NCBI RefSeq assembly: GCF_014651515.1
Contig: NZ_BMXA01000001.1
Location: forward strand, 372,001 to 436,000
Direction: 5' to 3'
Length of the DNA stretch: 64,000 nucleotides
Origin: Arenicella chitinivorans
Lineage (GTDB): Bacteria; Pseudomonadota; Gammaproteobacteria; Arenicellales; Arenicellaceae
Under the pieces are notes generated by a model. It was not told the DNA's origin. It saw only the letters and a list, made by a program, of their open reading frames with translations, and did not search any database. Each line of letters starts with the position of its first letter. Position 1 is the stretch's first letter. Of the stretch, positions 1 through 64,000 are shown piece after piece. The translations under genes and the position numbers were made by a program.

Positions 1-48
1 ACAATACATTAACTCTGCTCTGCTCCTGCCAGGGTGCTTAGAGGGAAT

Positions 49-2037
49 ATGGTTACGACTGCTCGCCTAAACAAAACTCGCTATGCCTCGCTGCTCGCTG
101 CGATGATAATCCTATTGGTGCTGGGCTTGCTGGGGCAGGTGTTTTGGTTGCAGCCTGCGCTGAATCAAGCCGCGACGCGTTTGAGCGCGGGTCTGACAGA
201 GCAAAAATTGTGGTTGAACGCCGATGTATCCGGTCGAGTAAAACGTGCGTCGCTGAAGAATTTTGTTTTACAGTTGCAGCAAGGTGGCGCGGTTGCTACT
301 CCGCTTGATGCGGTCGAAGTGCCTGCGTTACCCAATCAGGTGCTTGCAACTGAACTCAATAATTTGGTCATTGCAATGCAGGATGGCGATGACCCTGCAA
401 TTCGTTCCGCGGTGGAAACCCTAAATGCCGGACTCTTGGCGCAATTGCAGCAAAAGCAACTTGCTCGACTGGTATTCTGGCTCGCGATTTCATTGGGTGT
501 GGTTGGGTTAACGGCGAGGTTAGTGTTGGGTTTACGCAAGGCACTAGTGCGCTCAGAAATTATGTTGAGCGCAAGTCAGCGAGAGAACAAAACGATTTTG
601 GAAGCCACCAAGGAAGGCTTATTTATCGTTAAACCCAATCACCAGGTCGGCTCGGTTCAGTCGCAAGCCGTGCAGACGTTGTTTGGAATCGATGAGCCAA
701 TTCGTGGCGACTTTTTTGAATTTTTAAAGCGATTGATTAGTTTCGATGACCTGAATGAAGTTCGTGCCCATGTTACCGCCAAGCTGGCGGGTAGCCGGGT
801 CGAGAGCAGTACCGTCGCGTCTCAGGCTTTGAATGAGATTGAAATCGTCACCGAGAATAATAAGGGCTACGTGAAGCGCAAGTACCTGAGCTTTGAATTT
901 GCTCGCAACGAACAAAATCCTGCTGCAGGTTTGTTGGTGACCGTGTCGGACGTTACGCCGCAAGCGGATCTCAAGCGAGAGTTGAAAGAACTCAGCCGCC
1001 AAAATGACGAGCGGTTTCAGTTGTTGCTGGGCAGTGTTGCAACGCAGACTGCTGAGACCAAATCATTTTTCCTACAAACGCATCAGCATTTGAAGGCAAT
1101 TAACGATGCATTGCGAAACTCAGATCAGCTTCATGCCTCACATGAGGGCAAAATGCAGGAAATTAAAACGGCAGTGAATGCGCTTAAGCAACAAGCGGCA
1201 GAGGTTGGTAACGTGCTTTTAGAGACTTCGGCACAGGCGTTTGAGGTAAAAGTTGATGTTCTGTTGGAGGCGTCAGAAGTCAGTTCTGAGCAGATCGTGA
1301 ACCTCGGCGCGCCACTAAAGCAAATGATCGCCGAGTTGGATATCCTTGAGAAATTGTCGGCAAGACTCGGTGTTAGACAAGCAACGACACCAGCTTTGTC
1401 AGTAGTCAGTCAGCCACAGGGAGTGCCGAGTAACGCAAGAACTTCCAAGAACGATGAACTGTCTCACTTTGCTCAAGCGTTTGCTGCGAGTCAGCAAAAG
1501 CAGGCATCGTTGGTACTGTCTGGGTTCGATGAAGATGTTTTTCAGCCTCAGTATAAGCCTGAGTTGATTAAATTATTTCAGCAGTTGGTCGAAAATGCGG
1601 TGATGCACAGTTTGGAAGTTCCCAATGAGCGTCTTCGTGCAGGTAAGGCCGCCACGGGCGTTGTCACCATACAGCGACACGACTCGAGCCAGTCGGAGGT
1701 GCGCTTTTCGGTGCAGGATGACGGTGCGGGCATCGATTTTGATGCAATCAAACAGGCAGCGGTGTCGCGTGGCATTCTGACAAAAGAGGTAAGTGAACGT
1801 TTATCTAAAAATGAGCTAGTGCGCCTGGTGTTTATTTCCGGGTTCTCGACGGCAGCCACGCAAGCCGATGAGCCGGAGCAGGGCATGGGCCTGGAGCGCG
1901 TAAAAGCGGCCTTGACTGAGATGGGTGGTAAGATTGGTATCGGGTCGCCAGATGGTGTTAGGGCGCAATTTATGATCAGCCTTCCGACATCCGTGTTGAG
2001 ATCTTCCAGTACTGCACAGCAGCCGGCTAGCGTGTAA
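49..2037 (+). CDS. Membrane sensor kinase with CheA-type ATPase core
   Basis: Membrane-bound histidine-kinase-like protein of about 662 residues. A hydrophobic segment near residues 12-35 and a second at about 143-165 flank a periplasmic region, followed by a PAS-like stretch and a helical region. The C-terminal ATPase is of the CheA type: an N-box (VENAVMHSLE), a DDGAGIDFDAI box, a GFSTAA segment and a QGMGLERVK box are visible. No CheW-like domain follows. A possible phosphotransfer site is THQHLKA, with His at about 345 and 347, but this is inference. ATG at 49 is preferred over GTG at 34 because a GAGGG lies just upstream. The signal and output partner are unknown, and no chemotaxis genes are nearby. 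Confidence 0.8.
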   Translation: MVTTARLNKTRYASLLAAMIILLVLGLLGQVFWLQPALNQAATRLSAGLTEQKLWLNADVSGRVKRASLKNFVLQLQQGGAVATPLDAVEVPALPNQVLATELNNLVIAMQDGDDPAIRSAVETLNAGLLAQLQQKQLARLVFWLAISLGVVGLTARLVLGLRKALVRSEIMLSASQRENKTILEATKEGLFIVKPNHQVGSVQSQAVQTLFGIDEPIRGDFFEFLKRLISFDDLNEVRAHVTAKLAGSRVESSTVASQALNEIEIVTENNKGYVKRKYLSFEFARNEQNPAAGLLVTVSDVTPQADLKRELKELSRQNDERFQLLLGSVATQTAETKSFFLQTHQHLKAINDALRNSDQLHASHEGKMQEIKTAVNALKQQAAEVGNVLLETSAQAFEVKVDVLLEASEVSSEQIVNLGAPLKQMIAELDILEKLSARLGVRQATTPALSVVSQPQGVPSNARTSKNDELSHFAQAFAASQQKQASLVLSGFDEDVFQPQYKPELIKLFQQLVENAVMHSLEVPNERLRAGKAATGVVTIQRHDSSQSEVRFSVQDDGAGIDFDAIKQAAVSRGILTKEVSERLSKNELVRLVFISGFSTAATQADEPEQGMGLERVKAALTEMGGKIGIGSPDGVRAQFMISLPTSVLRSSSTAQQPASV

Positions 2038-2110
2038 TTAGGCCATGCAATGGCTGACGATGTCGGCCGAAGCGACTATAATTGCGCTTTGAATTGCCCT
2101 CGGCCAACTT

Positions 2111-2461
2111 ATGAAGCTTTATCAGTACCCAAAGTGCTCGACCTGTCGCAACGCGGTTAAATTTCTGCGTGCGCATACTGTCGAGTTTCAATCGATCGAT
2201 ATTACCCTACAACCACCAACAGTGGATGAGCTACGTACCATGCTGGCGGCGTACGGCGGAGAAATTGGGCGTTTATTTAATCGTTCCGGAGTTCGGTACC
2301 GTGAACTGAAATTAAAGGATTCACTGCCAACCATGTCTGAAGCGGAGGCGTTGGCATTGCTGGCGAGTGACGGAAAGTTGATTAAAAGGCCATTTCTGGT
2401 TGGCACAACAGGTCCTTCTTTGGTGGGCTTTAAGGCGGACGAGTGGCAGGCGGTGGTGTGA
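2111..2461 (+). CDS. ArsC/Spx-family thioredoxin-fold protein
   Basis: A 116-residue protein of the arsenate reductase (ArsC)/Spx family. The N-terminus carries YPKCSTCRNA, a redox-type CxxC at residues 9-12, and the C-terminal part has the family block KLIKRPFLV. The length is normal for the family. Known members are thiol oxidoreductases or regulators; whether this one reduces arsenate cannot be told, since no ars genes are nearby. The stop codon overlaps the start of the next gene (TGATG), which suggests translational coupling. Confidence 0.85.
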   Translation: MKLYQYPKCSTCRNAVKFLRAHTVEFQSIDITLQPPTVDELRTMLAAYGGEIGRLFNRSGVRYRELKLKDSLPTMSEAEALALLASDGKLIKRPFLVGTTGPSLVGFKADEWQAVV

Positions 2462-3420
2462 TGCGGTATGTAGATTGTTTTAATGGCGATGCCGATGGCA
2501 TTTGTGCGTTGACGCAGTTGCGTCTGCATCAACCAGTCGAGTCAGAACTGGTGACTGGTGTTAAACGTGACATTAAACTATTGGAGCGGATCAAGGTTCA
2601 ACAAGGGGATTTAGTTACCGTGTTGGATATCTCCTTGGATAAAAACCGGTTCGAGCTTGAAAGAGTGCTTGGCTCGGGTGCGACTGTATTTTACTGCGAT
2701 CATCATTTTGCCGGCGAGATACCAGATCACCCAAAGCTCACGACCTTGATTAATACAACGCCCGACGTTTGCACCAGCCTACTGATAAATCAGCAATTGA
2801 AGGGGCGCTACTTGGCCTGGGCTGTGGTGGGCACCTTTGGGGATAACTTACTAAAATCTGCTCGTGGTCTTGCGAAACCCCTGGACCTCACCGATGCTCA
2901 GCTAAACGAGCTGGAGTTGCTGGGTATCTACCTGAATTACAATGGGTACGGTGCCGGGCTTGAGGATTTGTATTTTGATCCAGCAGTTTTGGCTCAGCGT
3001 ACCATGCAGTTCGCCTCGCCGTTTGAGTTTATGCTGGAGGATCCTGAGACCTTTGGTACCCTGAAGCACGGGTACCACTCCGACATGAATCACGCTGCTG
3101 CGATGACGCCGCATCACCGGTCAGCCGAGGCAGAAATTTATATCTTGCCAAACGAAGCTTGGGCAAGGCGCGTTAGTGGCGTATTCGGGAATGACCTGGC
3201 CAATCGAGCGCCAGATCGTGCACATGCCGTGTTGACTGAACGCAGTGATGGACAGTTTTTAGTCAGTGTGCGCGCGCCATTAAATAACAAGCAACACGCG
3301 GACGTTGTCTGCCGTCAGTTTGCCACAGGCGGTGGACGTGCCGCGGCGGCGGGCATTAACCAATTGCCGGCGTCTGAACTTACTCAGTTTATCTCGGTGC
3401 TGTGTGAAACCTATCGATAA
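2461..3420 (+). CDS. DHH-family phosphoesterase
   Basis: A 319-residue DHH superfamily protein. Visible motifs are FNGDADGICAL at the N-terminus (metal-binding Asp pair), a DISLDKN block, the signature FYCDHHF, and a C-terminal GGGRAAAAG block like the DHHA1 substrate-binding motif. Family members cleave phosphodiesters in small nucleotides or short oligonucleotides, or act on polyphosphate; the substrate here is unknown. The start is taken as ATG 2461, overlapping the previous stop by one base. An upstream extension would begin inside the ArsC-like gene and lacks homology to the family start. Confidence 0.85.
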   Translation: MRYVDCFNGDADGICALTQLRLHQPVESELVTGVKRDIKLLERIKVQQGDLVTVLDISLDKNRFELERVLGSGATVFYCDHHFAGEIPDHPKLTTLINTTPDVCTSLLINQQLKGRYLAWAVVGTFGDNLLKSARGLAKPLDLTDAQLNELELLGIYLNYNGYGAGLEDLYFDPAVLAQRTMQFASPFEFMLEDPETFGTLKHGYHSDMNHAAAMTPHHRSAEAEIYILPNEAWARRVSGVFGNDLANRAPDRAHAVLTERSDGQFLVSVRAPLNNKQHADVVCRQFATGGGRAAAAGINQLPASELTQFISVLCETYR

Positions 3421-3943
3421 GCAATCTGCCGAGCCGGAAGCTGATACCCGCGACAAAGTCGTGCGCATCGTCGAGCGGATTGGCAGCGTGGCAGAGGGCC
3501 TGTTGCGAAAGGTTAGCTGGTTTGTCGGCTTTGGTGTGCTTGCCTCTGTGTACCTTGCCTGGCTGGTGTATTCGCCAGAGTCTGCTTGGTGGTGGAATGC
3601 TATTAAATGCGTGATTGTGTGTTTGCCAGCATTACTGTGGAGTTTTATCTGGTTTGTGTTATCACAACTCAGTGAAGCACCGACGCAGGTTGCCGGCTTG
3701 ATGGATGGTGACAATCAATTGGTCGGTCATCTCAAAGCGATGCACCTAGGCGAGAGAAAAGGTGTGCGCGGGCTTTTCAGCACCTTAAATGCGGTGCGCA
3801 ATGAGGAGGCGTTTAGTGCCGTGTTCGACACGATCGGTGGCGTGACCTTGCTGGCTAATCCGTTATTCGCGTTTATTGCCTTGGTCACCGGGTTACTGTT
3901 GCTTTTATTGGTGTTGATCGCCGCCTTATTTTTGGTGTTCTGA
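3404..3943 (+). CDS. Hypothetical membrane protein
   Basis: About 179 residues, not recognised as a known family. GTG 3404 is proposed as the start because it lies just inside the end of the DHH gene, giving a 17-base overlap. The longer reading frame upstream would translate the DHH gene out of frame. There are three hydrophobic stretches: residues about 38-58, 66-88 and a very long Leu/Val-rich C-terminal helix. It sits in a tight run of genes from the ArsC-like gene to rimI, so it is probably co-transcribed. Confidence 0.7.
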   Translation: MKPIDKQSAEPEADTRDKVVRIVERIGSVAEGLLRKVSWFVGFGVLASVYLAWLVYSPESAWWWNAIKCVIVCLPALLWSFIWFVLSQLSEAPTQVAGLMDGDNQLVGHLKAMHLGERKGVRGLFSTLNAVRNEEAFSAVFDTIGGVTLLANPLFAFIALVTGLLLLLLVLIAALFLVF

Positions 3944-3944
3944 C

Positions 3945-4838
3945 ATGACGTCCGAGCTGCTCAATCAACTGCATGTGCAAGCGTGGCGCCTACGTGCTAA
4001 GCCAGAGATTCAGGTTGTCTCTGCACCGCCCGAAACCGTTGAGCCTGAAGGCATACCAGTTCCTAGCACGGAAACACAAGCTGTCCAGGAGGTGCCCGCA
4101 CTGGACGATGATGCGCAGGTTGGAGCCATTGAATCTGAGCCGTTTGTGGCAGCGCTGGGGGGGCACCAGGTTCCGGTTTTGGCTCCGGTTATGGTGGCTT
4201 CGGAGCCAGCGTTAACGGCACCTGAAATGCGCGAAGAGCCGGAACATGTCATTCCCGATATCTCAGAACCGTTGGTCTCCGATCCGGTTGCGGTCGCAGA
4301 CTGGACCACATTGCAGTCCATGATCAATACCGGGCTCCTATGCCCGAGTTGTAATACCAATAACGCTGTAATGGGCGACGGCAGTCAGCAAGCACAGTGG
4401 CTATTTGTATTTGACTCACCAACCACGACGGATCTGCGAGAAGGCCAGATTTGTAATGGTCGGGCTGGGGGCTTATATGACGCACTGTTGTCCGCTTGTG
4501 GGATGGCGCGGACCAGCGTGTACACGACCACGGTGTTCAAATGCGCACCGACGGACGATCTAAGTCTGTCGCCAGCATGCCATGCCATATTACGTAGACA
4601 GATTGAGTTGATTGCGCCGAAGGTGGTGGTGGCATTCGGTGAGTTTGCTGCACAGTCGGTGCTCAAGGCCAACGAACCCTTGGATGCTCTTCGTAAACAG
4701 ACTCAGACTTGCTTCTCGACCGGGGTTCGAGTGGTACCGACGTACAGCCCATTGCAGATGCTGGAGCACAATGAATTGAAAGCTGAGGTGTGGCGCGATT
4801 TGTCGACAGCGTTACGCTGGTATCGTCAGCTTCCGTAA
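3945..4838 (+). CDS. UDG-fold protein with HolD-like N-terminus (candidate Pol III psi)
   Basis: 297 residues in three parts. Residues 1-20 contain LLNQLHVQAWRLR, which resembles the clamp-loader-binding N-terminus of E. coli psi as I recall it (QLQQLGITQWSLR). Residues about 21-115 are an acidic, Pro/Val/Glu-rich linker. Residues about 120-297 are a family 4-like uracil-DNA-glycosylase fold with the four expected Fe-S cysteines C133, C136, C200 and C212. The catalytic blocks are degenerate: the GEAPG-type motif reads VFDSPTTTD, and the C-terminal His motif reads TYSPLQML without His, so glycosylase activity is unlikely. The next gene is rimI, the same neighbour as holD in E. coli. I infer a replication role as psi. 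Confidence 0.7.
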   Translation: MTSELLNQLHVQAWRLRAKPEIQVVSAPPETVEPEGIPVPSTETQAVQEVPALDDDAQVGAIESEPFVAALGGHQVPVLAPVMVASEPALTAPEMREEPEHVIPDISEPLVSDPVAVADWTTLQSMINTGLLCPSCNTNNAVMGDGSQQAQWLFVFDSPTTTDLREGQICNGRAGGLYDALLSACGMARTSVYTTTVFKCAPTDDLSLSPACHAILRRQIELIAPKVVVAFGEFAAQSVLKANEPLDALRKQTQTCFSTGVRVVPTYSPLQMLEHNELKAEVWRDLSTALRWYRQLP

Positions 4839-4847
4839 TTGGTCGGC

Positions 4848-5333
4848 ATGTCTTCCGCGTTACAGCAGATGATTCTGGATCAGGGCATCGAGCTGCGCGA
4901 TATGCAGGATGCTGACCTGGCTGCCGTGTTACAGATTGAGCAAGCTGCGCAAATGAGTCCCTGGGGTCGTCTGTCTTTTGAGGAAGCCCTCACCAGTGAC
5001 TACGTGTGCCGGGTGCTGTGCTGCCAACGGCAGGTGTTGGCTTATCATATTTGCAGCAGCGTGCTAGATGAAGTGCAGATTCTCAATGTCGTTGTCGCGC
5101 CGACGGCGCAAGGTGTTGGTTTGGGGCACCGGCTATTACACGATGTACTCGAGCTGGCTGCTGCGAGGGCGTGCAACACGCTCTTTCTCGAGGTGCGACT
5201 CAGTAATCAAAAGGCACAGAATCTATATCGGCAGTGGCAATTCGAGCAGATCGCGGTGCGCAAACACTATTACTCGACGCCGCACGGTGATCGAGAGGAT
5301 GCGCTGATTTTCGTTCGGCGGATCGTCGATTAA
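4848..5333 (+). CDS. rimI: Ribosomal protein S18 alanine N-acetyltransferase
   Basis: A 161-residue GNAT acetyltransferase matching RimI, which acetylates the N-terminus of ribosomal protein S18. Family features include IEQAAQMSPWGRLSFEEAL near the N-terminus, the acetyl-CoA loop VVAPTAQGVGLGHRLL, FLEVRLSNQKAQNLYRQWQF and the terminal YYSTPHGDREDALIF. The start could also be TTG 4839, directly after the previous stop; ATG 4848 is preferred. It ends convergently with mltD, and the two stop codons share the TTAA at 5330-5333. Confidence 0.9.
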   Translation: MSSALQQMILDQGIELRDMQDADLAAVLQIEQAAQMSPWGRLSFEEALTSDYVCRVLCCQRQVLAYHICSSVLDEVQILNVVVAPTAQGVGLGHRLLHDVLELAAARACNTLFLEVRLSNQKAQNLYRQWQFEQIAVRKHYYSTPHGDREDALIFVRRIVD

Positions 5334-6706
5334 TTCAAGCTCGGTCGAATCAAGATGGTTTGATTCAATTGTAGAATCTGATTGCGCGCAAAATTATTCC
5401 AATCTAACAGCTCACGAATTTGGACATTATAGCGGCGTGCGATCGACCACAGTGTGTCGCCACGTTGCACTTGGTGTACTAGCTCGGTCTGCGAACTGGC
5501 AGTGCTGAGTGCGGCAAGCTCGCCACGCACCGGCACAACCAAGTCGCGGTCAGCACGGATCATATTGTTTTTGAGGTGGTTCGCCTTACGCAGTGATGCC
5601 ACGCTAACGCCGTACTGACGTGCAATGCCGCTGAGCGTGTCGCCGCGACGAACCCGATGATTTTGGAAGCGGATCGCCGGCGCGGATGCAATTGCGGTTT
5701 CAGCGCGTGTAATCATGTCACCATCGCCGATCGGCACCAAGATGCGATGCGGTCCGTCAGGTGCCGTGGCCCAGCGCTTGAAACCAGCGTTGAGGTGACG
5801 CAACAGGTCGCGGTCGATCTGTGTTTGTTCCGCAAAATGGTTTAAGTCGATCTGTCCCGGTAACTCTAATACTTCGAAATAGGGCTTGCTGGCGATTTTT
5901 GGCAGGGAGACTTTATATTTTTTCGGATTCTGAACAATATTGCGCAAGGCCAATAATTTGGGTACGTAACGCCGAGTTTCAGATCGGAGATTTAGGTTTT
6001 TGTACACCGCTTTGTGTTGTGGTCGGTGACGTTTGATCGCTCGCCGGACGGTGCCAGGCCCGGCATTATAGGCAGCAAGCGTTAAGAACCAATCGCCCTC
6101 AAACATTCTGTTGAGCTGTTCGAGATAATCGAGTGCGGCCCTGGTCGAGGCAATGGCGTCACGACGGCCGTCGTACCACCAAGTATCGTGCAGGCCGAAT
6201 TCACGGCCAGTCGCCGGCACAAACTGCCATAAGCCACCAGCCCGTGAGCGACTGACCGCCTCGGGTTTATACGCGCTTTCGACCGCAGGCAATAATGCTA
6301 ACTCCATCGGCAGACCGCGTTTTTCGATTTCTTCAACGATGTGATACAGAAACGGTGTTGCGCGTACGAAAAGGTTTTTCAGATAGGTTGGGTGCGTCGC
6401 GTCCCAACGCTCATATTCGCGCACATACTTTGAATCCAGCTCAGGCATCGCGAATCCCGCACGCATGCGATCAAATAGATCGCCGTGCGCAGCGCCGTCG
6501 GTGCTCGGGGCAGCGTCGGCGGCTTCCAGCTCGGCATCGGAGAGCACAATTTTATCTGTGTCATCGCCACTGTCACCGTCGTCAAGCGGTGGCAGGTTTG
6601 AGGTGGTCTTGGCGTCTGGATTTGGTGTGGCTCGATCGGAATCGAGGTGCCCGCAGGCGGAAACCAGCGCGAGCAATAATAACGTAACAAGCAGTTTAAA
6701 ATTCAT
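5330..6706 (-). CDS. mltD: Membrane-bound lytic murein transglycosylase D, LysM lipoprotein
   Basis: 458 residues. The signal peptide ends in a lipobox (LVSAC, Cys18), so this is an outer-membrane lipoprotein. The SLT domain carries the catalytic Glu in LLPAVESAYKP (E143) and the GGLWQFVPATGREFGL block. Two LysM peptidoglycan-binding repeats follow, each opening with RGDTL, at about 350-395 and 410-455. The enzyme cleaves glycan strands, leaving 1,6-anhydro ends. E. coli MltD also neighbours the yafS-rnhA-dnaQ cluster, which here lies divergently upstream; the gloB gene found between them in E. coli is absent. Confidence 0.93.
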   Translation of the reverse strand: MNFKLLVTLLLLALVSACGHLDSDRATPNPDAKTTSNLPPLDDGDSGDDTDKIVLSDAELEAADAAPSTDGAAHGDLFDRMRAGFAMPELDSKYVREYERWDATHPTYLKNLFVRATPFLYHIVEEIEKRGLPMELALLPAVESAYKPEAVSRSRAGGLWQFVPATGREFGLHDTWWYDGRRDAIASTRAALDYLEQLNRMFEGDWFLTLAAYNAGPGTVRRAIKRHRPQHKAVYKNLNLRSETRRYVPKLLALRNIVQNPKKYKVSLPKIASKPYFEVLELPGQIDLNHFAEQTQIDRDLLRHLNAGFKRWATAPDGPHRILVPIGDGDMITRAETAIASAPAIRFQNHRVRRGDTLSGIARQYGVSVASLRKANHLKNNMIRADRDLVVPVRGELAALSTASSQTELVHQVQRGDTLWSIARRYNVQIRELLDWNNFARNQILQLNQTILIRPSLN

Positions 6707-6790
6707 CGGCGCATAGTAAAGATGGGCTGCTCAACAGTCAATGTCGCTGTCCTCGATTTCATGTAAGATGAGTGTAATCGAAAAGCTGGA

Positions 6791-7531
6791 ATGACAACAG
6801 TGCAACACAACGAGCAGTCTATTAACAACTGGCGGCACAGCGACTACGCGAGCCATTATTTTGCTATTGAGCAACCGTTTCTAAAGGCGGGCCTCAAGCA
6901 GGCTGTTGGGCCAAAAGCGTTGCAAATTGGGACTCAGATCGATCAACACCTGATCGATGAGTTAGACCTGCCGTATATCGTACGCACGACACAATACGCG
7001 CAACAGTCCGCGGACCTTATCTCGGATCCGGCCTTTCTCCCATTTGCACCTAATTCCTTCGCGATGGTGATACTGCCGCATGTGCTTGAGCGCCACACGA
7101 TTCCGCATCAGGTGTTGCGGGAAGCGCATCGGGTCTTGATGTCTGAGGGGCATATTGTTATTACCGGGTTTAACCCCACCAGCTTGCTCGGGGTTCAGCG
7201 TTTTCTTCGCCCGAAAGCGGTAATGCAAGGGCGCTACTACACCGTAAAACGCGTGACTGACTGGTTGCAATTGCTGGGATTTGAGGTGGTCGCAAGTTCG
7301 ATGTTTCAGTATGCGCCGTTATCGCGGCGAGCTAGCGTGGTGAGGTCGCTGCGATTTATGGAGTCCGTCGGCGATCGCTGGTTGCCGATGTTCGGCGGGG
7401 GCTATATGATCACCGCCAAGAAACGAGATGCTGGTATGAACTTGGTGGGGCGTCTGCGATTTCGCTCCCCAAAACCCAAACTGGTATCCGCGGTCAGAGC
7501 CTCTGCGCCGCGCAGTAGTAAGCATTCATAG
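6791..7531 (+). CDS. yafS: SAM-dependent methyltransferase, YafS-like
   Basis: A 246-residue class I methyltransferase-like protein. The recognisable part is [37 protein letters not shown], which is written here only as its position (about residues 92-130) with key blocks HVLE and REAHRVL, typical of UbiE/YafS-type enzymes. The usual glycine-rich motif I is not obvious. The C-terminus is basic. Position directly upstream of rnhA and near mltD matches E. coli yafS. The substrate is unknown. Confidence 0.8.
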
Positions 7532-7541
7532 AAAAAAAATA

Positions 7542-7979
7542 GTGACTAAACAAGTAGAGATATATACCGACGGCGCATGCCGGGGAAATCCCGGGCCCGG
7601 TGGATGGGGCGCCCTATTGATATATGGTGACCACCGTAAAGAATTATGTGGTGGAGAAGCGGCAACGACCAACAACCGCATGGAGCTGACTGCGGCCATC
7701 AAAGCACTACAGTCCTTAAAGCGTCCGTGCGATCTCGTGGTGTATACCGATTCGCAGTACGTGCGTAAAGGCATTTTAGAGTGGATTCAGAACTGGAAGG
7801 TGCGAGGTTGGAAGACTGCGGCTAAGAAACCCGTAAAGAATGCGGACCTCTGGCAAGCGCTGGACGATGAGGTGAATCGCCACAACGTGACCTGGGTTTG
7901 GGTGAAAGGTCATGCGGGTAACGCGGGTAATGAAGCCGCAGATGCCTTGGCTAATCGCGGGATCGACGAATTGGAGTAG
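7542..7979 (+). CDS. rnhA: Ribonuclease HI
   Basis: 145-residue RNase HI, which degrades the RNA strand of RNA:DNA hybrids. All catalytic residues are present: D10 (IYTDG), E48 (NNRMEL), D70 (VYTDSQY) and D134, plus His124 in the [11 protein letters not shown] loop. The basic handle region [19 protein letters not shown] is present, as in E. coli. The start codon is GTG 7542. It is followed by dnaQ after 4 bases, whereas in E. coli the two genes are divergent, so here they are likely one transcript. Confidence 0.97.
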
Positions 7980-7983
7980 CAAA

Positions 7984-8727
7984 ATGAGTGAGTATGACCG
8001 TCAAATAGTGTTGGATACCGAGACCACAGGTCTCGAACACCGGCAAGGCCATCGTATTATCGAAATCGGATGCGTTGAGCTGATTAACCGCAAGCTGACT
8101 GGGAATAATTTTCACCAGTACCTAAACCCTAGACGTGCGATCGATCAAGGCGCGATCGAGGTGCATGGAATCACCAATGAGTTTCTCGCCGATAAGCCGT
8201 ATTTCGAGGACGTGGCCGAAAGCTTGGTAAATTACTTGCGCGGTGCAGAGTTAATTATTCATAACGCCGCATTTGACGTGGGCTTCTTGGATGCTGAGCT
8301 ACTATTAGTCGATGAAAAAGGCCCTCGTATTGAGGAGTTTTGCGGCGTGCACGACACCCTAATTCAAGCGCGTAAAATGTTTCCAGGACAACGCAATGAC
8401 TTAGATTCTTTATGTCGTCGATATGAGATAAACAACAGTCATCGTGAGTTGCACGGCGCATTGCTTGACGCTGAGATTCTGGCCGATGTGTATTTGGCAA
8501 TGACTGGTGGGCAAGCCAGTTTGTCGCTGGACAGCGGAACGGGACGTGAAAGCGCGCTGCAAGGCAGTCAAGCCAGTGTGAACTTTGCGACTTTATCATT
8601 GCCGTTGGTCCAACCGAGTAACCAAGAGTTACAAGATCATGTAGAATGGCTTGCTCGCCTTGATGACAAGGTAGAGGGGCAGTGTGTTTGGACTCGACTG
8701 AATGCCAAGCACGAGCCTGCACAGTAG
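7984..8727 (+). CDS. dnaQ: DNA polymerase III epsilon subunit, proofreading exonuclease
   Basis: 247-residue DEDDh exonuclease, the proofreading subunit of the replicative polymerase. Catalytic residues are D11 and E13 (LDTETTG), D98 (HNAAFDVGF), H157 and D162 (HGALLDAEILAD). After the nuclease domain a clamp-binding-type motif QASLSL begins at residue 177, matching the place of the beta-clamp motif in E. coli epsilon; a second LSLPL block at 204-208 could also serve. The C-terminal segment would bind the alpha subunit. ATG 7984 is used; the upstream extension would overlap rnhA and lacks homology. Confidence 0.96.
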   Translation: MSEYDRQIVLDTETTGLEHRQGHRIIEIGCVELINRKLTGNNFHQYLNPRRAIDQGAIEVHGITNEFLADKPYFEDVAESLVNYLRGAELIIHNAAFDVGFLDAELLLVDEKGPRIEEFCGVHDTLIQARKMFPGQRNDLDSLCRRYEINNSHRELHGALLDAEILADVYLAMTGGQASLSLDSGTGRESALQGSQASVNFATLSLPLVQPSNQELQDHVEWLARLDDKVEGQCVWTRLNAKHEPAQ

Positions 8728-8731
8728 TTTG

Positions 8732-8769
8732 ACTCAGCATCGCAGTCACGCGTCCGGCGCTTGCTGAGT
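8732..8769 (+). terminator. Stem-loop after dnaQ
   Basis: Eight-base inverted repeat, ACTCAGCA at 8732-8739 and TGCTGAGT at 8762-8769, with a 22-base GC-rich loop, a few bases after the dnaQ stop. There is only a short T/G-rich tail, so this may be a weak terminator or an mRNA 3' structure. Confidence 0.35.
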
Positions 8770-8801
8770 TTGGTTTGGCAATTTTCTCGCGGTTGTGAAT
8801 C

Positions 8802-9806
8802 ATGGTAGATGTCAGGCAAATCAAGAAGCTCTCAGGATATGATCTCTCCGGTTTTAGTTTGACTGGCAGTGACCTTGCTGGCGCGAATTTGTCACAAGCA
8901 ATCCTGCGTGGTGCTAATTTGGCTGGTGCGGACCTTTCGGGTGCCGACCTGTCACAAGCTGATTTGACCGGTGCCGACCTTTCTGGAGCGGATTTGTATC
9001 AGGCTAAGCTAATGGGTGCGCGGCTTAATGGCGCGAACCTGAGCCATTGTGACGCGACTTCGGCACGGTTTGACGACGCGGCCATGTCCGGTGCGAACCT
9101 TGAGTGTTCAAACTTAAGTGAAGCGAGTTTTAGTAAAGCGCATTTGAATGCGGCCGATTTTACTGATTGTGATCTCAGTCAGGCTGACTTTACCGGTGCG
9201 CAAATGTCCGGTGCAGTTTTTTTGCGCTGTAACCTGAATCGAGCCAAGCTTGATCACAGCAAGCTATTTGGTGCCCGTCTTATTGATGCAAAACTCAATA
9301 ACGCGAGTTTGCGTCACGTCGAGCTGGGTTCAGCGAAGCTGCGTGGCGCGCAGATGGAGAATGCGGATTTGATGAATGGGAATTTGTTTAACACAGATTT
9401 TTCCAATGCCAATCTTTTGTTTACGAATTTTGAAACGGCAAATTTACGCTCATCTGTTTTGAGCGGCGCTATTATCAGACACGCACGAATGGAAGGCGCC
9501 AATATGGCCAATAGTCGTCTCACACGTGCTGATTTTTCCCAGGCCTCGCTAGAGGAAAGCAATTTACGTTCGGCGCGCGTTTCGGGCAGTTTGTTCGTTC
9601 GCACCAATGTCAAGGCGGCAAATTTGATGGCGACGGGCCTGAGTAAAGAATTTGCACTGGCAGAATTTCCAGACTTGGAGTTTTCCAATCTCACAACCTG
9701 GGACTCCGAGTTGCACCGTCAGCGCCATGTCTCTCAGGCGCAGAGCGAGCGACTGGCGCGTGAAGTAAAAAAACGCGGATTCTTTTCACGCATATTTAGT
9801 CGTTAG
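8802..9806 (+). CDS. Pentapeptide-repeat protein
   Basis: 334 residues. From about residue 12 to 285 it is an almost unbroken run of A(D/N)LxG-type pentapeptides (for example GANLAGADLSGADLSQADL), which is predicted to form a right-handed quadrilateral beta-helix. There is no signal peptide or membrane segment, so it is probably cytoplasmic. The C-terminal 50 residues leave the repeat and end in a basic segment, KKRGFFSRIFSR, which could be amphipathic. Some pentapeptide proteins mimic DNA and bind gyrase, but nothing here shows that. Function unknown. Confidence 0.88.
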   Translation: MVDVRQIKKLSGYDLSGFSLTGSDLAGANLSQAILRGANLAGADLSGADLSQADLTGADLSGADLYQAKLMGARLNGANLSHCDATSARFDDAAMSGANLECSNLSEASFSKAHLNAADFTDCDLSQADFTGAQMSGAVFLRCNLNRAKLDHSKLFGARLIDAKLNNASLRHVELGSAKLRGAQMENADLMNGNLFNTDFSNANLLFTNFETANLRSSVLSGAIIRHARMEGANMANSRLTRADFSQASLEESNLRSARVSGSLFVRTNVKAANLMATGLSKEFALAEFPDLEFSNLTTWDSELHRQRHVSQAQSERLAREVKKRGFFSRIFSR

Positions 9807-10026
9807 AAACGTTTTGCATAGAGCGCCGCGACTCAGTCACGGGGTGTTGAGAGCCTATGTGCCCGAGGATATGCAGCCTTCGGGTTATGCGAATGTTGCT
9901 TGACATTTATCTGCCTATTTGATTGAGATAAGCTCCCTTTTTACTTGTGACTGTGTGGTTTTTTCGGTGCGAAAATGGTCGCGATTATCTGTCCGAATAA
10001 AAATATAAAAAATTTTTAAAAAAGGG

Positions 10027-10055
10027 TTGACCGATTCCGTTTCGACGCGTATCTT
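10027..10055 (+). promoter_or_regulatory. Stringent-type promoter for the tRNA pair
   Basis: A -35 box TTGACC (10027-10032) and a -10 box TATCTT (10050-10055) with 17-base spacing, followed by a GC-rich discriminator (ACGCGC). GC-rich discriminators are typical of stable-RNA promoters under stringent control. The tRNA-Ala gene begins about 20 bases downstream. Confidence 0.65.
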
Positions 10056-10074
10056 ACGCGCTCCTTCGAGGTCT

Positions 10075-10150
10075 GGGGCTATAGCTCAGCTGGGAGAGCG
10101 CTACACTGGCAGTGTAGAGGTCGGCGGTTCGATCCCGCCTAGCTCCACCA
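10075..10150 (+). tRNA. tRNA-Ala (anticodon GGC)
   Basis: 76 bases with encoded CCA. The acceptor GGGGCTA pairs with TAGCTCC, with one G-U. The D-arm TAGCTCAGCTGGGAGAGC, the anticodon stem CTACA/TGTAG with loop CTGGCAG (GGC), and the T-arm GGCGG-TTCGATC-CCGCC are all intact. It reads GCC and GCU alanine codons. Confidence 0.97.
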
Positions 10151-10272
10151 GTTCATTCGCGAAGTTCGCTGCGCGAACGGAAGCCGAGCTTCCCGCGCTG
10201 AGGGCTCTTTTGGATTCGTCCAAAAAAGAGTGACCTGGCAGAGACCACAGGTGAAAGTGAAGGAAAATAGAC

Positions 10273-10348
10273 GTCCCCATCGTCTAGAGGCCTAGGACAC
10301 CGCCCTTTCACGGCGGTAACAGGGGTTCGAATCCCCTTGGGGACGCCA
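10273..10348 (+). tRNA. tRNA-Glu (anticodon TTC)
   Basis: 76 bases with encoded CCA. The acceptor GTCCCCA pairs with TGGGGAC, the anticodon stem CCGCC/GGCGG encloses CTTTCAC (TTC), and the T-arm AGGGG-TTCGAAT-CCCCT is intact. It lies 122 bases after tRNA-Ala with no separate promoter that I could see, so the two are probably one transcript. Confidence 0.97.
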
Positions 10349-10349
10349 A

Positions 10350-10386
10350 TAAAAAAGCCTTGCTCAACTGAGCAGGGCTTTTTTAT
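10350..10386 (+). terminator. Rho-independent terminator of the tRNA operon
   Basis: An almost perfect inverted repeat begins two bases after the tRNA-Glu CCA: AAAAAAGCCTTGCTC and GAGCAGGGCTTTTTT around an AACT loop. The A-tract on one side and T-tract on the other make it able to work in both directions. Confidence 0.92.
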
Positions 10387-10387
10387 T

Positions 10388-11221
10388 GCTTGGAGAATGC
10401 TGCCCAGACGCGTGTTTAGACTTTTTCGGAGGCGCCATGGGATGGCGATTCGAATAATTGTCTTGTAAGCAGATCTGCTGCGTCCATGTCTTTTATCAGT
10501 ACAATTTGTCTGCTAATTAGGCGTATTCATAATCTTGTAATAGAGTGAGCGTAGAGTCGCACCTGCATTGAAATTAGGTAAGTCTGTAACTGGATTTTTG
10601 CCTAAAAAAATGATTGAAGAATTGCGACATTTGTGGTAGTTGATTGTAAGTTTTTGATTTTGTTGTGTAAAATTTTGAAATTTTTTTTTCCAAGTTTATT
10701 GACTCGTGACAAAAAAGTAAGATAAGCTGAACACATTGTTAGCTAAATTGACTTTCGCGAAGTCGCAATTTAATTAACGATACGTCCGTGGGTTTTCCGG
10801 GGGGGCGTATAAAACAAATTTTGTATGCTGTGACTCGTTTAGGAGTGTGCGGTGTCAAAACTTGTTGAGATGCTGGTAAACCTACGTACGACCGTCTTCA
10901 TCGTGGACGAGGTGCACACCTGTGTGCCATAGTTCCTTCGCTCGCACGTTTATACCCCCGCAGCATTCTGACAGGCTTTGTCACGCGAGCTCATACCCTA
11001 ATACCCACCTCACGCCGTTCCTTAAGCGGACTCACGGCATGCATCTAAAAATAAATTGGCACAAGCATGTCGACGTAGAGTTGCGTGTTGCTGCGAATTT
11101 ATGGGTGCACGCTGCAGAACGTAGTCTGTGTCCACCAATTTCAGTTTGAACTGACCCATTTAAAATTAAGGTTCAGGCTGAATTTAAAATCCTTAACCAC
11201 GACTATTTCTAGGAGTTTCAA
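10388..11221 (+). other. 834-base non-coding leader upstream of flp
   Basis: No conventional gene is supported here. It holds a possible promoter, TTGACT at 10699-10704 with GATAAG at 10721-10726. A hairpin at 10745-10771 pairs AAATTG and ACTT with AAGT and CAATTT. A second hairpin at 10781-10809 pairs TACGTCC with GGGCGTA. A short open frame lies at 10852-10932. The stretch is A/T-rich near 10650-10730. I read it as a long structured 5' region for the pilus operon. I did not recognise a known riboswitch class. Confidence 0.5.
10852..10932 (+). CDS. Candidate 26-codon leader peptide ORF
   Basis: A GTG start sits 6 bases after AGGAG (10841-10845), one of the better ribosome binding sites in the region. 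The 26-residue product starts MSKLVEML and has the later segment TVFIVDEVHTCVP. It lies in the leader of the flp gene, about 290 bases before the pilin start. It could be a leader peptide, a small protein, or chance; nothing else supports it. Confidence 0.3.
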   Translation: MSKLVEMLVNLRTTVFIVDEVHTCVP

Positions 11222-11500
11222 ATGAATAATGTAGTTCTTAACGCGAAAAAACGTCAACGCGGCCAAGGCATGACCGAGTACATCATCATCGTAGCGTTGA
11301 TCGCGATTGCAGCGATTGGTGTTTACAGTAACTTTGGTAAAGCTATCCGTGGCCAAATGTCAGGCATGACACAAGAGCTCGGTGGTGAGTCTGCTGACAT
11401 GACTGAAGTCAACAAGGCTGTAACTAAGAACAAAGCCAACGCGAAAGCAAACAACAACTTGAGCAACTACAATCAAAGCGCCACCAACGGTGTGAAGTAG
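11222..11500 (+). CDS. flp: Flp-type major pilin precursor
   Basis: A 92-residue type IVb prepilin. The leader ends in RG at residues 13-14, and cleavage there would give QGMTEYIIIVALIAI with Glu at +5 and Tyr at +6, as in Flp pilins. A hydrophobic helix of about 20 residues follows, then a polar Asn/Lys/Ala-rich tail without cysteines. It is the first gene of the Tad locus, preceded by a good Shine-Dalgarno (CTAGGAG at 11209-11215) and followed by a stable hairpin, consistent with high expression. The pilin would be exported, processed and polymerised by the Tad proteins downstream. Confidence 0.88.
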   Translation: MNNVVLNAKKRQRGQGMTEYIIIVALIAIAAIGVYSNFGKAIRGQMSGMTQELGGESADMTEVNKAVTKNKANAKANNNLSNYNQSATNGVK

Positions 11501-11529
11501 TTTTTGCTGAGGTCGTTTAACGGCTGTGA

Positions 11530-11570
11530 GTAAGCGGTTTTAATCTGGGAGACTGGATTAAGCCGCTTAC
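11530..11570 (+). other. Stable hairpin after flp
   Basis: GTAAGCGG (11530-11537) pairs with CCGCTTAC (11563-11570), and TTAATC (11540-11545) pairs with GATTAA (11556-11561), around a ten-base loop. It lies 30 bases after the pilin stop and has no T-run, so it looks more like a 3' stabilising or processing element, or a partial attenuator, than a full terminator. Confidence 0.6.
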
Positions 11571-11677
11571 TTGACTCTTCCGCTGCAGTTGAGGTTTTTC
11601 CTATCCAGAACTTCTCGATTGCGCGGCCAGTTGCACAATTCTTGTTCGCCACAGTTGTGTGGTGTGTTGTTTAGGTT

Positions 11678-12622
11678 ATGTTGATCTTCTTAAAGCGCGT
11701 GTTGACGCAGGCACTCGTTGTAACAAGTTTCACAATTTCTACTGTTGGTTGGGCGGCTAGTGACATTCTGGTCGGTATTTATCCAGGGCTGAGTGAGTAC
11801 TCCACCCTAGAGGAATCGTTTTTCGCTTACCCGGTCGCGGTGACTCCTATTGATGATGATGGTGTGCTGACGCCTAAAATTATCAAAGGTAAGCTGGCGC
11901 ACTCGGTTTTTGTTGGTTCTGATCAGGATAATACGCTCGAGGTGTATCAAAGTTTTTATGATGCGCTTTCCAATGGTGGTTTTGAATTGGTGTTTACCTG
12001 CTCCAATTCGGAATGCGGCGGTGATTTGGTGTACGAACTTGTCGGTAAGTCTTCGATTGCATCCGCTTACGCCGAAGTGCGACAGTCAGGACCGGTCAAT
12101 ACTGATTTTCACTATCTTGTGGCTCGTCAAAAGCAGGCAGATAACCCCGCTTGGCTAAGTTATTTTATCTACAAGTACCGCGGTAACAAGCTGTACCTCG
12201 CACAAGATGTCGTCACGCCTAAGGCAATCGCAACCAAACAGGTCGACATCAAAATCGCATTTGATGAAATTGATCAATCTGGTCGAGTCATCCTTGATGG
12301 CTTGTATTTTGCAACCGACAGTGATGCTTTGCAGCCCACATCTAGCCCGGCATTGAAAGATATTTCAGCGTATCTGAAGCGCCACCCAAAACGTCAGTTT
12401 TTTGTGGTTGGTCACACAGACAGTCAAGGTAGTTTCTCACATAACCAATCTTTGTCTGAACGGCGAGCAAACGCAGTGGTTTCCGCATTGGTGACTGACT
12501 ATGGGGTTCCCTCGACGATGTTAGCGGCGCGTGGCGTAGGCCCACTGTCTCCTAAAGCGAGCAACCTTTCTGAAGCGGGAAGATCGCATAATCGGCGTGT
12601 TGAGCTGGTGCCAGCAAACTAA
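11678..12622 (+). CDS. OmpA-family outer-membrane protein of the Tad locus (copy 1)
   Basis: 314 residues. A signal peptide (to about residue 26, ending GWAAS) is followed by an N-terminal domain with two cysteines (CSNSECGG) that resembles the DUF4892 type. The C-terminal OmpA-like peptidoglycan-binding domain (about 205-314) shows LYFATDSDAL, VVGHTDSQGS, NQSLSERRA and HNRRVEL. It probably anchors the pilus apparatus to peptidoglycan, by inference from position. A second protein of the same design ends the locus at 23974. The following gene starts directly after this stop. Confidence 0.85.
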   Translation: MLIFLKRVLTQALVVTSFTISTVGWAASDILVGIYPGLSEYSTLEESFFAYPVAVTPIDDDGVLTPKIIKGKLAHSVFVGSDQDNTLEVYQSFYDALSNGGFELVFTCSNSECGGDLVYELVGKSSIASAYAEVRQSGPVNTDFHYLVARQKQADNPAWLSYFIYKYRGNKLYLAQDVVTPKAIATKQVDIKIAFDEIDQSGRVILDGLYFATDSDALQPTSSPALKDISAYLKRHPKRQFFVVGHTDSQGSFSHNQSLSERRANAVVSALVTDYGVPSTMLAARGVGPLSPKASNLSEAGRSHNRRVELVPAN

Positions 12623-13027
12623 ATGCGTAACAGAGCGATGACCATGTTTACTCATTTAATTTCCCCCGACGTTGCCAAGCGCGCAGTTATTACTCTCGGG
12701 TGGATGACCATTTTGATTGCCCCAGCTTTCGAAAGTCGAGCAGATCCTGGTGCGGGTTTTAGCTGTCACCATTGGGGCGAGAACGCCAAAAACGTGCTTG
12801 CCGACTATCGGATTCGTTTAGAAAGCGGCATGGACAATCCTGAAGCGGGTACCAAAGAAATGGTCAGTTATGAAAATATGAACGAAGGGAAAACTGGCAA
12901 ACTTTACTACGACACGATTTTCCCAAAAGTTTTCGCCTTGGTGAGCCCAGAAACGATATATGTGATAGCCAAAGAGTTCTGTGAGTCCATGCCTGATGAT
13001 GCATTTATTCCAGACAATTTTTATTGA
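12623..13027 (+). CDS. Small exported protein of the Tad locus
   Basis: 134 residues, family not recognised. An N-terminal hydrophobic segment at about 18-35, ending FESRADPGAG, looks like a signal peptide. The mature part is about 95 residues, with two cysteines (SCHHW and EFCES) that could form a disulfide in the periplasm. The ATG follows the previous stop with no gap, so it is translationally linked to the OmpA-like gene. Confidence 0.7.
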   Translation: MRNRAMTMFTHLISPDVAKRAVITLGWMTILIAPAFESRADPGAGFSCHHWGENAKNVLADYRIRLESGMDNPEAGTKEMVSYENMNEGKTGKLYYDTIFPKVFALVSPETIYVIAKEFCESMPDDAFIPDNFY

Positions 13028-13071
13028 GTTTTGTCCCACCCATTGACCCAGAACAGTCAGAGGTATTCAAA

Positions 13072-14481
13072 ATGTACAGATTTAATTCTCGAAAACAGCA
13101 AGGCGGTTACGCTACTGTACTAGGCGTCATCCTGATGACGACCATGGCGTTGTCCATATTTTCTCTGTACGACGTCGGCCAGGTGACGACGCATAAAATG
13201 CGTGGCCAAAATGCCTCCGACGCCGCCGCTTACAGTGTGGCAACCTTTGTGTCTCGTGATCTAAATTTCATCGCGACGACTAATCGTGCGATGGTCGCTA
13301 ACCAGGTCGCTATTGGTCAAATGGTCGGTTTGAGTTCGTACGGTCACATGATTGAAAGAACTGCGTCAAACATTGACATTATTGGTGATATTGCTCAGTT
13401 TATCCCCTATGTCGGGCCAGTGATTAAACGTATTACCGCATTGCTAGAAGATGCGGCTGAAGCCATGGAGAGTGCGTTTGACAAGGCTGCTAAGGCGATT
13501 ATCCCTATGAACGAGCTTATCTTAGGCTTTTTAAGCGTTTCACAGACCATGTTCCACAATGGGATGTTAATTTCGAGTCAGCAGGTACACAACAAGGTGG
13601 CAAAGGATAACGACCCGGATATTGAATCTTCTGTGGTCGTGGGGGCTTACACTGTTGCTAACTTTATTTCTGAGCACAATAAAACGCTTGAACGTAACAC
13701 TGCGCCAAGTGTGCGCGGTGGTGGTAGAAAAAATCCCTTGCACTTAAAGCGGTATGGGGAATTTGAACAAGTCGTAAAAGGCTCTCAGGACAAGTTTTTA
13801 AACACCCGTTACACGCGTTATATCGCTGGCACGGTGCGTGGCCTTGGTGGCAATGATTTTCGTCGTCGGGCGATACGTAACAAATACGTATGGGAGTGGA
13901 CAGCTATGGACACCATGCGGGTTCGAGTCGGGCCCTGCTGGTTTGGGTGTCTGTTGAGTGCACCGCTCGGTTGGGGGGCGGGACATGCACTGAATTCAGG
14001 GTCCTATTACAATTATCGACGAGATACGCGCCGCTGGGGCGGTGCATGGAGAAACAGTTCTGCCGCATGGTGGGCGCGACGAACGGACTCGCGTAACAAC
14101 CTTCGCCGGACTCGAAGTATTCGTCCTTTTTACGATCTTGAAGAGGATGGGCTGCGGGAAACTGGGCCGGCCATGGTTTCTATACTGAAAAAACCGGTTG
14201 AGCCTGTTCGCACTTGGAAAGAGGCTTCTAAAGATATTCCGAGTTATAACCTGCAGGAAAGGTATGACGTTGCCAAAGACGGTGGTATTGCAAAAGACCA
14301 GATGTTGAGTATTAGTAAGGCTGAGCCTTACTTTTCTAGGCCAAGGGATCTTTGGCGTCGCAGGGACAACAACCTGGAGTACGGGAACTTGTATAACCCT
14401 TTTTGGCAACCACGATTAGTTGAGACCTCATCGACAGAGAGAGTAGCCGTTATGGCGGCCGCCGCGGGGATCAACTTATGA
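13072..14481 (+). CDS. TadG-like pilus assembly protein
   Basis: 469 residues. The N-terminus (QQGGYATVLGVILMTTMALSIF) is a TadE/G-type hydrophobic helix, followed by the typical NASDAAAYSVA block found in TadG-like proteins. The middle has a hydrophobic stretch near 115-145. The second half is unusually rich in Arg, Trp and Asn (about residues 270-370, for example RRDTRRWGGAWR). ATG 13072 is chosen because AGAGGT lies 7 bases upstream; an upstream TTG at 13024 is less likely. It overlaps the next gene by 4 bases (ATGA). Role: minor pseudopilin or envelope-spanning assembly factor, by family. Confidence 0.7.
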   Translation: MYRFNSRKQQGGYATVLGVILMTTMALSIFSLYDVGQVTTHKMRGQNASDAAAYSVATFVSRDLNFIATTNRAMVANQVAIGQMVGLSSYGHMIERTASNIDIIGDIAQFIPYVGPVIKRITALLEDAAEAMESAFDKAAKAIIPMNELILGFLSVSQTMFHNGMLISSQQVHNKVAKDNDPDIESSVVVGAYTVANFISEHNKTLERNTAPSVRGGGRKNPLHLKRYGEFEQVVKGSQDKFLNTRYTRYIAGTVRGLGGNDFRRRAIRNKYVWEWTAMDTMRVRVGPCWFGCLLSAPLGWGAGHALNSGSYYNYRRDTRRWGGAWRNSSAAWWARRTDSRNNLRRTRSIRPFYDLEEDGLRETGPAMVSILKKPVEPVRTWKEASKDIPSYNLQERYDVAKDGGIAKDQMLSISKAEPYFSRPRDLWRRRDNNLEYGNLYNPFWQPRLVETSSTERVAVMAAAAGINL

Positions 14482-15350
14482 TTCTATCCAATATGAAAAC
14501 GGCACCGAAGCGCCCCGTGCAGTATGACCAGCGAGGCGCGGTTTGGGCTGAGTTCGTGGTTGTTGCGGGCTTTGTTTTGGTTGGTGTGATTACGCTGGTC
14601 CCGCTTATGGGAAAAATGATTGATACTCGCCACAAAGTAGAAATGAGCGGTCGCTATGCTGCTTGGGAGCGAACAGTGTGGTTCCAAACGCGACCGAGTT
14701 ACCACCCTAACCGAAATTTGGCCAAGTCGAACGCGCAGCTCCAGAATGAAATACATCATCGTATATTTAGTGAGCCAGATACGGTTCTACACAGTGAGCA
14801 GCACCGAGACTTAAAAGGGCTGGTTTATGATCCGATGGTTCGCTTTAACAATCCAACCAAGCGACGTCGTGATCGATACGATAACTTGTTGGTCAAAAAA
14901 GGCGAGGTGGCAGGCGAAGATTCCTTTGTCCAGTTGCGTCAAACGGATTCGAATCCACCTGGTGAAGCGACACGTTTGATTACCAACGTGCTTGGCACAA
15001 TCAATCGATTTGGTAACGCGAGGGTCAACCAAAAAGGCTATTACTCTGGTCAAGTATCCGTGGAGATAAAAGAGTTCTCGTGGATTCCAGAATTTAAAGG
15101 TGTTAAGCCGAATTTCACCACAGGCTCGGCCATTCTCACTGATGGTTGGAATGTCGGCGGACCTGATGATGCTAAAAAACGTGTCACGCCGTTCTTACCT
15201 CAGGATTGGATTGACGGCGATGTCACCGACGTACTTCAGGACGTCGCGGGGTTCTTTTTTGATCCCCTTAAATCGTCTTCATTGGACATCGGACGGGTAG
15301 ATTCTGAACCCGTACCAAGGTCGCGATTGACCCGTTACCGCAGTCGATAA
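14478..15350 (+). CDS. TadE-like pseudopilin
   Basis: 290 residues. The N-terminus has a prepilin-type site, QRG followed by AVWAEFVVVAGFVLVGVI, placing Glu at +5 after cleavage, as in TadE/TadF pseudopilins. A single membrane helix (about 20-45) is followed by a large, basic extracytoplasmic region without obvious domains. An ATGA overlap with the preceding TadG-like gene indicates coupled translation. It is probably a minor pilin or initiation factor; the C-terminal domain was not recognised. Confidence 0.72.
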   Translation: MILSNMKTAPKRPVQYDQRGAVWAEFVVVAGFVLVGVITLVPLMGKMIDTRHKVEMSGRYAAWERTVWFQTRPSYHPNRNLAKSNAQLQNEIHHRIFSEPDTVLHSEQHRDLKGLVYDPMVRFNNPTKRRRDRYDNLLVKKGEVAGEDSFVQLRQTDSNPPGEATRLITNVLGTINRFGNARVNQKGYYSGQVSVEIKEFSWIPEFKGVKPNFTTGSAILTDGWNVGGPDDAKKRVTPFLPQDWIDGDVTDVLQDVAGFFFDPLKSSSLDIGRVDSEPVPRSRLTRYRSR

Positions 15351-15370
15351 TTTTTTAGAGGCGATGCAAG

Positions 15371-16075
15371 ATGAATTCTCTCACAGTTAAAAAAATCAGT
15401 GCTTTATTTATTGTTGGTGTTTTACTCTTTAGTGACGCGCGTGCCAAAGGCTATCCTGAATTTCCATATTCGAAAAATATGGACGTCGTTATTGTGGCCG
15501 ATAACATGGACTTTAACGGGCTTGAGATGCGCGCATATCAGTTCAAGAGTAAGGACGATGAGGAAGATATCGTGGCCTTTTATGAGTCCGAATGGGGCGA
15601 TGAAATGACCAATGTGTTGTTCGGAGATTGGCGTATTTTATCGCATCGTGAGGGCGACTATCTCATGACAGTGCAGATTGAGCAAAACACCATGGCCGTA
15701 ACTCACGGAACACTTGGGATTACTCCAATGTTTCGATTGGTCGATGCGGGTTCTGCGCACATCAAAAAATTGCAATCAGGTATTGGTAAAGATTTTCCAA
15801 CCCCGCCGAAAAGTAAAATTTTAAATGATATTAAGTCGGATGACGGCGGCATTGTGACGCGGACTTTGTTGTTTGAGAATGCGCAGAGTGTGCGACAAAA
15901 CCTAAGGTTCTATTTACGCAGTATGCAGTCTGATGGTTGGCAAGTACTGGGCGGAACGCCCGAGAACATTAAAGACGTTAACGTATTAGCAATGAATAAA
16001 GGGGGAAGAAAGTTGAATTTAAGCTTTGTCAGTCGTGATGGCAAAACTTATGGAGTTGCCACATCCATCAATTAA
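15371..16075 (+). CDS. Exported protein with internal duplication, Tad locus
   Basis: 234 residues, family not recognised. A signal peptide ends near SDARAKG (residue 25). Two similar halves are visible, about residues 40-115 and 155-234. Each has an R-x-x-x-F segment, then a FYES or FYLR block, then W-x-(I/V)-L, and a final strand pattern, suggesting an internally repeated alpha/beta fold. AGAGG at 15357-15361 precedes the ATG. It lies between pseudopilin genes, so a periplasmic role in the pilus machine is inferred. Confidence 0.7.
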   Translation: MNSLTVKKISALFIVGVLLFSDARAKGYPEFPYSKNMDVVIVADNMDFNGLEMRAYQFKSKDDEEDIVAFYESEWGDEMTNVLFGDWRILSHREGDYLMTVQIEQNTMAVTHGTLGITPMFRLVDAGSAHIKKLQSGIGKDFPTPPKSKILNDIKSDDGGIVTRTLLFENAQSVRQNLRFYLRSMQSDGWQVLGGTPENIKDVNVLAMNKGGRKLNLSFVSRDGKTYGVATSIN

Positions 16076-16116
16076 TTAAAAGATCATAATAACGAGCTAC
16101 CCTACTCAAAAAAGCT

Positions 16117-16341
16117 ATGACTACCCACTCACAAATGAAGAAAACATATCGCGTTCGGCTAGATCGAGCACGCGGAGCCACCGTGGTTGAATACCTCATC
16201 GGGCTCATTGCCATCGTTTCGGTCCTCCTAATTCCAGTGCCGGGAAAAAATAAAAGTGTTGTTGTGTTACTTGAAGAAGCAATCAAGAAAGAGCACTCCG
16301 CGTATATCTACGCCCAATCACTCCCGTCCCCAAAAAAATAG
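16117..16341 (+). CDS. Second, small Flp-like pilin
   Basis: 74 residues. Residues DRARG then ATVVEYLIGLIAIVSVLLI form a clear prepilin site with Glu at +5 and Tyr at +6 after cleavage. The mature peptide is only about 50 residues and ends in a short polar tail. An alternative ATG at 16135 would shorten the leader. Its size suggests a minor Flp pilin or a pseudopilin. It is the last gene before cpaB, separated by 9 bases. Confidence 0.78.
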   Translation: MTTHSQMKKTYRVRLDRARGATVVEYLIGLIAIVSVLLIPVPGKNKSVVVLLEEAIKKEHSAYIYAQSLPSPKK

Positions 16342-16350
16342 CCGAGAGCC

Positions 16351-17403
16351 ATGAAAGATTTTTTGAAGAGTTGGGGCCTGCTCCTAGCAGCGCTCCTTGT
16401 TGGTGCGTTGGCATTTTTTGCGGCCACGAGCTACCTGTCTGATGCTGAGGAAAACCTCAAAAGAAGCTTAGCCGGAACCGGCGGTGATTTAGTCGACATT
16501 GTGGTTGCGAATGCCGATCTGCCTGCTGGAACCACCGTCAGCGCCGAGAATTTGGCTGTGGCGCAAGTGTCCGCAATGAATCTATCCGCGGCAGTGATCA
16601 CTCCAGATATGTTTGAGGATGTCGACGGCAGTCTGTTGAAATTTCCGATGTCGAGTGGCGAACCGCTATTAACGCATTTTCTGGAAGGTGTGTTGATTGA
16701 GCGTTTTTCAGAGTTGCTTGAAGATGGTCAGCGTGCGGTCACGCTCGAGGTTGATAATCTCACGAGTAATGCCGGACTATTGTCTGTTGGGGATCATGTC
16801 GATATTTTTCTTTCTGGCGAATTTGCCGAGTCTGACGATGGCAATGAAGAAGTGTTGGTACCGCTTTTTCAAAACATCCGTGTATTGGCTGTGGATCGAA
16901 ATCCCTTACTCACTAAGGAGCAGCCGTATCGAGGCCAAGACTACTTGGACGAAGAGAATATCTTCGATTTTGGTTCTGTAACATTGGCGCTGAAAGCAGA
17001 CGACGCAGATAACCTCGCTTTTGCAGCAAGTCGCGGTGAAATAGTGTTCTTATTGCGCGGCGCTAATGACAATCAAATGCGCAATTGGAGTGTTGTTGAC
17101 ACCGCCAGTGTCATAGAAAGCGGAGCTTCTGGGCCTAAGCGAACTTACACGTTCTTCGGGCGCTCTAATCGTGATGCGACTGGTATCAAGCCTGAAGTGC
17201 GAACCATTATGAGTACTGCAGCGAAAGCTAGTTCTGGCCGGAAGTATACCAAAAGCGTACTGAAGGGAGACGCAGCTGTGGAAGAAGCTAAAACCAGTAT
17301 TGAATCAGCACCACAAGTGGTCGATGAGAGTGAATCAACTGAGCCACAAAATGAACCGGTCTCACCTGAAGAAAACAACAAAGCCGCCGGCAATGAAGAA
17401 TAG
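16351..17403 (+). CDS. cpaB: Flp pilus assembly protein CpaB/RcpC
   Basis: 350 residues. An N-terminal membrane anchor (about 8-27) is followed by a SAF-like domain, with VANADLPAGTTVSAENLAVAQV around residues 50-72 as the recognisable block. The RcpC-type domain follows, including AVTLEVDN and SVGDHVDIF. The C-terminus is a low-complexity acidic tail. CpaB proteins act in the periplasm with the secretin. The end overlaps the proposed start of the secretin gene. Confidence 0.9.
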   Translation: MKDFLKSWGLLLAALLVGALAFFAATSYLSDAEENLKRSLAGTGGDLVDIVVANADLPAGTTVSAENLAVAQVSAMNLSAAVITPDMFEDVDGSLLKFPMSSGEPLLTHFLEGVLIERFSELLEDGQRAVTLEVDNLTSNAGLLSVGDHVDIFLSGEFAESDDGNEEVLVPLFQNIRVLAVDRNPLLTKEQPYRGQDYLDEENIFDFGSVTLALKADDADNLAFAASRGEIVFLLRGANDNQMRNWSVVDTASVIESGASGPKRTYTFFGRSNRDATGIKPEVRTIMSTAAKASSGRKYTKSVLKGDAAVEEAKTSIESAPQVVDESESTEPQNEPVSPEENNKAAGNEE

Positions 17404-18718
17404 AAAAATGAAAAGTGTATTGGTGTTATTTTTTGTGTTGTGTGCACAATTGATGGGTATTTCTGAAGCGTGGGGCAGCACTCAGAAGCTCTCTCTTAAT
17501 GTTGGAGAGATCGAGGTCATCGAGGTAGGTGAGGTGACGCGTCTTGCTGTTGGCAATGATGATGTCCTTACTGCCAGTGTGTTGGAGACAGGGCATTTGA
17601 TGTTGATTCCGATTCTAGCAGGTGAAACAGATCTAGTTGTTTGGAAAACTGGTGAACGAAAGCAACACTACCAGGTCAAGATTCTGCCAACTGACATGAT
17701 TGAGTTACAAGAGGTCACAGAATCTATTTTGCGCAACTACGACCGAGTCACCACGCGCGCGGTTGGTGACAAGATTCTCGTTGAGGGGATGGTCGAGCCG
17801 GAGGAAGCCGAGCGCTTCCAGCAGCTGGTTGAAAAATACCCAAACCTAATATCAGTTGTGCGACCGGTTCGAGGCAATCGTGAGATGATTGAGATGAAGG
17901 TCCAGGTCTTGGAGCTTGATAAGCGATACCGAAAGGATCTCGGCATCGACTGGGCTGACAACGCGAATGGACCTATGGTGACGACAATTGGCTCATTACT
18001 AAATAATGAGGTTGGCTACCGTGTCGTGCCAGAAACTGATAACGATATTGATTGGCTTTCTGTTATAGGGCTAATACCGCCTACGGACAAAACCTTTTAC
18101 CCTTACGCTGGGTTAGCTACGTCGGTTACATCAAGAATAAACTTCTTGCAAGAAAATGGCGCCGCCCGTGTTCTTGCGGAGCCGACATTGAGTACAAGAA
18201 GCGGCGAAGTTGCGTCTTTTCTCGCCGGTGGCTCCATTCCGTTTCCATTCACTGATTCTGACGGGCAAACGACCGTTCAATTTCAAGAGTATGGAATTCA
18301 ACTTGATATCGAACCAACAATTGATTCAAACGGAACAATCGTCTCAAACATCAGGGCTGAAATTAGTTCTATTGATAACGGTGTACAGGTTCTCGGTGTG
18401 CCGGGTTTGTTAATACGGGAAACCGAAAGTGTCGTTAGTATTCAGCCTGGTGACACCGTTGCGATCTCTGGTTTACTGACAACCAATGATACTAAGACCA
18501 TCAATAGTGTTCCTTTGCTTGGCGAAATTCCTGTATTGGGTTCTTTGTTTCGATCCGAGAGCTTGGAGGAGCAACGTACCGAAATTGTATTTTTGGTAAC
18601 GACTAAGGTTGTAGATGTGAAGTCACCAGCAGTAAATGACCGAGTAGAGAAGCAGCTCAAGGAGATGCAGGAGATCCAGGGTAATGGTGGGGTTTTTAAT
18701 AAACTTCTTGCGGAGTAA
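17393..18718 (+). CDS. cpaC: Tad secretin CpaC/RcpA
   Basis: About 441 residues. After a signal peptide (ending EAWGS) there is a pilus/BON-like N-domain, then the secretin core: VLAEPTLSTRSGEVASFLAGG is the family landmark (about residues 262-282), with GGSIPFPF and the C-terminal VPLLGEIPVLGSLFRS. The protein forms the outer-membrane channel for the pilus. ATG 17393 overlaps cpaB by 11 bases; ATG 17408 is an alternative that follows the cpaB stop. Neither has a strong ribosome binding site. Confidence 0.92.
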   Translation: MKNRKMKSVLVLFFVLCAQLMGISEAWGSTQKLSLNVGEIEVIEVGEVTRLAVGNDDVLTASVLETGHLMLIPILAGETDLVVWKTGERKQHYQVKILPTDMIELQEVTESILRNYDRVTTRAVGDKILVEGMVEPEEAERFQQLVEKYPNLISVVRPVRGNREMIEMKVQVLELDKRYRKDLGIDWADNANGPMVTTIGSLLNNEVGYRVVPETDNDIDWLSVIGLIPPTDKTFYPYAGLATSVTSRINFLQENGAARVLAEPTLSTRSGEVASFLAGGSIPFPFTDSDGQTTVQFQEYGIQLDIEPTIDSNGTIVSNIRAEISSIDNGVQVLGVPGLLIRETESVVSIQPGDTVAISGLLTTNDTKTINSVPLLGEIPVLGSLFRSESLEEQRTEIVFLVTTKVVDVKSPAVNDRVEKQLKEMQEIQGNGGVFNKLLAE

Positions 18719-18721
18719 CTG

Positions 18722-20470
18722 ATGATAGAAATTATTGTTACCACGAGTAAAGGCACACATGTTGACACGGTCGTGACCAGCGAGAGTAAGGTTTCAATCG
18801 GGAAAGATAAGGCCAGTGCAGTGCAGTTACGTGGCTGGCGTATCGGTGGCGAGCATGCCTGTCTCTATAATCAAGATGATGGTGTTTATATCCTTGATAT
18901 GAAATCCGCATCCAGTGGTGTTTCGGTTAATGGCGAAAAACAAGAAAAGTACGGTCCGATCAAAGCGTCAGATGCCATTCTCATTGACTCGTATGTATTG
19001 ACCATTAAAGACAAGACAGACCGTTCCAAATCACAGAACTTAAAAACGGACGACAGCGACCAGAGCACTGACACGAATCAGACTGAGAGCAGCCCTGATA
19101 CGCGCCCCGAAGCATCTGTTACCGATATTAAAGAGGCCAAGAAGGCAGCTGCCGAAAGCACGATGCCCGTGATCGACGTTCAGAAGATGGAGCAGGGGCG
19201 TGAATGGCGAGCGAAGATGCATGAAGCGCTATTGGGGCAGATGGATTTGCGGCGTGTGAATGTAAAAGACATGAGCGATGACGAAGTTTTGAGCATGACT
19301 AAGCAGATGCTCAAAGAAATCGTCGATGGGTACAAAGACTTCCCTAAAGAATTGGATCGTGACTCATTAGTCAAACAAGTTCTGGACGAGTCAATTGGAC
19401 TTGGGCCGCTCGAGGATTTGATTGCCGATGATGATATCAGCGAGATTATGGTGAACTCGGCAGATGATATTTTCTACGAGAAAAAAGGTGAGCTATTTAA
19501 ATCAGAAATAACCTTTACTAATGACCGTGCTGTTCAATACGCGATTGAACGGATTGTCACACCGCTTGGCCGTCGTATTGATGAGGGGTCTCCGATGGTG
19601 GATGCGCGTCTTAAAGACGGCTCACGTGTTAACGCCGTAATCCCCCCGTTGGCGTTGAAGGGCTCGTCCATCACCATTCGAAAGTTTATGAAGGAGAAGC
19701 TGACGGCAAGTCACTTAGTCGGTTTCGGTTCGCTGGATCAGAGGATGGTCGACTTTATTGAAATGGTCGTCACAAACAAGCAGAACGTAGTGATTTCCGG
19801 TGGTACAGGCTCTGGTAAAACCACGCTGTTAAATGTGTGTTCAAACTACATCCCGGATAACGAGCGTATTGTAACAGTGGAGGATGCTGCTGAGTTAAAG
19901 TTGTATCAGCCGAATTTGGTGGCTCTGGAAGCTCGACCTCCGAACCAAGAAGGCAAGGGTGCAATTCATATTCGAGATTTGGTTAAAAACTGTCTGCGGA
20001 TGCGACCTGACCGGATCATTGTTGGTGAGTGTCGTGGTGGCGAGGCGTTGGATATGCTTCAGGCGATGAATACGGGTCATGACGGTTCATTGACTACGGC
20101 CCACGCCAACAGTCCAAGAGACTGTATCTCACGTATCGAAGTGATGGTGATGATGGCCGGTATGGAATTGCCGATCCAGGCGATCCGAGAGCAAATAGCC
20201 TCGGCTGTCGACATTATCGTGCAACAAACTCGCTTTTCGTGTGGAACGCGAAAAGTAACCAGTATTTGTGAGGTGACCGGAATTGACCAGGGTGTCGTTC
20301 AGCTGGGAGAGATCTTTAAATTTCAGCAAACCGGTCGGGATGCCAAGGGGAAAGTAAAAGGCGAATTCGTTGCCACTGGGTTAGTGCCCAAGGTTTACGA
20401 GGAACTTCGTGATAGCGGCGTACCTGTTGATATTAGTATATTCGACAGCAACAACAAGGAGGCCGTGTAG
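18722..20470 (+). CDS. cpaF: FHA-domain fused CpaF/TadA pilus ATPase
   Basis: 582 residues. The C-terminal two thirds (from about 200) is a CpaF/TadA secretion ATPase: Walker A GGTGSGKTT at 360-368 (K366), the RMRPDRIIVGECRGGEALDMLQAMNTGH region with Walker B-type and Asp/His boxes, and LTTAHANSPRD. The first 100 residues look like an FHA fold (IGKDKASAVQL, GGEHACL, SGVSVNG), followed by a charged linker. The usual Ser-Arg of phosphothreonine-binding FHA domains is replaced by Ile-Gly. CpaF powers pilus assembly from the cytoplasm. It starts 4 bases after the secretin stop. Confidence 0.93.
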   Translation: MIEIIVTTSKGTHVDTVVTSESKVSIGKDKASAVQLRGWRIGGEHACLYNQDDGVYILDMKSASSGVSVNGEKQEKYGPIKASDAILIDSYVLTIKDKTDRSKSQNLKTDDSDQSTDTNQTESSPDTRPEASVTDIKEAKKAAAESTMPVIDVQKMEQGREWRAKMHEALLGQMDLRRVNVKDMSDDEVLSMTKQMLKEIVDGYKDFPKELDRDSLVKQVLDESIGLGPLEDLIADDDISEIMVNSADDIFYEKKGELFKSEITFTNDRAVQYAIERIVTPLGRRIDEGSPMVDARLKDGSRVNAVIPPLALKGSSITIRKFMKEKLTASHLVGFGSLDQRMVDFIEMVVTNKQNVVISGGTGSGKTTLLNVCSNYIPDNERIVTVEDAAELKLYQPNLVALEARPPNQEGKGAIHIRDLVKNCLRMRPDRIIVGECRGGEALDMLQAMNTGHDGSLTTAHANSPRDCISRIEVMVMMAGMELPIQAIREQIASAVDIIVQQTRFSCGTRKVTSICEVTGIDQGVVQLGEIFKFQQTGRDAKGKVKGEFVATGLVPKVYEELRDSGVPVDISIFDSNNKEAV

Positions 20471-20479
20471 GGGATTAGC

Positions 20480-21331
20480 ATGAGTATTGTTGTTGCATTA
20501 ATGTTCAGCGTGTTGGTGGTCATGTTGATGTACCTGATTGTGGTACCGCTGTTTGATTCAGCCACCAAAGCCAAATCTCAATTTGTGTCTAAAACAAAGA
20601 TGAGTCTGGCGGATATGTACCTGTTCATTGACGCCGAGAAGATATTCATTTTATCGCTGGCATTAATCTTTTTTGTGTCTTTGATTTTGTACCTGTTGAC
20701 ACAATCGCTGGTGGTTACTGCGATGGTGGCCGGTGTCATGTCGTTTATGCCGAGCTTATTGCTGAGAATTTTGAAAAGTCGACGTGTTGATCAATTTGTA
20801 AACCAGCTGCCGGACTTTCTACTCAGTGTCTCTACGTCGATGGCGGTAGGCATGGGCTTAAATCAGTCGATTGAGGTGAGTGCGAAAGAAGAAGGCGGGC
20901 CAATTCAACAAGAGTTCGATTTGTTTTTGAATGAGTTACGACTCGGCGTTAATTTTGATGACTCACTGGATAATTTGAATAAACGTATTGATGTACAGGA
21001 AATGCAGCTTGTAGTCGCAGCGATGAAAATTTCACGTGAAGTTGGCGGTAACTTGTCTGATGTGTTGCGCCGATTGTCTGACACAATCCGCACCAAGTTG
21101 GAAATGGAAGCCAAGGTGAAAACGTTAACTGCACAAGGCCGAATGCAGGGGTACGTGATGGTCGGTTTGCCGATCTTTGTCGGTGCAGCGTTATTTTTTC
21201 TCGAATCCACTGAAGCGTATATGGGGCAACTGTTCACCGAGTGGTATGGCTGGCTAACATTAGCATTTTTGGGCTTTATGTTGAGCTTAGGTTACTTCTT
21301 TATCCATAAGATTGTGAATATCGATGTTTAG
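20480..21331 (+). CDS. tadB: Inner-membrane platform protein TadB
   Basis: 283 residues with N- and C-terminal membrane segments and a central T2SSF-type cytoplasmic domain. The signature region is QLPDFLLSVSTSMAVGMGLNQSIE, at about residues 111-134, and MKISREVGGNLSDVL follows. TadB and TadC together form the inner-membrane platform that the CpaF ATPase drives. Its end overlaps tadC by 8 bases. Confidence 0.9.
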   Translation: MSIVVALMFSVLVVMLMYLIVVPLFDSATKAKSQFVSKTKMSLADMYLFIDAEKIFILSLALIFFVSLILYLLTQSLVVTAMVAGVMSFMPSLLLRILKSRRVDQFVNQLPDFLLSVSTSMAVGMGLNQSIEVSAKEEGGPIQQEFDLFLNELRLGVNFDDSLDNLNKRIDVQEMQLVVAAMKISREVGGNLSDVLRRLSDTIRTKLEMEAKVKTLTAQGRMQGYVMVGLPIFVGAALFFLESTEAYMGQLFTEWYGWLTLAFLGFMLSLGYFFIHKIVNIDV

Positions 21332-22202
21332 TCAAATAGTAATATTCGCCACAGGCCTGTTGTTCGCCACGTCAATTTGTGCATTGATCTATGCCGTAAG
21401 AAATATTGGTCACACGGTGCCCCGTGATGATCGGACTTACAAAGACCCTCTACCATTTAAAATGAAGCTTATCTGGCCTATGGCAACTTTTTTTGCCTAT
21501 TACATTGGTCGGTTTCTCAGCGTTGAATATATCGAACAGACCAAGCGTACGCTCCAGAAAGCTGAGTTGATTTACTTGATGGAGCCGGAACAACTTTTTG
21601 GCCTTCAGCTGAGTGCATTCTTATTGGCAGGCGGTGCATGTGCAGTTGCACTGAATATGCTAGAGATGTTTTCTTGGATGTATGTTTTATTGGCCGCATT
21701 ACTTGGTTTCTTTTTACCGCTCATATCTGCAAACGATCGACGTAAAAAGCGCGAAAAGGAAATTCTTAAGTCTCTGCCTACGTTTCTGGATTTTATTACC
21801 ATGGCAATTGAGGCTGGCATGAACTTGAGTGGCGCGATGCAGCAAGCGGTTGAGAAAGGCCCTCCTGGTCCACTCGGGGTAGAATTTAATACCGTACTGC
21901 GTGATGTACGTGCCGGCATGAGTCGTATTGCTGCACTGCGTTTGATGGCGGATCGCTTGAATATGAAAGAGATCAATAGTTTGATTGCCGCGTTGGCTCA
22001 GGCTGAGCAAACTGGCGCCAGTTTGTCCGAGACCTTACGAATACAGTCTACGCAGCGCCGAATCGAGCGTTTCCAGAAAGCGGAGAAAACAGCGATGGAA
22101 GCACCTGTGAAACTCACTTTTCCATTGGTTGCCTTCATTTTTCCATGCACGTTTGTGGTCCTGTTCTTCCCCATTATTTTGAAGTTCATTTTTGAGACAT
22201 GA
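21324..22202 (+). CDS. tadC: Inner-membrane platform protein TadC
   Basis: 292 residues with the same design as TadB: membrane segments at the N-terminus and about 100-135, then a T2SSF domain (SLPTFLDFITMAIEAGMNLSGAM, and ALAQAEQTGASLSETLRIQS near residue 240) and a hydrophobic C-terminal segment. It overlaps both neighbours, consistent with one translationally coupled operon. Confidence 0.9.
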   Translation: MFSQIVIFATGLLFATSICALIYAVRNIGHTVPRDDRTYKDPLPFKMKLIWPMATFFAYYIGRFLSVEYIEQTKRTLQKAELIYLMEPEQLFGLQLSAFLLAGGACAVALNMLEMFSWMYVLLAALLGFFLPLISANDRRKKREKEILKSLPTFLDFITMAIEAGMNLSGAMQQAVEKGPPGPLGVEFNTVLRDVRAGMSRIAALRLMADRLNMKEINSLIAALAQAEQTGASLSETLRIQSTQRRIERFQKAEKTAMEAPVKLTFPLVAFIFPCTFVVLFFPIILKFIFET

Positions 22203-22573
22203 TGATGATGTCCTGGTTGTTGACACTGCCTGGTGAAGAACGGCAAACCTACCGCGTACACAAAATGGAGTCTTTCATTGAGCGCGCGCGAGGCTTGTTG
22301 TTTCAGTCAGGAATAAGTGCCGGTGAAGTCTACTGGTTTGATCGGTGTTCAAGCGTGCACATGTTCGGGATGCGATTCCCAATTGATGTCGTGTTCTTGG
22401 ATAAACAGTTCAGTATTACAAAAATAGTGTCAGGGCTAAAGCCTTGGCGATTCTCATATTCGTTGGGCAGTCGCTCGGTACTTGAAATGAAGTCAGGTGA
22501 ATCGAGTGCCCGCCAAATGAAAGTTGGTCAAGTTTTAGAATTTCAAAGGGTCGAGGACGTCAAAAATGTATAA
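22199..22573 (+). CDS. DUF192 family protein
   Basis: 124 residues. The family landmarks are ERARGLLFQ, SSVHMFGMRFPIDVVFLD and VLEMKSGES. DUF192 proteins are small beta-barrel proteins of unknown role; most have a signal peptide, whereas this copy lacks a clear one. It overlaps tadC by 4 bases (ATGA) and the next gene by 8 bases, so it belongs to the Tad transcript. A specific role in pilus assembly is only inferred from this. Confidence 0.82.
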   Translation: MMMMSWLLTLPGEERQTYRVHKMESFIERARGLLFQSGISAGEVYWFDRCSSVHMFGMRFPIDVVFLDKQFSITKIVSGLKPWRFSYSLGSRSVLEMKSGESSARQMKVGQVLEFQRVEDVKNV

Positions 22574-23117
22574 CCGAAAAAGTGGCTTCGGAGTCGTCAT
22601 TATTGTTGTACTGAGCCTGTTGTCGGCCTGCGTCACGCCACCAACGGGCTCGCAGCTGAGGCCCCCAACAGCGACTGGCTTGCCTGGCCAACTGGATCTG
22701 AAGGCCAAGTTTGAGAAAGCCAATATTGCATATCAAGAAGGGCGTTTGGTGGAAGCTGAGCGCTGGTTTCTGAATATTGTGATGGCGCATCCCACGTTGG
22801 CGGATGCCTGGTTCAAATTAGGCAATATCTACTATCGTTCTGGGCGCTTAGCGGCTGCTGTCAACGCGTACGAAGAGGTGCTGAAGATCGATAATAAGTT
22901 TGAGCAGGCTTGGTTTAACCTTGCGCTTACACGGGTCAGTCAGTCGGTTGAGGTGATTGATCAGAGCCTGAGCTTTATCGAACCTGATTCACCTTACTTT
23001 GATCAGGCACTTGCGCTGAAAGCCAGATTGATTAACAAGGTAAATGAAGGGCAATCGGATAAAAAAGAAGCACCCAGCAATTCGCAGGTGCACGTGGTTG
23101 GGGAAGTGAATGAGTAA
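22566..23117 (+). CDS. tadD: TPR lipoprotein, TadD-like
   Basis: 183 residues. A signal peptide with lipobox LLSAC (Cys at about 22) is followed by three or so TPR units (FEKANIAYQEGRLVEAERWF, AWFKLGNIYYRSGRLAAAV and AWFNLALTRVSQSVEV). TadD lipoproteins with TPRs help secretin assembly or localisation. The assignment relies on the TPRs, the lipobox and the position between tadC and tadE. Confidence 0.8.
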   Translation: MYNRKSGFGVVIIVVLSLLSACVTPPTGSQLRPPTATGLPGQLDLKAKFEKANIAYQEGRLVEAERWFLNIVMAHPTLADAWFKLGNIYYRSGRLAAAVNAYEEVLKIDNKFEQAWFNLALTRVSQSVEVIDQSLSFIEPDSPYFDQALALKARLINKVNEGQSDKKEAPSNSQVHVVGEVNE

Positions 23118-23162
23118 GTAGTCGTAGAGGGTTGGTTTAACGGCATGAATTGAGGTATGGAC

Positions 23163-23918
23163 ATGAAAAGTTTTAGACAAGCAATAAATACACAGCGTGG
23201 TGCGACCTTGGTTGAGTTGATTTACGTGCTGCCCCTGTTTTTTATTTTGCTTTTCGGCATCGTAGAGGTCGCCTATGTGTATCGATCCAAGGCGACGTTG
23301 AACGTCGCTACTTTCGAAGCAGCTAGAGCAGGGGCTTTAAACAACGCACGTCGATCCGAGATGCGCGATGCGCTGGCCGGTGGAATGATGCCCTTGTTTG
23401 TTAATGGTGACCGAAGTGCCGCCAGTGTTATCGGTGGCTACGCAAAAGCCAAAGCCTTTGAATTTAGTGTCAATGCAGCAGCCATCGGCGACCTGGATAC
23501 GGTTGAAATAATCAGTCCCAATCGACGCACTTTCGATGCCTTTAAACAACGCATGCCGATTCTAGATGAGCGACGTCAACGGGTCTCGTATGTAAACGCG
23601 ATCCCTAACGATAATCTTACCTACCGATCTACGACAACGAAAAATATACGGATCGGTAGCAAGACACAGAAGATCAACATCCAGGACGCTAACTTGTTAA
23701 AAATCAAGACCTTGTGGTGTCATAAGCTGAAAGTGCCAGGCCTTCGAGAGCTAGCCTATCGTACGATGCTACGCGGATTCTTTGGTTTTGGGCCCTCGGT
23801 AGAGCAGCGTACTTGCAACGCCGTCGGACTGGCAACGGGTGACGTGTACGTAGCGATTACGGCGCATGCGATTACTCGGATGCAAACGCCGGTCTACCGC
23901 AATGATTTAGAAAACTAA
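23163..23918 (+). CDS. tadE: TadE pseudopilin
   Basis: About 251 residues. A prepilin-type site QRG then ATLVELIYVLPLFFILLFGI gives Glu at +5 after cleavage, and the following ATFEAARAGALN segment is classical for TadE. Two C-terminal cysteines (CHKL, CNAVG) may pair. ATG 23163 is chosen because GAGG at 23152-23155 lies 7 bases before it; ATG 23157 would place the ribosome site too close. The protein is a minor pseudopilin processed by a prepilin peptidase that is not in this window. Confidence 0.85.
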   Translation: MKSFRQAINTQRGATLVELIYVLPLFFILLFGIVEVAYVYRSKATLNVATFEAARAGALNNARRSEMRDALAGGMMPLFVNGDRSAASVIGGYAKAKAFEFSVNAAAIGDLDTVEIISPNRRTFDAFKQRMPILDERRQRVSYVNAIPNDNLTYRSTTTKNIRIGSKTQKINIQDANLLKIKTLWCHKLKVPGLRELAYRTMLRGFFGFGPSVEQRTCNAVGLATGDVYVAITAHAITRMQTPVYRNDLEN

Positions 23919-23973
23919 TCTGGTTGTTTGTTTAAGTAACCAGTCTCACAAAACACTATTTATAACGAGATTT

Positions 23974-24921
23974 ATGAACGTACTATCAACTCGAGTCATG
24001 CTTAAACTGTACCTGCTTACCGCGATTGCCATTTTGAGTCTTACCTCCCTTGCGCAGGCCTGTGCCACGTTTAAGCCTGCTGGCGCTGAGCTCTTCAAAC
24101 ACGTAGATAAGCACAGCACGGTAGCGGAAGTCATTCAGGGACCGGTTGAGTATTTTAATACTGAGCAGGATGGTTACTCCGTCGGCTACCGACCGGTTAC
24201 GAGTGTCAAAATGCAAGGCTCGGTGTGTCATCAGGTATATGATTTTGACGAGCAGCAAAGTGCGTATTCTCTATTTCAGCAGGCGAAAACATTTTTCTCA
24301 GCGCGGGGACAGACAGCTGAATTTGAATGCCAAGGTACACGCTGTGGAGAGACAACCGGCTGGCAAATTTTCTTCGATAAGTCTGTCGCGGGGCCAACGG
24401 AAAACCAATATTATTTGTTGAGTACCGTTGGCAACGGCAGTCGCTATCTAGTCGCCAATATGGTGCATGTAACAGAGTTTGATGGTCGACCAAGAATGAT
24501 TTTACGTTCAGTCTACGACCCCGCATTGTATCGCATACCCGGAATTCCCAAGCCGCAGTATCAAAGTCCTCAGGCACACAACATCGCAGAGGTCTCATTG
24601 CTGTCGACAGTGTATTTTGACACTGGCAGTTCCGCGAGCGATAACGCCGAGAAGCTGAGCCTCATCTCTGAACAAGTCAAACTGAATGGCGATGACAAAA
24701 CCTATGTCATCGTCGGATTCACGGATTCGGCAGGTGATGCCATCACAAACCTCGAGCTGTCGCGCATGCGTGCCCACAGTACAATGGAGCAATTAAAAGT
24801 CCGCTCAGGCTTAGCGGCGCAGCAATTTATTGCTTGGGGCGCTGGCGAAATCGATGGTGGTCAGCAGTCTGCTGGTCGTGCTCGCCGTGCAGACATTTAC
24901 GTGGTACAAAACCCATCGTGA
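23974..24921 (+). CDS. OmpA-family protein of the Tad locus (copy 2)
   Basis: 315 residues. Signal peptide (ending LAQAC), an N-terminal domain with paired cysteines (VCHQVY, ECQGTRCGE) and a C-terminal OmpA-like domain with VYFDTGSSASD, VIVGFTDSAGDA, NLELSRMRA and RRADIYV. The layout matches the protein at 11678, so the two appear to be paralogues. The expected OmpA-like DxxG/R residues are partly conserved. It closes the pilus gene cluster and is followed by a 146-base gap. Confidence 0.82.
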   Translation: MNVLSTRVMLKLYLLTAIAILSLTSLAQACATFKPAGAELFKHVDKHSTVAEVIQGPVEYFNTEQDGYSVGYRPVTSVKMQGSVCHQVYDFDEQQSAYSLFQQAKTFFSARGQTAEFECQGTRCGETTGWQIFFDKSVAGPTENQYYLLSTVGNGSRYLVANMVHVTEFDGRPRMILRSVYDPALYRIPGIPKPQYQSPQAHNIAEVSLLSTVYFDTGSSASDNAEKLSLISEQVKLNGDDKTYVIVGFTDSAGDAITNLELSRMRAHSTMEQLKVRSGLAAQQFIAWGAGEIDGGQQSAGRARRADIYVVQNPS

Positions 24922-25067
24922 TTTAAATCGAGCATCGAGGCCTACTGAATACATACAAGATATTTGTGCGTACAGTCGGCCCAGATCGTCGTTCATCCTA
25001 TTATTTTTCTCTTGGCTCCGGTTGAAAATCACTTGAATCCGTAGCAAGCACTTAATGAGCATCTTCT

Positions 25068-27197
25068 ATGATTAAGTACGCCGTTGCGGTATTTCTGTCA
25101 GCTTTTCTGCTTTTTCAGGTTCAGCCAATCATTGCACGCTATATTTTGCCTTGGTTCGGTGGTGCATCCAGCGTGTGGACCATTTGCCTGGTGTTTTTTC
25201 AGGTGTTCCTATTGCTTGGGTATTTGTATGCGCATTTGTTGGCGCGCTTGGCTACGCCTAAACTACAAGCGGCAATCCATTGCGTGTTAGTTCTGTTTGC
25301 CGTCGTTGTCTTTTTACCAATCGAGCCTTCTCAACCTGCGGCATCGCTGCAAGGTGTGCCTGAACCGCAGATCGATATATTGATTCTGCTGGTGTTGACG
25401 GTTGGCCTACCCTACGCCCTCATTTCTTCCTCCGGGCCCTTGTTCCAAAGCTGGTTTCAGAGTGTGTTTCCAGGCGGTCAGACATATCGACTGTATGCTT
25501 TATCCAATGTTGGTTCATTGTTGGGTTTGATCTCTTATCCCTTTTTGATCGAGCCATACCTTACTCTGAAGTCACAGACCGGACTATGGTCTGCCGGGTT
25601 TATCGCATACTTGCTGGTTTGTGTTGCCTGTTTATGGTCATTGCGACGAATTGACGCCACGGCGAGTAGTGAGCAACCGGGCCCCGAAACCGATTCCGAA
25701 ACGCGTGTGGCAGACATCTTTTTATGGATTGCGCTGGCGGCTACCGCATCGGTATTGCTGCTCGCGACGACCAATCAAATAACCCAAGATATCGCTTCGG
25801 TACCATTCCTATGGATTCTGCCGCTGTCGCTCTATCTCATCTCTTTTATTATTTGTTTTGATAAACCTGGTTGGTACCAACGCAGAATTTGGATCCCACT
25901 GTTACTAGTGTCGGTTGGCGCAGCGCTGGTCGCGTTACTGTTGGGCAGTACCGCAAGTTTCTGGTACCAAGTCGTGGCGTACACCGGCATACTGTTTGTC
26001 GGTTGCATGGTGTGTCATGGCGAGTTGTATCGCAAGAAACCCCATCCGAATTTCCTAACCAAATACTATTTGACCATTTCGTTCGGTGGTGCTCTCGGTG
26101 GCTTTTTTGTGGCAATGATTGCACCGCAGATTTTTTCTGGTTACTGGGAGCTCGAGATCGCATGGGTTGCAATGCTGATTTTGGCTGGCTTATGTATTTT
26201 CGATACCGTAGCCATCCGCTCGCGTGTGCTGGATTTGAGTGCTCAAACCAGCTGGATTTTGATGTGTTTTATTCTGAGCTTGATGCTGTATGCCCACATC
26301 GAGAACACCAAAGCAGATAACACCGAGCAGGTGCGGGGGTTCTATGGTGTGCTGACCGTGAGTGAAATGGTGTTTGACGCTAAAGACCCGACTGCCGTGC
26401 GTGATATCCGCTTGCTCAATAATGGCGCAATTATTCATGGCTCGCAGATGCGATTAAACGATGCGCCGATCTTCGCCGCTACCAGTTACTACGGACCCGA
26501 AAGCGGCGTTGGTGTCGCGATTCGTCATTTTCCAGTTCCAAAAAGACAGCTTGAGGTCGGTGTGCTGGGAATGGGGGCCGCTACCATCGCCAGTTTGTGT
26601 CAGAACTGTAAAGCAATGACGTTTTTCGAAATTGATCCGAACGTGATTACGATGGAAGATAAGTATTTCTCTTATCTTGCTGATTTGCGTGCGTTGGGTG
26701 TGCCCGCTGACGTGGTGCTCGGGGATGGCCGCATTGCCTTACAAAAACGCACGTCACAAGGGCAACCCTATCAATTTGATGTGCTGGCAGTGGATGCATT
26801 CAGCGGTGATTCAATTCCAGTGCATTTGCTGACCCTGGAGGCAGTGACACTATATTGGCAGAACCTGACGTCTGATGGCGTACTAGCCATGCACGTGTCA
26901 AATCGCCATCTTGACCTAACTCCGGTAGTGGTGGCTTTTGCCAAAAAACTGAACAAAAAGGTTTTCCGGGTAACCAATAAAGACGTTGATGATCAGGCGA
27001 TCTATGCTTCGGATTGGATTCTCATGACCAATAACGACCATTTTTTGGAGGCCATGTCGCTGACTGAGGAGTGTCTACCCGGTCAAACCAAAACCTTGCC
27101 ATTGTGGACGGATCAATACAGTAACATCCTGCGCATACTGCAAACGCCAGAGACTCGAAGCCTAGCTGACAAGCCTTACTTAACCTGTTTTGAATAG
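25068..27197 (+). CDS. Membrane protein fused to spermidine-synthase-like domain
   Basis: 709 residues. The first 400 are a multi-span membrane domain of about ten or more helices (starts KYAVAVFLSAFLLFQVQPI). The last 280 are a spermidine-synthase-like Rossmann fold: VLGMGAATIASLC, FFEIDPNVI, VLGDGRIAL and VDAFSGDSIPVHLLT. The family is known as fused MFS/spermidine synthase; the substrate is not known, and polyamine synthesis is unproven for it. It is monocistronic as far as can be seen. Confidence 0.88.
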   Translation: MIKYAVAVFLSAFLLFQVQPIIARYILPWFGGASSVWTICLVFFQVFLLLGYLYAHLLARLATPKLQAAIHCVLVLFAVVVFLPIEPSQPAASLQGVPEPQIDILILLVLTVGLPYALISSSGPLFQSWFQSVFPGGQTYRLYALSNVGSLLGLISYPFLIEPYLTLKSQTGLWSAGFIAYLLVCVACLWSLRRIDATASSEQPGPETDSETRVADIFLWIALAATASVLLLATTNQITQDIASVPFLWILPLSLYLISFIICFDKPGWYQRRIWIPLLLVSVGAALVALLLGSTASFWYQVVAYTGILFVGCMVCHGELYRKKPHPNFLTKYYLTISFGGALGGFFVAMIAPQIFSGYWELEIAWVAMLILAGLCIFDTVAIRSRVLDLSAQTSWILMCFILSLMLYAHIENTKADNTEQVRGFYGVLTVSEMVFDAKDPTAVRDIRLLNNGAIIHGSQMRLNDAPIFAATSYYGPESGVGVAIRHFPVPKRQLEVGVLGMGAATIASLCQNCKAMTFFEIDPNVITMEDKYFSYLADLRALGVPADVVLGDGRIALQKRTSQGQPYQFDVLAVDAFSGDSIPVHLLTLEAVTLYWQNLTSDGVLAMHVSNRHLDLTPVVVAFAKKLNKKVFRVTNKDVDDQAIYASDWILMTNNDHFLEAMSLTEECLPGQTKTLPLWTDQYSNILRILQTPETRSLADKPYLTCFE

Positions 27198-27224
27198 GTT
27201 CGATGGTTGCCAACCGGGCCGGAT

Positions 27225-27289
27225 GACATGTTTTCATGTCGGACTTGTCATCTGGCCGTGATCACGGTAGGTCAGATTCCGTATATACT
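27225..27289 (+). promoter_or_regulatory. Palindrome pair and -10 box upstream of glpD-like gene
   Basis: GACATG-TTTT-CATGTC at 27225-27240 is a perfect hairpin. CCGTGATCACGG at 27256-27267 is a perfect 12-base palindrome. A -10-like TATACT lies at 27284-27289, so the second palindrome sits over the -35 position, as an operator would. The binding factor is unknown. Confidence 0.45.
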
Positions 27290-27321
27290 AGCCTTCGCAT
27301 TTTTACAATTACGACCGGCTT

Positions 27322-28959
27322 ATGGATTTACGTAACAGCAATATTGAGCGTCTTCAGCGTGCAGACAAAGTATTCGATGTCTTGGTGCTAGGTGGTGGGA
27401 TAAACGGCGCGGTATCTGCGGCCTCGTTGAGTGCTAAAGGCGCTTCTGTGGCGTTAATTGATCGTGGTGATTTTGCTGGGCTAACCAGTTCCAATTCTTC
27501 CAATCTGGCCTGGGGCGGCATCAAGTATCTCGAGTCGCATGAATACTTGTTGGTCAACAACCTGTGTAAGAGTCGAAATCACTTAATGCAGAGTTACCCG
27601 TCGACGGTAAAAGAGATTCGTTTTCTGACCACCATCGCCAAAGGGTTTCGGTTTCCTTCTTGGTTTGTGTATTTAGGCACGATTTTCTACTGGATCATCG
27701 GGCGTTTTTACACGCAGTTCCCAGATTACATGAATGCGCGCAAAATTGAAGAGCGTGAACCGGTAATTAACACCAGTAATGCCGCTGGCGGCTTCGAATA
27801 CTCAGACGCTTACCTATATGACAATGATGCCCGGTTCGTGTTTAACTTTATCCGCCGCAGTATGGATTATGGTTGTGTCGCTGCAAACTATGTTGAGTCG
27901 ACTGGCGCGGAACGCAAAGATGGACTCTGGCATGTGACGGCACGCGACACGCTCTCTGGCGAGACCTTTACCGTTCGTTCAAAAGTGCTGGTTAATGCCT
28001 GCGGCCCCTATGTCGATCAGCATAATCAATTGACCGGTCAACAGACCCAGCACCGACATTTATTCTCCAAGGGCATTCACTTGATTATTGATCGGGTCAC
28101 CAAAGGCAATCGTATTCTGGCCTTTTTTGCCAGTGATGGTCGCTTGTTTTTCGTGATACCGATGGGCAATAAAACCTCGATTGGTACCACCGATACGCAA
28201 GTTGCCAGTCCGGATGTGACCGTCACTGAGGAAGATCGAGAGTTCGTGTTAAAAAATATCAACAGCCTGTTAGACTTTGAGCAACCGATTACCTTAGACG
28301 ATGTGATCGCGGAGCGCTGCGGTGTCCGACCACTAGCACAAAAGGGCGGTGATGGCGTCGCGGATTGGGTTAAATTGTCACGCAAGCATGCAGTCGATGT
28401 GAATGCATCTGACCGTCATATCAGTATTTTTGGTGGTAAGACCACAGACTGCATAAACGTGGGTAATGAAATCGCAGAATTGGTAAGTGACATGGGGGTC
28501 GAATTACCGTTTGAGGGCTTTAAGTGGTACGGTGAAGATGATGACTCAGTCAAAGACGAATTCTACCATCGGGCACGACTCATGGACCTCGACAACTATA
28601 CGGTCGAAGGATCATCAGAGCCACTCTCTCAACGGCTTTGGCGACGATACGGTGGCAATGCCTTAGAGTTGCTGGAAGATATTCGGCAGGATCCAAGGCA
28701 GGCAGAGCGCTTAATGCAGAGTGCTGAGTACTTGCGTTGTGAGATCGAGCATACCGCGCGCTATGAAATGGTAACTAAGCTGGAAGACTTTCTGCGCCGA
28801 CGTTCGAAAATCACGCAGGTGGTACGCAATCGCGATATCGTGCATGCGCCAGGCCTAATGGAGGCGTGTAAAATATTTTTTGGCGATCAAGCTGAGGCAA
28901 AACTCGAGGAATATATCGCTTCTTTGGGGGATCAATTGGATGGCCCGAATCCATTCTAG
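27322..28959 (+). CDS. glpD: FAD-dependent glycerol-3-phosphate dehydrogenase family
   Basis: 545 residues. The dinucleotide-binding motif VLGGGINGAVSAASLSAKG (about 21-39) and TSSNSSNLAWGGIKYLE are typical of GlpD/GlpA, as are GTTDTQ and GVRPLAQ. The C-terminal domain (IEHTARYEMVTKLEDFLRRR) matches the DAO_C region. The enzyme oxidises sn-glycerol 3-phosphate to dihydroxyacetone phosphate at the membrane. No glpK, glpF or glpR is nearby, so the substrate assignment is by family. Confidence 0.85.
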   Translation: MDLRNSNIERLQRADKVFDVLVLGGGINGAVSAASLSAKGASVALIDRGDFAGLTSSNSSNLAWGGIKYLESHEYLLVNNLCKSRNHLMQSYPSTVKEIRFLTTIAKGFRFPSWFVYLGTIFYWIIGRFYTQFPDYMNARKIEEREPVINTSNAAGGFEYSDAYLYDNDARFVFNFIRRSMDYGCVAANYVESTGAERKDGLWHVTARDTLSGETFTVRSKVLVNACGPYVDQHNQLTGQQTQHRHLFSKGIHLIIDRVTKGNRILAFFASDGRLFFVIPMGNKTSIGTTDTQVASPDVTVTEEDREFVLKNINSLLDFEQPITLDDVIAERCGVRPLAQKGGDGVADWVKLSRKHAVDVNASDRHISIFGGKTTDCINVGNEIAELVSDMGVELPFEGFKWYGEDDDSVKDEFYHRARLMDLDNYTVEGSSEPLSQRLWRRYGGNALELLEDIRQDPRQAERLMQSAEYLRCEIEHTARYEMVTKLEDFLRRRSKITQVVRNRDIVHAPGLMEACKIFFGDQAEAKLEEYIASLGDQLDGPNPF

Positions 28960-28966
28960 CTTACCA

Positions 28967-29004
28967 TGCTGCCAGCGATGAAACGGTTCTCATCACTGGC
29001 AGCA
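28967..29004 (+). terminator. Long hairpin between glpD-like gene and rmlC
   Basis: TGCTGCCAG (28967-28975) pairs with CTGGCAGCA (28996-29004), and GATGA (28977-28981) pairs with TCATC (28990-28994), around an 8-base loop. It lies 7 bases after the stop codon but has no T-run. It could be a weak terminator or a 3' stabiliser. Confidence 0.5.
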
Positions 29005-29046
29005 AAGGGTACAATCGCACCTTTGCGTATTTCCGGATAATCAACA

Positions 29047-29595
29047 ATGAAAGTAGAACAAACCGAGCTCGACGGTGTCCTGTTGGTGACGCCAAACGTA
29101 TTTGGTGACGACCGTGGTTTTTTTATGGAAACCTACAACCGGGAGGTCGCTATTGAACTGGGGTTGCCGGCTGAATTTGTTCAGGACAACCACTCCAAGT
29201 CCACCAGGGGTGTTTTACGCGGCCTGCATTACCAGTATCCACAATGGCAAGGTAAGCTGGTGCGAACAGTGCAGGGCGAGATCTTTGATGTGGCCGTTGA
29301 TATTCGAGCTGGTTCACCAACCTTTGGTAAGTGGGTTGGTTATTACCTGAATGATGAAAATAAACAGCAATTGTATGTGCCGCCCGGTTTTGCGCATGGT
29401 TTTGTGGTGACCAGCGACACCGCAGAAGTGGTCTACAAGTGTACCGATTTATATGCGCCCAGCCAGGAGGGCAGTGTATTATGGAATGATCCGGATATCG
29501 GTATTAACTGGCCGGTAGACTCTCCGATTTTGTCAGCCAAAGATGAGCTGGGTCAGCGACTTGCTGATCTACCGTCGCTGACGGTGGCAGATTAG
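29047..29595 (+). CDS. rfbC: dTDP-4-dehydrorhamnose 3,5-epimerase
   Basis: 182 residues, normal length. RmlC landmarks are DDRGFFMETYN, QDNHSKSTRGVLRGLHYQ (catalytic His), KLVRTVQGEIFDVAVDIR and YVPPGFAHGF. The enzyme epimerises the dTDP-sugar intermediate of L-rhamnose synthesis. The next gene, rmlD, starts one base after the stop. rmlA and rmlB are not in the window. Confidence 0.95.
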   Translation: MKVEQTELDGVLLVTPNVFGDDRGFFMETYNREVAIELGLPAEFVQDNHSKSTRGVLRGLHYQYPQWQGKLVRTVQGEIFDVAVDIRAGSPTFGKWVGYYLNDENKQQLYVPPGFAHGFVVTSDTAEVVYKCTDLYAPSQEGSVLWNDPDIGINWPVDSPILSAKDELGQRLADLPSLTVAD

Positions 29596-29596
29596 C

Positions 29597-30472
29597 ATGA
29601 AAAAAATTCTCTTAATTGGTCAGAACGGGCAAGTGAGTACTTATTTGCAAGGTGTTTTGCCAGCAGACTCATTGCAAGTGGCCAATCGCGAGATACTGGA
29701 TCTGAGCAAAGTAGATCAAGTTCAGGAATCGCTTGCGGCACTGGCGCCGGATTTGATTATCAACCCTGCGGCCTATACGGCAGTGGATTTGGCTGAATCG
29801 GAAACTGAACTCGCCTACGCCATTAACCGCGATGCAGTTGCTGAGATTGCGCAGTACGCGGCCAGGCATCAGGTGCCGCTGATTCATTTCTCTACCGATT
29901 ATGTATTCCCTGGCGATGCGGACAAGCCATATAAAGAAACTGACGTGCCTGGCCCGACCGGTGTGTATGGCGCAAGTAAGCTGGCAGGCGAAAAAGCCGT
30001 GCTTGAATCGGGCGCCCCTGCGCTGATCTTGCGTACGGCCTGGGTTTATTCAAATCATGGCAAAAATTTTTACCGCACGATGTTAAGTTTGGCCGAGTCA
30101 CGCGATGAACTGTCAGTGGTGGCTGATCAAATCGGTGCGCCAACCTACGCGGGCAGCATTGCCGAGGCCACAAAGCGTTTGGTCGACATTATTCTGGAGC
30201 AAGGTGGTTTGCGGAAGGAACAATCGGGTATTTACCATTTTACGTGTGCTGGTCAAACGTCTTGGTGTGAGTTTGCGCGGGCCATTTTTGTCGAAAATGA
30301 GGTCACGAATGTCACGGTTAACCCAATTGCCACGGCCGATTACCCGACGCCGGCCAAACGTCCGGCGTTTTCTGTCCTTGATGGCAACAAGTTGAAGTCG
30401 GTTTTCGGCATTGCACTGCCACATTGGGGCACCGCGTTAGCACAGTGCGCTGCTGAATCTAAGTCGCTTTGA
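29597..30472 (+). CDS. rfbD: dTDP-4-dehydrorhamnose reductase
   Basis: 291 residues. Rossmann start LLIGQNGQVSTYL, NPAAYTAVDLAESE, and the SDR active site STDYVFPGDADKPYKE with YGASKLAGEK are visible. It reduces the epimerised dTDP-4-keto sugar to dTDP-L-rhamnose, the donor for O-antigen or other rhamnose polymers. The tight spacing with rfbC indicates one transcript. Confidence 0.95.
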   Translation: MKKILLIGQNGQVSTYLQGVLPADSLQVANREILDLSKVDQVQESLAALAPDLIINPAAYTAVDLAESETELAYAINRDAVAEIAQYAARHQVPLIHFSTDYVFPGDADKPYKETDVPGPTGVYGASKLAGEKAVLESGAPALILRTAWVYSNHGKNFYRTMLSLAESRDELSVVADQIGAPTYAGSIAEATKRLVDIILEQGGLRKEQSGIYHFTCAGQTSWCEFARAIFVENEVTNVTVNPIATADYPTPAKRPAFSVLDGNKLKSVFGIALPHWGTALAQCAAESKSL

Positions 30473-30483
30473 TTTTGTAGCGT

Positions 30484-32436
30484 ATGGACTCCGACAGTAT
30501 TGCGCATATTCTCGGAGAAGCGGGCGCGTTTTCTCGCAGCGTCGCTAACTTTCAGTCACGCCCATCGCAGGTGGAAATGGCCGAGGCCATTGAACACGTA
30601 ATTGAAAACAAACAGACCTTGTTGGCGGAGTCTGGCACTGGTACCGGTAAAACATTTGCTTACCTAGTGCCGGCTTTGTTGTCGGGCAAGAAGACCTTGT
30701 TGTCGACTGGGACCAAACATCTGCAGGAGCAACTATTCCACCGCGACATCCCGCTCGTTATCAAAACTTTGGCTTTGCACGTCAAAGTGTCGCTCCTCAA
30801 AGGTCGCAGCAACTACCTGTGTCTACACCGTCTATCGTTGACTCGTGGTGGCCCTCGTCGTCTGGATAAAGTCCAAGCGGCCGAACTCGAAGCGATCTAT
30901 CAGTGGGGCAGTCGATCCAAGGATGGCGACGTTGGCAACTTAACCGAGGTGCCTGAGGACTCGCGTATTTGGCCGCAGGTCACCTCAACCGTCGACAATT
31001 GTATCGGTCAGGAATGTAGTTATTTCGAAGATTGTTTTGTCAACAAAGCCCGCAAGGCTGCCTTGACCAGTGACATTGTGGTCGTCAATCATCACTTATT
31101 CTTTGCTGATAAAGCACTCAAAAACGATGGGTTCGGTGCTCTGCTACCTGAAGTGGATACGGTGATATTTGATGAAGCGCATCAAATTCCCGATATCGCT
31201 TCCAATTTTCTCGGCAGTAGTTTCAGTTCTTGGCAAATCATGGAATTGGCCAATGACACTCGAGCCGCCGAGTTAAGGGAGAAGAGTCTAATTCGATCTT
31301 TAATTCCCTGTGCCGATGAGTTAGATAAATTGACCGCTGATTATCGGCTAGCGCTAGGGTTAAACGAGCGGCGTGTCGCGTGGATCGATTTGTTGGATGA
31401 GATTCCAAACCTGCCCAAGAAACTCGAAACGTTGGCGGATAAGCTGTCTGAGTTTCGTGATGTGCTGGAGGAGGCCTCCATGGCTGGTGAAGCGCTCACC
31501 CGCTGCTACGAGCGAGCCAGTGAGCTGGCCGAGGCGTGTCAGGTCTTAGCGCAGGAGAGCGACAGCGATGAAACTGTGCGTTGGGTTGAAATCGCGCGCC
31601 GTACATTCAGGATCCATGAAACACCGTTAAATATTGGCAGCGAACTAGCTCGATATTTTGGGAATCAGCAGCAAGCGCGGGTTTTTACCTCTGCAACATT
31701 GTCCGTGGATGGTAATTTCACACACTTTAAGCAATTGACGGGTTTGCCTGGCGAGGCTGAGGATCGAACTTGGGGCAGCCCGTTCGACTATTTCAATCAA
31801 GCCGTGTTGTATGTGCCTGAAGGTATGCCTGCGCCGAAAGATGACACGTTTGCCGAAGTGCTTTTTACGCGTGCGCTGCCAATTCTTGAGGCCAGCCAAG
31901 GTGCGGCGTTCGTGTTATTCACCAGTTTTAAAATCATGCAAGGTTTCGCTGAAATGCTCGAAGACCGGGGCTTCAATGTCTTAGTTCAGGGTGATACAAA
32001 TAAACGTGAATTACTGCGAGAGTTCGTTGCCAAGCCCAGATCCGTATTGCTCGGTACCATGAGCTTTTGGGAAGGTGTGGATGTGCCGGGTCATGCCCTG
32101 CGTTGCGTTATTATCGATAAATTACCCTTCGAGTCGCCGTTTGATCCGGTTATTAAAGCGCGTCTTAAAGCCATGCAGGACGATGGTGGTAACCCATTTA
32201 TGAATTACCAGGTGCCGCGGGCTGTTATTACCTTGCGCCAAGGTGCAGGTCGTTTGATTCGTAGTAGTCACGACAAGGGCGTGCTGGTGATCTGTGATCC
32301 CCGATTGCGAACCACCAACTACGGTCGATTGTTCCTAAACAGTTTGCCGCGTATGCGGCGCACCAACAATGAAGCAAAAGTGGCGCAGTTTTTAGTCCGC
32401 CTAGCGGTCGAATCCGAGGAAACCCCCGATGCCTGA
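30484..32436 (+). CDS. yoaA: ATP-dependent DNA helicase YoaA (DinG/XPD family)
   Basis: 650 residues. Superfamily 2 Fe-S helicase: QSRPSQVEMA (Q-type motif), Walker A SGTGTGKTFAY, four Fe-S cysteines (NYLCLHR, NCIGQECSYFEDCF), DEAH box VIFDEAH and the C-terminal RQGAGRLIRSSHDKG. E. coli YoaA works in damage repair with the clamp-loader chi subunit, and it also lies next to tsaB, as here. It overlaps tsaB by 8 bases. Confidence 0.92.
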   Translation: MDSDSIAHILGEAGAFSRSVANFQSRPSQVEMAEAIEHVIENKQTLLAESGTGTGKTFAYLVPALLSGKKTLLSTGTKHLQEQLFHRDIPLVIKTLALHVKVSLLKGRSNYLCLHRLSLTRGGPRRLDKVQAAELEAIYQWGSRSKDGDVGNLTEVPEDSRIWPQVTSTVDNCIGQECSYFEDCFVNKARKAALTSDIVVVNHHLFFADKALKNDGFGALLPEVDTVIFDEAHQIPDIASNFLGSSFSSWQIMELANDTRAAELREKSLIRSLIPCADELDKLTADYRLALGLNERRVAWIDLLDEIPNLPKKLETLADKLSEFRDVLEEASMAGEALTRCYERASELAEACQVLAQESDSDETVRWVEIARRTFRIHETPLNIGSELARYFGNQQQARVFTSATLSVDGNFTHFKQLTGLPGEAEDRTWGSPFDYFNQAVLYVPEGMPAPKDDTFAEVLFTRALPILEASQGAAFVLFTSFKIMQGFAEMLEDRGFNVLVQGDTNKRELLREFVAKPRSVLLGTMSFWEGVDVPGHALRCVIIDKLPFESPFDPVIKARLKAMQDDGGNPFMNYQVPRAVITLRQGAGRLIRSSHDKGVLVICDPRLRTTNYGRLFLNSLPRMRRTNNEAKVAQFLVRLAVESEETPDA

Positions 32437-33109
32437 GTCCACCAGAATCTTGGCAATTGAAACCGCTACGGCCAATTGCAGTGTTGCGGTAAACTCCGGT
32501 AGTGCCGTTTATCAGCGTCAAGAGATCGGGCAGAACGTGCACTCTCGCGTCGTGTTGTCTCTGGTTGAGGCGGTGCTGGGCGACGCCGGGATATCCGTGT
32601 CTGAACTCGACGCCGTCGCTGTGAGCGAGGGGCCAGGTTCGTTTACTGGTTTACGAATTGGTATCGGTGTGGCGCAAGGCCTAGCCTATGGTGCGCAATG
32701 TCCAATGATCGGCGTGTCGAGTTTGGATGCGTTGGCACTACAAGCTGAAATATTGGGTCGAGTAAAAGCCGGAATAGATGCGCGAATGGGTGAAATTTAT
32801 TGGCGGGACTACAATGTCGCAGAAGACGGTTTAGAGTATCTTGGTCCCGCGCAGGTTTCTGAACCTCAAGTGACGGGCGTGGATGCGACCTGGTGTCTGG
32901 TCGGCAATGGCTGGGCAGCGCACGCCAATCAATTTGAAGCCATGGGTGTGTCTGTAGCTGACATGAGTGAATCGCATTTATATCCGACCGCCGCCAGACT
33001 ATTGAAATTGGCGCATACCAAATTTATCGCTGGTGAATTGGTTGATGCGGCTCAATTTGTGCCGGTGTACGTCCGTGATAATGTGGCCAGGAAGGCTGGG
33101 GAAAAGTAA
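32429..33109 (+). CDS. tsaB: tRNA t6A synthesis protein TsaB
   Basis: 226 residues. ASKHA-fold protein with LAIETATANCSVAV at the N-terminus, the GPGSFTGLRIG signature, GVSSLDALA and DARMGEIYW. TsaB is the partner of TsaD, TsaE and TsaC in making the threonylcarbamoyl modification at A37 of ANN-decoding tRNAs. The ATG lies inside yoaA, which suggests coupled translation. Confidence 0.95.
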   Translation: MPESTRILAIETATANCSVAVNSGSAVYQRQEIGQNVHSRVVLSLVEAVLGDAGISVSELDAVAVSEGPGSFTGLRIGIGVAQGLAYGAQCPMIGVSSLDALALQAEILGRVKAGIDARMGEIYWRDYNVAEDGLEYLGPAQVSEPQVTGVDATWCLVGNGWAAHANQFEAMGVSVADMSESHLYPTAARLLKLAHTKFIAGELVDAAQFVPVYVRDNVARKAGEK

Positions 33110-33133
33110 GCTTCAGCAACGAAGCTGAAAATA

Positions 33134-33625
33134 CTAGCAGCTGACGTCGAAACTGCCGCTGGCCACTTTTTTGCCGTCTACTTCAACCGTGACGTGCCAC
33201 GGGCCGATAAACTCTTCGAGTCCTGCCGCTGGATTGATCCATTGCAGCATGCCGGCACCGGTGGCACGCGACAATTGCAACCAGGCCCAGAGTTTCTCTT
33301 CGTCTTCGCGAACATAGAATGGGTATTCGGTGCGTTCGCGATCCGTCCCGGCTGGGTCGGTCCAAATGAACGCAATATGGAATTTGCCTTTCGGAAAATT
33401 AGACAGCGTGATCACACTGTAAATCTTGTCGCTGCAATCAAAGTTTTCGATCGCGTCGGCTTGCGGAAAGGCGTGTTCGTCTGGCAACGTAAAGTACAAC
33501 TGCTGATCGGGTTTTACGTCGGAAGGTTCAGTTGCGATGTCTTGCGAGATCGCTGCGCCAGAAACCAAAAAGGCCATCATAGCTATGATGGCCTTCAATT
33601 GGAGTTTAAGACGAGTGGTATCCAT
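33134..33625 (-). CDS. Hypothetical exported protein
   Basis: 163 residues, family not recognised. A signal peptide (KAIIAMMAFLVSGAAIS, cut before Q28 or so) precedes a mature part with aromatic beta-rich segments and two cysteines (FDCSDK and the terminal DVSC), suggesting a small periplasmic or surface beta-sandwich. A perfect 26-base palindrome at 33570-33595 lies inside the signal-peptide codons. The lipoprotein gene at 33655 is 29 bases upstream on the same strand. Confidence 0.7.
   Translation of the reverse strand: MDTTRLKLQLKAIIAMMAFLVSGAAISQDIATEPSDVKPDQQLYFTLPDEHAFPQADAIENFDCSDKIYSVITLSNFPKGKFHIAFIWTDPAGTDRERTEYPFYVREDEEKLWAWLQLSRATGAGMLQWINPAAGLEEFIGPWHVTVEVDGKKVASGSFDVSC
33570..33595 (-). 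repeat. Perfect 26-base palindrome inside a signal-peptide region
   Basis: A perfect inverted repeat, with arms AAGGCCATCATAG and CTATGATGGCCTT, directly abutting. On the minus strand the second arm runs into TTTTTGG, giving a terminator-like shape within codons 11-19 of the gene at 33134. It may be an attenuator. Confidence 0.7.
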
Positions 33626-33654
33626 AAAGTAAGCTGGCTACCGCGCAGTCGTCA

Positions 33655-34254
33655 TTAAATTCGGTTCAGGGTCATGTCGCCTGTGCCGGTTGAGTTGCTG
33701 CATAAGCTTGCATCGGCCACGTAGGTGCCAGAAATAGTATTTCCGTTGTTACTGATGGCTAGCTGAATGTTGATGTCTCCGGTCACATCTTCACGCGTGG
33801 TGCTAATTGTGGTTCGGAGTCCACGACTGTCGATGGAGTCGCGTACACCTTCACTGCCAGAATCTCGGTAGACTTCAGATGAAGTCGTTTCGATAATCGG
33901 CTCCCCGTTATCATCTGTGCCAACGATTTGCTCACGTTCGGTAATCACTAGAAAGCGTGAACGAGTCTGGGTCGTAATCAATGAGATATTGAATCCGTTG
34001 CTGCTCCCCGCCAAGGTGCCGTTGGCAATACAACGAATGTTGGTGTTGTTGGTCACGATCATGTTCCCAACAATGTTGCCACCTTCATCTTCCGCAATAT
34101 CAAAACGGATCTCGCCGTTTTGTGTATTGTTTTGATTTTTGAATGTGCCCGAGAACTGGCTGTTCACAGTTGACGGTAAGGGCGATACAGTGGAACCACT
34201 GCTGCATGCGGCCAAAAGCACAGCCATAGCTAGGGTAAGGGCTAAATTTTTCAT
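33655..34254 (-). CDS. Hypothetical lipoprotein
   Basis: 199 residues, family not recognised. The lipobox LLAACSS (Cys17) marks a lipoprotein. The mature part is Asn/Thr/Ser/Gly-rich with a beta-strand pattern (GNIVGNMIVTNN, GNTISGTYV), like many outer-membrane-attached beta-barrel-type lipoproteins. Two further cysteines (IRCIAN, SLCSN) may pair. It appears to be the first gene of a two-gene minus-strand unit. Confidence 0.7.
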   Translation of the reverse strand: MKNLALTLAMAVLLAACSSGSTVSPLPSTVNSQFSGTFKNQNNTQNGEIRFDIAEDEGGNIVGNMIVTNNTNIRCIANGTLAGSSNGFNISLITTQTRSRFLVITEREQIVGTDDNGEPIIETTSSEVYRDSGSEGVRDSIDSRGLRTTISTTREDVTGDINIQLAISNNGNTISGTYVADASLCSNSTGTGDMTLNRI

Positions 34255-34413
34255 AAGATGGATTCAGTATCGTATATATGTATTTGTTATTTCTAGAAAT
34301 ATATATTAAAAGAGCGGGGATGGGCAAGCGCTCTGAAAGGTTTTTCAATGATTTATGATTATTGGTGATTCGGCGTCAAATGTCTATTACAAGGGTGTTG
34401 CAATCGTAGGTTA

Positions 34414-35691
34414 TCATTCCTCGCCAGCTAAAATCGTTGTATTGAGTCGTTTTAGTCGTGCTACATGCACCGACGTATCGCGAGTTTGCACGATTTCTAC
34501 CGTGTAGTCACCCAGTTTAAAACAGGTGCTGGCAACAGGAATGTCTTCTAAATACTCGGTAATAAGCCCGTTCACTGTTTTAACGGTGTCAGTTGGTAGT
34601 TGCCAGTCGAGCTGGCGGTTTATATCTCGCAAGTAGGTGCTGCCCCGTACGAGGAATGAGCCATCTGGTTCGCCTGTAATGTCGTCGTCCATGCCCGGTA
34701 CGACGGTCGTAAAGTCGCCGACGACCTCTTCTAGGATCATTTCTAGGGTCACCAAACCCTTAATATCGCCATATTCGTCGACCACAATACCAAATCGGCG
34801 TCGTTGTTCTTGGAGGTTGGTTAACGCGTGTGTGACCGAAGTGTTTTCGGGAATAAAGTAAGGTTCACGAATCATCGACAACATTGTTTCGCGGTTAAAC
34901 TCCGCCATGTGCGTGAGATAAAACATTTTACGGATGTGTGCAATTCCGATCATATTGTCCATTGAACCCTGGAATACTGGCACACGCGTGTGGTGTGATG
35001 TGGCGAGCTGCTCCACGATATCGTCCCAGTCGTCTTCTAGGTCAATGGCTTCCATATCGGCTCGTGGAATCATGACGTCTTCGACCGTGACTTTCTCCAT
35101 TTCGAGGATGCGGAGGAGCATTTCTTGGTGTGAAACGTCGATCTTTTCGCTGGACTCGTAGACCGCGGCGCGCAATTCTTCGCTATTCAAAGCGTTTGTT
35201 TGAGCCGTGACGTGTACCCCAAGCAGATTGAGTAAGCCATTAGAGAAAATCTTAACCGACCAGACAAATGGCGACAGTAAGATTTGTAAGCCTGCCAGTA
35301 CCCAAGCGGCAGGGTAGGCGATGCGCTCAGGGTTTACCGCGGCCAGAGTTTTAGGTGCAACTTCGGCAAAAATAAGAACCACAAACACCAAAATCATTGG
35401 TGCGTATGCAAGGCCGACATCGCCAAACAATCTCAAGCCAACCACGGTTGCTAGGGTTGAGGCCGCAATATTGGCCACGTTGTTGCCGAATAGGATTGTA
35501 CCGAGCAAGCGATCAGGTGAGCTAAGCAAGTTGAGTACCAGTTTGGCACTTCGATTGCCCTGATCAGCCAGGGTTTTTATGCGATAGCGGTTGACCGCCA
35601 TCATGGCCGTTTCGGATGAGGAAAAAAAAGCTGATAGAAGTATCAGCAGCACTAGCGCTAGGAATAATATCCCTATAGGTACGTCGTTCAA
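34414..35691 (-). CDS. CNNM/CorC-family transporter (YfjD-like)
   Basis: 425 residues. An N-terminal DUF21/CNNM membrane domain (about 1-180, with FFSSSETAMMAVNRYR) is followed by a CBS pair (about 195-320, MIPRADMEAIDLEDDWDDI at its start) and a C-terminal CorC_HlyC domain. Proteins of this family move Mg2+ or related ions, or help other transporters. The domain order matches E. coli YfjD. Specificity is not shown. Confidence 0.88.
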   Translation of the reverse strand: MNDVPIGILFLALVLLILLSAFFSSSETAMMAVNRYRIKTLADQGNRSAKLVLNLLSSPDRLLGTILFGNNVANIAASTLATVVGLRLFGDVGLAYAPMILVFVVLIFAEVAPKTLAAVNPERIAYPAAWVLAGLQILLSPFVWSVKIFSNGLLNLLGVHVTAQTNALNSEELRAAVYESSEKIDVSHQEMLLRILEMEKVTVEDVMIPRADMEAIDLEDDWDDIVEQLATSHHTRVPVFQGSMDNMIGIAHIRKMFYLTHMAEFNRETMLSMIREPYFIPENTSVTHALTNLQEQRRRFGIVVDEYGDIKGLVTLEMILEEVVGDFTTVVPGMDDDITGEPDGSFLVRGSTYLRDINRQLDWQLPTDTVKTVNGLITEYLEDIPVASTCFKLGDYTVEIVQTRDTSVHVARLKRLNTTILAGEE

Positions 35692-35903
35692 TGCGTATTC
35701 ACACTTTTGATAGTCAAGATTATCCGAAACCGGCCGGGTACGACCATTGTATCACTTCAAGTTTCCTTGTGTGTATAGTAAAATCCAGCCCGCGTCGCGC
35801 ACAGGCTGAACTTGAAGTCTGACGCGCAAAGTATCTAGGGGTCGCTGCCACGCAAGCGTTTAACGACCCGCCTTTTCAAAAGCTAACAAGCCGAGGATTT
35901 ATT

Positions 35904-38492
35904 GTGTTAGAAGCCTACCGTGCGCATGTCGCTGAACGTGCAGAGATGGGTATCGTACCCTTGCCATTGGACGCCAATCAAGTTGCCGATTTGATCGAGC
36001 TGCTTAAGAACCCGCCAGCCGGCGAAGAAGCGTTCTTGATGGAATTGTTCACTCAACGCATTCCCGCCGGCGTGGACCAAGCTGCCTATGTGAAAGCCAG
36101 TTTTCTTGCCGCTGTCGCACAAGGTGACGTAAGTTCACCATTGATCTCAGATGAGCGTGCGGTGGAGATTTTGGGTACGATGCTGGGTGGTTACAATATT
36201 GAACCACTGATTAAGGCGCTGGATAACCCGAAACTGGCCGACGAAGCCGCGACCGCGTTGTCACACACTTTGCTGATGTTTGATGCGTTCTACGATGTGA
36301 AAGAAAAAGCCGACGCTGGCAATGAGTACGCAACAAAAGTAGTGCAATCTTGGGCCGATGCCGAATGGTTCACTGCCAAAGACGAAGTGGCCGAGAAAAT
36401 TACCGTTACCGTTTTTATGGTGCCTGGTGAGACGAATACCGATGATTTGTCACCGGCCCCAGACGCATGGTCACGCCCAGACATTCCGTTGCACGCTTTA
36501 GCCATGCTGAAAATGCCTCGTGATGGTTTTGAGGTTAATGGTGATCCGCTGGGCAAGATCGAAGAACTCAAGGCGAAAGGTCACCCAGTAGCATACGTCG
36601 GTGACGTAGTGGGGACTGGTTCATCACGTAAGTCTGCAACCAATTCCGTGTTGTGGACCATGGGCGATGATATTCCTTATATCCCTAACAAGCGTGATGG
36701 CGGTTATTGCTTTGGTAACAAAATCGCACCGATCTTCTATAACACGATGGAAGATTCGGGTGCCTTGCCAATCGAGATGGATGTCTCCAAAATGGAGATG
36801 GGTGACGTAATCGACGTCTACCCTTACGAAGGTGTGGTGAAGCGCCACGGTACCGACGAGGTTATTTCGACCTTTAAACTGAAGACACAGGTGCTGTTGG
36901 ATGAGGTTCGAGCGGGCGGTCGTATTCCACTGATTATCGGACGTGGTTTGACTGCGCGCGCGCGCGAGTCTCTGGGGCTGCCTCCATCTGACCTGTTCCG
37001 TCAACCAGAGCCAGTGACCGATTCTGGTAAAGGCTACACCTTGGCACAAAAAATGGTGGGCAAGGCGTGTGGTCTCGAAGGCGTACGACCTGGGCAGTAC
37101 TGTGAACCTAAAATGACCACTGTCGGATCGCAGGACACGACTGGGCCGATGACGCGTGACGAGTTAAAAGACCTCGCTTGTCTAGGGTTCTCCGCGGATC
37201 TGGTGATGCAGTCTTTCTGTCACACCGCCGCGTATCCAAAGCCGGTAGATGTGACGACACACGCACAATTGCCAGATTTCATTATGAACCGTGGCGGCGT
37301 GTCTTTAAAACCGGGCGACGGTATTATCCACTCATGGTTGAACCGCATGTTGTTGCCAGACACCGTCGGCACTGGTGGTGATTCGCACACGCGTTTTCCG
37401 ATTGGAATTTCCTTCCCAGCGGGCTCGGGCCTAGTGGCGTTTGCTGCGGCAACCGGCGTGATGCCACTGGATATGCCAGAGTCTGTGCTGGTGCGTTTCA
37501 AGGGCAAGATGCAGCCTGGCATCACACTGCGCGATCTGGTGCATGCGATTCCCCTGTATGCCATCAAACAAGGTCATCTGACCGTTGAGAAAGAAGGCAA
37601 GAAGAACATTTTCTCTGGCCGGATTTTGGAAATCGAAGGCTTACCTGACTTGAAGGTGGAGCAAGCGTTTGAGATTGCGGACGCGTCCGCTGAACGTTCG
37701 GCAGGTGGTTGTACCATCAAGCTGAACAAAGAGCCGATCATTGAGTACATCAACTCCAATATCACCATGCTGAAGTGGATGATTGCGGAAGGCTATGGTG
37801 ACAAGCGCACGATTGCACGACGTATTATGGACATGCAAAAGTGGCTGGAAGATCCACAATTGATGGAAGCGGATGCGGACGCTGAATACACCGAAGTCAT
37901 TGAGATTAATCTGGATGAAATTAAGGAGCCAATTCTGTGTTGTCCAAATGATCCGGATGATGCCAAAACACTGTCTGATGTCTTAGCTGCCGGTGAAGTT
38001 GGTGTCGACGAAGTGTTTATTGGTAGTTGCATGACGAACATCGGCCATTTCCGCGCTGCGGCCAAGCTGTTTGATGAGATGGGTGAGCCTGTACCAACGC
38101 GCACTTGGATCGTGCCCCCCACCAAAATGGACGAAGCGCAACTGACTGCCGAAGGGCACTATGCGACCTTCGGCAAAGCTGGTGCGCGAACAGAAATGCC
38201 GGGTTGTTCACTCTGTATGGGTAACCAGGCACGCGTGGCTGCCGGTTCGACCGTGGTATCGACCTCCACACGTAATTTCCCGAACCGTTTAGGCGATGGT
38301 GCGAACGTGTACTTGGCCTCAGCCGAGTTGGCAGCCGTTGCCGCGGTCAAGGGCCGCTTGCCAACCGTGACCGAGTATCTGGATATCGCGAAAAACCTCG
38401 ATATGGTCTCAGAAGATATCTATAAGTATTTGAATTTCAATCAACTGCCCGCGTATCAAAAAATAGCAGATGAGGTGGTTTTGGACGTGTAA
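35904..38492 (+). CDS. acnB: Bifunctional aconitate hydratase 2
   Basis: 862 residues, the normal AcnB length. The N-terminus [16 protein letters not shown] is that of AcnB, with GTG 35904 as start after CGAGGA. The Fe-S cluster cysteines are in GSCMTN and [10 protein letters not shown]. The enzyme interconverts citrate and isocitrate via cis-aconitate in the TCA cycle; AcnB can also take part in the 2-methylcitrate cycle. A clear terminator follows. Confidence 0.97.
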
Positions 38493-38519
38493 CCACACTC
38501 ACAAACATTACCATTTAGA

Positions 38520-38550
38520 AGCCCCGTACCAAAATACGGGGCTTTTTTTG
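38520..38550 (+). terminator. Rho-independent terminator of acnB
   Basis: GCCCCGTA (38521-38528) pairs with TACGGGGC (38535-38542) around CCAAAA, followed by seven T. It starts 28 bases after the acnB stop. Confidence 0.93.
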
Positions 38551-38695
38551 TCAATCGTCTAGAAAATCGTTGCTGACGATAATTGCTCGTGTGTGTTCAG
38601 GAAATCTCTGTGATATAACCAATCTGCATCATCACTCACGAGCTACCCGTTCCGTTTTCGTGTTGGATTAGATGCTTTAAAAGTACGGAGATACT

Positions 38696-39784
38696 ATGAA
38701 AAAATTCTTGTTCGTTCTCGCTACCGGACTGTTGTTGTGCCTGACTCTACCGAAATCTGCTTATGCTGGATTTCCAAATGATTTCTCAGATGTCACCTGG
38801 ATCGACCCGGATATTTCCGGATGGGCCCAGACGTCGCGTATTACTGTCGATGTGCGTGGATCTCGTTTGAGTGTTAATGACACAAAGCGAACGGTGTGGC
38901 CAGCACGCTTTCACACCACCTTAAACAATAATTGCTGCAACCGCTCATTGTGGATGTTTATTAAATTCAAAGGTCGATGGTATGCGACTACCTTTGAATA
39001 TATGCGTTTTGGTCAGATAGACAAGAACGTTGAAGCTGTGAGGGGACGCCAGATGAAACGCATGCCGTTCTCTGGACCGGGGGTCGAGTGGCACCCGGCT
39101 GAGGGCGAAGTCTACGGTTTCATGACCAGTGGCATGGCACGTTTCAACCTGGATAACGTTAATGTCCGTGAGCGCAGTAACGTGGCGTTATATCGATGGG
39201 GAGTCGGTCCAACGGACAATGCCAATTTCGAAGAGGTACCACGACGACCTAATGGCCACCCAATCACGGGTGGCGAGCCGGTGGAGCCTGTAGAAGAGTG
39301 CGTTGAACCTGAGCCGCCAGCCGAGGTGATCAATACTCATGTTTATCGTGGAGAAGCGATAGGCCAATTAGTTGTGACAGGTAGCACGAACCAGACAGCG
39401 GAGTTTCGAGAAAATGTAACGATTGAAGTCAGCGACACGCGGTCTGTGGCATTCCGTGTCGATGATGAGTTTTTTATCTCGCAAGTTGGTCAAAACGGTA
39501 ACTTTAGCGGCAGATTTACATTTGATATCGGAAACGCTGGTATCTGTATTGTCGACATCGACGTAATCGGGAATGTTAGTGGTAAAACAGCGTCTGGCAG
39601 CGCAAGCGGTAACGACTCCTGTGCTGGCAACACGGCAAGTTTCACAGCGACTTTTAGTGCATCTTCGACGACTGCGCCTAGCTATTTAGATTTACGGCCG
39701 CCATTACCTACCCCACGCAGCGTGTGTAATCCGCCTAATGTGTCACCTGCGATCAATTTATTGCTATTTGGTGACAACGAATAG
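38696..39784 (+). CDS. Hypothetical secreted protein, two-part
   Basis: 362 residues, family not recognised. A signal peptide ends at AYAG (about residue 24). Residues 25-165 form a Trp/Arg-rich domain (DVTWIDPDISGWAQTSRITV, NNCCNRS). A Pro/Glu-rich linker (EPVEPVEECVEPEPPAE) leads to a beta-rich, Gly/Ser/Thr-rich domain with a Cys pair (GICIV, DSCAG). The first domain resembles a carbohydrate or sugar-binding fold only in general character. A periplasmic or extracellular location is inferred. Confidence 0.7.
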   Translation: MKKFLFVLATGLLLCLTLPKSAYAGFPNDFSDVTWIDPDISGWAQTSRITVDVRGSRLSVNDTKRTVWPARFHTTLNNNCCNRSLWMFIKFKGRWYATTFEYMRFGQIDKNVEAVRGRQMKRMPFSGPGVEWHPAEGEVYGFMTSGMARFNLDNVNVRERSNVALYRWGVGPTDNANFEEVPRRPNGHPITGGEPVEPVEECVEPEPPAEVINTHVYRGEAIGQLVVTGSTNQTAEFRENVTIEVSDTRSVAFRVDDEFFISQVGQNGNFSGRFTFDIGNAGICIVDIDVIGNVSGKTASGSASGNDSCAGNTASFTATFSASSTTAPSYLDLRPPLPTPRSVCNPPNVSPAINLLLFGDNE

Positions 39785-39924
39785 GGGGATACGTTACACG
39801 GGTCGCTGAGTGTATCCACTTTGCGCGGTAGATAACCGTTGTCTATGATGAGCATGGCTTTTCTTCATCGTAAGCCTGCTCATCGTGCTCTATACTGATT
39901 CTGAGTTAAACACCGGAGTTTGCT

Positions 39925-41310
39925 ATGGAGCTTGATCCTGTCCTGCTGTCGCGCATTCAGTTTGCGCTGAACATCAGCTTCCACATTCTGTTCCCGACCA
40001 TCACCATCGGGCTCGCTTACTTCATAATATACTTTCGTGTTCGCTATACTCTGACGCGAGATCCACATTGGGATTTTATTTATACCTTCTGGGTCAAAGT
40101 CTTCGCACTGACGTTCGCATTGGGTGTCGTGACCGGGATTGTCATGAGCTTTCAGTTCGGGACGAACTGGCCAGGATTTATGGAACAGGCCGGCAATATT
40201 GCTGGTCCACTCCTTGGTTATGAAGTCCTCACTGCCTTCTTCTTGGAAGCATCTTTTTTAGGCATTATGTTGTTCGGCAAGAGCCGGGTTTCGAATCGCT
40301 TGCACCTGATTTCTACCATTGTCGTGGCGTTAGGCACGACGTTGTCTGCGTTCTGGATTCTCAGTTTGAATTCGTGGATGCAGACCCCGACCGGGTATAC
40401 TTATGATGGCGACGCGATGATCGTAGAGAGTTGGCTGGCAGTCATTTTCAACCCGTCGTTTCCGTATCGTTTCGCGCACATGATGGTGGCGTGCTTACTC
40501 ACCGCTTCGTTCCTGGTGGCGGGAGTTAGCGCCTGGCGCACGTTGCGTAAAGTTGACGGCCCCGCTACCGCCAGAGTAATGCGAACCGCCGTTATTGCTG
40601 CCGCTCTATTGATCCCAGTACAGATCTTTCTTGGCGACTTGCATGGACTGAATACGCTGAAGCACCAACCGGCTAAAGTTGCCGCGATTGAAGCGGTATG
40701 GGAAACCGAACGCGGCGCAGCGCTCACACTGTTTGGTTTTCCCGATGAAACGGCCAGGACCACGCATGCAGCGATTAAAGTACCGAAGCTCGGTAGTTTG
40801 ATTCTGACGCACGAGTGGGATGGTGAGCTGAAAGGACTCAATGAGTTTATTGGAGAACATCCTCCTGTGGCGCCGGTATTCTGGTCATTCCGTATTATGG
40901 TCGGCGTGGGCATGTTGATGCTGCTGATTTCTTGGCTTGCAGTTTGGCAATATTGGCGGCGCGGTGCTTTAGGGTTGAATACCTTGCGCGCCTTGTTCGC
41001 TATGACGTTTTCTGGCTGGGTTGCTGTGCTGGCGGGTTGGTATGTAACGGAGATCGGAAGACAGCCGTGGATCGTTTCTGGCCTGATCAAAACTGCCGAT
41101 GTGGTTGCGGATCATCCTGCTGGTACGGTGTTGACAACGTTAGTGGCCTACTCGGTGATCTATACATTCCTGCTGATCAGTTACATCGGTGCTTTGTTTT
41201 ATATGTCGAGCAAGCCAGCTCAGTCGCTGTTGCACATGCACAATTACGGCTTGCCTGGAAGGCATCCTGAAGACCAGGCATTTAGTAAACAACCGATCGG
41301 AGGGCAGTGA
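39925..41310 (+). CDS. cydA: Cytochrome bd-type quinol oxidase subunit I
   Basis: 461 residues. Haem ligands are visible: H20 (SFHILFP), His in FAHMMVACLL, and the YEVLTAFFLEASFLGIMLFG helix with the conserved Glu. The Q-loop is short, as in CIO-type (cyanide-insensitive) oxidases. The complex oxidises ubiquinol and reduces oxygen at the inner membrane without proton pumping. It is followed directly by cydB. Confidence 0.94.
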   Translation: MELDPVLLSRIQFALNISFHILFPTITIGLAYFIIYFRVRYTLTRDPHWDFIYTFWVKVFALTFALGVVTGIVMSFQFGTNWPGFMEQAGNIAGPLLGYEVLTAFFLEASFLGIMLFGKSRVSNRLHLISTIVVALGTTLSAFWILSLNSWMQTPTGYTYDGDAMIVESWLAVIFNPSFPYRFAHMMVACLLTASFLVAGVSAWRTLRKVDGPATARVMRTAVIAAALLIPVQIFLGDLHGLNTLKHQPAKVAAIEAVWETERGAALTLFGFPDETARTTHAAIKVPKLGSLILTHEWDGELKGLNEFIGEHPPVAPVFWSFRIMVGVGMLMLLISWLAVWQYWRRGALGLNTLRALFAMTFSGWVAVLAGWYVTEIGRQPWIVSGLIKTADVVADHPAGTVLTTLVAYSVIYTFLLISYIGALFYMSSKPAQSLLHMHNYGLPGRHPEDQAFSKQPIGGQ

Positions 41311-41312
41311 AC

Positions 41313-42308
41313 ATGGACCAATTTTTGCCTTTAATTTTCGTCGCTGTCATGGGTTTGTCTTTATTGCTGTATGTAATTCTTGACGGCTATGACCTCGGCG
41401 TTGGCCTGTTGCTGCCGTTCGCCTCGGATGCCGAAAAAGACGTGATGATTGCCTCGATCGGGCCATTCTGGGACGCCAACGAAACGTGGATTGTCATGGG
41501 GGTTGGCGTGCTGCTAATTGCCTTTCCTTCTGCCCACGGAATTATACTAACCAAGTTGTACTTGCCTGCGACTATCATGCTGTTCGGATTGATTTTGCGC
41601 GGCGTTGCCTTTGATTTTCGGGTCAAGGCTGGGGACGATAAAAAGGTCATGTGGAACCGTTTCTTCTTTCTTGGTTCCCTGGTTGCTTCCATGGCGCAAG
41701 GCTGGATGCTCGGGTCTTACATTACCGGTCTGACTGGTTCATTTATTAATACCTTGTTCGCGGTGTTAATTGCCGTGTGCTTGCCCGCGCTTTACTGCGT
41801 GCTCGGTGCAACTTGGTTGTTGATCAAAACCGAAGGCGCCTTGTTTGAGAAAGCCGTCGGGTGGGCACGAACCTCTGTGTTGCCCATGGCATTGGGCTTG
41901 TTTTTGGTTTCCATCGCGACACCCTTGGTGAGCAGCGTGATTGCCGAACGCTGGTTTCAGTTGCCCAACTTCATTGGCTTATTGCCGATTCCGGTCACCA
42001 GCCTGATCGCGATGGTTGTACTGGTGGTGCTCCTGAAACGCGATCTGACAGCGCTCAGAGAGCTTAACCCGATGTATTTGTTTGCCTGTCCGGTGGTGGT
42101 GTGCCTCATGGCGGCTCTGGGTCTGGCATACAGTATTTTTCCCGACATTATCATCGGCCAAATGACAATCTGGGAGGCAGCGTCTCATCCTTCCGCACTC
42201 AAGTTTACCTTGGTCGGCGTGCTTATTGCGTTGCCATGTATCGTACTGTACACGATCTTTATCTATAAGGTATTTTCTGGCAAAGCCAGTGAGCTGCGTT
42301 ACGATTAA
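41313..42308 (+). CDS. cydB: Cytochrome bd-type quinol oxidase subunit II
   Basis: 331 residues, multi-span membrane subunit. Landmarks are LYVILDGYDLGVGLLLP, GPFWDANETWIV and FRVKAGDDKKVMWN. ATG 41313 is preferred because GGAGG at 41299-41303 is 9 bases upstream; a GTG at 41307 overlaps the cydA stop. No CydX-like small ORF follows, because the convergent gene's stop codon shares TTAA with the cydB stop. Confidence 0.93.
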   Translation: MDQFLPLIFVAVMGLSLLLYVILDGYDLGVGLLLPFASDAEKDVMIASIGPFWDANETWIVMGVGVLLIAFPSAHGIILTKLYLPATIMLFGLILRGVAFDFRVKAGDDKKVMWNRFFFLGSLVASMAQGWMLGSYITGLTGSFINTLFAVLIAVCLPALYCVLGATWLLIKTEGALFEKAVGWARTSVLPMALGLFLVSIATPLVSSVIAERWFQLPNFIGLLPIPVTSLIAMVVLVVLLKRDLTALRELNPMYLFACPVVVCLMAALGLAYSIFPDIIIGQMTIWEAASHPSALKFTLVGVLIALPCIVLYTIFIYKVFSGKASELRYD

Positions 42309-43186
42309 CGTCCGGTTTTTAATCGGGCCGTGAAAAAGCGATGAATGTCAGCGGCCACTGTTTGGTTGCGGGTAAACCACGGGTGGAGTTTGAGCACAAT
42401 GTCGACATGTGAGTAGTTGTCATACAGCACCGTTTCCACGTCTACGCCGGCATTCTCTAAGCGCTCAGCCAGTCCATCCTGGTTGTATTGGCCGACTCGC
42501 TCGTCCCCCTTGCTGTGCAGTAGTAAGGTGCTGGGTTCATCGCCATCGACATAGTTAAAAATGTCCATTAAGGGATAACGTTCAGCCGGGCCGAACACCG
42601 CCATGGCTGCTTCTGAGTCGGGCGTAAAACTGTAGGGTCCAGCAATGCCAGCGACACCACGCAGATCTTTGGGGCTGAGTCCCGCGCGCTGTAGATACTG
42701 CTTGTCTGTCGCCAACATTAAGGCTGTGTGTGCGCCGGCGGAGTGCCCGGCGACAAAAATATTGCTGGCATCGCCTTGGTATTGCGCGATATTGGCTTTC
42801 ACCCAGGCGATCGCCAGCGCGGCATCCTCGATAAAACTTGGAAATTTAGCGCGCTGGTCTGGGTGCTTGATGTAGTCAGGCATTACGACCGTGTAGCCTA
42901 AACGGTGGAAGGTGTCAGCAGCGAAAAAATACTGGTCTTTGTTACCATGCCACCAGCCACCACCGTGAATAAATACCAATACCGGTGCGGGTTTGTTTTG
43001 TGGGTATACGTCTAACCGTTGCCAAGGCTGATCGCCGTATGCAAGGTTCGCAACGGGTTGCGCTTTACTAACGGCTCCGATGGCAGTGTTGATCAGCTTT
43101 AGGCCACGATCACGGTCAAGAGCTGCCCAGGTTATTCCGGCAGCAAGAAGGGCAATGATGACAAGAAGAATCGTCAATATTTTCAT
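42305..43186 (-). CDS. Alpha/beta hydrolase, esterase/lipase type
   Basis: 293 residues with an N-terminal membrane/signal segment (MKILTILLVIIALLAAGITWA). The oxyanion loop HGGGWW and nucleophile elbow GHSAGAH (Ser) are of the hormone-sensitive-lipase/BD-FAE-like type, with a C-terminal Asp/His (SKGDERV, YSHVDIV). ATG 43186 is chosen; a GTG at 43240 would overlap the divergent nnr promoter and add no recognisable signal sequence. The substrate is unknown. Confidence 0.85.
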   Translation of the reverse strand: MKILTILLVIIALLAAGITWAALDRDRGLKLINTAIGAVSKAQPVANLAYGDQPWQRLDVYPQNKPAPVLVFIHGGGWWHGNKDQYFFAADTFHRLGYTVVMPDYIKHPDQRAKFPSFIEDAALAIAWVKANIAQYQGDASNIFVAGHSAGAHTALMLATDKQYLQRAGLSPKDLRGVAGIAGPYSFTPDSEAAMAVFGPAERYPLMDIFNYVDGDEPSTLLLHSKGDERVGQYNQDGLAERLENAGVDVETVLYDNYSHVDIVLKLHPWFTRNQTVAADIHRFFTARLKTGR

Positions 43187-43243
43187 GGTGTATGGACCGT
43201 CTTTGAGTAGCGTACGTATTTTGCTTACTGATAGTATCACTGT

Positions 43244-44722
43244 ATGGATTCACACATTTTCACTGGTACCGCTGTACAGGCAATAGATCGTTACCTGATT
43301 AACGACCTCGGAAAGCAATCGGCCGAATTAATGCAGCTGGCCGGTGAGTCTGCCTTTGCGCTATTGCAACAGAGATTTGACGAGACTGCACGGTCAATGC
43401 TTGTCTTGTGTGGTCCAGGTAATAATGGCGGCGATGGATTCGTTGTTGCGCTGGAAGCATTGCGCGCCGACTGGCCAGTACAGTGTGTTGCTGCGAGTGC
43501 ACCAAAATCTGAAGCGGCTAAGCAAGCGTTCAATCGCTACCGCGAAGCCGGCGGTCAACTGAGTCCGGTCGATCAGGTAATGGGTGGCGAAACGTGCTAC
43601 GAGGTGGTCGTTGACGCCTTGCTTGGACTGGGCCAAAACGGTGCACCGCGCGGTTTGATCGCTGAGTTAGTGCAATGGAGCAATGAACAAAACGCGTTTC
43701 GGTTAGCGCTCGATGTGCCAACCGGTCTGGACGCCGATACCGGGTCGGTGCGGGAACCGATTTTTTCGGCGGATCTGACCATTACATTTCTGGCGCATAA
43801 ACTGGGCTTGTTGACCGGCGCTGGCGTGAACCACGTAGGCGACTTAGTGCTGGAGACATTGGATGTGACACCGGCCGAGCGTGGTCATGTGGCGCCTGTC
43901 GCTAATCTGCTTCAGCCACCAAAACTACCATCCCGCCGCCCTGACTCGCATAAAGGGACTTACGGTCACGTCGTGGTCGTTGGTGGAGACAATGGTATGT
44001 TCGGCGCAACGCTCTTAGCCGGTGGTGCAGCGCTGCGAAGTGGCGCTGGCAAAGTCACACTAGCCAGTACCACAGGACATCTAGATAAAGCGGCTTATTG
44101 GATGCCAGAGCTAATGAGTACCGTCATTGAGGTCGACGCGTCCCCGGCAATCGCCTCCAGCGAAATTCTAGCCGTGGGGCCAGGTTTGGGTACAGATGAG
44201 TGGGGGCGGCATGCTTTTGAGTGGAGCCTTCAGCAAATCAACGACCTAGTGATAGACGCAGACGCCTTAAACTTACTGGCTGAGCATGATGAGCAGTTTC
44301 CGTCCGATCGACGGGTGGTATTAACCCCGCATCCGGGCGAAGCTGCACGACTGTTGCATTCAACCACCGCGCAAGTACAGCTCAATCGGCTCAGCACGGT
44401 CTCTCAAATAGCACGAAAGTACCGCGCAATCTGCGTGCTTAAAGGCGCAGGGACCTTAATAGCAGATCCAACCGGCCGAGTCGCCCTTTGCAACCTCGGC
44501 AATCCCGGCATGGCCAGCGCTGGGATGGGGGATGTGCTGACCGGTGTGATTGCCGCCTTGCTTGCGCAGGGACATCGCCCGTTTGATGCGGCCTGTGCCG
44601 GTGTGTGGCTACACGCAAAGGCGGCTGATATTGCAAAATCTGATATCGGCGAAGCCGGGTTGATAGCCACTGACGTTATCCAACAGCTGCCGCTCACACT
44701 GGTACGTTGCCAGCAGAGCTAA
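43244..44722 (+). CDS. nnr: Bifunctional NAD(P)H-hydrate repair enzyme
   Basis: 492 residues. The N-terminal epimerase domain has GPGNNGGDG (about 57-65) and the K+-site region DALLGLGQNG, and the C-terminal dehydratase domain has VVGGDNGMFGA, LTPHPGEAARLL and NPGMASAGMGDVLTG. Together they repair damaged NAD(P)HX. It starts 57 bases from the divergent hydrolase gene. The tsaE gene often found next to nnr is not present. Confidence 0.95.
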   Translation: MDSHIFTGTAVQAIDRYLINDLGKQSAELMQLAGESAFALLQQRFDETARSMLVLCGPGNNGGDGFVVALEALRADWPVQCVAASAPKSEAAKQAFNRYREAGGQLSPVDQVMGGETCYEVVVDALLGLGQNGAPRGLIAELVQWSNEQNAFRLALDVPTGLDADTGSVREPIFSADLTITFLAHKLGLLTGAGVNHVGDLVLETLDVTPAERGHVAPVANLLQPPKLPSRRPDSHKGTYGHVVVVGGDNGMFGATLLAGGAALRSGAGKVTLASTTGHLDKAAYWMPELMSTVIEVDASPAIASSEILAVGPGLGTDEWGRHAFEWSLQQINDLVIDADALNLLAEHDEQFPSDRRVVLTPHPGEAARLLHSTTAQVQLNRLSTVSQIARKYRAICVLKGAGTLIADPTGRVALCNLGNPGMASAGMGDVLTGVIAALLAQGHRPFDAACAGVWLHAKAADIAKSDIGEAGLIATDVIQQLPLTLVRCQQS

Positions 44723-44734
44723 TGTTGGAAGTAC

Positions 44735-46039
44735 TCAAGTATTTTGCGACTTTTTAGTCGATGATTCACTTGTGCGACGTTGATACTCTGAACCAAGAAG
44801 AAACGCCACCGCGCACCAGGCGAGCCCCAAGAATAAACTGATTCCGGCGATGCCAACGGCACCAACTCCCAGCGCGCGTACACCGGAGAATGCGAATGCA
44901 CTGGCCATATTTCCGCCGCGTAAAATGGTGGTGTCAATAAAGTTTTTGGCTTTGTATTTTTCCTCGCGGCTGACCACCGAGAACAGCATTTCGCGCGTCG
45001 GCTTCATGATGGCGTAGTCGCCGGAGCGACGAAAGACTTCCACTGCGACCATCACGCCGAGTATTGGAAGGGCTGTCATCACGCCAAAGCCGATGGTAAT
45101 GCCGAGTGGCACAAATAAAAGCGTGGCTCGGAATCCCCATTTTTTGATCATGTGTGCGGTGACGAACAGCTGCAGTAACAGTGCCAATACATTGGCAGCT
45201 AAATCCACACTTGAGAACAGGCGGGTACGCAGTTCTGGATCCGCATAGTTTCGTTCGATTAAGGTTGCCTGCTGAATCTCGATAAATGTAATGCTGATGG
45301 CGTAGAGTGCAATGAGCAAACAGATCCCGAGCAAGTATTGATTCCGGAGTATGAGCGTGATGCCGCCCCAAACGCTGCCTTTAAGCGCGCGATTCTTGAC
45401 GGTGTGCGTGGTTGGTTCTTTGCTGAACTCGTCGTTTTGCCAGTTTGTCAGCCAGTTAATCGTGAGTACCGACACGCAGAGTAAGCTGCCGGAAATGAGG
45501 AGCAGTGGTGCCAACCCAAGGCGTGTCACCAGGAAGGTGGTAATAATGGGGCCGCTAATTGCCCCAGCGGTACCACCGGCGGCAATAAACGCGAATAAAC
45601 GGCTCGCTTGTTCCCGGCTGTAAACATCGTTCATAAAGCTCCAGAACAGCGAGACAATGAACATATTGAATACATTAACCCAAACAAAAAATGCGCGTGT
45701 TACCCAAATAGAGCGCGCATCAACGTTAAACAGAAAGTAAAAGATCACCAGATGGCTGGCGAAGAACAGGGTGCAGTAGGCCAAGAATTGCTGGGTACGA
45801 AAACGCGTGGTAACCCAACCAAATACCGGCGTAATGGCGATTAAGACCAGAAATGTCATTACCATCAGCCATTGAATATTGACCACTCCGTTCGCAATTG
45901 CCATCTCAGAGCGGATTGGCCGAATGATGTAGTAGGCGCACAAAATGAGGTAGAAATACCCGCAGGAAATCAGTAAGGCGCTGATTTCTTTCGATTTTAC
46001 CGAGACTAGACGGTTGAGGAGTTGGGTGATGTTCGACAT
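44735..46039 (-). CDS. MFS/ATP-ADP-carrier-type transporter
   Basis: 434 residues with about 12 membrane segments. The first part (SVKSKEISALLISCGYFYLILCAYYIIRPIRSEMA) and the RLFAFIAAGGTAGAISGP block resemble bacterial NTP/NDP-exchange or related MFS carriers. The substrate is not known. It is divergent from the TetR-like gene at 46142, with a palindromic operator candidate between them. Confidence 0.8.
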   Translation of the reverse strand: MSNITQLLNRLVSVKSKEISALLISCGYFYLILCAYYIIRPIRSEMAIANGVVNIQWLMVMTFLVLIAITPVFGWVTTRFRTQQFLAYCTLFFASHLVIFYFLFNVDARSIWVTRAFFVWVNVFNMFIVSLFWSFMNDVYSREQASRLFAFIAAGGTAGAISGPIITTFLVTRLGLAPLLLISGSLLCVSVLTINWLTNWQNDEFSKEPTTHTVKNRALKGSVWGGITLILRNQYLLGICLLIALYAISITFIEIQQATLIERNYADPELRTRLFSSVDLAANVLALLLQLFVTAHMIKKWGFRATLLFVPLGITIGFGVMTALPILGVMVAVEVFRRSGDYAIMKPTREMLFSVVSREEKYKAKNFIDTTILRGGNMASAFAFSGVRALGVGAVGIAGISLFLGLAWCAVAFLLGSEYQRRTSESSTKKSQNT

Positions 46040-46104
46040 CGTGTTACCAGGGGTAATGAACGAATGTCTGACATCATATAAAAAATGCTGAATTTCACAT
46101 AAAA

Positions 46105-46114
46105 CGAACGTTCG
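46105..46114. promoter_or_regulatory. Palindromic operator candidate CGAACGTTCG
   Basis: A perfect 10-base palindrome of the type bound by TetR-family repressors, 28 bases before the TetR-like start and just upstream of a -10-like TAGACT (46130-46135). It lies in the divergent region shared with the transporter gene, so autoregulation and control of the transporter are both plausible. Confidence 0.5.
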
Positions 46115-46141
46115 CTCTATTTTTTGTGCTAGACTGCCGCC

Positions 46142-46915
46142 ATGTCAACTAATGCCACCAAAGTCATTGAGAGCCGCGACACGCTGGATACACCGGTCGC
46201 GCTATCCTCTTTTGCGGCATTTAGAGAAACGTTTCCACTCCAAGGGGAGCGGCTGTATACCGAGCTGTTTGAACGTAATAGTGACATCGTTCAAACCCAA
46301 AAAGCACGGTTTGCTGTGGCGAATCTCGAGAAAATCATGAAGGCGACCTTTGAGGTGTCGTCGGTTTCTGGATTCGACCGCATGTCGTTGCGAGACCTGT
46401 CTCGACAAACAGGTATGAGTATGGGGGCAATCTATTCCTGCATCAGCAAGAAAGAAGACATCGCCCTAATGGTGGCTGATATCGTTCGGCTGTCGAGCGA
46501 GTTGACGCGCCAACATGCGTTACGTGTGAGCTCAAACTGGGCCCAAATTGAAGAGAGTATTCGGTTTCATTTGTATGCCAGCACCTTATTGCAGCCCTGG
46601 TATTTCTTTCTGTTTTTCGAAACGCGCAGTTTGCCGGAAGAGCAGCAACAGGCATCGACGCAAATCGAGCTTGATGGTATTCGCAGTTTTGAAGAGCACA
46701 TCAAAAACGGAGTATTGCAGGGGGAGTTCTTTACAGACGATGCGCGCATGGTGGCCAACACCATCGTGGTATTGATGGAAGATTGGTATCTTAAACCTTG
46801 GAAAAACCGCTTGTCGGGCGAGCGGCATGGCGATGCTGTTTGGCAAGAGAAGCAAATTAATAACTATCACCGTGCTGTAACTGACATGGTGAAGAAGCTG
46901 TTGGCGAGACGTTAA
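46142..46915 (+). CDS. TetR/AcrR-family regulator
   Basis: 257 residues. The DNA-binding domain is at about 63-108 (FEVSSVSGFDRMSLRDLSR, MSMGAIYSCISKKEDIA). It has an unusually long N-terminal extension of about 60 residues before the helix-turn-helix, and a ligand-binding C-terminal domain. It is followed after 52 bases by an acyl-CoA dehydrogenase, so a fatty-acid or acyl-CoA ligand is a reasonable guess. Confidence 0.88.
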   Translation: MSTNATKVIESRDTLDTPVALSSFAAFRETFPLQGERLYTELFERNSDIVQTQKARFAVANLEKIMKATFEVSSVSGFDRMSLRDLSRQTGMSMGAIYSCISKKEDIALMVADIVRLSSELTRQHALRVSSNWAQIEESIRFHLYASTLLQPWYFFLFFETRSLPEEQQQASTQIELDGIRSFEEHIKNGVLQGEFFTDDARMVANTIVVLMEDWYLKPWKNRLSGERHGDAVWQEKQINNYHRAVTDMVKKLLARR

Positions 46916-46967
46916 ATCGCCGTTCATTCAACGAAATCAAATTTGAAAATTCTAGCGAGCATTTATC

Positions 46968-48767
46968 ATGAATTACAAAGTCCCATTAAAAGACATTAAG
47001 TTTGTGGCCAATGAAGTGTTGGGTATGTCCGAGCACTATGCCAAATTCACCAAGGGTCAAGCGGTGGATCCCGAAACGCTGGATGCGATTTACGAAGAAG
47101 CGGCCAAATTCTGCGAAAACGAACTTGAGCCATTAAACAAAATTGGTGATGAAGAAGGCTGCACGTTCAAGGACGGCGAAGTCACCACGCCAACTGGTTT
47201 TAAGGAAGCGTACAAGAGCTTTGTTGACAACGGTTGGCCATCATTGTGCGGTCCGGCTGAGTTTGGCGGTCAGGATATGCCGGAATCGGTTGGTCTGGTA
47301 ATGATGGAGATGATGATTGCCTCGAACCACAGTTGGAGTATGTATCCCGGTTTGAGTTCAGGTGCCATCAAAACAGTCCACACACACGCACCGCAGCATT
47401 TGAAAGAGCGTTTTATGCCGCCAATGGTGGCAGGTAACTGGACCGGCACCATGTGTTTGACCGAGCCCCATTGTGGTTCTGACTTAGGTCTTCTTAAAAC
47501 CTTCGCCGTCCCAGACGCCGAAGCAACGGAAGACGGTTCCTATAAGCTTACCGGTAGCAAGATTTTTATCTCGTCCGGTGAGCACGATATGGCAGATAAC
47601 ATCGTTCACATCGTACTGGCACGCCTGCCAGATGCGCCAGCAGGCATCAAAGGTATTTCTTTGTTCTTGGTTCCTAAGTTTTTGGTTAACGAAGATGGCT
47701 CACTGGGTGAGCGCAATACGGTTAGCTGTGGTTCGATCGAAGAGAAAATGGGTATCCACGGCAACTCAACGTGCGTGATGAACTTTGATGAAGCCAAAGG
47801 TTATTTGATCAGCGAGCCACACAAAGGTATGCGCGCAATGTTTACCTTCATCAATGAGTCACGTCTGGGCGTTGCTATGCACGGCCAAGCGCACTCGGAA
47901 GTCTCGTTCCAGAAAGCATTGACCTATGCCCGCGACCGTTTGCAATTCCGTGCGCATCCTCGAGTCGATGAGAGCAAGCCAGCTGACCCGATTATCTGTC
48001 ACCCAGACGTTCGTCGTATGCTGTTAACGCAAAAAGCCTTCGCCGAAGGCGGTCGCATGTTGAATATGGCCTGCGGGCAGCTGGTGGATGTCACCTTGTC
48101 ACCAGATTTCTCAGACGAAGAGCGCGAAGAAGCAGAAACCATGCTCGCCGTATTGACACCGATCGCGAAGGGCTTTTTGTCCGAAACCTCGCTGGAAACC
48201 ACCAACTATGGTATCCAGGTTCTAGGTGGCCACGGATTCATTAAAGAGTGGGGCATGGAGCAGGAAGTCCGTGATGCACGTATCTCACAATTGTATGAGG
48301 GTACTACTGGTATCCAGGGTCTTGACCTCTTGGGCCGTAAGATTCTGCAATCGCGCGGCAAAGTACTGAAGCCTTTAATGGCGCGTGTACAAGCGTTTAT
48401 CAAAGAAAACAAGCGCAACAAGTTTGCCAAAGAGCTGAAGTCATACGTTAGCTCTTGGGAAAGTCTGACACGCTCTGTCGGTTTCTCTGCCATGAGCAAC
48501 ACCGACGAAGTAAACGCAGCAGCGGTTGATTACTTGATGTTTGCTGGCTACGTCACAGTGGCGTACTTCTGGGCGGAAGCCGCCGTCGCGGCTGAGAAAG
48601 CCATTAAAGATGGTGCCTCAGAGCCAGAGTTCTACAAGACCAAAATTGCAACGGCAGACTTTTATTATCAACGCATCATGCCGCGTATTTTGGCGCATGA
48701 AGCGGCAATCAAAAATGGCGTCGATACTATGATGGCCATTGATGAAGAACACTTTGCGTTCCTATAA
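46968..48767 (+). CDS. Acyl-CoA dehydrogenase, long form
   Basis: 599 residues. FAD and substrate motifs are visible: MCLTEPHCGSDLG, FISSGEHD, and QVLGGHGFIKEWGMEQEVRDAR with QLYEGTTGIQGLDLLGRK at about residues 406-463. The C-terminal extension (about 470-599) is of the kind found in the 600-residue acyl-CoA dehydrogenases (DmdC-like or long-chain types). It oxidises an acyl-CoA to enoyl-CoA; the chain length is not determined. It is followed by a terminator. Confidence 0.9.
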   Translation: MNYKVPLKDIKFVANEVLGMSEHYAKFTKGQAVDPETLDAIYEEAAKFCENELEPLNKIGDEEGCTFKDGEVTTPTGFKEAYKSFVDNGWPSLCGPAEFGGQDMPESVGLVMMEMMIASNHSWSMYPGLSSGAIKTVHTHAPQHLKERFMPPMVAGNWTGTMCLTEPHCGSDLGLLKTFAVPDAEATEDGSYKLTGSKIFISSGEHDMADNIVHIVLARLPDAPAGIKGISLFLVPKFLVNEDGSLGERNTVSCGSIEEKMGIHGNSTCVMNFDEAKGYLISEPHKGMRAMFTFINESRLGVAMHGQAHSEVSFQKALTYARDRLQFRAHPRVDESKPADPIICHPDVRRMLLTQKAFAEGGRMLNMACGQLVDVTLSPDFSDEEREEAETMLAVLTPIAKGFLSETSLETTNYGIQVLGGHGFIKEWGMEQEVRDARISQLYEGTTGIQGLDLLGRKILQSRGKVLKPLMARVQAFIKENKRNKFAKELKSYVSSWESLTRSVGFSAMSNTDEVNAAAVDYLMFAGYVTVAYFWAEAAVAAEKAIKDGASEPEFYKTKIATADFYYQRIMPRILAHEAAIKNGVDTMMAIDEEHFAFL

Positions 48768-48790
48768 ATTGACCTATTAGGCCAGTTCGA

Positions 48791-48819
48791 AAAAGCCCGC
48801 TTTAACGCGGGCTTTTTTG
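48791..48819 (+). terminator. Rho-independent terminator of acyl-CoA dehydrogenase
   Basis: AAAAGCCCGC pairs with GCGGGCTTTT around TTTAAC, and the T-run continues to 48819. It begins 24 bases after the stop codon. Confidence 0.93.
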
Positions 48820-49884
48820 TGTTTGCGTTGGGGTTTTCGTGCAGCCCAACTATGGGTAAGGTGAATTGGTGCGCAACATATTCATGAAAAGTCGACGTGA
48901 TACCGATAAAAGTGATCAGTTCGGGTCCCCTGTTCAGCTAGATCGGCTTTATCATTATTCCTATAAACAAGGCCAATACATCGGCGCTACGTCTGCGATA
49001 CAGATATTGTTTGGCGACGATTCAGGGACGAGCGAAAGCCCATAACGTGCCAAACAAACGATGCCAGTGCCGTTGATCATGAGTACGGTGCGTAAGCATC
49101 CGTTGCGGAGGGGTGAAGAAAAACCCCTTTGATATTATCGCCGGGGCCCCAACCTAGCTAAGCTAGAAGCATTTCGTGACGAGACAGGTTCGTGCGCGAG
49201 TCTCCAGTGTGAGCGGGTCTCCTACCGACCTGCTTTCGCGCGTACGAGGAATAAAAACAACGAGTTTTGAAACCCTGTCCTTCAACAACTTAGGGCATTA
49301 ATCCAGTCTTAAGGGAACTGGCTACGTCCGCTAGTCACGACAGCGAGTCTTTACGGGGGGGACTACCTTGTATCAGGTGACTCACTTAATTTATAGCGAA
49401 TAAACTGCCTAATCTCTGTTGGTTGCGTGATCTCGTAAACCTTCCTCACTTTGGGTGGCGGACTTCAAATGGCAAACATCGAATGGCTTACTAATGACCG
49501 TTTTCATTGAACAGCCTAGTTTGCAATGATCGATTACGATGTGCTTGCCTTTGGATACGCCAGAGGCTTCCTGCTATAGCATCTTGAATCACAGTCCCGG
49601 TCTTGATTTCAGGTCACATAAACGACATGCTGAATCGCTTCTCGGCCAGCACCTGGTACGATAAGCGGCCGCTTAAGTAAACAAAGCTGCCCTCGGAGCG
49701 CATGTTTCTATGGTCCAGTAAGGCTCTGTTCGCTCGAATTTGTTCGCTCACGCTCTTTGATCTTCGGGAAGAGTAAGCCAAGCAAGAAATATCCACCTTT
49801 ATCGTCGGTGTTACTGCGAATGCTGATTGACGTTATGACCTAGACCCGTATGTACTGTGATTATTGTTTCATATTGATTAAATT
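48820..49884. other. Gene-poor 1.06 kb stretch
   Basis: No convincing coding region, tRNA or rRNA is present. The only reading frame of note is a minus-strand 60-codon GTG frame at 49614-49796, without a ribosome site. A short hairpin, AGGGGT/ACCCCT, occurs near 49110-49126. The stretch sits between a terminator and the minus-strand Cro-like gene, in the direction that gene is transcribed. It may be the decayed body of a small mobile element, or an RNA region that I cannot identify. Confidence 0.5.
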
Positions 49885-50157
49885 TTATTCTGCGCTTCTT
49901 CGTGATGGTTCTCCTGTGATACTGATTGCATTGCTGGGCTCGCCAAAGATGTCTGGTCTGAGCTGATAACGAGACACCTGACCTTGGGTGAGACGTTCAA
50001 TATTTTTGCATGTACGCCACCCGGGTCGCTTATTCCCGCTCAAGAATTGACTGATCAGGCTTTGTGAGACACCACACGCGACAGCAAACTCCGCCTGAGT
50101 CCCGCCGTGTATCGCCATTGACTTTCTTACTAAAGCAATCACGCCTTGATCATCCAT
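49885..50157 (-). CDS. Cro/YdaS-type helix-turn-helix protein
   Basis: 90 residues. The helix-turn-helix (about 18-45: GTQAEFAVACGVSQSLISQFL, then GNKRPGWRTCKNIERLT) is of the Cro/YdaS kind found in prophages. It is divergent from the repressor-like gene at 50239, with three matching operators between. Its promoter (TTGACA 50187-50192, TAACCT 50164-50169) would start transcription at about the ATG itself, so the mRNA may be leaderless. Confidence 0.82.
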   Translation of the reverse strand: MDDQGVIALVRKSMAIHGGTQAEFAVACGVSQSLISQFLSGNKRPGWRTCKNIERLTQGQVSRYQLRPDIFGEPSNAISITGEPSRRSAE

Positions 50158-50163
50158 GGATTA

Positions 50164-50230
50164 AGGTTATTACTTTGGTAGTCACTTGTCAATACTTTAG
50201 TAGTTGGAATAATATTACTTAAGTAATATT
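50164..50230. promoter_or_regulatory. Divergent promoters with three operators
   Basis: Three similar 14-base sites: ATTACTTTGGTAGT (50169-50182), AATACTTTAGTAGT (50191-50204) and ATTACTTAAGTAAT (50214-50227). The third is the core of a perfect 20-base palindrome at 50211-50230. Centres are 22 and 23 bases apart, about two helical turns. The -35 boxes of the two promoters overlap at 50186-50192 (TTGTCA on plus, TTGACA on minus). The third site overlaps the plus-strand -10 (TAATAT, 50210-50215), and the first overlaps the minus-strand -10. Confidence 0.75.
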
Positions 50231-50238
50231 ATCAGTCT

Positions 50239-50586
50239 ATGAGCTTAGCTGACCGAATTAATGCACGAATACACGCCCTGAGCTTAACGCAGGACGAGGT
50301 GGCATTGCGTGCCGGGATATCTCAAGGCATGGTTTACAAGCTGACGTCTGGTCGCGCAAAGCGTACGTCGCATATCGTTGAGTTGGCGCGTGCCTTAGAA
50401 TGTGAACTGGGCTGGCTGGCCACAGGCGAGCACTTTGGACAGGGCGTTGGCGAAGCAAGTGCAGATTACCAAACCAACAGGGATGGTGCGCGACGAGAGG
50501 AGGTAGAGCGGATGTTGTCTCGATTGCCAGAGCAGGATCAAAAAGAGATTGCGTTACACATTATGCAATCTCTTCTCGATAAGTAA
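50239..50586 (+). CDS. CI-like helix-turn-helix repressor
   Basis: 115 residues. An XRE-type helix-turn-helix occupies about 4-60 (LTQDEVALRAGISQGMVYKL, then ARALECELGWLATGE). It lacks the C-terminal LexA-type autocleavage domain of classical CI, so it would not be SOS-cleavable; the tail (to 115) may form a dimer helix. With the Cro-like gene it forms a complete divergent switch. Confidence 0.85.
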   Translation: MSLADRINARIHALSLTQDEVALRAGISQGMVYKLTSGRAKRTSHIVELARALECELGWLATGEHFGQGVGEASADYQTNRDGARREEVERMLSRLPEQDQKEIALHIMQSLLDK

Positions 50587-50595
50587 GTGGCGTTT

Positions 50596-51060
50596 TTAGC
50601 CAGCTGCGGGGCGTAGCATATCGATATGCGGAATCCCATCTTCTAGGTAAACCTCAGATTGCGTTTGAAAGCCGAGGCTGGTGTAAAATTTTTCTAGGTA
50701 CTGTTGTGCCCCGATCTTTATTGGCTGGCCAGGATGCCGCCGTGAAACAATGTCGATCGAGCGCGCCATCAAGCGCCGCCCAAGACCGCCACCACGGTGC
50801 GTAGCCGCGGTGGCAACCCGTCCAATGGATGGATTCGGATAGGTGATTCCTGGCCCCAACAACCGTGAGCAGGCGATTAACTCATCATCTTGCCAGGCAA
50901 GTAAATGACTGCCTTTGAGGTCCGCGTCATCGATGTCGGGGTAGGGGCAGTTTTGTTCGACGATGAAGACAGCCTGCCGCAGGCGCAGCATCTCGAACAC
51001 TTCGCGTCCAATTAATTCTCCGAATCTGGCGTGTTGCCAGCGCGTTGTGGCATCAGACAT
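50596..51060 (-). CDS. elaA: ElaA-type GNAT acetyltransferase
   Basis: 154 residues. ElaA family features: LRLRQAVFIVEQNCPYPDIDDAD, the acetyl-CoA loop GRVATAATHRGGGLGRRLM and KIGAQQYLEKFYTSLGF. ATG 51060 gives an 8-base overlap with the M24 gene. The substrate is unknown. Confidence 0.88.
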   Translation of the reverse strand: MSDATTRWQHARFGELIGREVFEMLRLRQAVFIVEQNCPYPDIDDADLKGSHLLAWQDDELIACSRLLGPGITYPNPSIGRVATAATHRGGGLGRRLMARSIDIVSRRHPGQPIKIGAQQYLEKFYTSLGFQTQSEVYLEDGIPHIDMLRPAAG

Positions 51061-52216
51061 GGTAGCCAAACGGGTCATCAATTGAGTGTGACGGTTCGGT
51101 AAACCATTTTGGGCCTTCGCTGGTCATATAGAAATGGTCTTCCAAACGGATACCAAACTCACCGGGTATGCAGATCATGGGTTCGTTGCTGAAACACATG
51201 CCGATATCCAAGGGCGTGGTGTCACTCGACACAAGATACGGCCATTCGTGGATATCCAACCCGATTCCATGGCCCGTTCGATGTGGTAATCCGGGTGTGG
51301 TATAGGCAGGACCGTAGCCCTGTGACTCCAGGTATTCACGTGCGACTGTGTCAATCCTGCCGCAGGGTGCCCCGATTTTTGCCGCCTCGAAGCCTGCCGC
51401 TTGGGCGCATTTCTCGTGCTCCCATACTTCACGATCACGGTCGGTCGGCGTACCGAACACGTAGGTCCGAGTGATGTCTGAATTATAGCCGTGCACCTGA
51501 CAGCCAGTATCGATTAGGACCATGTCGTTCAGGTCGAGTGTTTTCGGATTGCTGACGCCGTGCGGGTATGCGGTGTCTTCTCCGAATAAGACAATACAAA
51601 AATACGAGCCTTTTGGTGCCCCAACCTGACGGTGAGCCGCATCAATAAACTCCGTGACTTCGTCCGTCGTGATACCCGGTCGCAGAATTTTAGCGGCCGC
51701 TTTATGAACCTCCATTGTCATGTCTTTAGCGCATTGCATTAGGGCCAGTTCGGCGGTGGATTTGCGCATGCGACATCCGGCAGTGACGGGTTTAGCATCA
51801 GTAAATTGTGTTTGTGGGCTGGCTTGAACCAGTCCGTTGCTGATGAAGAATGGGCATGACTCATCCAATCCAATCACCGCGTCATTTCCTAAGCCAAGTT
51901 GTTCCAGTAGCTGTGAAAACAATGCATAGGGCGACTCGTGTTCATGCCAGCCATGAACCTCGCCTTGAACCTGGAGATAGCCGCGTAAAGTGCTGATCTC
52001 AAAGTGTGGCGCAATGTAGTGCAAGTTGCCAGATGCGGTCAGTAATGCCCCGACCATCCGTTCACTGGCGCCCCAGCGCGTACCGGTGAAATAGTATAGA
52101 TTGGTGCCAGCATTGAGGTAAATGGCGTCAAGTCCAGCTGTGCGCATCGTGTCACAGGCGTTTTGTTTACGTTGTTCAAACTCACTGAGGCTTATCGCCT
52201 GGGCTTTAGTCGCCAT
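51053..52216 (-). CDS. M24-family metallopeptidase (Xaa-Pro type)
   Basis: 387 residues from ATG 52216. A creatinase/aminopeptidase-like N-domain is followed by the pita-bread domain with metal ligands in DTGCQVHGYNSDITRTYVFG, GHGIGLDIHEWP, NEPMI and RLEDHF. The family includes Xaa-Pro dipeptidases and aminopeptidases. An upstream ATG at 52273 would add 19 residues unlike the family start; either could be used. Confidence 0.9.
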   Translation of the reverse strand: MATKAQAISLSEFEQRKQNACDTMRTAGLDAIYLNAGTNLYYFTGTRWGASERMVGALLTASGNLHYIAPHFEISTLRGYLQVQGEVHGWHEHESPYALFSQLLEQLGLGNDAVIGLDESCPFFISNGLVQASPQTQFTDAKPVTAGCRMRKSTAELALMQCAKDMTMEVHKAAAKILRPGITTDEVTEFIDAAHRQVGAPKGSYFCIVLFGEDTAYPHGVSNPKTLDLNDMVLIDTGCQVHGYNSDITRTYVFGTPTDRDREVWEHEKCAQAAGFEAAKIGAPCGRIDTVAREYLESQGYGPAYTTPGLPHRTGHGIGLDIHEWPYLVSSDTTPLDIGMCFSNEPMICIPGEFGIRLEDHFYMTSEGPKWFTEPSHSIDDPFGYHV

Positions 52217-52427
52217 ATTGACCAGTTTGCTCAGTTCTGTGTTGGCGTCGCTACCGCCGACTCCAATTGTCATAATTTGTCTCGCTCTTTTAAGTGATAC
52301 GCGTTATAAGGAGGCCGAAAACAACCTGAATGCCTCTGACATTGTGCAGATCGCACACGACAACACGCCCTGAGGTGCGCGTGTGCTTTGCACAGAGTGA
52401 CATACGATAACGCGCGTGGAATTTACT

Positions 52428-52961
52428 ATGGCCATCAAGCCAACAATATATAAGTTGAGGATTGCACTCTCTGATCTGGAACGCAACTATTATGACAGCT
52501 TGTCGTTAACGGTAGCGTTACATCCGTCAGAAACACTGACTCGCATGATGGCGCGGGTCATGGCATTTTGTCTAAATGCAACGCCGGATCTGACGTTTAC
52601 CAAAGGGTTGAGCGAACAAGACGAGCCCGATATCTGGATTAAGTCGTACGACGATAAAATTAAACTCTGGATCGAAACTGGAGAGCCTGTGGTAGATCGG
52701 GTGAAAAAAGCGGTTCGTAGTGCAGAGTTAGTCAGGCTGTATACATTTAACAGTAAAACTGACGTATGGTGGTCTCAGAACGGTGCTAAGCTGTCGCAAA
52801 GCGGCGCGCAAATAACGCGTTTTGACCCCAATAGTATTATTCGGATGGCCGAATTAGCAAACCGAACCATGGACTGTTCGGTCACGATTACGGGGCAGTC
52901 GGCTTACGTAGCGGTGGCTGACGGCGAATGTGAAATTACTTGGGAAGTCCTTTGTGAATAA
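52428..52961 (+). CDS. yaeQ: YaeQ family protein
   Basis: 177 residues. Starts MAIKPTIYKLRIALSDLERN, the same pattern as E. coli YaeQ. Family landmarks are EPDIWIKSYDDKIKLWIETGEP and WWSQN. YaeQ has a PD-(D/E)xK nuclease-like fold; its function is not established. ATG 52428 is chosen over an upstream GTG. Confidence 0.93.
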   Translation: MAIKPTIYKLRIALSDLERNYYDSLSLTVALHPSETLTRMMARVMAFCLNATPDLTFTKGLSEQDEPDIWIKSYDDKIKLWIETGEPVVDRVKKAVRSAELVRLYTFNSKTDVWWSQNGAKLSQSGAQITRFDPNSIIRMAELANRTMDCSVTITGQSAYVAVADGECEITWEVLCE

Positions 52962-53194
52962 ATTTTAGTTTTTTTGAATCCATTCCCTCGCGGTTCGCAT
53001 CTAAACATCAGAAGTACTAAAACACGAGTGAAAAAAGGTGTGACGTTATTGTCTCGCAGCAACGACTAAACACCATGAGTTGCGCAGTAAAGCGCGTTTA
53101 CGCTCTACACCAAATGATGGGATTGGAGTCGGTGGTTACCAGCCCGCTATAAGAGATAGAGCCTTGTTGATATCAGGGTCATAGGATATTGAAA

Positions 53195-54493
53195 ATGAAA
53201 TTAGCCAAATTTAAACCGTTTTTGATCGGCGTCGGAATTCTGTTCAGTGCAGTGGCGATCATTGTTGTTTTGCAATCCATCAAGCCTAAGCCCGAAGAGG
53301 AAGAGAGCACAAAGCCGCCATTGGTGGTGCGGACTGTTGATGTGACCGACATTGAGCAAGTGGTCTATTCGAGCTTTCAAGGCGAAGTGCGGGCGAAGAC
53401 CGACATTGAATTAGTGACCGAAGTGAATGGCAAGGTCAAATCTGTGTCGAATAAATTTATTGAGGGTGGTCAGTTTGAACCGGGAGAAGTGCTGTTAGAG
53501 ATCGACGATGCCGATTATCAAGTCGCATTGAAGTCTGCCGAAGCAGCGGTAGCTTCCGCACAGGTCGATGTGGACATCGAGCTGGCAACTGCGGCGACTA
53601 ATGCTCGTGAGTGGGAGGACCTGCAGGGTAAACCGCTCGATCAGGCAAATCCCTTGCGTTTGAATAAGCCTCAGATCGATCGCGCCAAGGCTCGATTGGA
53701 TGCGGCGAAGGCGGAACTTGCGGCGGCGCGCCTGAACTATGAGCGCACCAAGATATCCGCGCCGTTCTCGGGGCGCATTATGACAAAGTCGGCCGAATTG
53801 GGACAGTTCCTAAGTCGCGGTGCCAGTATTGGTCGCGTATTTGCCACCGATGCGATGGAAATTCGAATCCCGATGACCGACGTGCAGATCGAAGAACTGG
53901 GTTTGAAGGTAGGCTACTCTTCAGATAAATCAGGGGATGCCGGTCATCCAGCTAAAGTTTCGGCAGTGTTCGGTACCGAGCGGCATGAGTGGCCAGGTTA
54001 CTTAAAGAGCATTGACGCAAGTGTTGATAACGACACGCGTCTGTTGTTCGCGACCATCGTGGTAGAGAATCCATTTGCGTTGAATCAAGAGCAAGATGTC
54101 CCATTAGTTCCAGGACTATTTGTTGATGTTGAATTGGCATCACCGACTAAGTTAGCTGGATTACAGATTCCACGCACCGCGCTGCGCAATGGCAATCAGG
54201 TCTATGTTTACCAAAATGACGAACTCGCGACGCGTACTGTCAAGGTGGTGTACACCTCGGAAGAGTTTGTGATCGTAGCCAATCACGGTTTATCTGACCT
54301 AAGCCCTGGCGATCGGGTAATCACATCGTCAGTGCCAGGTGCACACACCGGTATGGCGGTGAAATTACCGGAATCCGACGTCGCACCAATTGCCGAGCCA
54401 GCCCTGGAATCTGCGGATGATGACGAGGAAAAAGTAGTGTCTCCGGATGCCTCTGATGCCGCGACATCCGCTGCTGCCGACGCCCAAAGCTAA
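53195..54493 (+). CDS. RND efflux periplasmic adaptor
   Basis: 432 residues. An N-terminal membrane anchor precedes a lipoyl/barrel-hairpin (HlyD-like) domain: EVNGKVKSVSNKFIEGGQFEPGEVLLEID, a helical hairpin with SAEAAVASAQVDV and RAKARLDAAKAELAAARLNYERTKISAPFSG. The C-terminal tail is acidic and Ala-rich. AGGA at 53183-53186 precedes the ATG by 8 bases. It partners the pump gene 27 bases downstream. Confidence 0.93.
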   Translation: MKLAKFKPFLIGVGILFSAVAIIVVLQSIKPKPEEEESTKPPLVVRTVDVTDIEQVVYSSFQGEVRAKTDIELVTEVNGKVKSVSNKFIEGGQFEPGEVLLEIDDADYQVALKSAEAAVASAQVDVDIELATAATNAREWEDLQGKPLDQANPLRLNKPQIDRAKARLDAAKAELAAARLNYERTKISAPFSGRIMTKSAELGQFLSRGASIGRVFATDAMEIRIPMTDVQIEELGLKVGYSSDKSGDAGHPAKVSAVFGTERHEWPGYLKSIDASVDNDTRLLFATIVVENPFALNQEQDVPLVPGLFVDVELASPTKLAGLQIPRTALRNGNQVYVYQNDELATRTVKVVYTSEEFVIVANHGLSDLSPGDRVITSSVPGAHTGMAVKLPESDVAPIAEPALESADDDEEKVVSPDASDAATSAAADAQS

Positions 54494-54520
54494 TTACCGC
54501 ATACTACGAGGAGAAAGCAA

Positions 54521-57500
54521 ATGAAAAGCTTAATAGCCTGGTGGGCTGATAACCACGTCGCGGCAAATCTACTGATGATTGCCATCATTATTGCCGGCAT
54601 CATGGGTTTTAATAAGTTAGAACGCGAAATTTTCCCGACCATCGCATTTCCAGGCATGCAGGTGATCGTTGGGTGGCCCGGCGCCAGTCCACGCGATGTG
54701 GAGGAGCAAATCGTATCGCGAATTGAAGAGTCGCTGAAGGACCTTGAGAGTCTGGATTGGATTCGATCGGAGTCAGCGGAAGGCTATGGTGGCGTTTACA
54801 TCATGGCCGAGAACGCGGCTAATTTTTCGTCTGTCATGGACGATGTCACCACACGGGTTAACAGTATTTCCAGTCTACCACCTGACATAGAACAGCCGCG
54901 GATTACCCAATGGGTGACGCGTGAGGAGATGATGCGAGTTGCGGTGCACGGCAACGTCGGTGAACGTCAGTTAAAGCGTTTGGCGGAAGACATGCGGCGC
55001 GAAGTCGCACAATTGAAGGGCGTGTCTGTGGTCGAAATTTTCGGCACACGTAACGAGGAAATATCCATTGAGGTCAGCGAAAGCGCGCTGCGTCGATACC
55101 GTATCAGTTTCGATGAGATCGCTAACGCGATTCGGGGATCGTCGATCAACTTATCTGCCGGTAATGTACGCACCGGTGGCGGCGAGTACACCCTTCGGAC
55201 TAACAATTTAGCGGACACGGAAGTGGATTTTGCCAGTATCGTAGTACGTCAACTGCCGGAAGGTGGTGTGATTACGGTAGGCGATGTTGCCACCGTGATC
55301 GATGGTTTTGAGGAGAATGAGATTCTCGCCACGTTGAATGGTGAACCTGCCGTCTTAGTGCAAGTTATGTCGAGCGAAGTGATGGACGTAGTCACGATGT
55401 CCAAGTCAGTTAGAGAGTGGATGGAGAAGCGCAAAGAAACGCTGCCTGAAGGCGTGAGTCTAACGTTATGGCAAGATTCAGCGATTGACTTTAATAGTCG
55501 GCTATCCACCATCGGCAGTGCCGCATTCTCTGGTTTGATTTTGGTGTTCTTGGTGCTGTTTCTGACTTTACGCCCCAAGGTCGCATTTTGGGTTGCCGCT
55601 GGTGTTGGTACAGCGTACGCAGGTGCCTTTGTGTTAATGCCAAGTCTGGGTGTGTCTTTGAACATGCTATCGACTTTCGCATTTTTGCTGGTGCTCGGTA
55701 TCGTAGTTGACGATGCAATCATTGTCGGTGAACGTATTCACACCGAAGTAGAGTCTGGTAATGGGGGATTACAAGGCGCGATCGATGGTGCATCCCGCGT
55801 TGCTAAGCCCGTAATTTTTGGTGTACTGACGACCATTATCGCCTTTATGCCGTGGTTATTTATCAGTGGTGCCACCTCGGAGTTCACGCGCCAAATCTCA
55901 TGGGTGGTGATTCTGGCTCTGAGTTTCTCCTTGATCGAATCCTTGTTTATTCTGCCAGCGCATCTGTCTAACGTAAAACCAGTGCATGCGCACAATCGAC
56001 TAACCAAAGCCCAGAATCGAATTGCAGAGAGCATTGTTTGGTTCGGGGATGTGAAATACGGCGCGTACTTGCAGCGTGCGCTGCGTAACCCGTTGATTAC
56101 CATAGTGATTTTTATCGCCGCACTGTTGGTGGTGGCTGGCGGGATTATGGGCGGCGGCTACGTGAAGTCCTCCTTTAATCCAGAGATTGAAGCCGAGCAA
56201 GTAGACGTAAATATCGATTTGCGAGAAGGGACGACGTACGATCGCGCCCTTGAGATTCTTGGCCAAATTCAGCGAGCACAAGAAACCTTGATCAACGAGG
56301 TCGAGACTGCCGCAGAAGAAGGCGAGAGCCAGAAGGTTATCGAAAACTGGTATACCCGCTCTCGCCGCGACAGCGTGATAGCAATCATGCGTCTGGCACC
56401 TGCCGAAGTTCGCGCGATGGGTGCGAAAGAAGTGGCATTACGCCTACGTGACCTGATCGGGCCGGTTCCCGAAGCCAAGTCTGTGCGGGTCGGATACTCC
56501 ATGGATAGCGACGGTCCAGATTTGGACATTTCGGTACGCCACCCAGATCTGGATCAGCTGCAACTGGCGGTGGATGACATTACGGATAAGTTGCGTGGAT
56601 TCGCGTCGCTGTATGACATTTCCAATAATCTGGACAGTGCCAGTGAAGAACTGCGTTTTCAACTTAAGCCTGGCGCTGAGCAGCTTGGGCTGACCTTGGG
56701 ACAGGTGATGCAGCAGGTCCGTCAAGCCTACTACGGCGATGAAGTCCAGCGTTTGCCTCGCGCATCGCAAGACGTCAAAGTGATGGTGCGCTACCCGAAA
56801 GCCAGCCGCAACTCATTGGAGAGTCTGAAACACTTCCGTATTCGCATGAGCGATGGTCGAGAGGTGCCTTTGACCTCGGTAGTTGATATTTCTTATGGCC
56901 CAGGCCTCAAGCGAATTCAGCACTGGGATGGCTTACGTGCAGCGCGCATTCAAGGCTATTTGCGCGAGCCCGTGTTGAAGGAAATCATGCAGGAAATGAA
57001 CGATGAGTTCTTTCCCCAGCTAGAGAAGAAATACCCAGGGCTGACCCGCGCCGCAATTGGCCAGCAAGTCGCAGAAGCTGAGTTCAATGCTGAGATTGGG
57101 CGATTAAGCTTAATCGCATTGATGGCCGTGTTGTTTTTATTGGCTATTGCGTTCAAGAGCTATTTTCAGCCATTGGTTATCATGGCTGCGCTCCCCTTTG
57201 CGTGGATGGGCGCAGTGATTGGTCATCTGTTCCTTGGTGAGTCTTTCTCGCTCTTTAGTATCTTCGGGGTCGTGGCCGCGTTCGGCGTGGTTATCAACGA
57301 CAACCTTGTATTGGTTGACGCGTTCAATGAGTACCGCAAACAGGGTATGAGCGTGTTAGACGGCATAGTTCGTGCTGGTAAATCACGGTTCCGCGCTATT
57401 CTGATCACGTCGGTCACCACGTTTATTGGTTTGGTGCCGTTGATGCTGGAAAAATCTAGCCAAGCGGCCTTTCTCAAGCCGATCGTGATCTCACTGGCAT

Positions 57501-57646
57501 TCGCGCTCTTGGTCGCTTTCTTTTACACCCTGTTCTTTGTGCCCGCGCTGTTGGTCATCGGCGATAAAATTGCTGGTTGGTTTCGTCGTGTATTTGGTTC
57601 GGCAAAACTGAGTGCTAACTATGTAAAAGCGAAACTAGATGCGTAA
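54521..57646 (+). CDS. RND multidrug/solute efflux permease
   Basis: 1041 residues with the usual 12-helix, two-porter-domain RND layout. Visible landmarks are the N-terminal LEREIFPTIAFPGMQVIVGWPGASPRDVEE, the proton-relay helix VDDAIIVGERIH, and the second-half helix FGVVINDNLVLVDAFNEY. It is driven by protons and exports substrates with the adaptor. No outer-membrane TolC-type gene is adjacent. A terminator follows. Confidence 0.93.
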   Translation: MKSLIAWWADNHVAANLLMIAIIIAGIMGFNKLEREIFPTIAFPGMQVIVGWPGASPRDVEEQIVSRIEESLKDLESLDWIRSESAEGYGGVYIMAENAANFSSVMDDVTTRVNSISSLPPDIEQPRITQWVTREEMMRVAVHGNVGERQLKRLAEDMRREVAQLKGVSVVEIFGTRNEEISIEVSESALRRYRISFDEIANAIRGSSINLSAGNVRTGGGEYTLRTNNLADTEVDFASIVVRQLPEGGVITVGDVATVIDGFEENEILATLNGEPAVLVQVMSSEVMDVVTMSKSVREWMEKRKETLPEGVSLTLWQDSAIDFNSRLSTIGSAAFSGLILVFLVLFLTLRPKVAFWVAAGVGTAYAGAFVLMPSLGVSLNMLSTFAFLLVLGIVVDDAIIVGERIHTEVESGNGGLQGAIDGASRVAKPVIFGVLTTIIAFMPWLFISGATSEFTRQISWVVILALSFSLIESLFILPAHLSNVKPVHAHNRLTKAQNRIAESIVWFGDVKYGAYLQRALRNPLITIVIFIAALLVVAGGIMGGGYVKSSFNPEIEAEQVDVNIDLREGTTYDRALEILGQIQRAQETLINEVETAAEEGESQKVIENWYTRSRRDSVIAIMRLAPAEVRAMGAKEVALRLRDLIGPVPEAKSVRVGYSMDSDGPDLDISVRHPDLDQLQLAVDDITDKLRGFASLYDISNNLDSASEELRFQLKPGAEQLGLTLGQVMQQVRQAYYGDEVQRLPRASQDVKVMVRYPKASRNSLESLKHFRIRMSDGREVPLTSVVDISYGPGLKRIQHWDGLRAARIQGYLREPVLKEIMQEMNDEFFPQLEKKYPGLTRAAIGQQVAEAEFNAEIGRLSLIALMAVLFLLAIAFKSYFQPLVIMAALPFAWMGAVIGHLFLGESFSLFSIFGVVAAFGVVINDNLVLVDAFNEYRKQGMSVLDGIVRAGKSRFRAILITSVTTFIGLVPLMLEKSSQAAFLKPIVISLAFALLVAFFYTLFFVPALLVIGDKIAGWFRRVFGSAKLSANYVKAKLDA

Positions 57647-57676
57647 CTAAGAAAGCTGAATGGCGAGACCAGAAAG

Positions 57677-57707
57677 GCCAGGCACCGATTTCGGGTCTGG
57701 CTTTTTT
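57677..57707 (+). terminator. Rho-independent terminator of the RND pair
   Basis: GCCAGGC (57677-57683) pairs with GTCTGGC (57695-57701), with further pairing inside (CCGA/TCGG), followed by six T. It begins 30 bases after the stop codon. Confidence 0.88.
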
Positions 57708-57799
57708 GTGTCTGGTAGCGTGGTAAGCCTGCATGACTTGTTCACCGCAAACAGTTACGATGTGCGCTTTATCAAACTCCGAATTCCCTGTAAAACACT

Positions 57800-58378
57800 A
57801 TGTCAGATAATCAAATTGATTTTTCCGAACGCCAAACCAGCGTCGATGTTGCCCCAATTTTTGTACAGCGCTGGTCGCCACGCGCATTTCAACAGCACCA
57901 GATTGAAGAACCTGTCCTTACGAGAATTATGGAGGCTGCGCGGTGGTCACCGTCGTGTTTTAACGCGCAGCCCTGGCGTCTCTACACCTCAACGGGTGCG
58001 ACTTTTGACGAGTATTTAAACTTACTAGTCGAGGGCAATCAAGCTTGGGCCAAAGACACCAGTGTGATCGGGTTTATGGTGGCTGAACGCCATTTTGAAC
58101 ACAACGGCAAGCCCAATGCGTATGCTGAGTTCGATTGCGGGGCGGCGTGGATGGCGTTAACCTTACAAGCTAGAAAAGAAGGCCTCTACACGCATGGAAT
58201 GGGGGGCATCTTAAAACCGGAAATCACCGACTATTTGAAGCTCGATCCGGCCCGACACGAGGTGGTGATGGGGTTTACGATCGGTAAGCTCGCCGATCTG
58301 TCGAACCTCAGTGACGAGAAACGCAATGAGGAAGTGCCGAATAGCCGTAAATCACTGGATGAAATATGGTTTAGGTAG
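57800..58378 (+). CDS. Nitroreductase-family protein
   Basis: 192 residues. FMN-binding nitroreductase fold: RWSPRAFQQHQIEEPVLTRIMEAARWSPSCFNAQPWRLY covers most of the first 60 residues, and the GAAWMALTLQARKEGLYTHGMGG block follows. It probably reduces nitro or quinone substrates with NAD(P)H; the physiological substrate is unknown. The gene is convergent with the aminotransferase. Confidence 0.88.
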   Translation: MSDNQIDFSERQTSVDVAPIFVQRWSPRAFQQHQIEEPVLTRIMEAARWSPSCFNAQPWRLYTSTGATFDEYLNLLVEGNQAWAKDTSVIGFMVAERHFEHNGKPNAYAEFDCGAAWMALTLQARKEGLYTHGMGGILKPEITDYLKLDPARHEVVMGFTIGKLADLSNLSDEKRNEEVPNSRKSLDEIWFR

Positions 58379-58390
58379 CGAACCATGAAA

Positions 58391-58418
58391 GCGGGATAAC
58401 GCGATGCGATTATCCCGC
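58391..58418. terminator. Stem-loop between convergent genes
   Basis: GCGGGATAA (58391-58399) pairs perfectly with TTATCCCGC (58410-58418) around a ten-base loop. It lies between the stop codons of the nitroreductase (58378) and the aminotransferase (58434) and could act on both strands, though T-runs are absent. Confidence 0.55.
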
Positions 58419-58433
58419 CCTGATACGAATCCG

Positions 58434-59813
58434 TTACAACCCGTGCTGTTGCATCACGGTGCGTAAGGACTGCTCAAAGATTGCCACGATACTGTCCACG
58501 TCCGACTTGGTTGTGACTAGCGGTGGTGAGAAAGCCACTGAATCCACTGAAGGCAATGGTCGCGCGATCAATCCATTTTTGTAACATTCTGCGGTCACTT
58601 GAGGTGCGATTTTGGTGCTTGGCGCAAAGAATGTCTTGCTGTCTTTGTCTTGCATCAACTGCACTGCAGCGAGCATGCCTTGACCGCGGATCTGCGCCAC
58701 GAACGGGTCATTTGCAAAACGCTGCTGTAATTGTTGATGAAAATAGGCACCGACATCGGCCGATTGGTCTACCAGTTTTTCAGACTCAATGATGTCCAAG
58801 TTAGCCATTGCCACGGCAGCCCCGATCGGGTGTCCAGCATAGGTGTAACCGTGTGCAAAACTGCCATATTTGGCTGACCCTTGCTTGATTACGTCCCAGA
58901 TTTTTTCGGTGATGAAGGACGCGGAGAACGGAAAGTAACCACTAGTAAGCGCTTTTGCAGTGGTCATCATATCCGGTTCGATATCGTAAACTTCGCTACC
59001 AAACCATGTTCCCAGTCGACCAAACCCGCAGACCACTTCATCCGCAATAAACAGGATGTCATACTTTCGGGTGACTGCTTGTATTGCGGCAAAATAGCCT
59101 TCGGGTGGCGTAATGACGCCGCCGGCACCCATCACGGGTTCGGCGATAAATGCGCCGACTGTGTCAGGTCCTTCGCGCAGTATCATCTGCTCCAGTTCGT
59201 CTGCGCGGCGCTGCGAGAATGCTAACTCGCTTTCCCCTGGGTTCGCGTGGCGAAAATAGTCAGGCGATTCGGTATGCAGTACACCGTCGATTGGCAAATT
59301 AAAATCTTTATGAAACGAGGGTAGGCCGGTCAAGCTGGCCGTGGCAACCGACGTGCCATGATACGCCTGCCAGCGCGAGATGATCTTGCGTTTGGCTGGC
59401 TTTCCAATCAGGTTGTGGTAGTACCAAACAATCTTCATCAACGAGTCATTACCGTCTGAGCCGCCGCTGGCAAAGAACACTTTGGACATTTGTTTGGGTG
59501 CCAATGACAGTAACCGTTCAGCCAGTTCGATCTGCGGGACATTCGACATGCCCGTAAACGTATGGTAATAACTAAGGTTGGTGGCTGCTTGTTGCATGGC
59601 GTCGGCGAGTTCACTTCGGCCGTAGCCCACGTTGACACACCATAGTCCTGCCACGGCGTCGATCAGGGTATTCCCGTCGGTGTCGTGCAGGTGGATACCC
59701 TTTCCGCTCTGAATGATTTTTGAGCCAGTCTCGGCAAAGTCATGGGCATTAGTGGACGGATGCAGGATGCTTTGCGCGTCTAATTGTTTTAGGTTCTTGT
59801 GCTCTGAGGGCAT
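58434..59813 (-). CDS. Class III PLP-dependent aminotransferase
   Basis: 459 residues, omega-amino-acid transaminase type. Landmarks are GNTLIDAVAGLWCVNVGYG, SGGSDGNDSLMKIVWYY, AYHGTSVATAS, the DEVVCGFGRLG site and the PLP lysine in TTAKALTSGY. Its length and sequence fit a putrescine/beta-alanine:pyruvate-type aminotransferase rather than AstC/ArgD. It diverges from an Lrp-type regulator. Confidence 0.9.
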   Translation of the reverse strand: MPSEHKNLKQLDAQSILHPSTNAHDFAETGSKIIQSGKGIHLHDTDGNTLIDAVAGLWCVNVGYGRSELADAMQQAATNLSYYHTFTGMSNVPQIELAERLLSLAPKQMSKVFFASGGSDGNDSLMKIVWYYHNLIGKPAKRKIISRWQAYHGTSVATASLTGLPSFHKDFNLPIDGVLHTESPDYFRHANPGESELAFSQRRADELEQMILREGPDTVGAFIAEPVMGAGGVITPPEGYFAAIQAVTRKYDILFIADEVVCGFGRLGTWFGSEVYDIEPDMMTTAKALTSGYFPFSASFITEKIWDVIKQGSAKYGSFAHGYTYAGHPIGAAVAMANLDIIESEKLVDQSADVGAYFHQQLQQRFANDPFVAQIRGQGMLAAVQLMQDKDSKTFFAPSTKIAPQVTAECYKNGLIARPLPSVDSVAFSPPLVTTKSDVDSIVAIFEQSLRTVMQQHGL

Positions 59814-59843
59814 AGTCTTACCGTGATATTTTTATTCGTGGTG

Positions 59844-59858
59844 ATGCTAAGTTAGCAT
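59844..59858. promoter_or_regulatory. 15-base palindrome upstream of the aminotransferase
   Basis: ATGCTAAGTTAGCAT is a perfect palindrome with a central G, 31 bases before the aminotransferase start, in the 223-base region divergent with the Lrp-type regulator. It is a good candidate operator for that regulator. Confidence 0.55.
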
Positions 59859-60036
59859 ATGCTTCACGCAGCATGAGTAACGTGATTAAATTCGATATAT
59901 GATTCTTTCCAGCACTTGGCAACAAAAAAAACTGCGGAACAACTCGGTTTTCTCCGAGATAAATTTACACTTACAGGCGTTAGTTAGCAGCACTGACCAA
60001 ACTCTCTACGATTGAGGGGACTAGATTGAGGGAACT

Positions 60037-60525
60037 ATGGCGGCACTCAGCAAAATAAATAAAATTGATCTTAAGATTCTGACGATTCTGCAAACCAATG
60101 CGCGAATTACCAATCAACAGTTAGCCGAGCAGGTCCACCTCTCGGCCAGCGCCTGCCTAAGTCGAGTGAAACGCTTGGAATCGGAAGGCTTGTTAAAACG
60201 CTATGTGACGGAAATAGACCTCGAAAAACTGGCGGCGCACGTAGAGGCCTTTGCCGAAGTGACCTTGGAAAACCATTTTCCTGAGGACTTCGAGCGTTTC
60301 GATGCCGCGGTGCGGGATATTCGGGAAGTCACCGACAGCTATAAAATCAGTGGCGCTTACGACTACTTACTGAAGTTCGTGTGTACCGATGTCAAAAGCT
60401 ACAACCGTATCAGTGAAGAAATACTTAAGAGTAATATTGGTATTGGGAAAATGAACACACTGATCATTCTTGAGCGGACCAAAGACTTCTCCGGCTACCC
60501 GTTAGATACGTTGGTTGATCTTTAA
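60037..60525 (+). CDS. Lrp/AsnC-family regulator
   Basis: 162 residues. N-terminal helix-turn-helix (LQTNARITNQQLAEQVHLSASACLSRVKRLESEG, about 16-50) followed by the RAM ligand-binding domain. These regulators respond to amino acids. Its position, divergent from an aminotransferase, suggests that it controls that gene and senses the substrate or a related amine. Confidence 0.93.
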   Translation: MAALSKINKIDLKILTILQTNARITNQQLAEQVHLSASACLSRVKRLESEGLLKRYVTEIDLEKLAAHVEAFAEVTLENHFPEDFERFDAAVRDIREVTDSYKISGAYDYLLKFVCTDVKSYNRISEEILKSNIGIGKMNTLIILERTKDFSGYPLDTLVDL

Positions 60526-60564
60526 CCGCCGATTAACCTGTGATTCCTCCGTTCGGCACCATAT

Positions 60565-60576
60565 TCACCGCGGTGA
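60565..60576. promoter_or_regulatory. 12-base palindrome TCACCGCGGTGA
   Basis: A perfect 12-base palindrome in the 123-base gap between the Lrp gene and the small exported-protein gene. It could be an operator for the downstream two-component unit or part of a weak terminator; nothing more can be said. Confidence 0.35.
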
Positions 60577-60648
60577 GGGTCTTTCGCGCATACTGTTTAG
60601 CGTAGATACATTGTCTTAAACCTGACTCGACAGTAGGAGTGCAACAGT

Positions 60649-60984
60649 ATGCAGAAAAACCAAATTATCAGTGTGTTTATCACTGCGTGTTTGCTGAGTG
60701 TGGTGGTGAGTGACATTTTATTCAAGAATCAACACGCGACTGACGCAGTCGTGTCTATGCCCCTAACTATCTCGATCCAGCACGACGATTCAACTCTAAG
60801 CACGACGTTTAAGCTGACTTTGGATCAAACCGACTCTCCATCGAATATGGTTTCCGGTTTGGCGAATGTATTGCATGTGCAAACACAGTTGTGGATGGCT
60901 GCTGCCACCACCGCCGTAACGCAGTCACCGCAGCTGATACTCGATTTTTGTGGTCACCTTGTGGCGCGAGTGGTGAACGACTAA
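60649..60984 (+). CDS. Small membrane-anchored protein beside a LytS-type kinase
   Basis: 111 residues, family not recognised. The first 22 residues are hydrophobic (IISVFITACLLSVVVSDIL), giving a signal anchor. The rest is probably periplasmic and Thr/Ser/Gln-rich. Its stop codon overlaps the start of the kinase gene (TAATG), so the two are translationally coupled. It may be a sensory or assembly partner of the kinase. Confidence 0.6.
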   Translation: MQKNQIISVFITACLLSVVVSDILFKNQHATDAVVSMPLTISIQHDDSTLSTTFKLTLDQTDSPSNMVSGLANVLHVQTQLWMAAATTAVTQSPQLILDFCGHLVARVVND

Positions 60985-62117
60985 TGCAAACCCAAGCCTC
61001 CCACTCTGTACCCCTTTTTACCGCGAGTCGTTCTTTTTGGGTGTGTCATATCGGCGGTGTTTTACTGCAATTTAGTTTCGCACTCGTCCTCTGGTTTGTG
61101 TTTGGTTTTAAGGAAGGGTTCTCGGTGTCCATGCTGGGCAATACGCTCTGGCTTTGCGCTTTTTTCATCGGTGGCCTTTATGTGCGCCAACGCAACATTG
61201 TGTATCGACGCTTAGACCTTCCTAACAGCACTATTATTGTAAAAAATGTAGGGCTGGTGCTTGCGGTAAGTGTCATGGCGGTTGCCTTTATGTGTGTCAT
61301 TATGTTGCCGATTCACTACGACGAAATTATTCGCCTTCAGCGGCTGCAGGCTCCCTCACAGTCACCTGAGCATATTATTTGGGCCTTCCTGTTTGGCAAC
61401 TTTGTGCAATCAACTTTGTATTTCGTATGTTGGGTTGCCGTGTATTTGGGGATTACGAATTCGCGCCGTGCGCATCAGACGAGGATCGACAACTTACAAC
61501 TACAAAACAGCCTTAAAGAAGCGCGTCTCAGCAGTTTAGCGAATCAGTTAAACCCCCATTTTTTGTTTAATGCATTGAACAATATTCGCTTTATGATTAC
61601 CGAAGATGCTAAACAGGCTGAGAACATGCTGATGTCTTTGTCTGCAGTATTGCGGTACTCATTGGAGAGCAGTAAACAGGAAACCGTGATGTTGAGTCAG
61701 GAGCTTGATATCACTCAACGTTATTTAGATTTAGTGAAAATTCAGTTTGAAGACCGACTCCGCCTCTCCATGCGTGTGGACGATGGTTTGCAGTCGGTGA
61801 TGGTGCCGCCCATGATGCTGCAAATGTTGCTTGAAAATGCGGTAAAACATGGCATTGAGCGAATGCAGTTTGGCGGAGATGTTGACGTCAGTATTGTGAA
61901 GGAGTCGGACATGATGAAAGTCTCCGTGAGCAACAGTATGCCCGATTCGCCTTCGGTAAGCGCAGCAAACGATACCAATGGTGAAAGTGGGATTGGCTTG
62001 CGCAACATTGATCAGCGACTACAATTACTCTACGGTCCAGCCGCAGGGTTGTATACGGACGTCAATGATCATAAGTTTCACACGCGTGTGGTCGTGCCAT
62101 TGGAGCAGGCGCAATGA
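60984..62117 (+). CDS. LytS/AlgZ-type sensor histidine kinase
   Basis: 377 residues. Four hydrophobic segments occupy the first 150 residues. The His_kinase domain has the phosphoacceptor block NQLNPHFLFNALNNIR, followed by an ATPase domain with the N-box LLENAVKHGIE and G-box NGESGIGLRNI. It autophosphorylates and passes phosphate to the LytTR regulator that overlaps it. The start is ATG 60984. Confidence 0.92.
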   Translation: MQTQASHSVPLFTASRSFWVCHIGGVLLQFSFALVLWFVFGFKEGFSVSMLGNTLWLCAFFIGGLYVRQRNIVYRRLDLPNSTIIVKNVGLVLAVSVMAVAFMCVIMLPIHYDEIIRLQRLQAPSQSPEHIIWAFLFGNFVQSTLYFVCWVAVYLGITNSRRAHQTRIDNLQLQNSLKEARLSSLANQLNPHFLFNALNNIRFMITEDAKQAENMLMSLSAVLRYSLESSKQETVMLSQELDITQRYLDLVKIQFEDRLRLSMRVDDGLQSVMVPPMMLQMLLENAVKHGIERMQFGGDVDVSIVKESDMMKVSVSNSMPDSPSVSAANDTNGESGIGLRNIDQRLQLLYGPAAGLYTDVNDHKFHTRVVVPLEQAQ

Positions 62118-62824
62118 AAGCATTGGTCGTCGAAGATTCGCGGTTAGCGCGCGAGGGGCTGCTCAAAATGCTGGCAAACCACGAGAACCTAAGTGTCGTC
62201 GGCGCGGCTGATCATCCGGCCACCGCGTTGTCTCTGATTGAGCAGCATCATCCTGATGTGTTGTTCCTGGATATTCATATGCCGGGTGAAAGTGGGTTTG
62301 ATCTACTTGAAAAAATCCCTTATGAGCCAAAAGTAATTTTTACCACGGCGTATTCAGAGTATGCCTATCGGTCCTTCGATTTTAATCCGGTTGACTACTT
62401 GCTAAAGCCGATTTCCGAAGAGCGGTTGGCTGAAGCCATTGATAAACTCAAATTTGGGACGCGCGAGCATGAATCGGTCGCTGAGACACTCGATATGAAT
62501 AGTAAAATGTTCATCAAGGATGGCGATGATTGTCATTTGGTGTCGCTTGCCGAAATTCGCTACTTTGAAAGCTGCAAGAATTACGCGCGGGTATTTTTTG
62601 CGAATCAAAAACCGTTTGTGAAAAAAGCGCTGAACTCGATAGAAACGCGATTACCACAACGCTATTTTTTTCGGGTAAACCGCCAATACATCGTGAACTT
62701 GAACGAGATTTCAGCTATCCATGAAGGTGTTGGTGATGGCTATGAACTCACCATGAGTGATGGCATGGTGGTCGCGGTGTCGCGGCGCAACGCGGTAGAT
62801 CTCAAACGTCGACTGAGCTTTTAG
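62114..62824 (+). CDS. LytTR-family response regulator
   Basis: 236 residues. A receiver domain with phosphoacceptor D53 (VLFLDIHMPGESG) and the conserved K in LLKPIS is joined to a LytTR DNA-binding domain (about 135-236: FFRVNRQYIVNLNEI, VVAVSRRNAVDLKRRL). AlgR/LytR-type regulators control surface traits. It overlaps the kinase gene by 4 bases. Confidence 0.94.
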   Translation: MKALVVEDSRLAREGLLKMLANHENLSVVGAADHPATALSLIEQHHPDVLFLDIHMPGESGFDLLEKIPYEPKVIFTTAYSEYAYRSFDFNPVDYLLKPISEERLAEAIDKLKFGTREHESVAETLDMNSKMFIKDGDDCHLVSLAEIRYFESCKNYARVFFANQKPFVKKALNSIETRLPQRYFFRVNRQYIVNLNEISAIHEGVGDGYELTMSDGMVVAVSRRNAVDLKRRLSF

Positions 62825-62854
62825 ACTGAGGTGAGAATCACAGGTCGCGGCGCA

Positions 62855-62870
62855 TAGTTCAGTTGGTTAG
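62855..62870 (+). other. tRNA-like D-arm fragment
   Basis: TAGTTCAGTTGGTTAG matches the 5' D-arm portion of bacterial tRNA-Asp-type genes, and the following CAATA resembles the next tRNA bases with one insertion. No anticodon stem, T-arm or acceptor partner follows in the next 90 bases. It reads as a remnant or attachment-site-like piece rather than a working tRNA. Confidence 0.45.
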
Positions 62871-63035
62871 CAATATCGTGGTTGCAGGTGCTCGCCTGTG
62901 TTTGGACCAGAAGGCGAGCTGAATTTTGTACGGCCATGAGGGGCGTGAACCGCAGAATCTAACTCTCTTGGTTTCGCTTTCAATGCCTAATTTCGGGGTC
63001 AACATGCCAGAATGAACGGCATTGGAGGGTACCTC

Positions 63036-64000
63036 ATGATTATAGTTCGCACGGCAAAAGAATCTGATCTCGACGGCGTCATGTCGCTGGCTGAACAGGC
63101 GTTTCCCGGTATGACTACCTTGCCGCCTGAGCGCGCAGTGTTGCGCAGTAAGCTGGTTAACTCGGCTGCTAGTATTGAAAAAAATATCACGCAACCAGAC
63201 GATGAGACCTATTTTCTGGTAATGCATGATACTGAGAAGGATTTGATCGTCGGCACCGCAGCCATTATTGCCTGCTTGGGCAGTAAGGATGAGTTTTATT
63301 CGTATAAGCTCAATAAAGTGACACACTCCTGCAAGGAGCTGGATAAAAAAGTGACGTTTGAAATGTTGAACCTGTCCAATCATTTTGAGGGTTTTTCTGA
63401 GGTTGCGACGCTCTACTTAGATCAAGGTTACCGCAAGAATGGTAACGGTCGCTTGTTGGCCAAAACGCGTTATTTGTTTATGGCGCAGTTCCGTGATCGA
63501 TTTCCAGAGAGTGTCATGGCGGATTTGCGTGGCTATTTTGATGAGCACGGTAACTCGCCGTTTTGGGATGCCGTTGGCAGCCACTTTTTTGAGATGAGTT
63601 TCGCTGATGCGGATCTTTATGGTGCGGTACATGGCAATCAGTTCATTGCTGACTTAATGCCTAAACAGCCGATTTATGTGAATATGTTGCCACGCTCGGC
63701 GCAAGCGGTAATTGGTCGTCCGAACGACGTTGGCAAGCCGGCTATGCGAATGCTGGAGAAAGAAGGCTTCCGCTGGAATGGGCATGTGGATATTTTTGAT
63801 GCGGCGCCCAGCGTGGACACCAAAATCGACGATATTCGATCGGTTCGCAACAGTCACCTCGCTGAGCTGATTGGTATTTCTGAATTCGACGGCGATGATC
63901 AAGCGCTGATCGCAAGTAGCGACATCCACTCTTTCAAAGCGTGTGCCACCCGTATTTCAGTGGAAAAAGGCGGTGTGCGCTTGCCACGGGCCACCATTAA
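63036..64000 (+). CDS. astA: Arginine N-succinyltransferase, truncated at the window edge
   Basis: The frame stays open to the end of the window (about 321 codons of an expected 340). Starts MIIVRTAKESDLDGVMSLA, and the landmarks TYLFLD-type segment VATLYLDQGYRKNGNGRLLAK, RGYFDEHGNSPFWDAVG and FEMSFADADLYG are those of AstA. It succinylates arginine as the first step of the AST catabolic pathway. GGAGGG lies 6 bases before the ATG. Its neighbours in the AST operon lie beyond the window. Confidence 0.92.
   Translation, partial: MIIVRTAKESDLDGVMSLAEQAFPGMTTLPPERAVLRSKLVNSAASIEKNITQPDDETYFLVMHDTEKDLIVGTAAIIACLGSKDEFYSYKLNKVTHSCKELDKKVTFEMLNLSNHFEGFSEVATLYLDQGYRKNGNGRLLAKTRYLFMAQFRDRFPESVMADLRGYFDEHGNSPFWDAVGSHFFEMSFADADLYGAVHGNQFIADLMPKQPIYVNMLPRSAQAVIGRPNDVGKPAMRMLEKEGFRWNGHVDIFDAAPSVDTKIDDIRSVRNSHLAELIGISEFDGDDQALIASSDIHSFKACATRISVEKGGVRLPRATI

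Follow-up and report, generated by a model that had tools for sequence, protein, structure and literature searches.

A candidate cryptic psi subunit built on an Fe-S uracil-DNA glycosylase fold in Arenicella chitinivorans

RESULTS

A candidate psi gene lies directly before rimI

We analyzed a 64,000-nucleotide stretch of the Arenicella chitinivorans genome (the window) and describe here one open reading frame within it as a candidate holD gene, which would encode the clamp-loader subunit psi (Table 1). Its ATG start lies one base past the stop of the preceding frame, and rimI follows immediately. The first-pass annotation had proposed that the protein joins a HolD-like N-terminal peptide, a long acidic linker, and a uracil-DNA glycosylase (UDG) domain of the family-4 type with four Fe-S cysteines, and that the gene is placed before rimI as holD is in E. 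coli. Both points were confirmed: the architecture by the peptide motif, residue composition, PF03167, and alignments, and the position by a TIGR01575 score above the cut-off for rimI and by the order holD-rimI that we found in E. coli MG1655. Nine same-genus relatives that we fetched have the same architecture, with rimI again downstream. The preceding frame (3305-3943, with its stop one base before the candidate psi start) has no Pfam match and a weak NCBIfam match, and how far its N-terminus extends is uncertain.

The linker contains 20 Asp or Glu residues and 16 prolines but a single Lys or Arg. An AlphaFold2 model of the protein had a mean pLDDT of 76, with a mostly confident core, a helix at residues 3 to 8, and a disordered linker of low to middling confidence overall, in which pLDDT was below 50 at residues 44 to 47 and 52 to 75.

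Table 1. Features of the candidate psi gene and its downstream neighbor (positions in the window)
Feature	Position	Strand	Basis or remark
Candidate holD/psi gene (P0001)	3945..4838	+	297 aa; ORF and translation
HolD-like clamp-loader-binding peptide (putative), residues 3-19 (SELLNQLHVQAWRLRAK)	3951..4001	+	Strict motif, profile, model helix
Acidic Pro-rich linker, residues 20-119, largely disordered	4002..4301	+	Composition, pLDDT
Family-4-like UDG core, residues 120-297	4302..4835	+	PF03167, TIGR00758, Foldseek
C133-x2-C136, first two predicted 4Fe-4S ligands	4341..4352	+	Invariant in alignment A1
Degenerate motif 1, FDSPT for GEAPG	4410..4424	+	Alignments
T196 for motif Asn (IANxLKC)	4530..4532	+	Alignments
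C200, third predicted Fe-S ligand	4542..4544	+	Alignments
C212, fourth predicted Fe-S ligand	4578..4580	+	Alignments
S268 for motif His (YHPA)	4746..4748	+	Alignments
rimI, immediately downstream (exact start uncertain)	4839..5333	+	TIGR01575, 112.8 bits (cut-off, 86.4)

The candidate thus shares the gene order of holD. Directly downstream of the corresponding gene, rimI was found in all 10 loci of the genus, 8 of 20 loci of the order (2 with short flanks), 72 of 90 loci of a panel from the class, and 29 of 31 loci of canonical psi. In a further set of 80 loci, the named scan, it was downstream in 41 and upstream in 10. The loci with rimI upstream are L227, L242, L244, L250, L254, L261, L262, L265, L268, and L274; several are betaproteobacterial by title, and several have a tether that is one residue longer.

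The core has a UDG fold with altered catalytic motifs

PF03167 matched the protein at 54.2 bits (gathering cut-off, 24.3), which places it in the UDG superfamily. The profile of UDG family 4 (TIGR00758) gave 97.9 bits, under its cut-off of 125.3. UdgX (TIGR03914) is likewise a member of the superfamily and appears among the Foldseek matches of the model, but its profile gave 55.8 bits, far under the cut-off of 190, and an identity as UdgX was rejected. The best PDB matches in Foldseek were family-4 UDGs, with 1l9g at the top (E = 2e-11, probability 1.00), and the nearest solved relatives of the core are the UDGs of T. maritima and T. thermophilus. There was no psi chain among the Foldseek matches listed (best 50 of 1,041, E up to 10). 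Since PF03603 (DNA_III_psi) also had no match in the protein at E values up to 1, we do not file the candidate under PF03603; its kinship with psi runs through a wider family.

The fold and four cysteines (C133, C136, C200, and C212, predicted to be the 4Fe-4S ligands) are those of family-4 Fe-S UDGs (1l9g, 1vk2, 1ui0). At the positions of C133 and C136, all genus, order, and class-panel loci have Cys. The CxxC pair of the candidate is displaced by three columns in alignment A3, probably because the loop after the pair is shorter. Unlike family-4 UDGs, the candidate has an added tether and a long linker, and its motifs are altered: GEAPG is FDSPT, IANxLKC is TTTVFKC, and YHPA is YSPL, with D, T, and S in place of the residues that we take, from general knowledge of the family, to be the catalytic E, N, and H. 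All 10 genus members differ at the Asn and His sites, and all 10 have Asp at the Glu site. Because of this conserved Asp, the proposed loss of the catalytic motifs is certain only for the Asn, the His, and an aromatic F-to-C change; with Glu replaced by Asp throughout the genus, the protein may keep residual activity.

The N-terminal peptide is shared with UDGs that have intact motifs

We scanned the entire open frame that precedes the core for the strict motif L..[MLIFV][GDNASH][IVLFM]..[WYF]. For the relatives, most of which come from unnamed or metagenome-assembled genomes, a script chose a start codon that precedes the peptide, and expected counts were taken from shuffled N-terminal regions. 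The motif was found in 10 of 10 genus proteins versus 0.08 expected, this sample being the window protein and 9 of 10 relatives. The relative left out, from G003, the eleventh genome of the genus, matched weakly. Among the 20 best-scoring matches outside the genus, which make up the order sample, 19 had the motif (0.05 expected), and in these relatives the UDG that follows the peptide has intact motifs. The class panel consists of 90 loci (L048-L137), the 10 best matches and 80 chosen among the matches listed and spread over families. Here the motif was present in 68 of the 71 loci that were picked because their match covered the peptide (0.29 expected) and in 16 of the 19 that were picked mostly because the match did not cover it (0.08 expected). 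Thus, 84 of 90 are UDGs with intact motifs and the peptide, in a list that favors the peptide because the A1 search profile includes it. A set of 30 loci picked on purpose for low scores or a chi-negative genome (L138-L167; L166 has no core match) gave 21 of 29 versus 0.18 expected. The named scan (L197-L276, the best 80 of at least 594) gave 56 of 80 versus 0.43 expected; it is not summed with the class panel because the genomes overlap. The motif was found in none of the 25 top-scoring loci that represent other classes of the phylum, many of which belong to one family (f199), and in none of the 8 loci from other phyla in the named scan. Several of the misses are variants of the motif, such as the one-residue-longer betaproteobacterial form ILKELNLLPVWRLK (Nitrosomonas, L250).

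Alignment A1 (30 proteins) shows no variation at the four cysteines and almost none at L6, W14, and R17 of the peptide. The frequencies of the peptide L, M, G, I, and W agree among 31 canonical psi proteins, 10 genus proteins, and 110 proteins with intact motifs; the Arg is found in 16 of 31, 9 of 10, and 99 of 110, respectively. We then built a 22-column profile from 32 peptides (7 from the genus and 25 from UDGs with intact motifs), with no known psi among them, and searched it against 177,635 PDB sequences. Ranked first to fourth were 3gli_O (E = 0.013), 9oyg_J, 3sxu_B, and 8giy_F, which are the four psi entries with an N-terminus, and the next match had E = 0.59. The leading match, 3gli_O, is the peptide of E. 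coli psi bound in the clamp loader; its E value exceeds the customary threshold, and it is the ranking that serves as evidence. The N-terminus of E. coli psi penetrates the collar of tau/gamma (PMC11253446). By its sequence, the candidate begins with a peptide of this psi type.

These results bear on whether the protein is an active family-4 UDG with unusual motifs, the psi-like peptide being there by chance. Such a reading would fit the PF03167 score, well over its cut-off, and the publication of P. aeruginosa PA4679 as a putative UDG from modeling (PMC8516228). However, the counts against shuffled sequences led us to reject a chance peptide, the motif was absent from the 25 loci of other classes, and the PDB search ranked psi peptides first. 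The Asn and His positions are changed throughout the genus, and an Ung is encoded elsewhere in the genome. With TIGR00758 also under its cut-off, we rejected an active family-4 UDG as our principal interpretation and give it almost no weight.

Canonical psi and UDG cores are similar without the tether

We compared the families by hhalign with the peptide removed. The profile of 31 canonical psi proteins matched the genus with a probability of 63.6%, independently degenerate proteins with 81.9%, UDGs of other phyla with 64.9%, and the active panel with 22.1%; the RimI control reached 0.2%, and none of 120 column permutations reached any of the four real scores. When nine non-UDG PF03603 loci were added to the 31, the match to other-phylum UDGs rose to 95.5% (E = 1.4e-8) and that to the active panel to 95.7%, versus 0.07% for the RimI control. 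None of 100 permutations reached the real result for other-phylum UDGs, and the best null probability was 1.3%. A variant with six of the nine further PF03603 loci (all also A1 matches) gave 95.4%. The version with all nine loci is the fairer test, and we rely on it. The segments matched between psi and UDG are LL..ML.A.GL...VY and HPA.LL..P..K...W.DL.

Some proteins match both families. A transitional set chosen by both models aligned at 96.8% to canonical psi and at 99.7% to active UDG. In L042 and L043, a PF03603 match above the cut-off and a PF03167 match (E = 0.0053 and 0.0016, respectively) fall in one protein, and L146 has a strong PF03167 match, with PF03603 over its peptide.

A convergent origin would mean that UDG-type proteins and canonical psi gained the peptide independently and that the core likeness is that of a generic alpha/beta fold. 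The weak match of the 31 canonical psi proteins to active UDG cores would agree with this, and the fold of E. coli psi has reportedly been described in print as dinucleotide-binding-like, with UDG unmentioned, which we counted on the same side. However, the tether-free alignments were reached by 0 of 100 to 120 permutations, the transitional proteins match both families, and the rimI locus is common to both. We therefore consider convergence very unlikely.

The tether outlasts catalytic residues in a class-wide series

The catalytic E, N, and H are present in 90 of 90 class-panel loci and 20 of 20 order loci, and the four cysteines in 83 of 90 (the other 7 have CCSC) and 20 of 20. At least two of E, N, and H are changed in 17 proteins (among L006-L035 and L047-L157), namely the ten of the genus together with L147, L150, and L153-L157. 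All 17 have the peptide, and 16 have the four cysteines. A tether that outlasts catalysis is the trace that a second, noncatalytic role would leave. On a quick tree with mostly weak forks, loss of catalysis takes three changes, two of them forced by starred branches; the clearest independent loss is L147, beside its active sister L115 (SH-aLRT 99). In L161, L165, and L167 there are no such cysteines, and the peptide is present. L145 and L148 have intact E, N, and H and no CxxC pair, and because of these two the cluster, as judged from its predicted ligands, can apparently go before catalysis.

The genome has chi and no other recognizable psi

PF03603 had no match in the A. chitinivorans genome, which is 99.6% complete, and a separate recognizable holD elsewhere in the genome was therefore rejected. 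Chi (PF04364) had one match. The candidate is thus the only recognizable psi candidate in a chi-bearing genome. The same genome has a separate family-1 Ung. Two further genes of the UDG superfamily are L004 (G000:C3:280555-280983), with a match to hypoxanthine-DNA glycosylase (TIGR04274) above the cut-off, and L003 (G000:C2:320671-321093), with only a weak match to UDG family 4. The window also contains the yoaA noted in the first-pass annotation: a yoaA-like helicase frame lies at 30481-32433 and is the sole PF13307 match of the genome. For E. coli, competition between YoaA and HolD for chi has been proposed (PMC8378479).

Across 276 genomes of the class, PF03603 was found in 11, the A1 family in 220, and chi in 240. 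None of the 11 PF03603-positive genomes had a separate A1-family match (Fisher P = 2e-8); G093, G146, and G231 match PF03603 and A1 with one protein each. An A1 match was present in 204 of 240 chi-positive genomes and 16 of 36 chi-negative genomes (Fisher P = 4e-7; hand tally), and this association is no clean test because several chi-negative genomes are small and the peptide was kept in 10 of the 11 chi-negative genomes that we looked at. For the latter reason, peptide and chi are not strictly coupled. Chi residues W57 and F64 were conserved in 39 of 39 sequences each in the window's class and in 30 of 30 and 29 of 30, respectively, in other classes; they do not discriminate, since they are conserved in both groups. 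The 39 sequences come from the top-scoring part of the chi matches, and some of their genomes were checked for the peptide; L359 was dropped from an initial 40 because it lay in the wrong place.

An alternative is a repair or uracil-binding protein, such as a degenerate UDG or a sensor resembling UdgX, that is anchored at the clamp loader but makes no contact with chi and does not serve as psi. The retained UDG fold and cysteines, the UdgX chains among the Foldseek matches listed, the Glu-to-Asp change conserved in the genus, and the persistence of the peptide in chi-negative genomes are all in keeping with such a protein. It fits poorly with a genome that has chi and no other recognizable psi, with the low TIGR03914 score, and with canonical psi being homologous over the core, not the peptide alone, and usually in the same locus. 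We judge it unlikely and prefer the reading of the protein as psi.

DISCUSSION

The candidate resembles canonical psi (PF03603; E. coli HolD; 1EM8, 3SXU, 3GLI) in its N-terminal peptide, its holD-rimI locus, and collinear core segments. Unlike the candidate, canonical psi is short and without Fe-S cysteines, and the candidate is without a PF03603 match. A second known system is the psi of P. aeruginosa (HolD, PA4679), whose gene presumably lies before rimI. Published reports describe P. aeruginosa psi as found by copurification with Pol III, with a conditional mutant that grows very poorly without it (PMC8879598), as about twice the length of E. coli psi and missed by homology search (PMC3197488, PMC8879598), and as related to E. 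coli psi in its C-terminal part by HHpred (PMC3197488). The divergent Pseudomonas psi that the first-pass annotation mentioned corresponds to PA4679. In a separate study, PA4679 was modeled from the UDG of T. thermophilus and put forward as a UDG whose uracil-contacting residues are stated to be conserved (PMC8516228), and another study labels it TonB-related (PMC10119676). Like the candidate, then, P. aeruginosa psi is divergent, with a long N-terminus and a C-terminal domain that has been modeled as a UDG. The cryptic psi and the UDG modeling of PA4679 are known separately; in the largely open-access literature searched, partly in excerpt, we found no publication that joins psi and UDG ancestry.

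We conclude, with considerable confidence, that the open reading frame encodes psi, in a late state of a clamp-loader-tethered Fe-S family-4 UDG, of which canonical psi would be a further reduced form. The peptide, the PDB ranking, the tether-free alignment, and the retained tether and cysteines are the reasons why psi looks like a remnant of a tethered Fe-S UDG and the window protein like an intermediate. Because there is a class-wide series in which many members have intact UDG motifs, psi probably arose on a UDG fold. The suggestion of a clamp-loader protein hidden as a DNA glycosylase is supported at the level of sequence, where the peptide, the gene neighborhood, and the profile similarity without the tether each favor psi. 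It had been put forward for one odd protein; psi stays the likeliest identity, and the singularity gives way to the series.

In the mechanism that we propose, the protein would dock in the tau/gamma collar by its N-terminal peptide and gain reach from the disordered acidic linker, and its C-terminal UDG-fold domain would hold chi and, through chi, SSB. The ancestor would have been an Fe-S family-4 UDG with the same peptide tether, usually encoded before rimI, a form that many relatives in the class appear to carry still with intact catalytic motifs. In those relatives, the core may in addition remove uracil close to the fork. The window's genus has apparently abandoned excision, with an Ung encoded in the A. 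chitinivorans genome, and the Fe-S site may have been retained, perhaps for folding. E. coli psi would be a still more reduced version of this protein that lacks the cysteines.

A 2012 review placed chi in alpha-, beta-, and gammaproteobacteria but psi in gammaproteobacteria alone, and left two possibilities, that psi has diverged past recognition or that chi acts alone (PMC3290774). We lean toward a broader proposal, which we hold with moderate confidence: an intact-motif Fe-S UDG, docked on the clamp loader by its N-terminus, would be the "missing" psi of most beta- and gammaproteobacteria, and uracil excision would travel with the replisome. E. coli psi would then be a repeatedly degenerated remnant and the window protein an intermediate without the excision motifs that kept the cluster ligands and the dock. 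This proposal offers an answer for the beta/gamma group, in which psi would be the gene called "uracil-DNA glycosylase family 4," often beside rimI. It would also trace psi back to a repair enzyme that became a structural subunit, a path for which intermediate forms are available, and it suggests that uracil removal is coupled to clamp loading in many bacteria. Clamp-loader binding is worth considering before such genes are named plain UDGs.

Some observations touch on where the tether began. The full motif occurs in a locus titled Rhodospirillales (L241) and the near-motif FYRELGIHSFYRR in one titled Acidobacteriales (L263); both are from metagenome bins. Because of these two loci, the taxonomic border of the peptide may not be sharp, or the bins may be mixed; horizontal transfer, mixed bins, and an older origin of the tether are each possible. 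Among L283-L301, many of which belong to f199 in another class, several UDG frames have YLREIGVxTPVSLF-like N-termini, a partial tether with no Trp, and these are possibly a precursor or a related dock.
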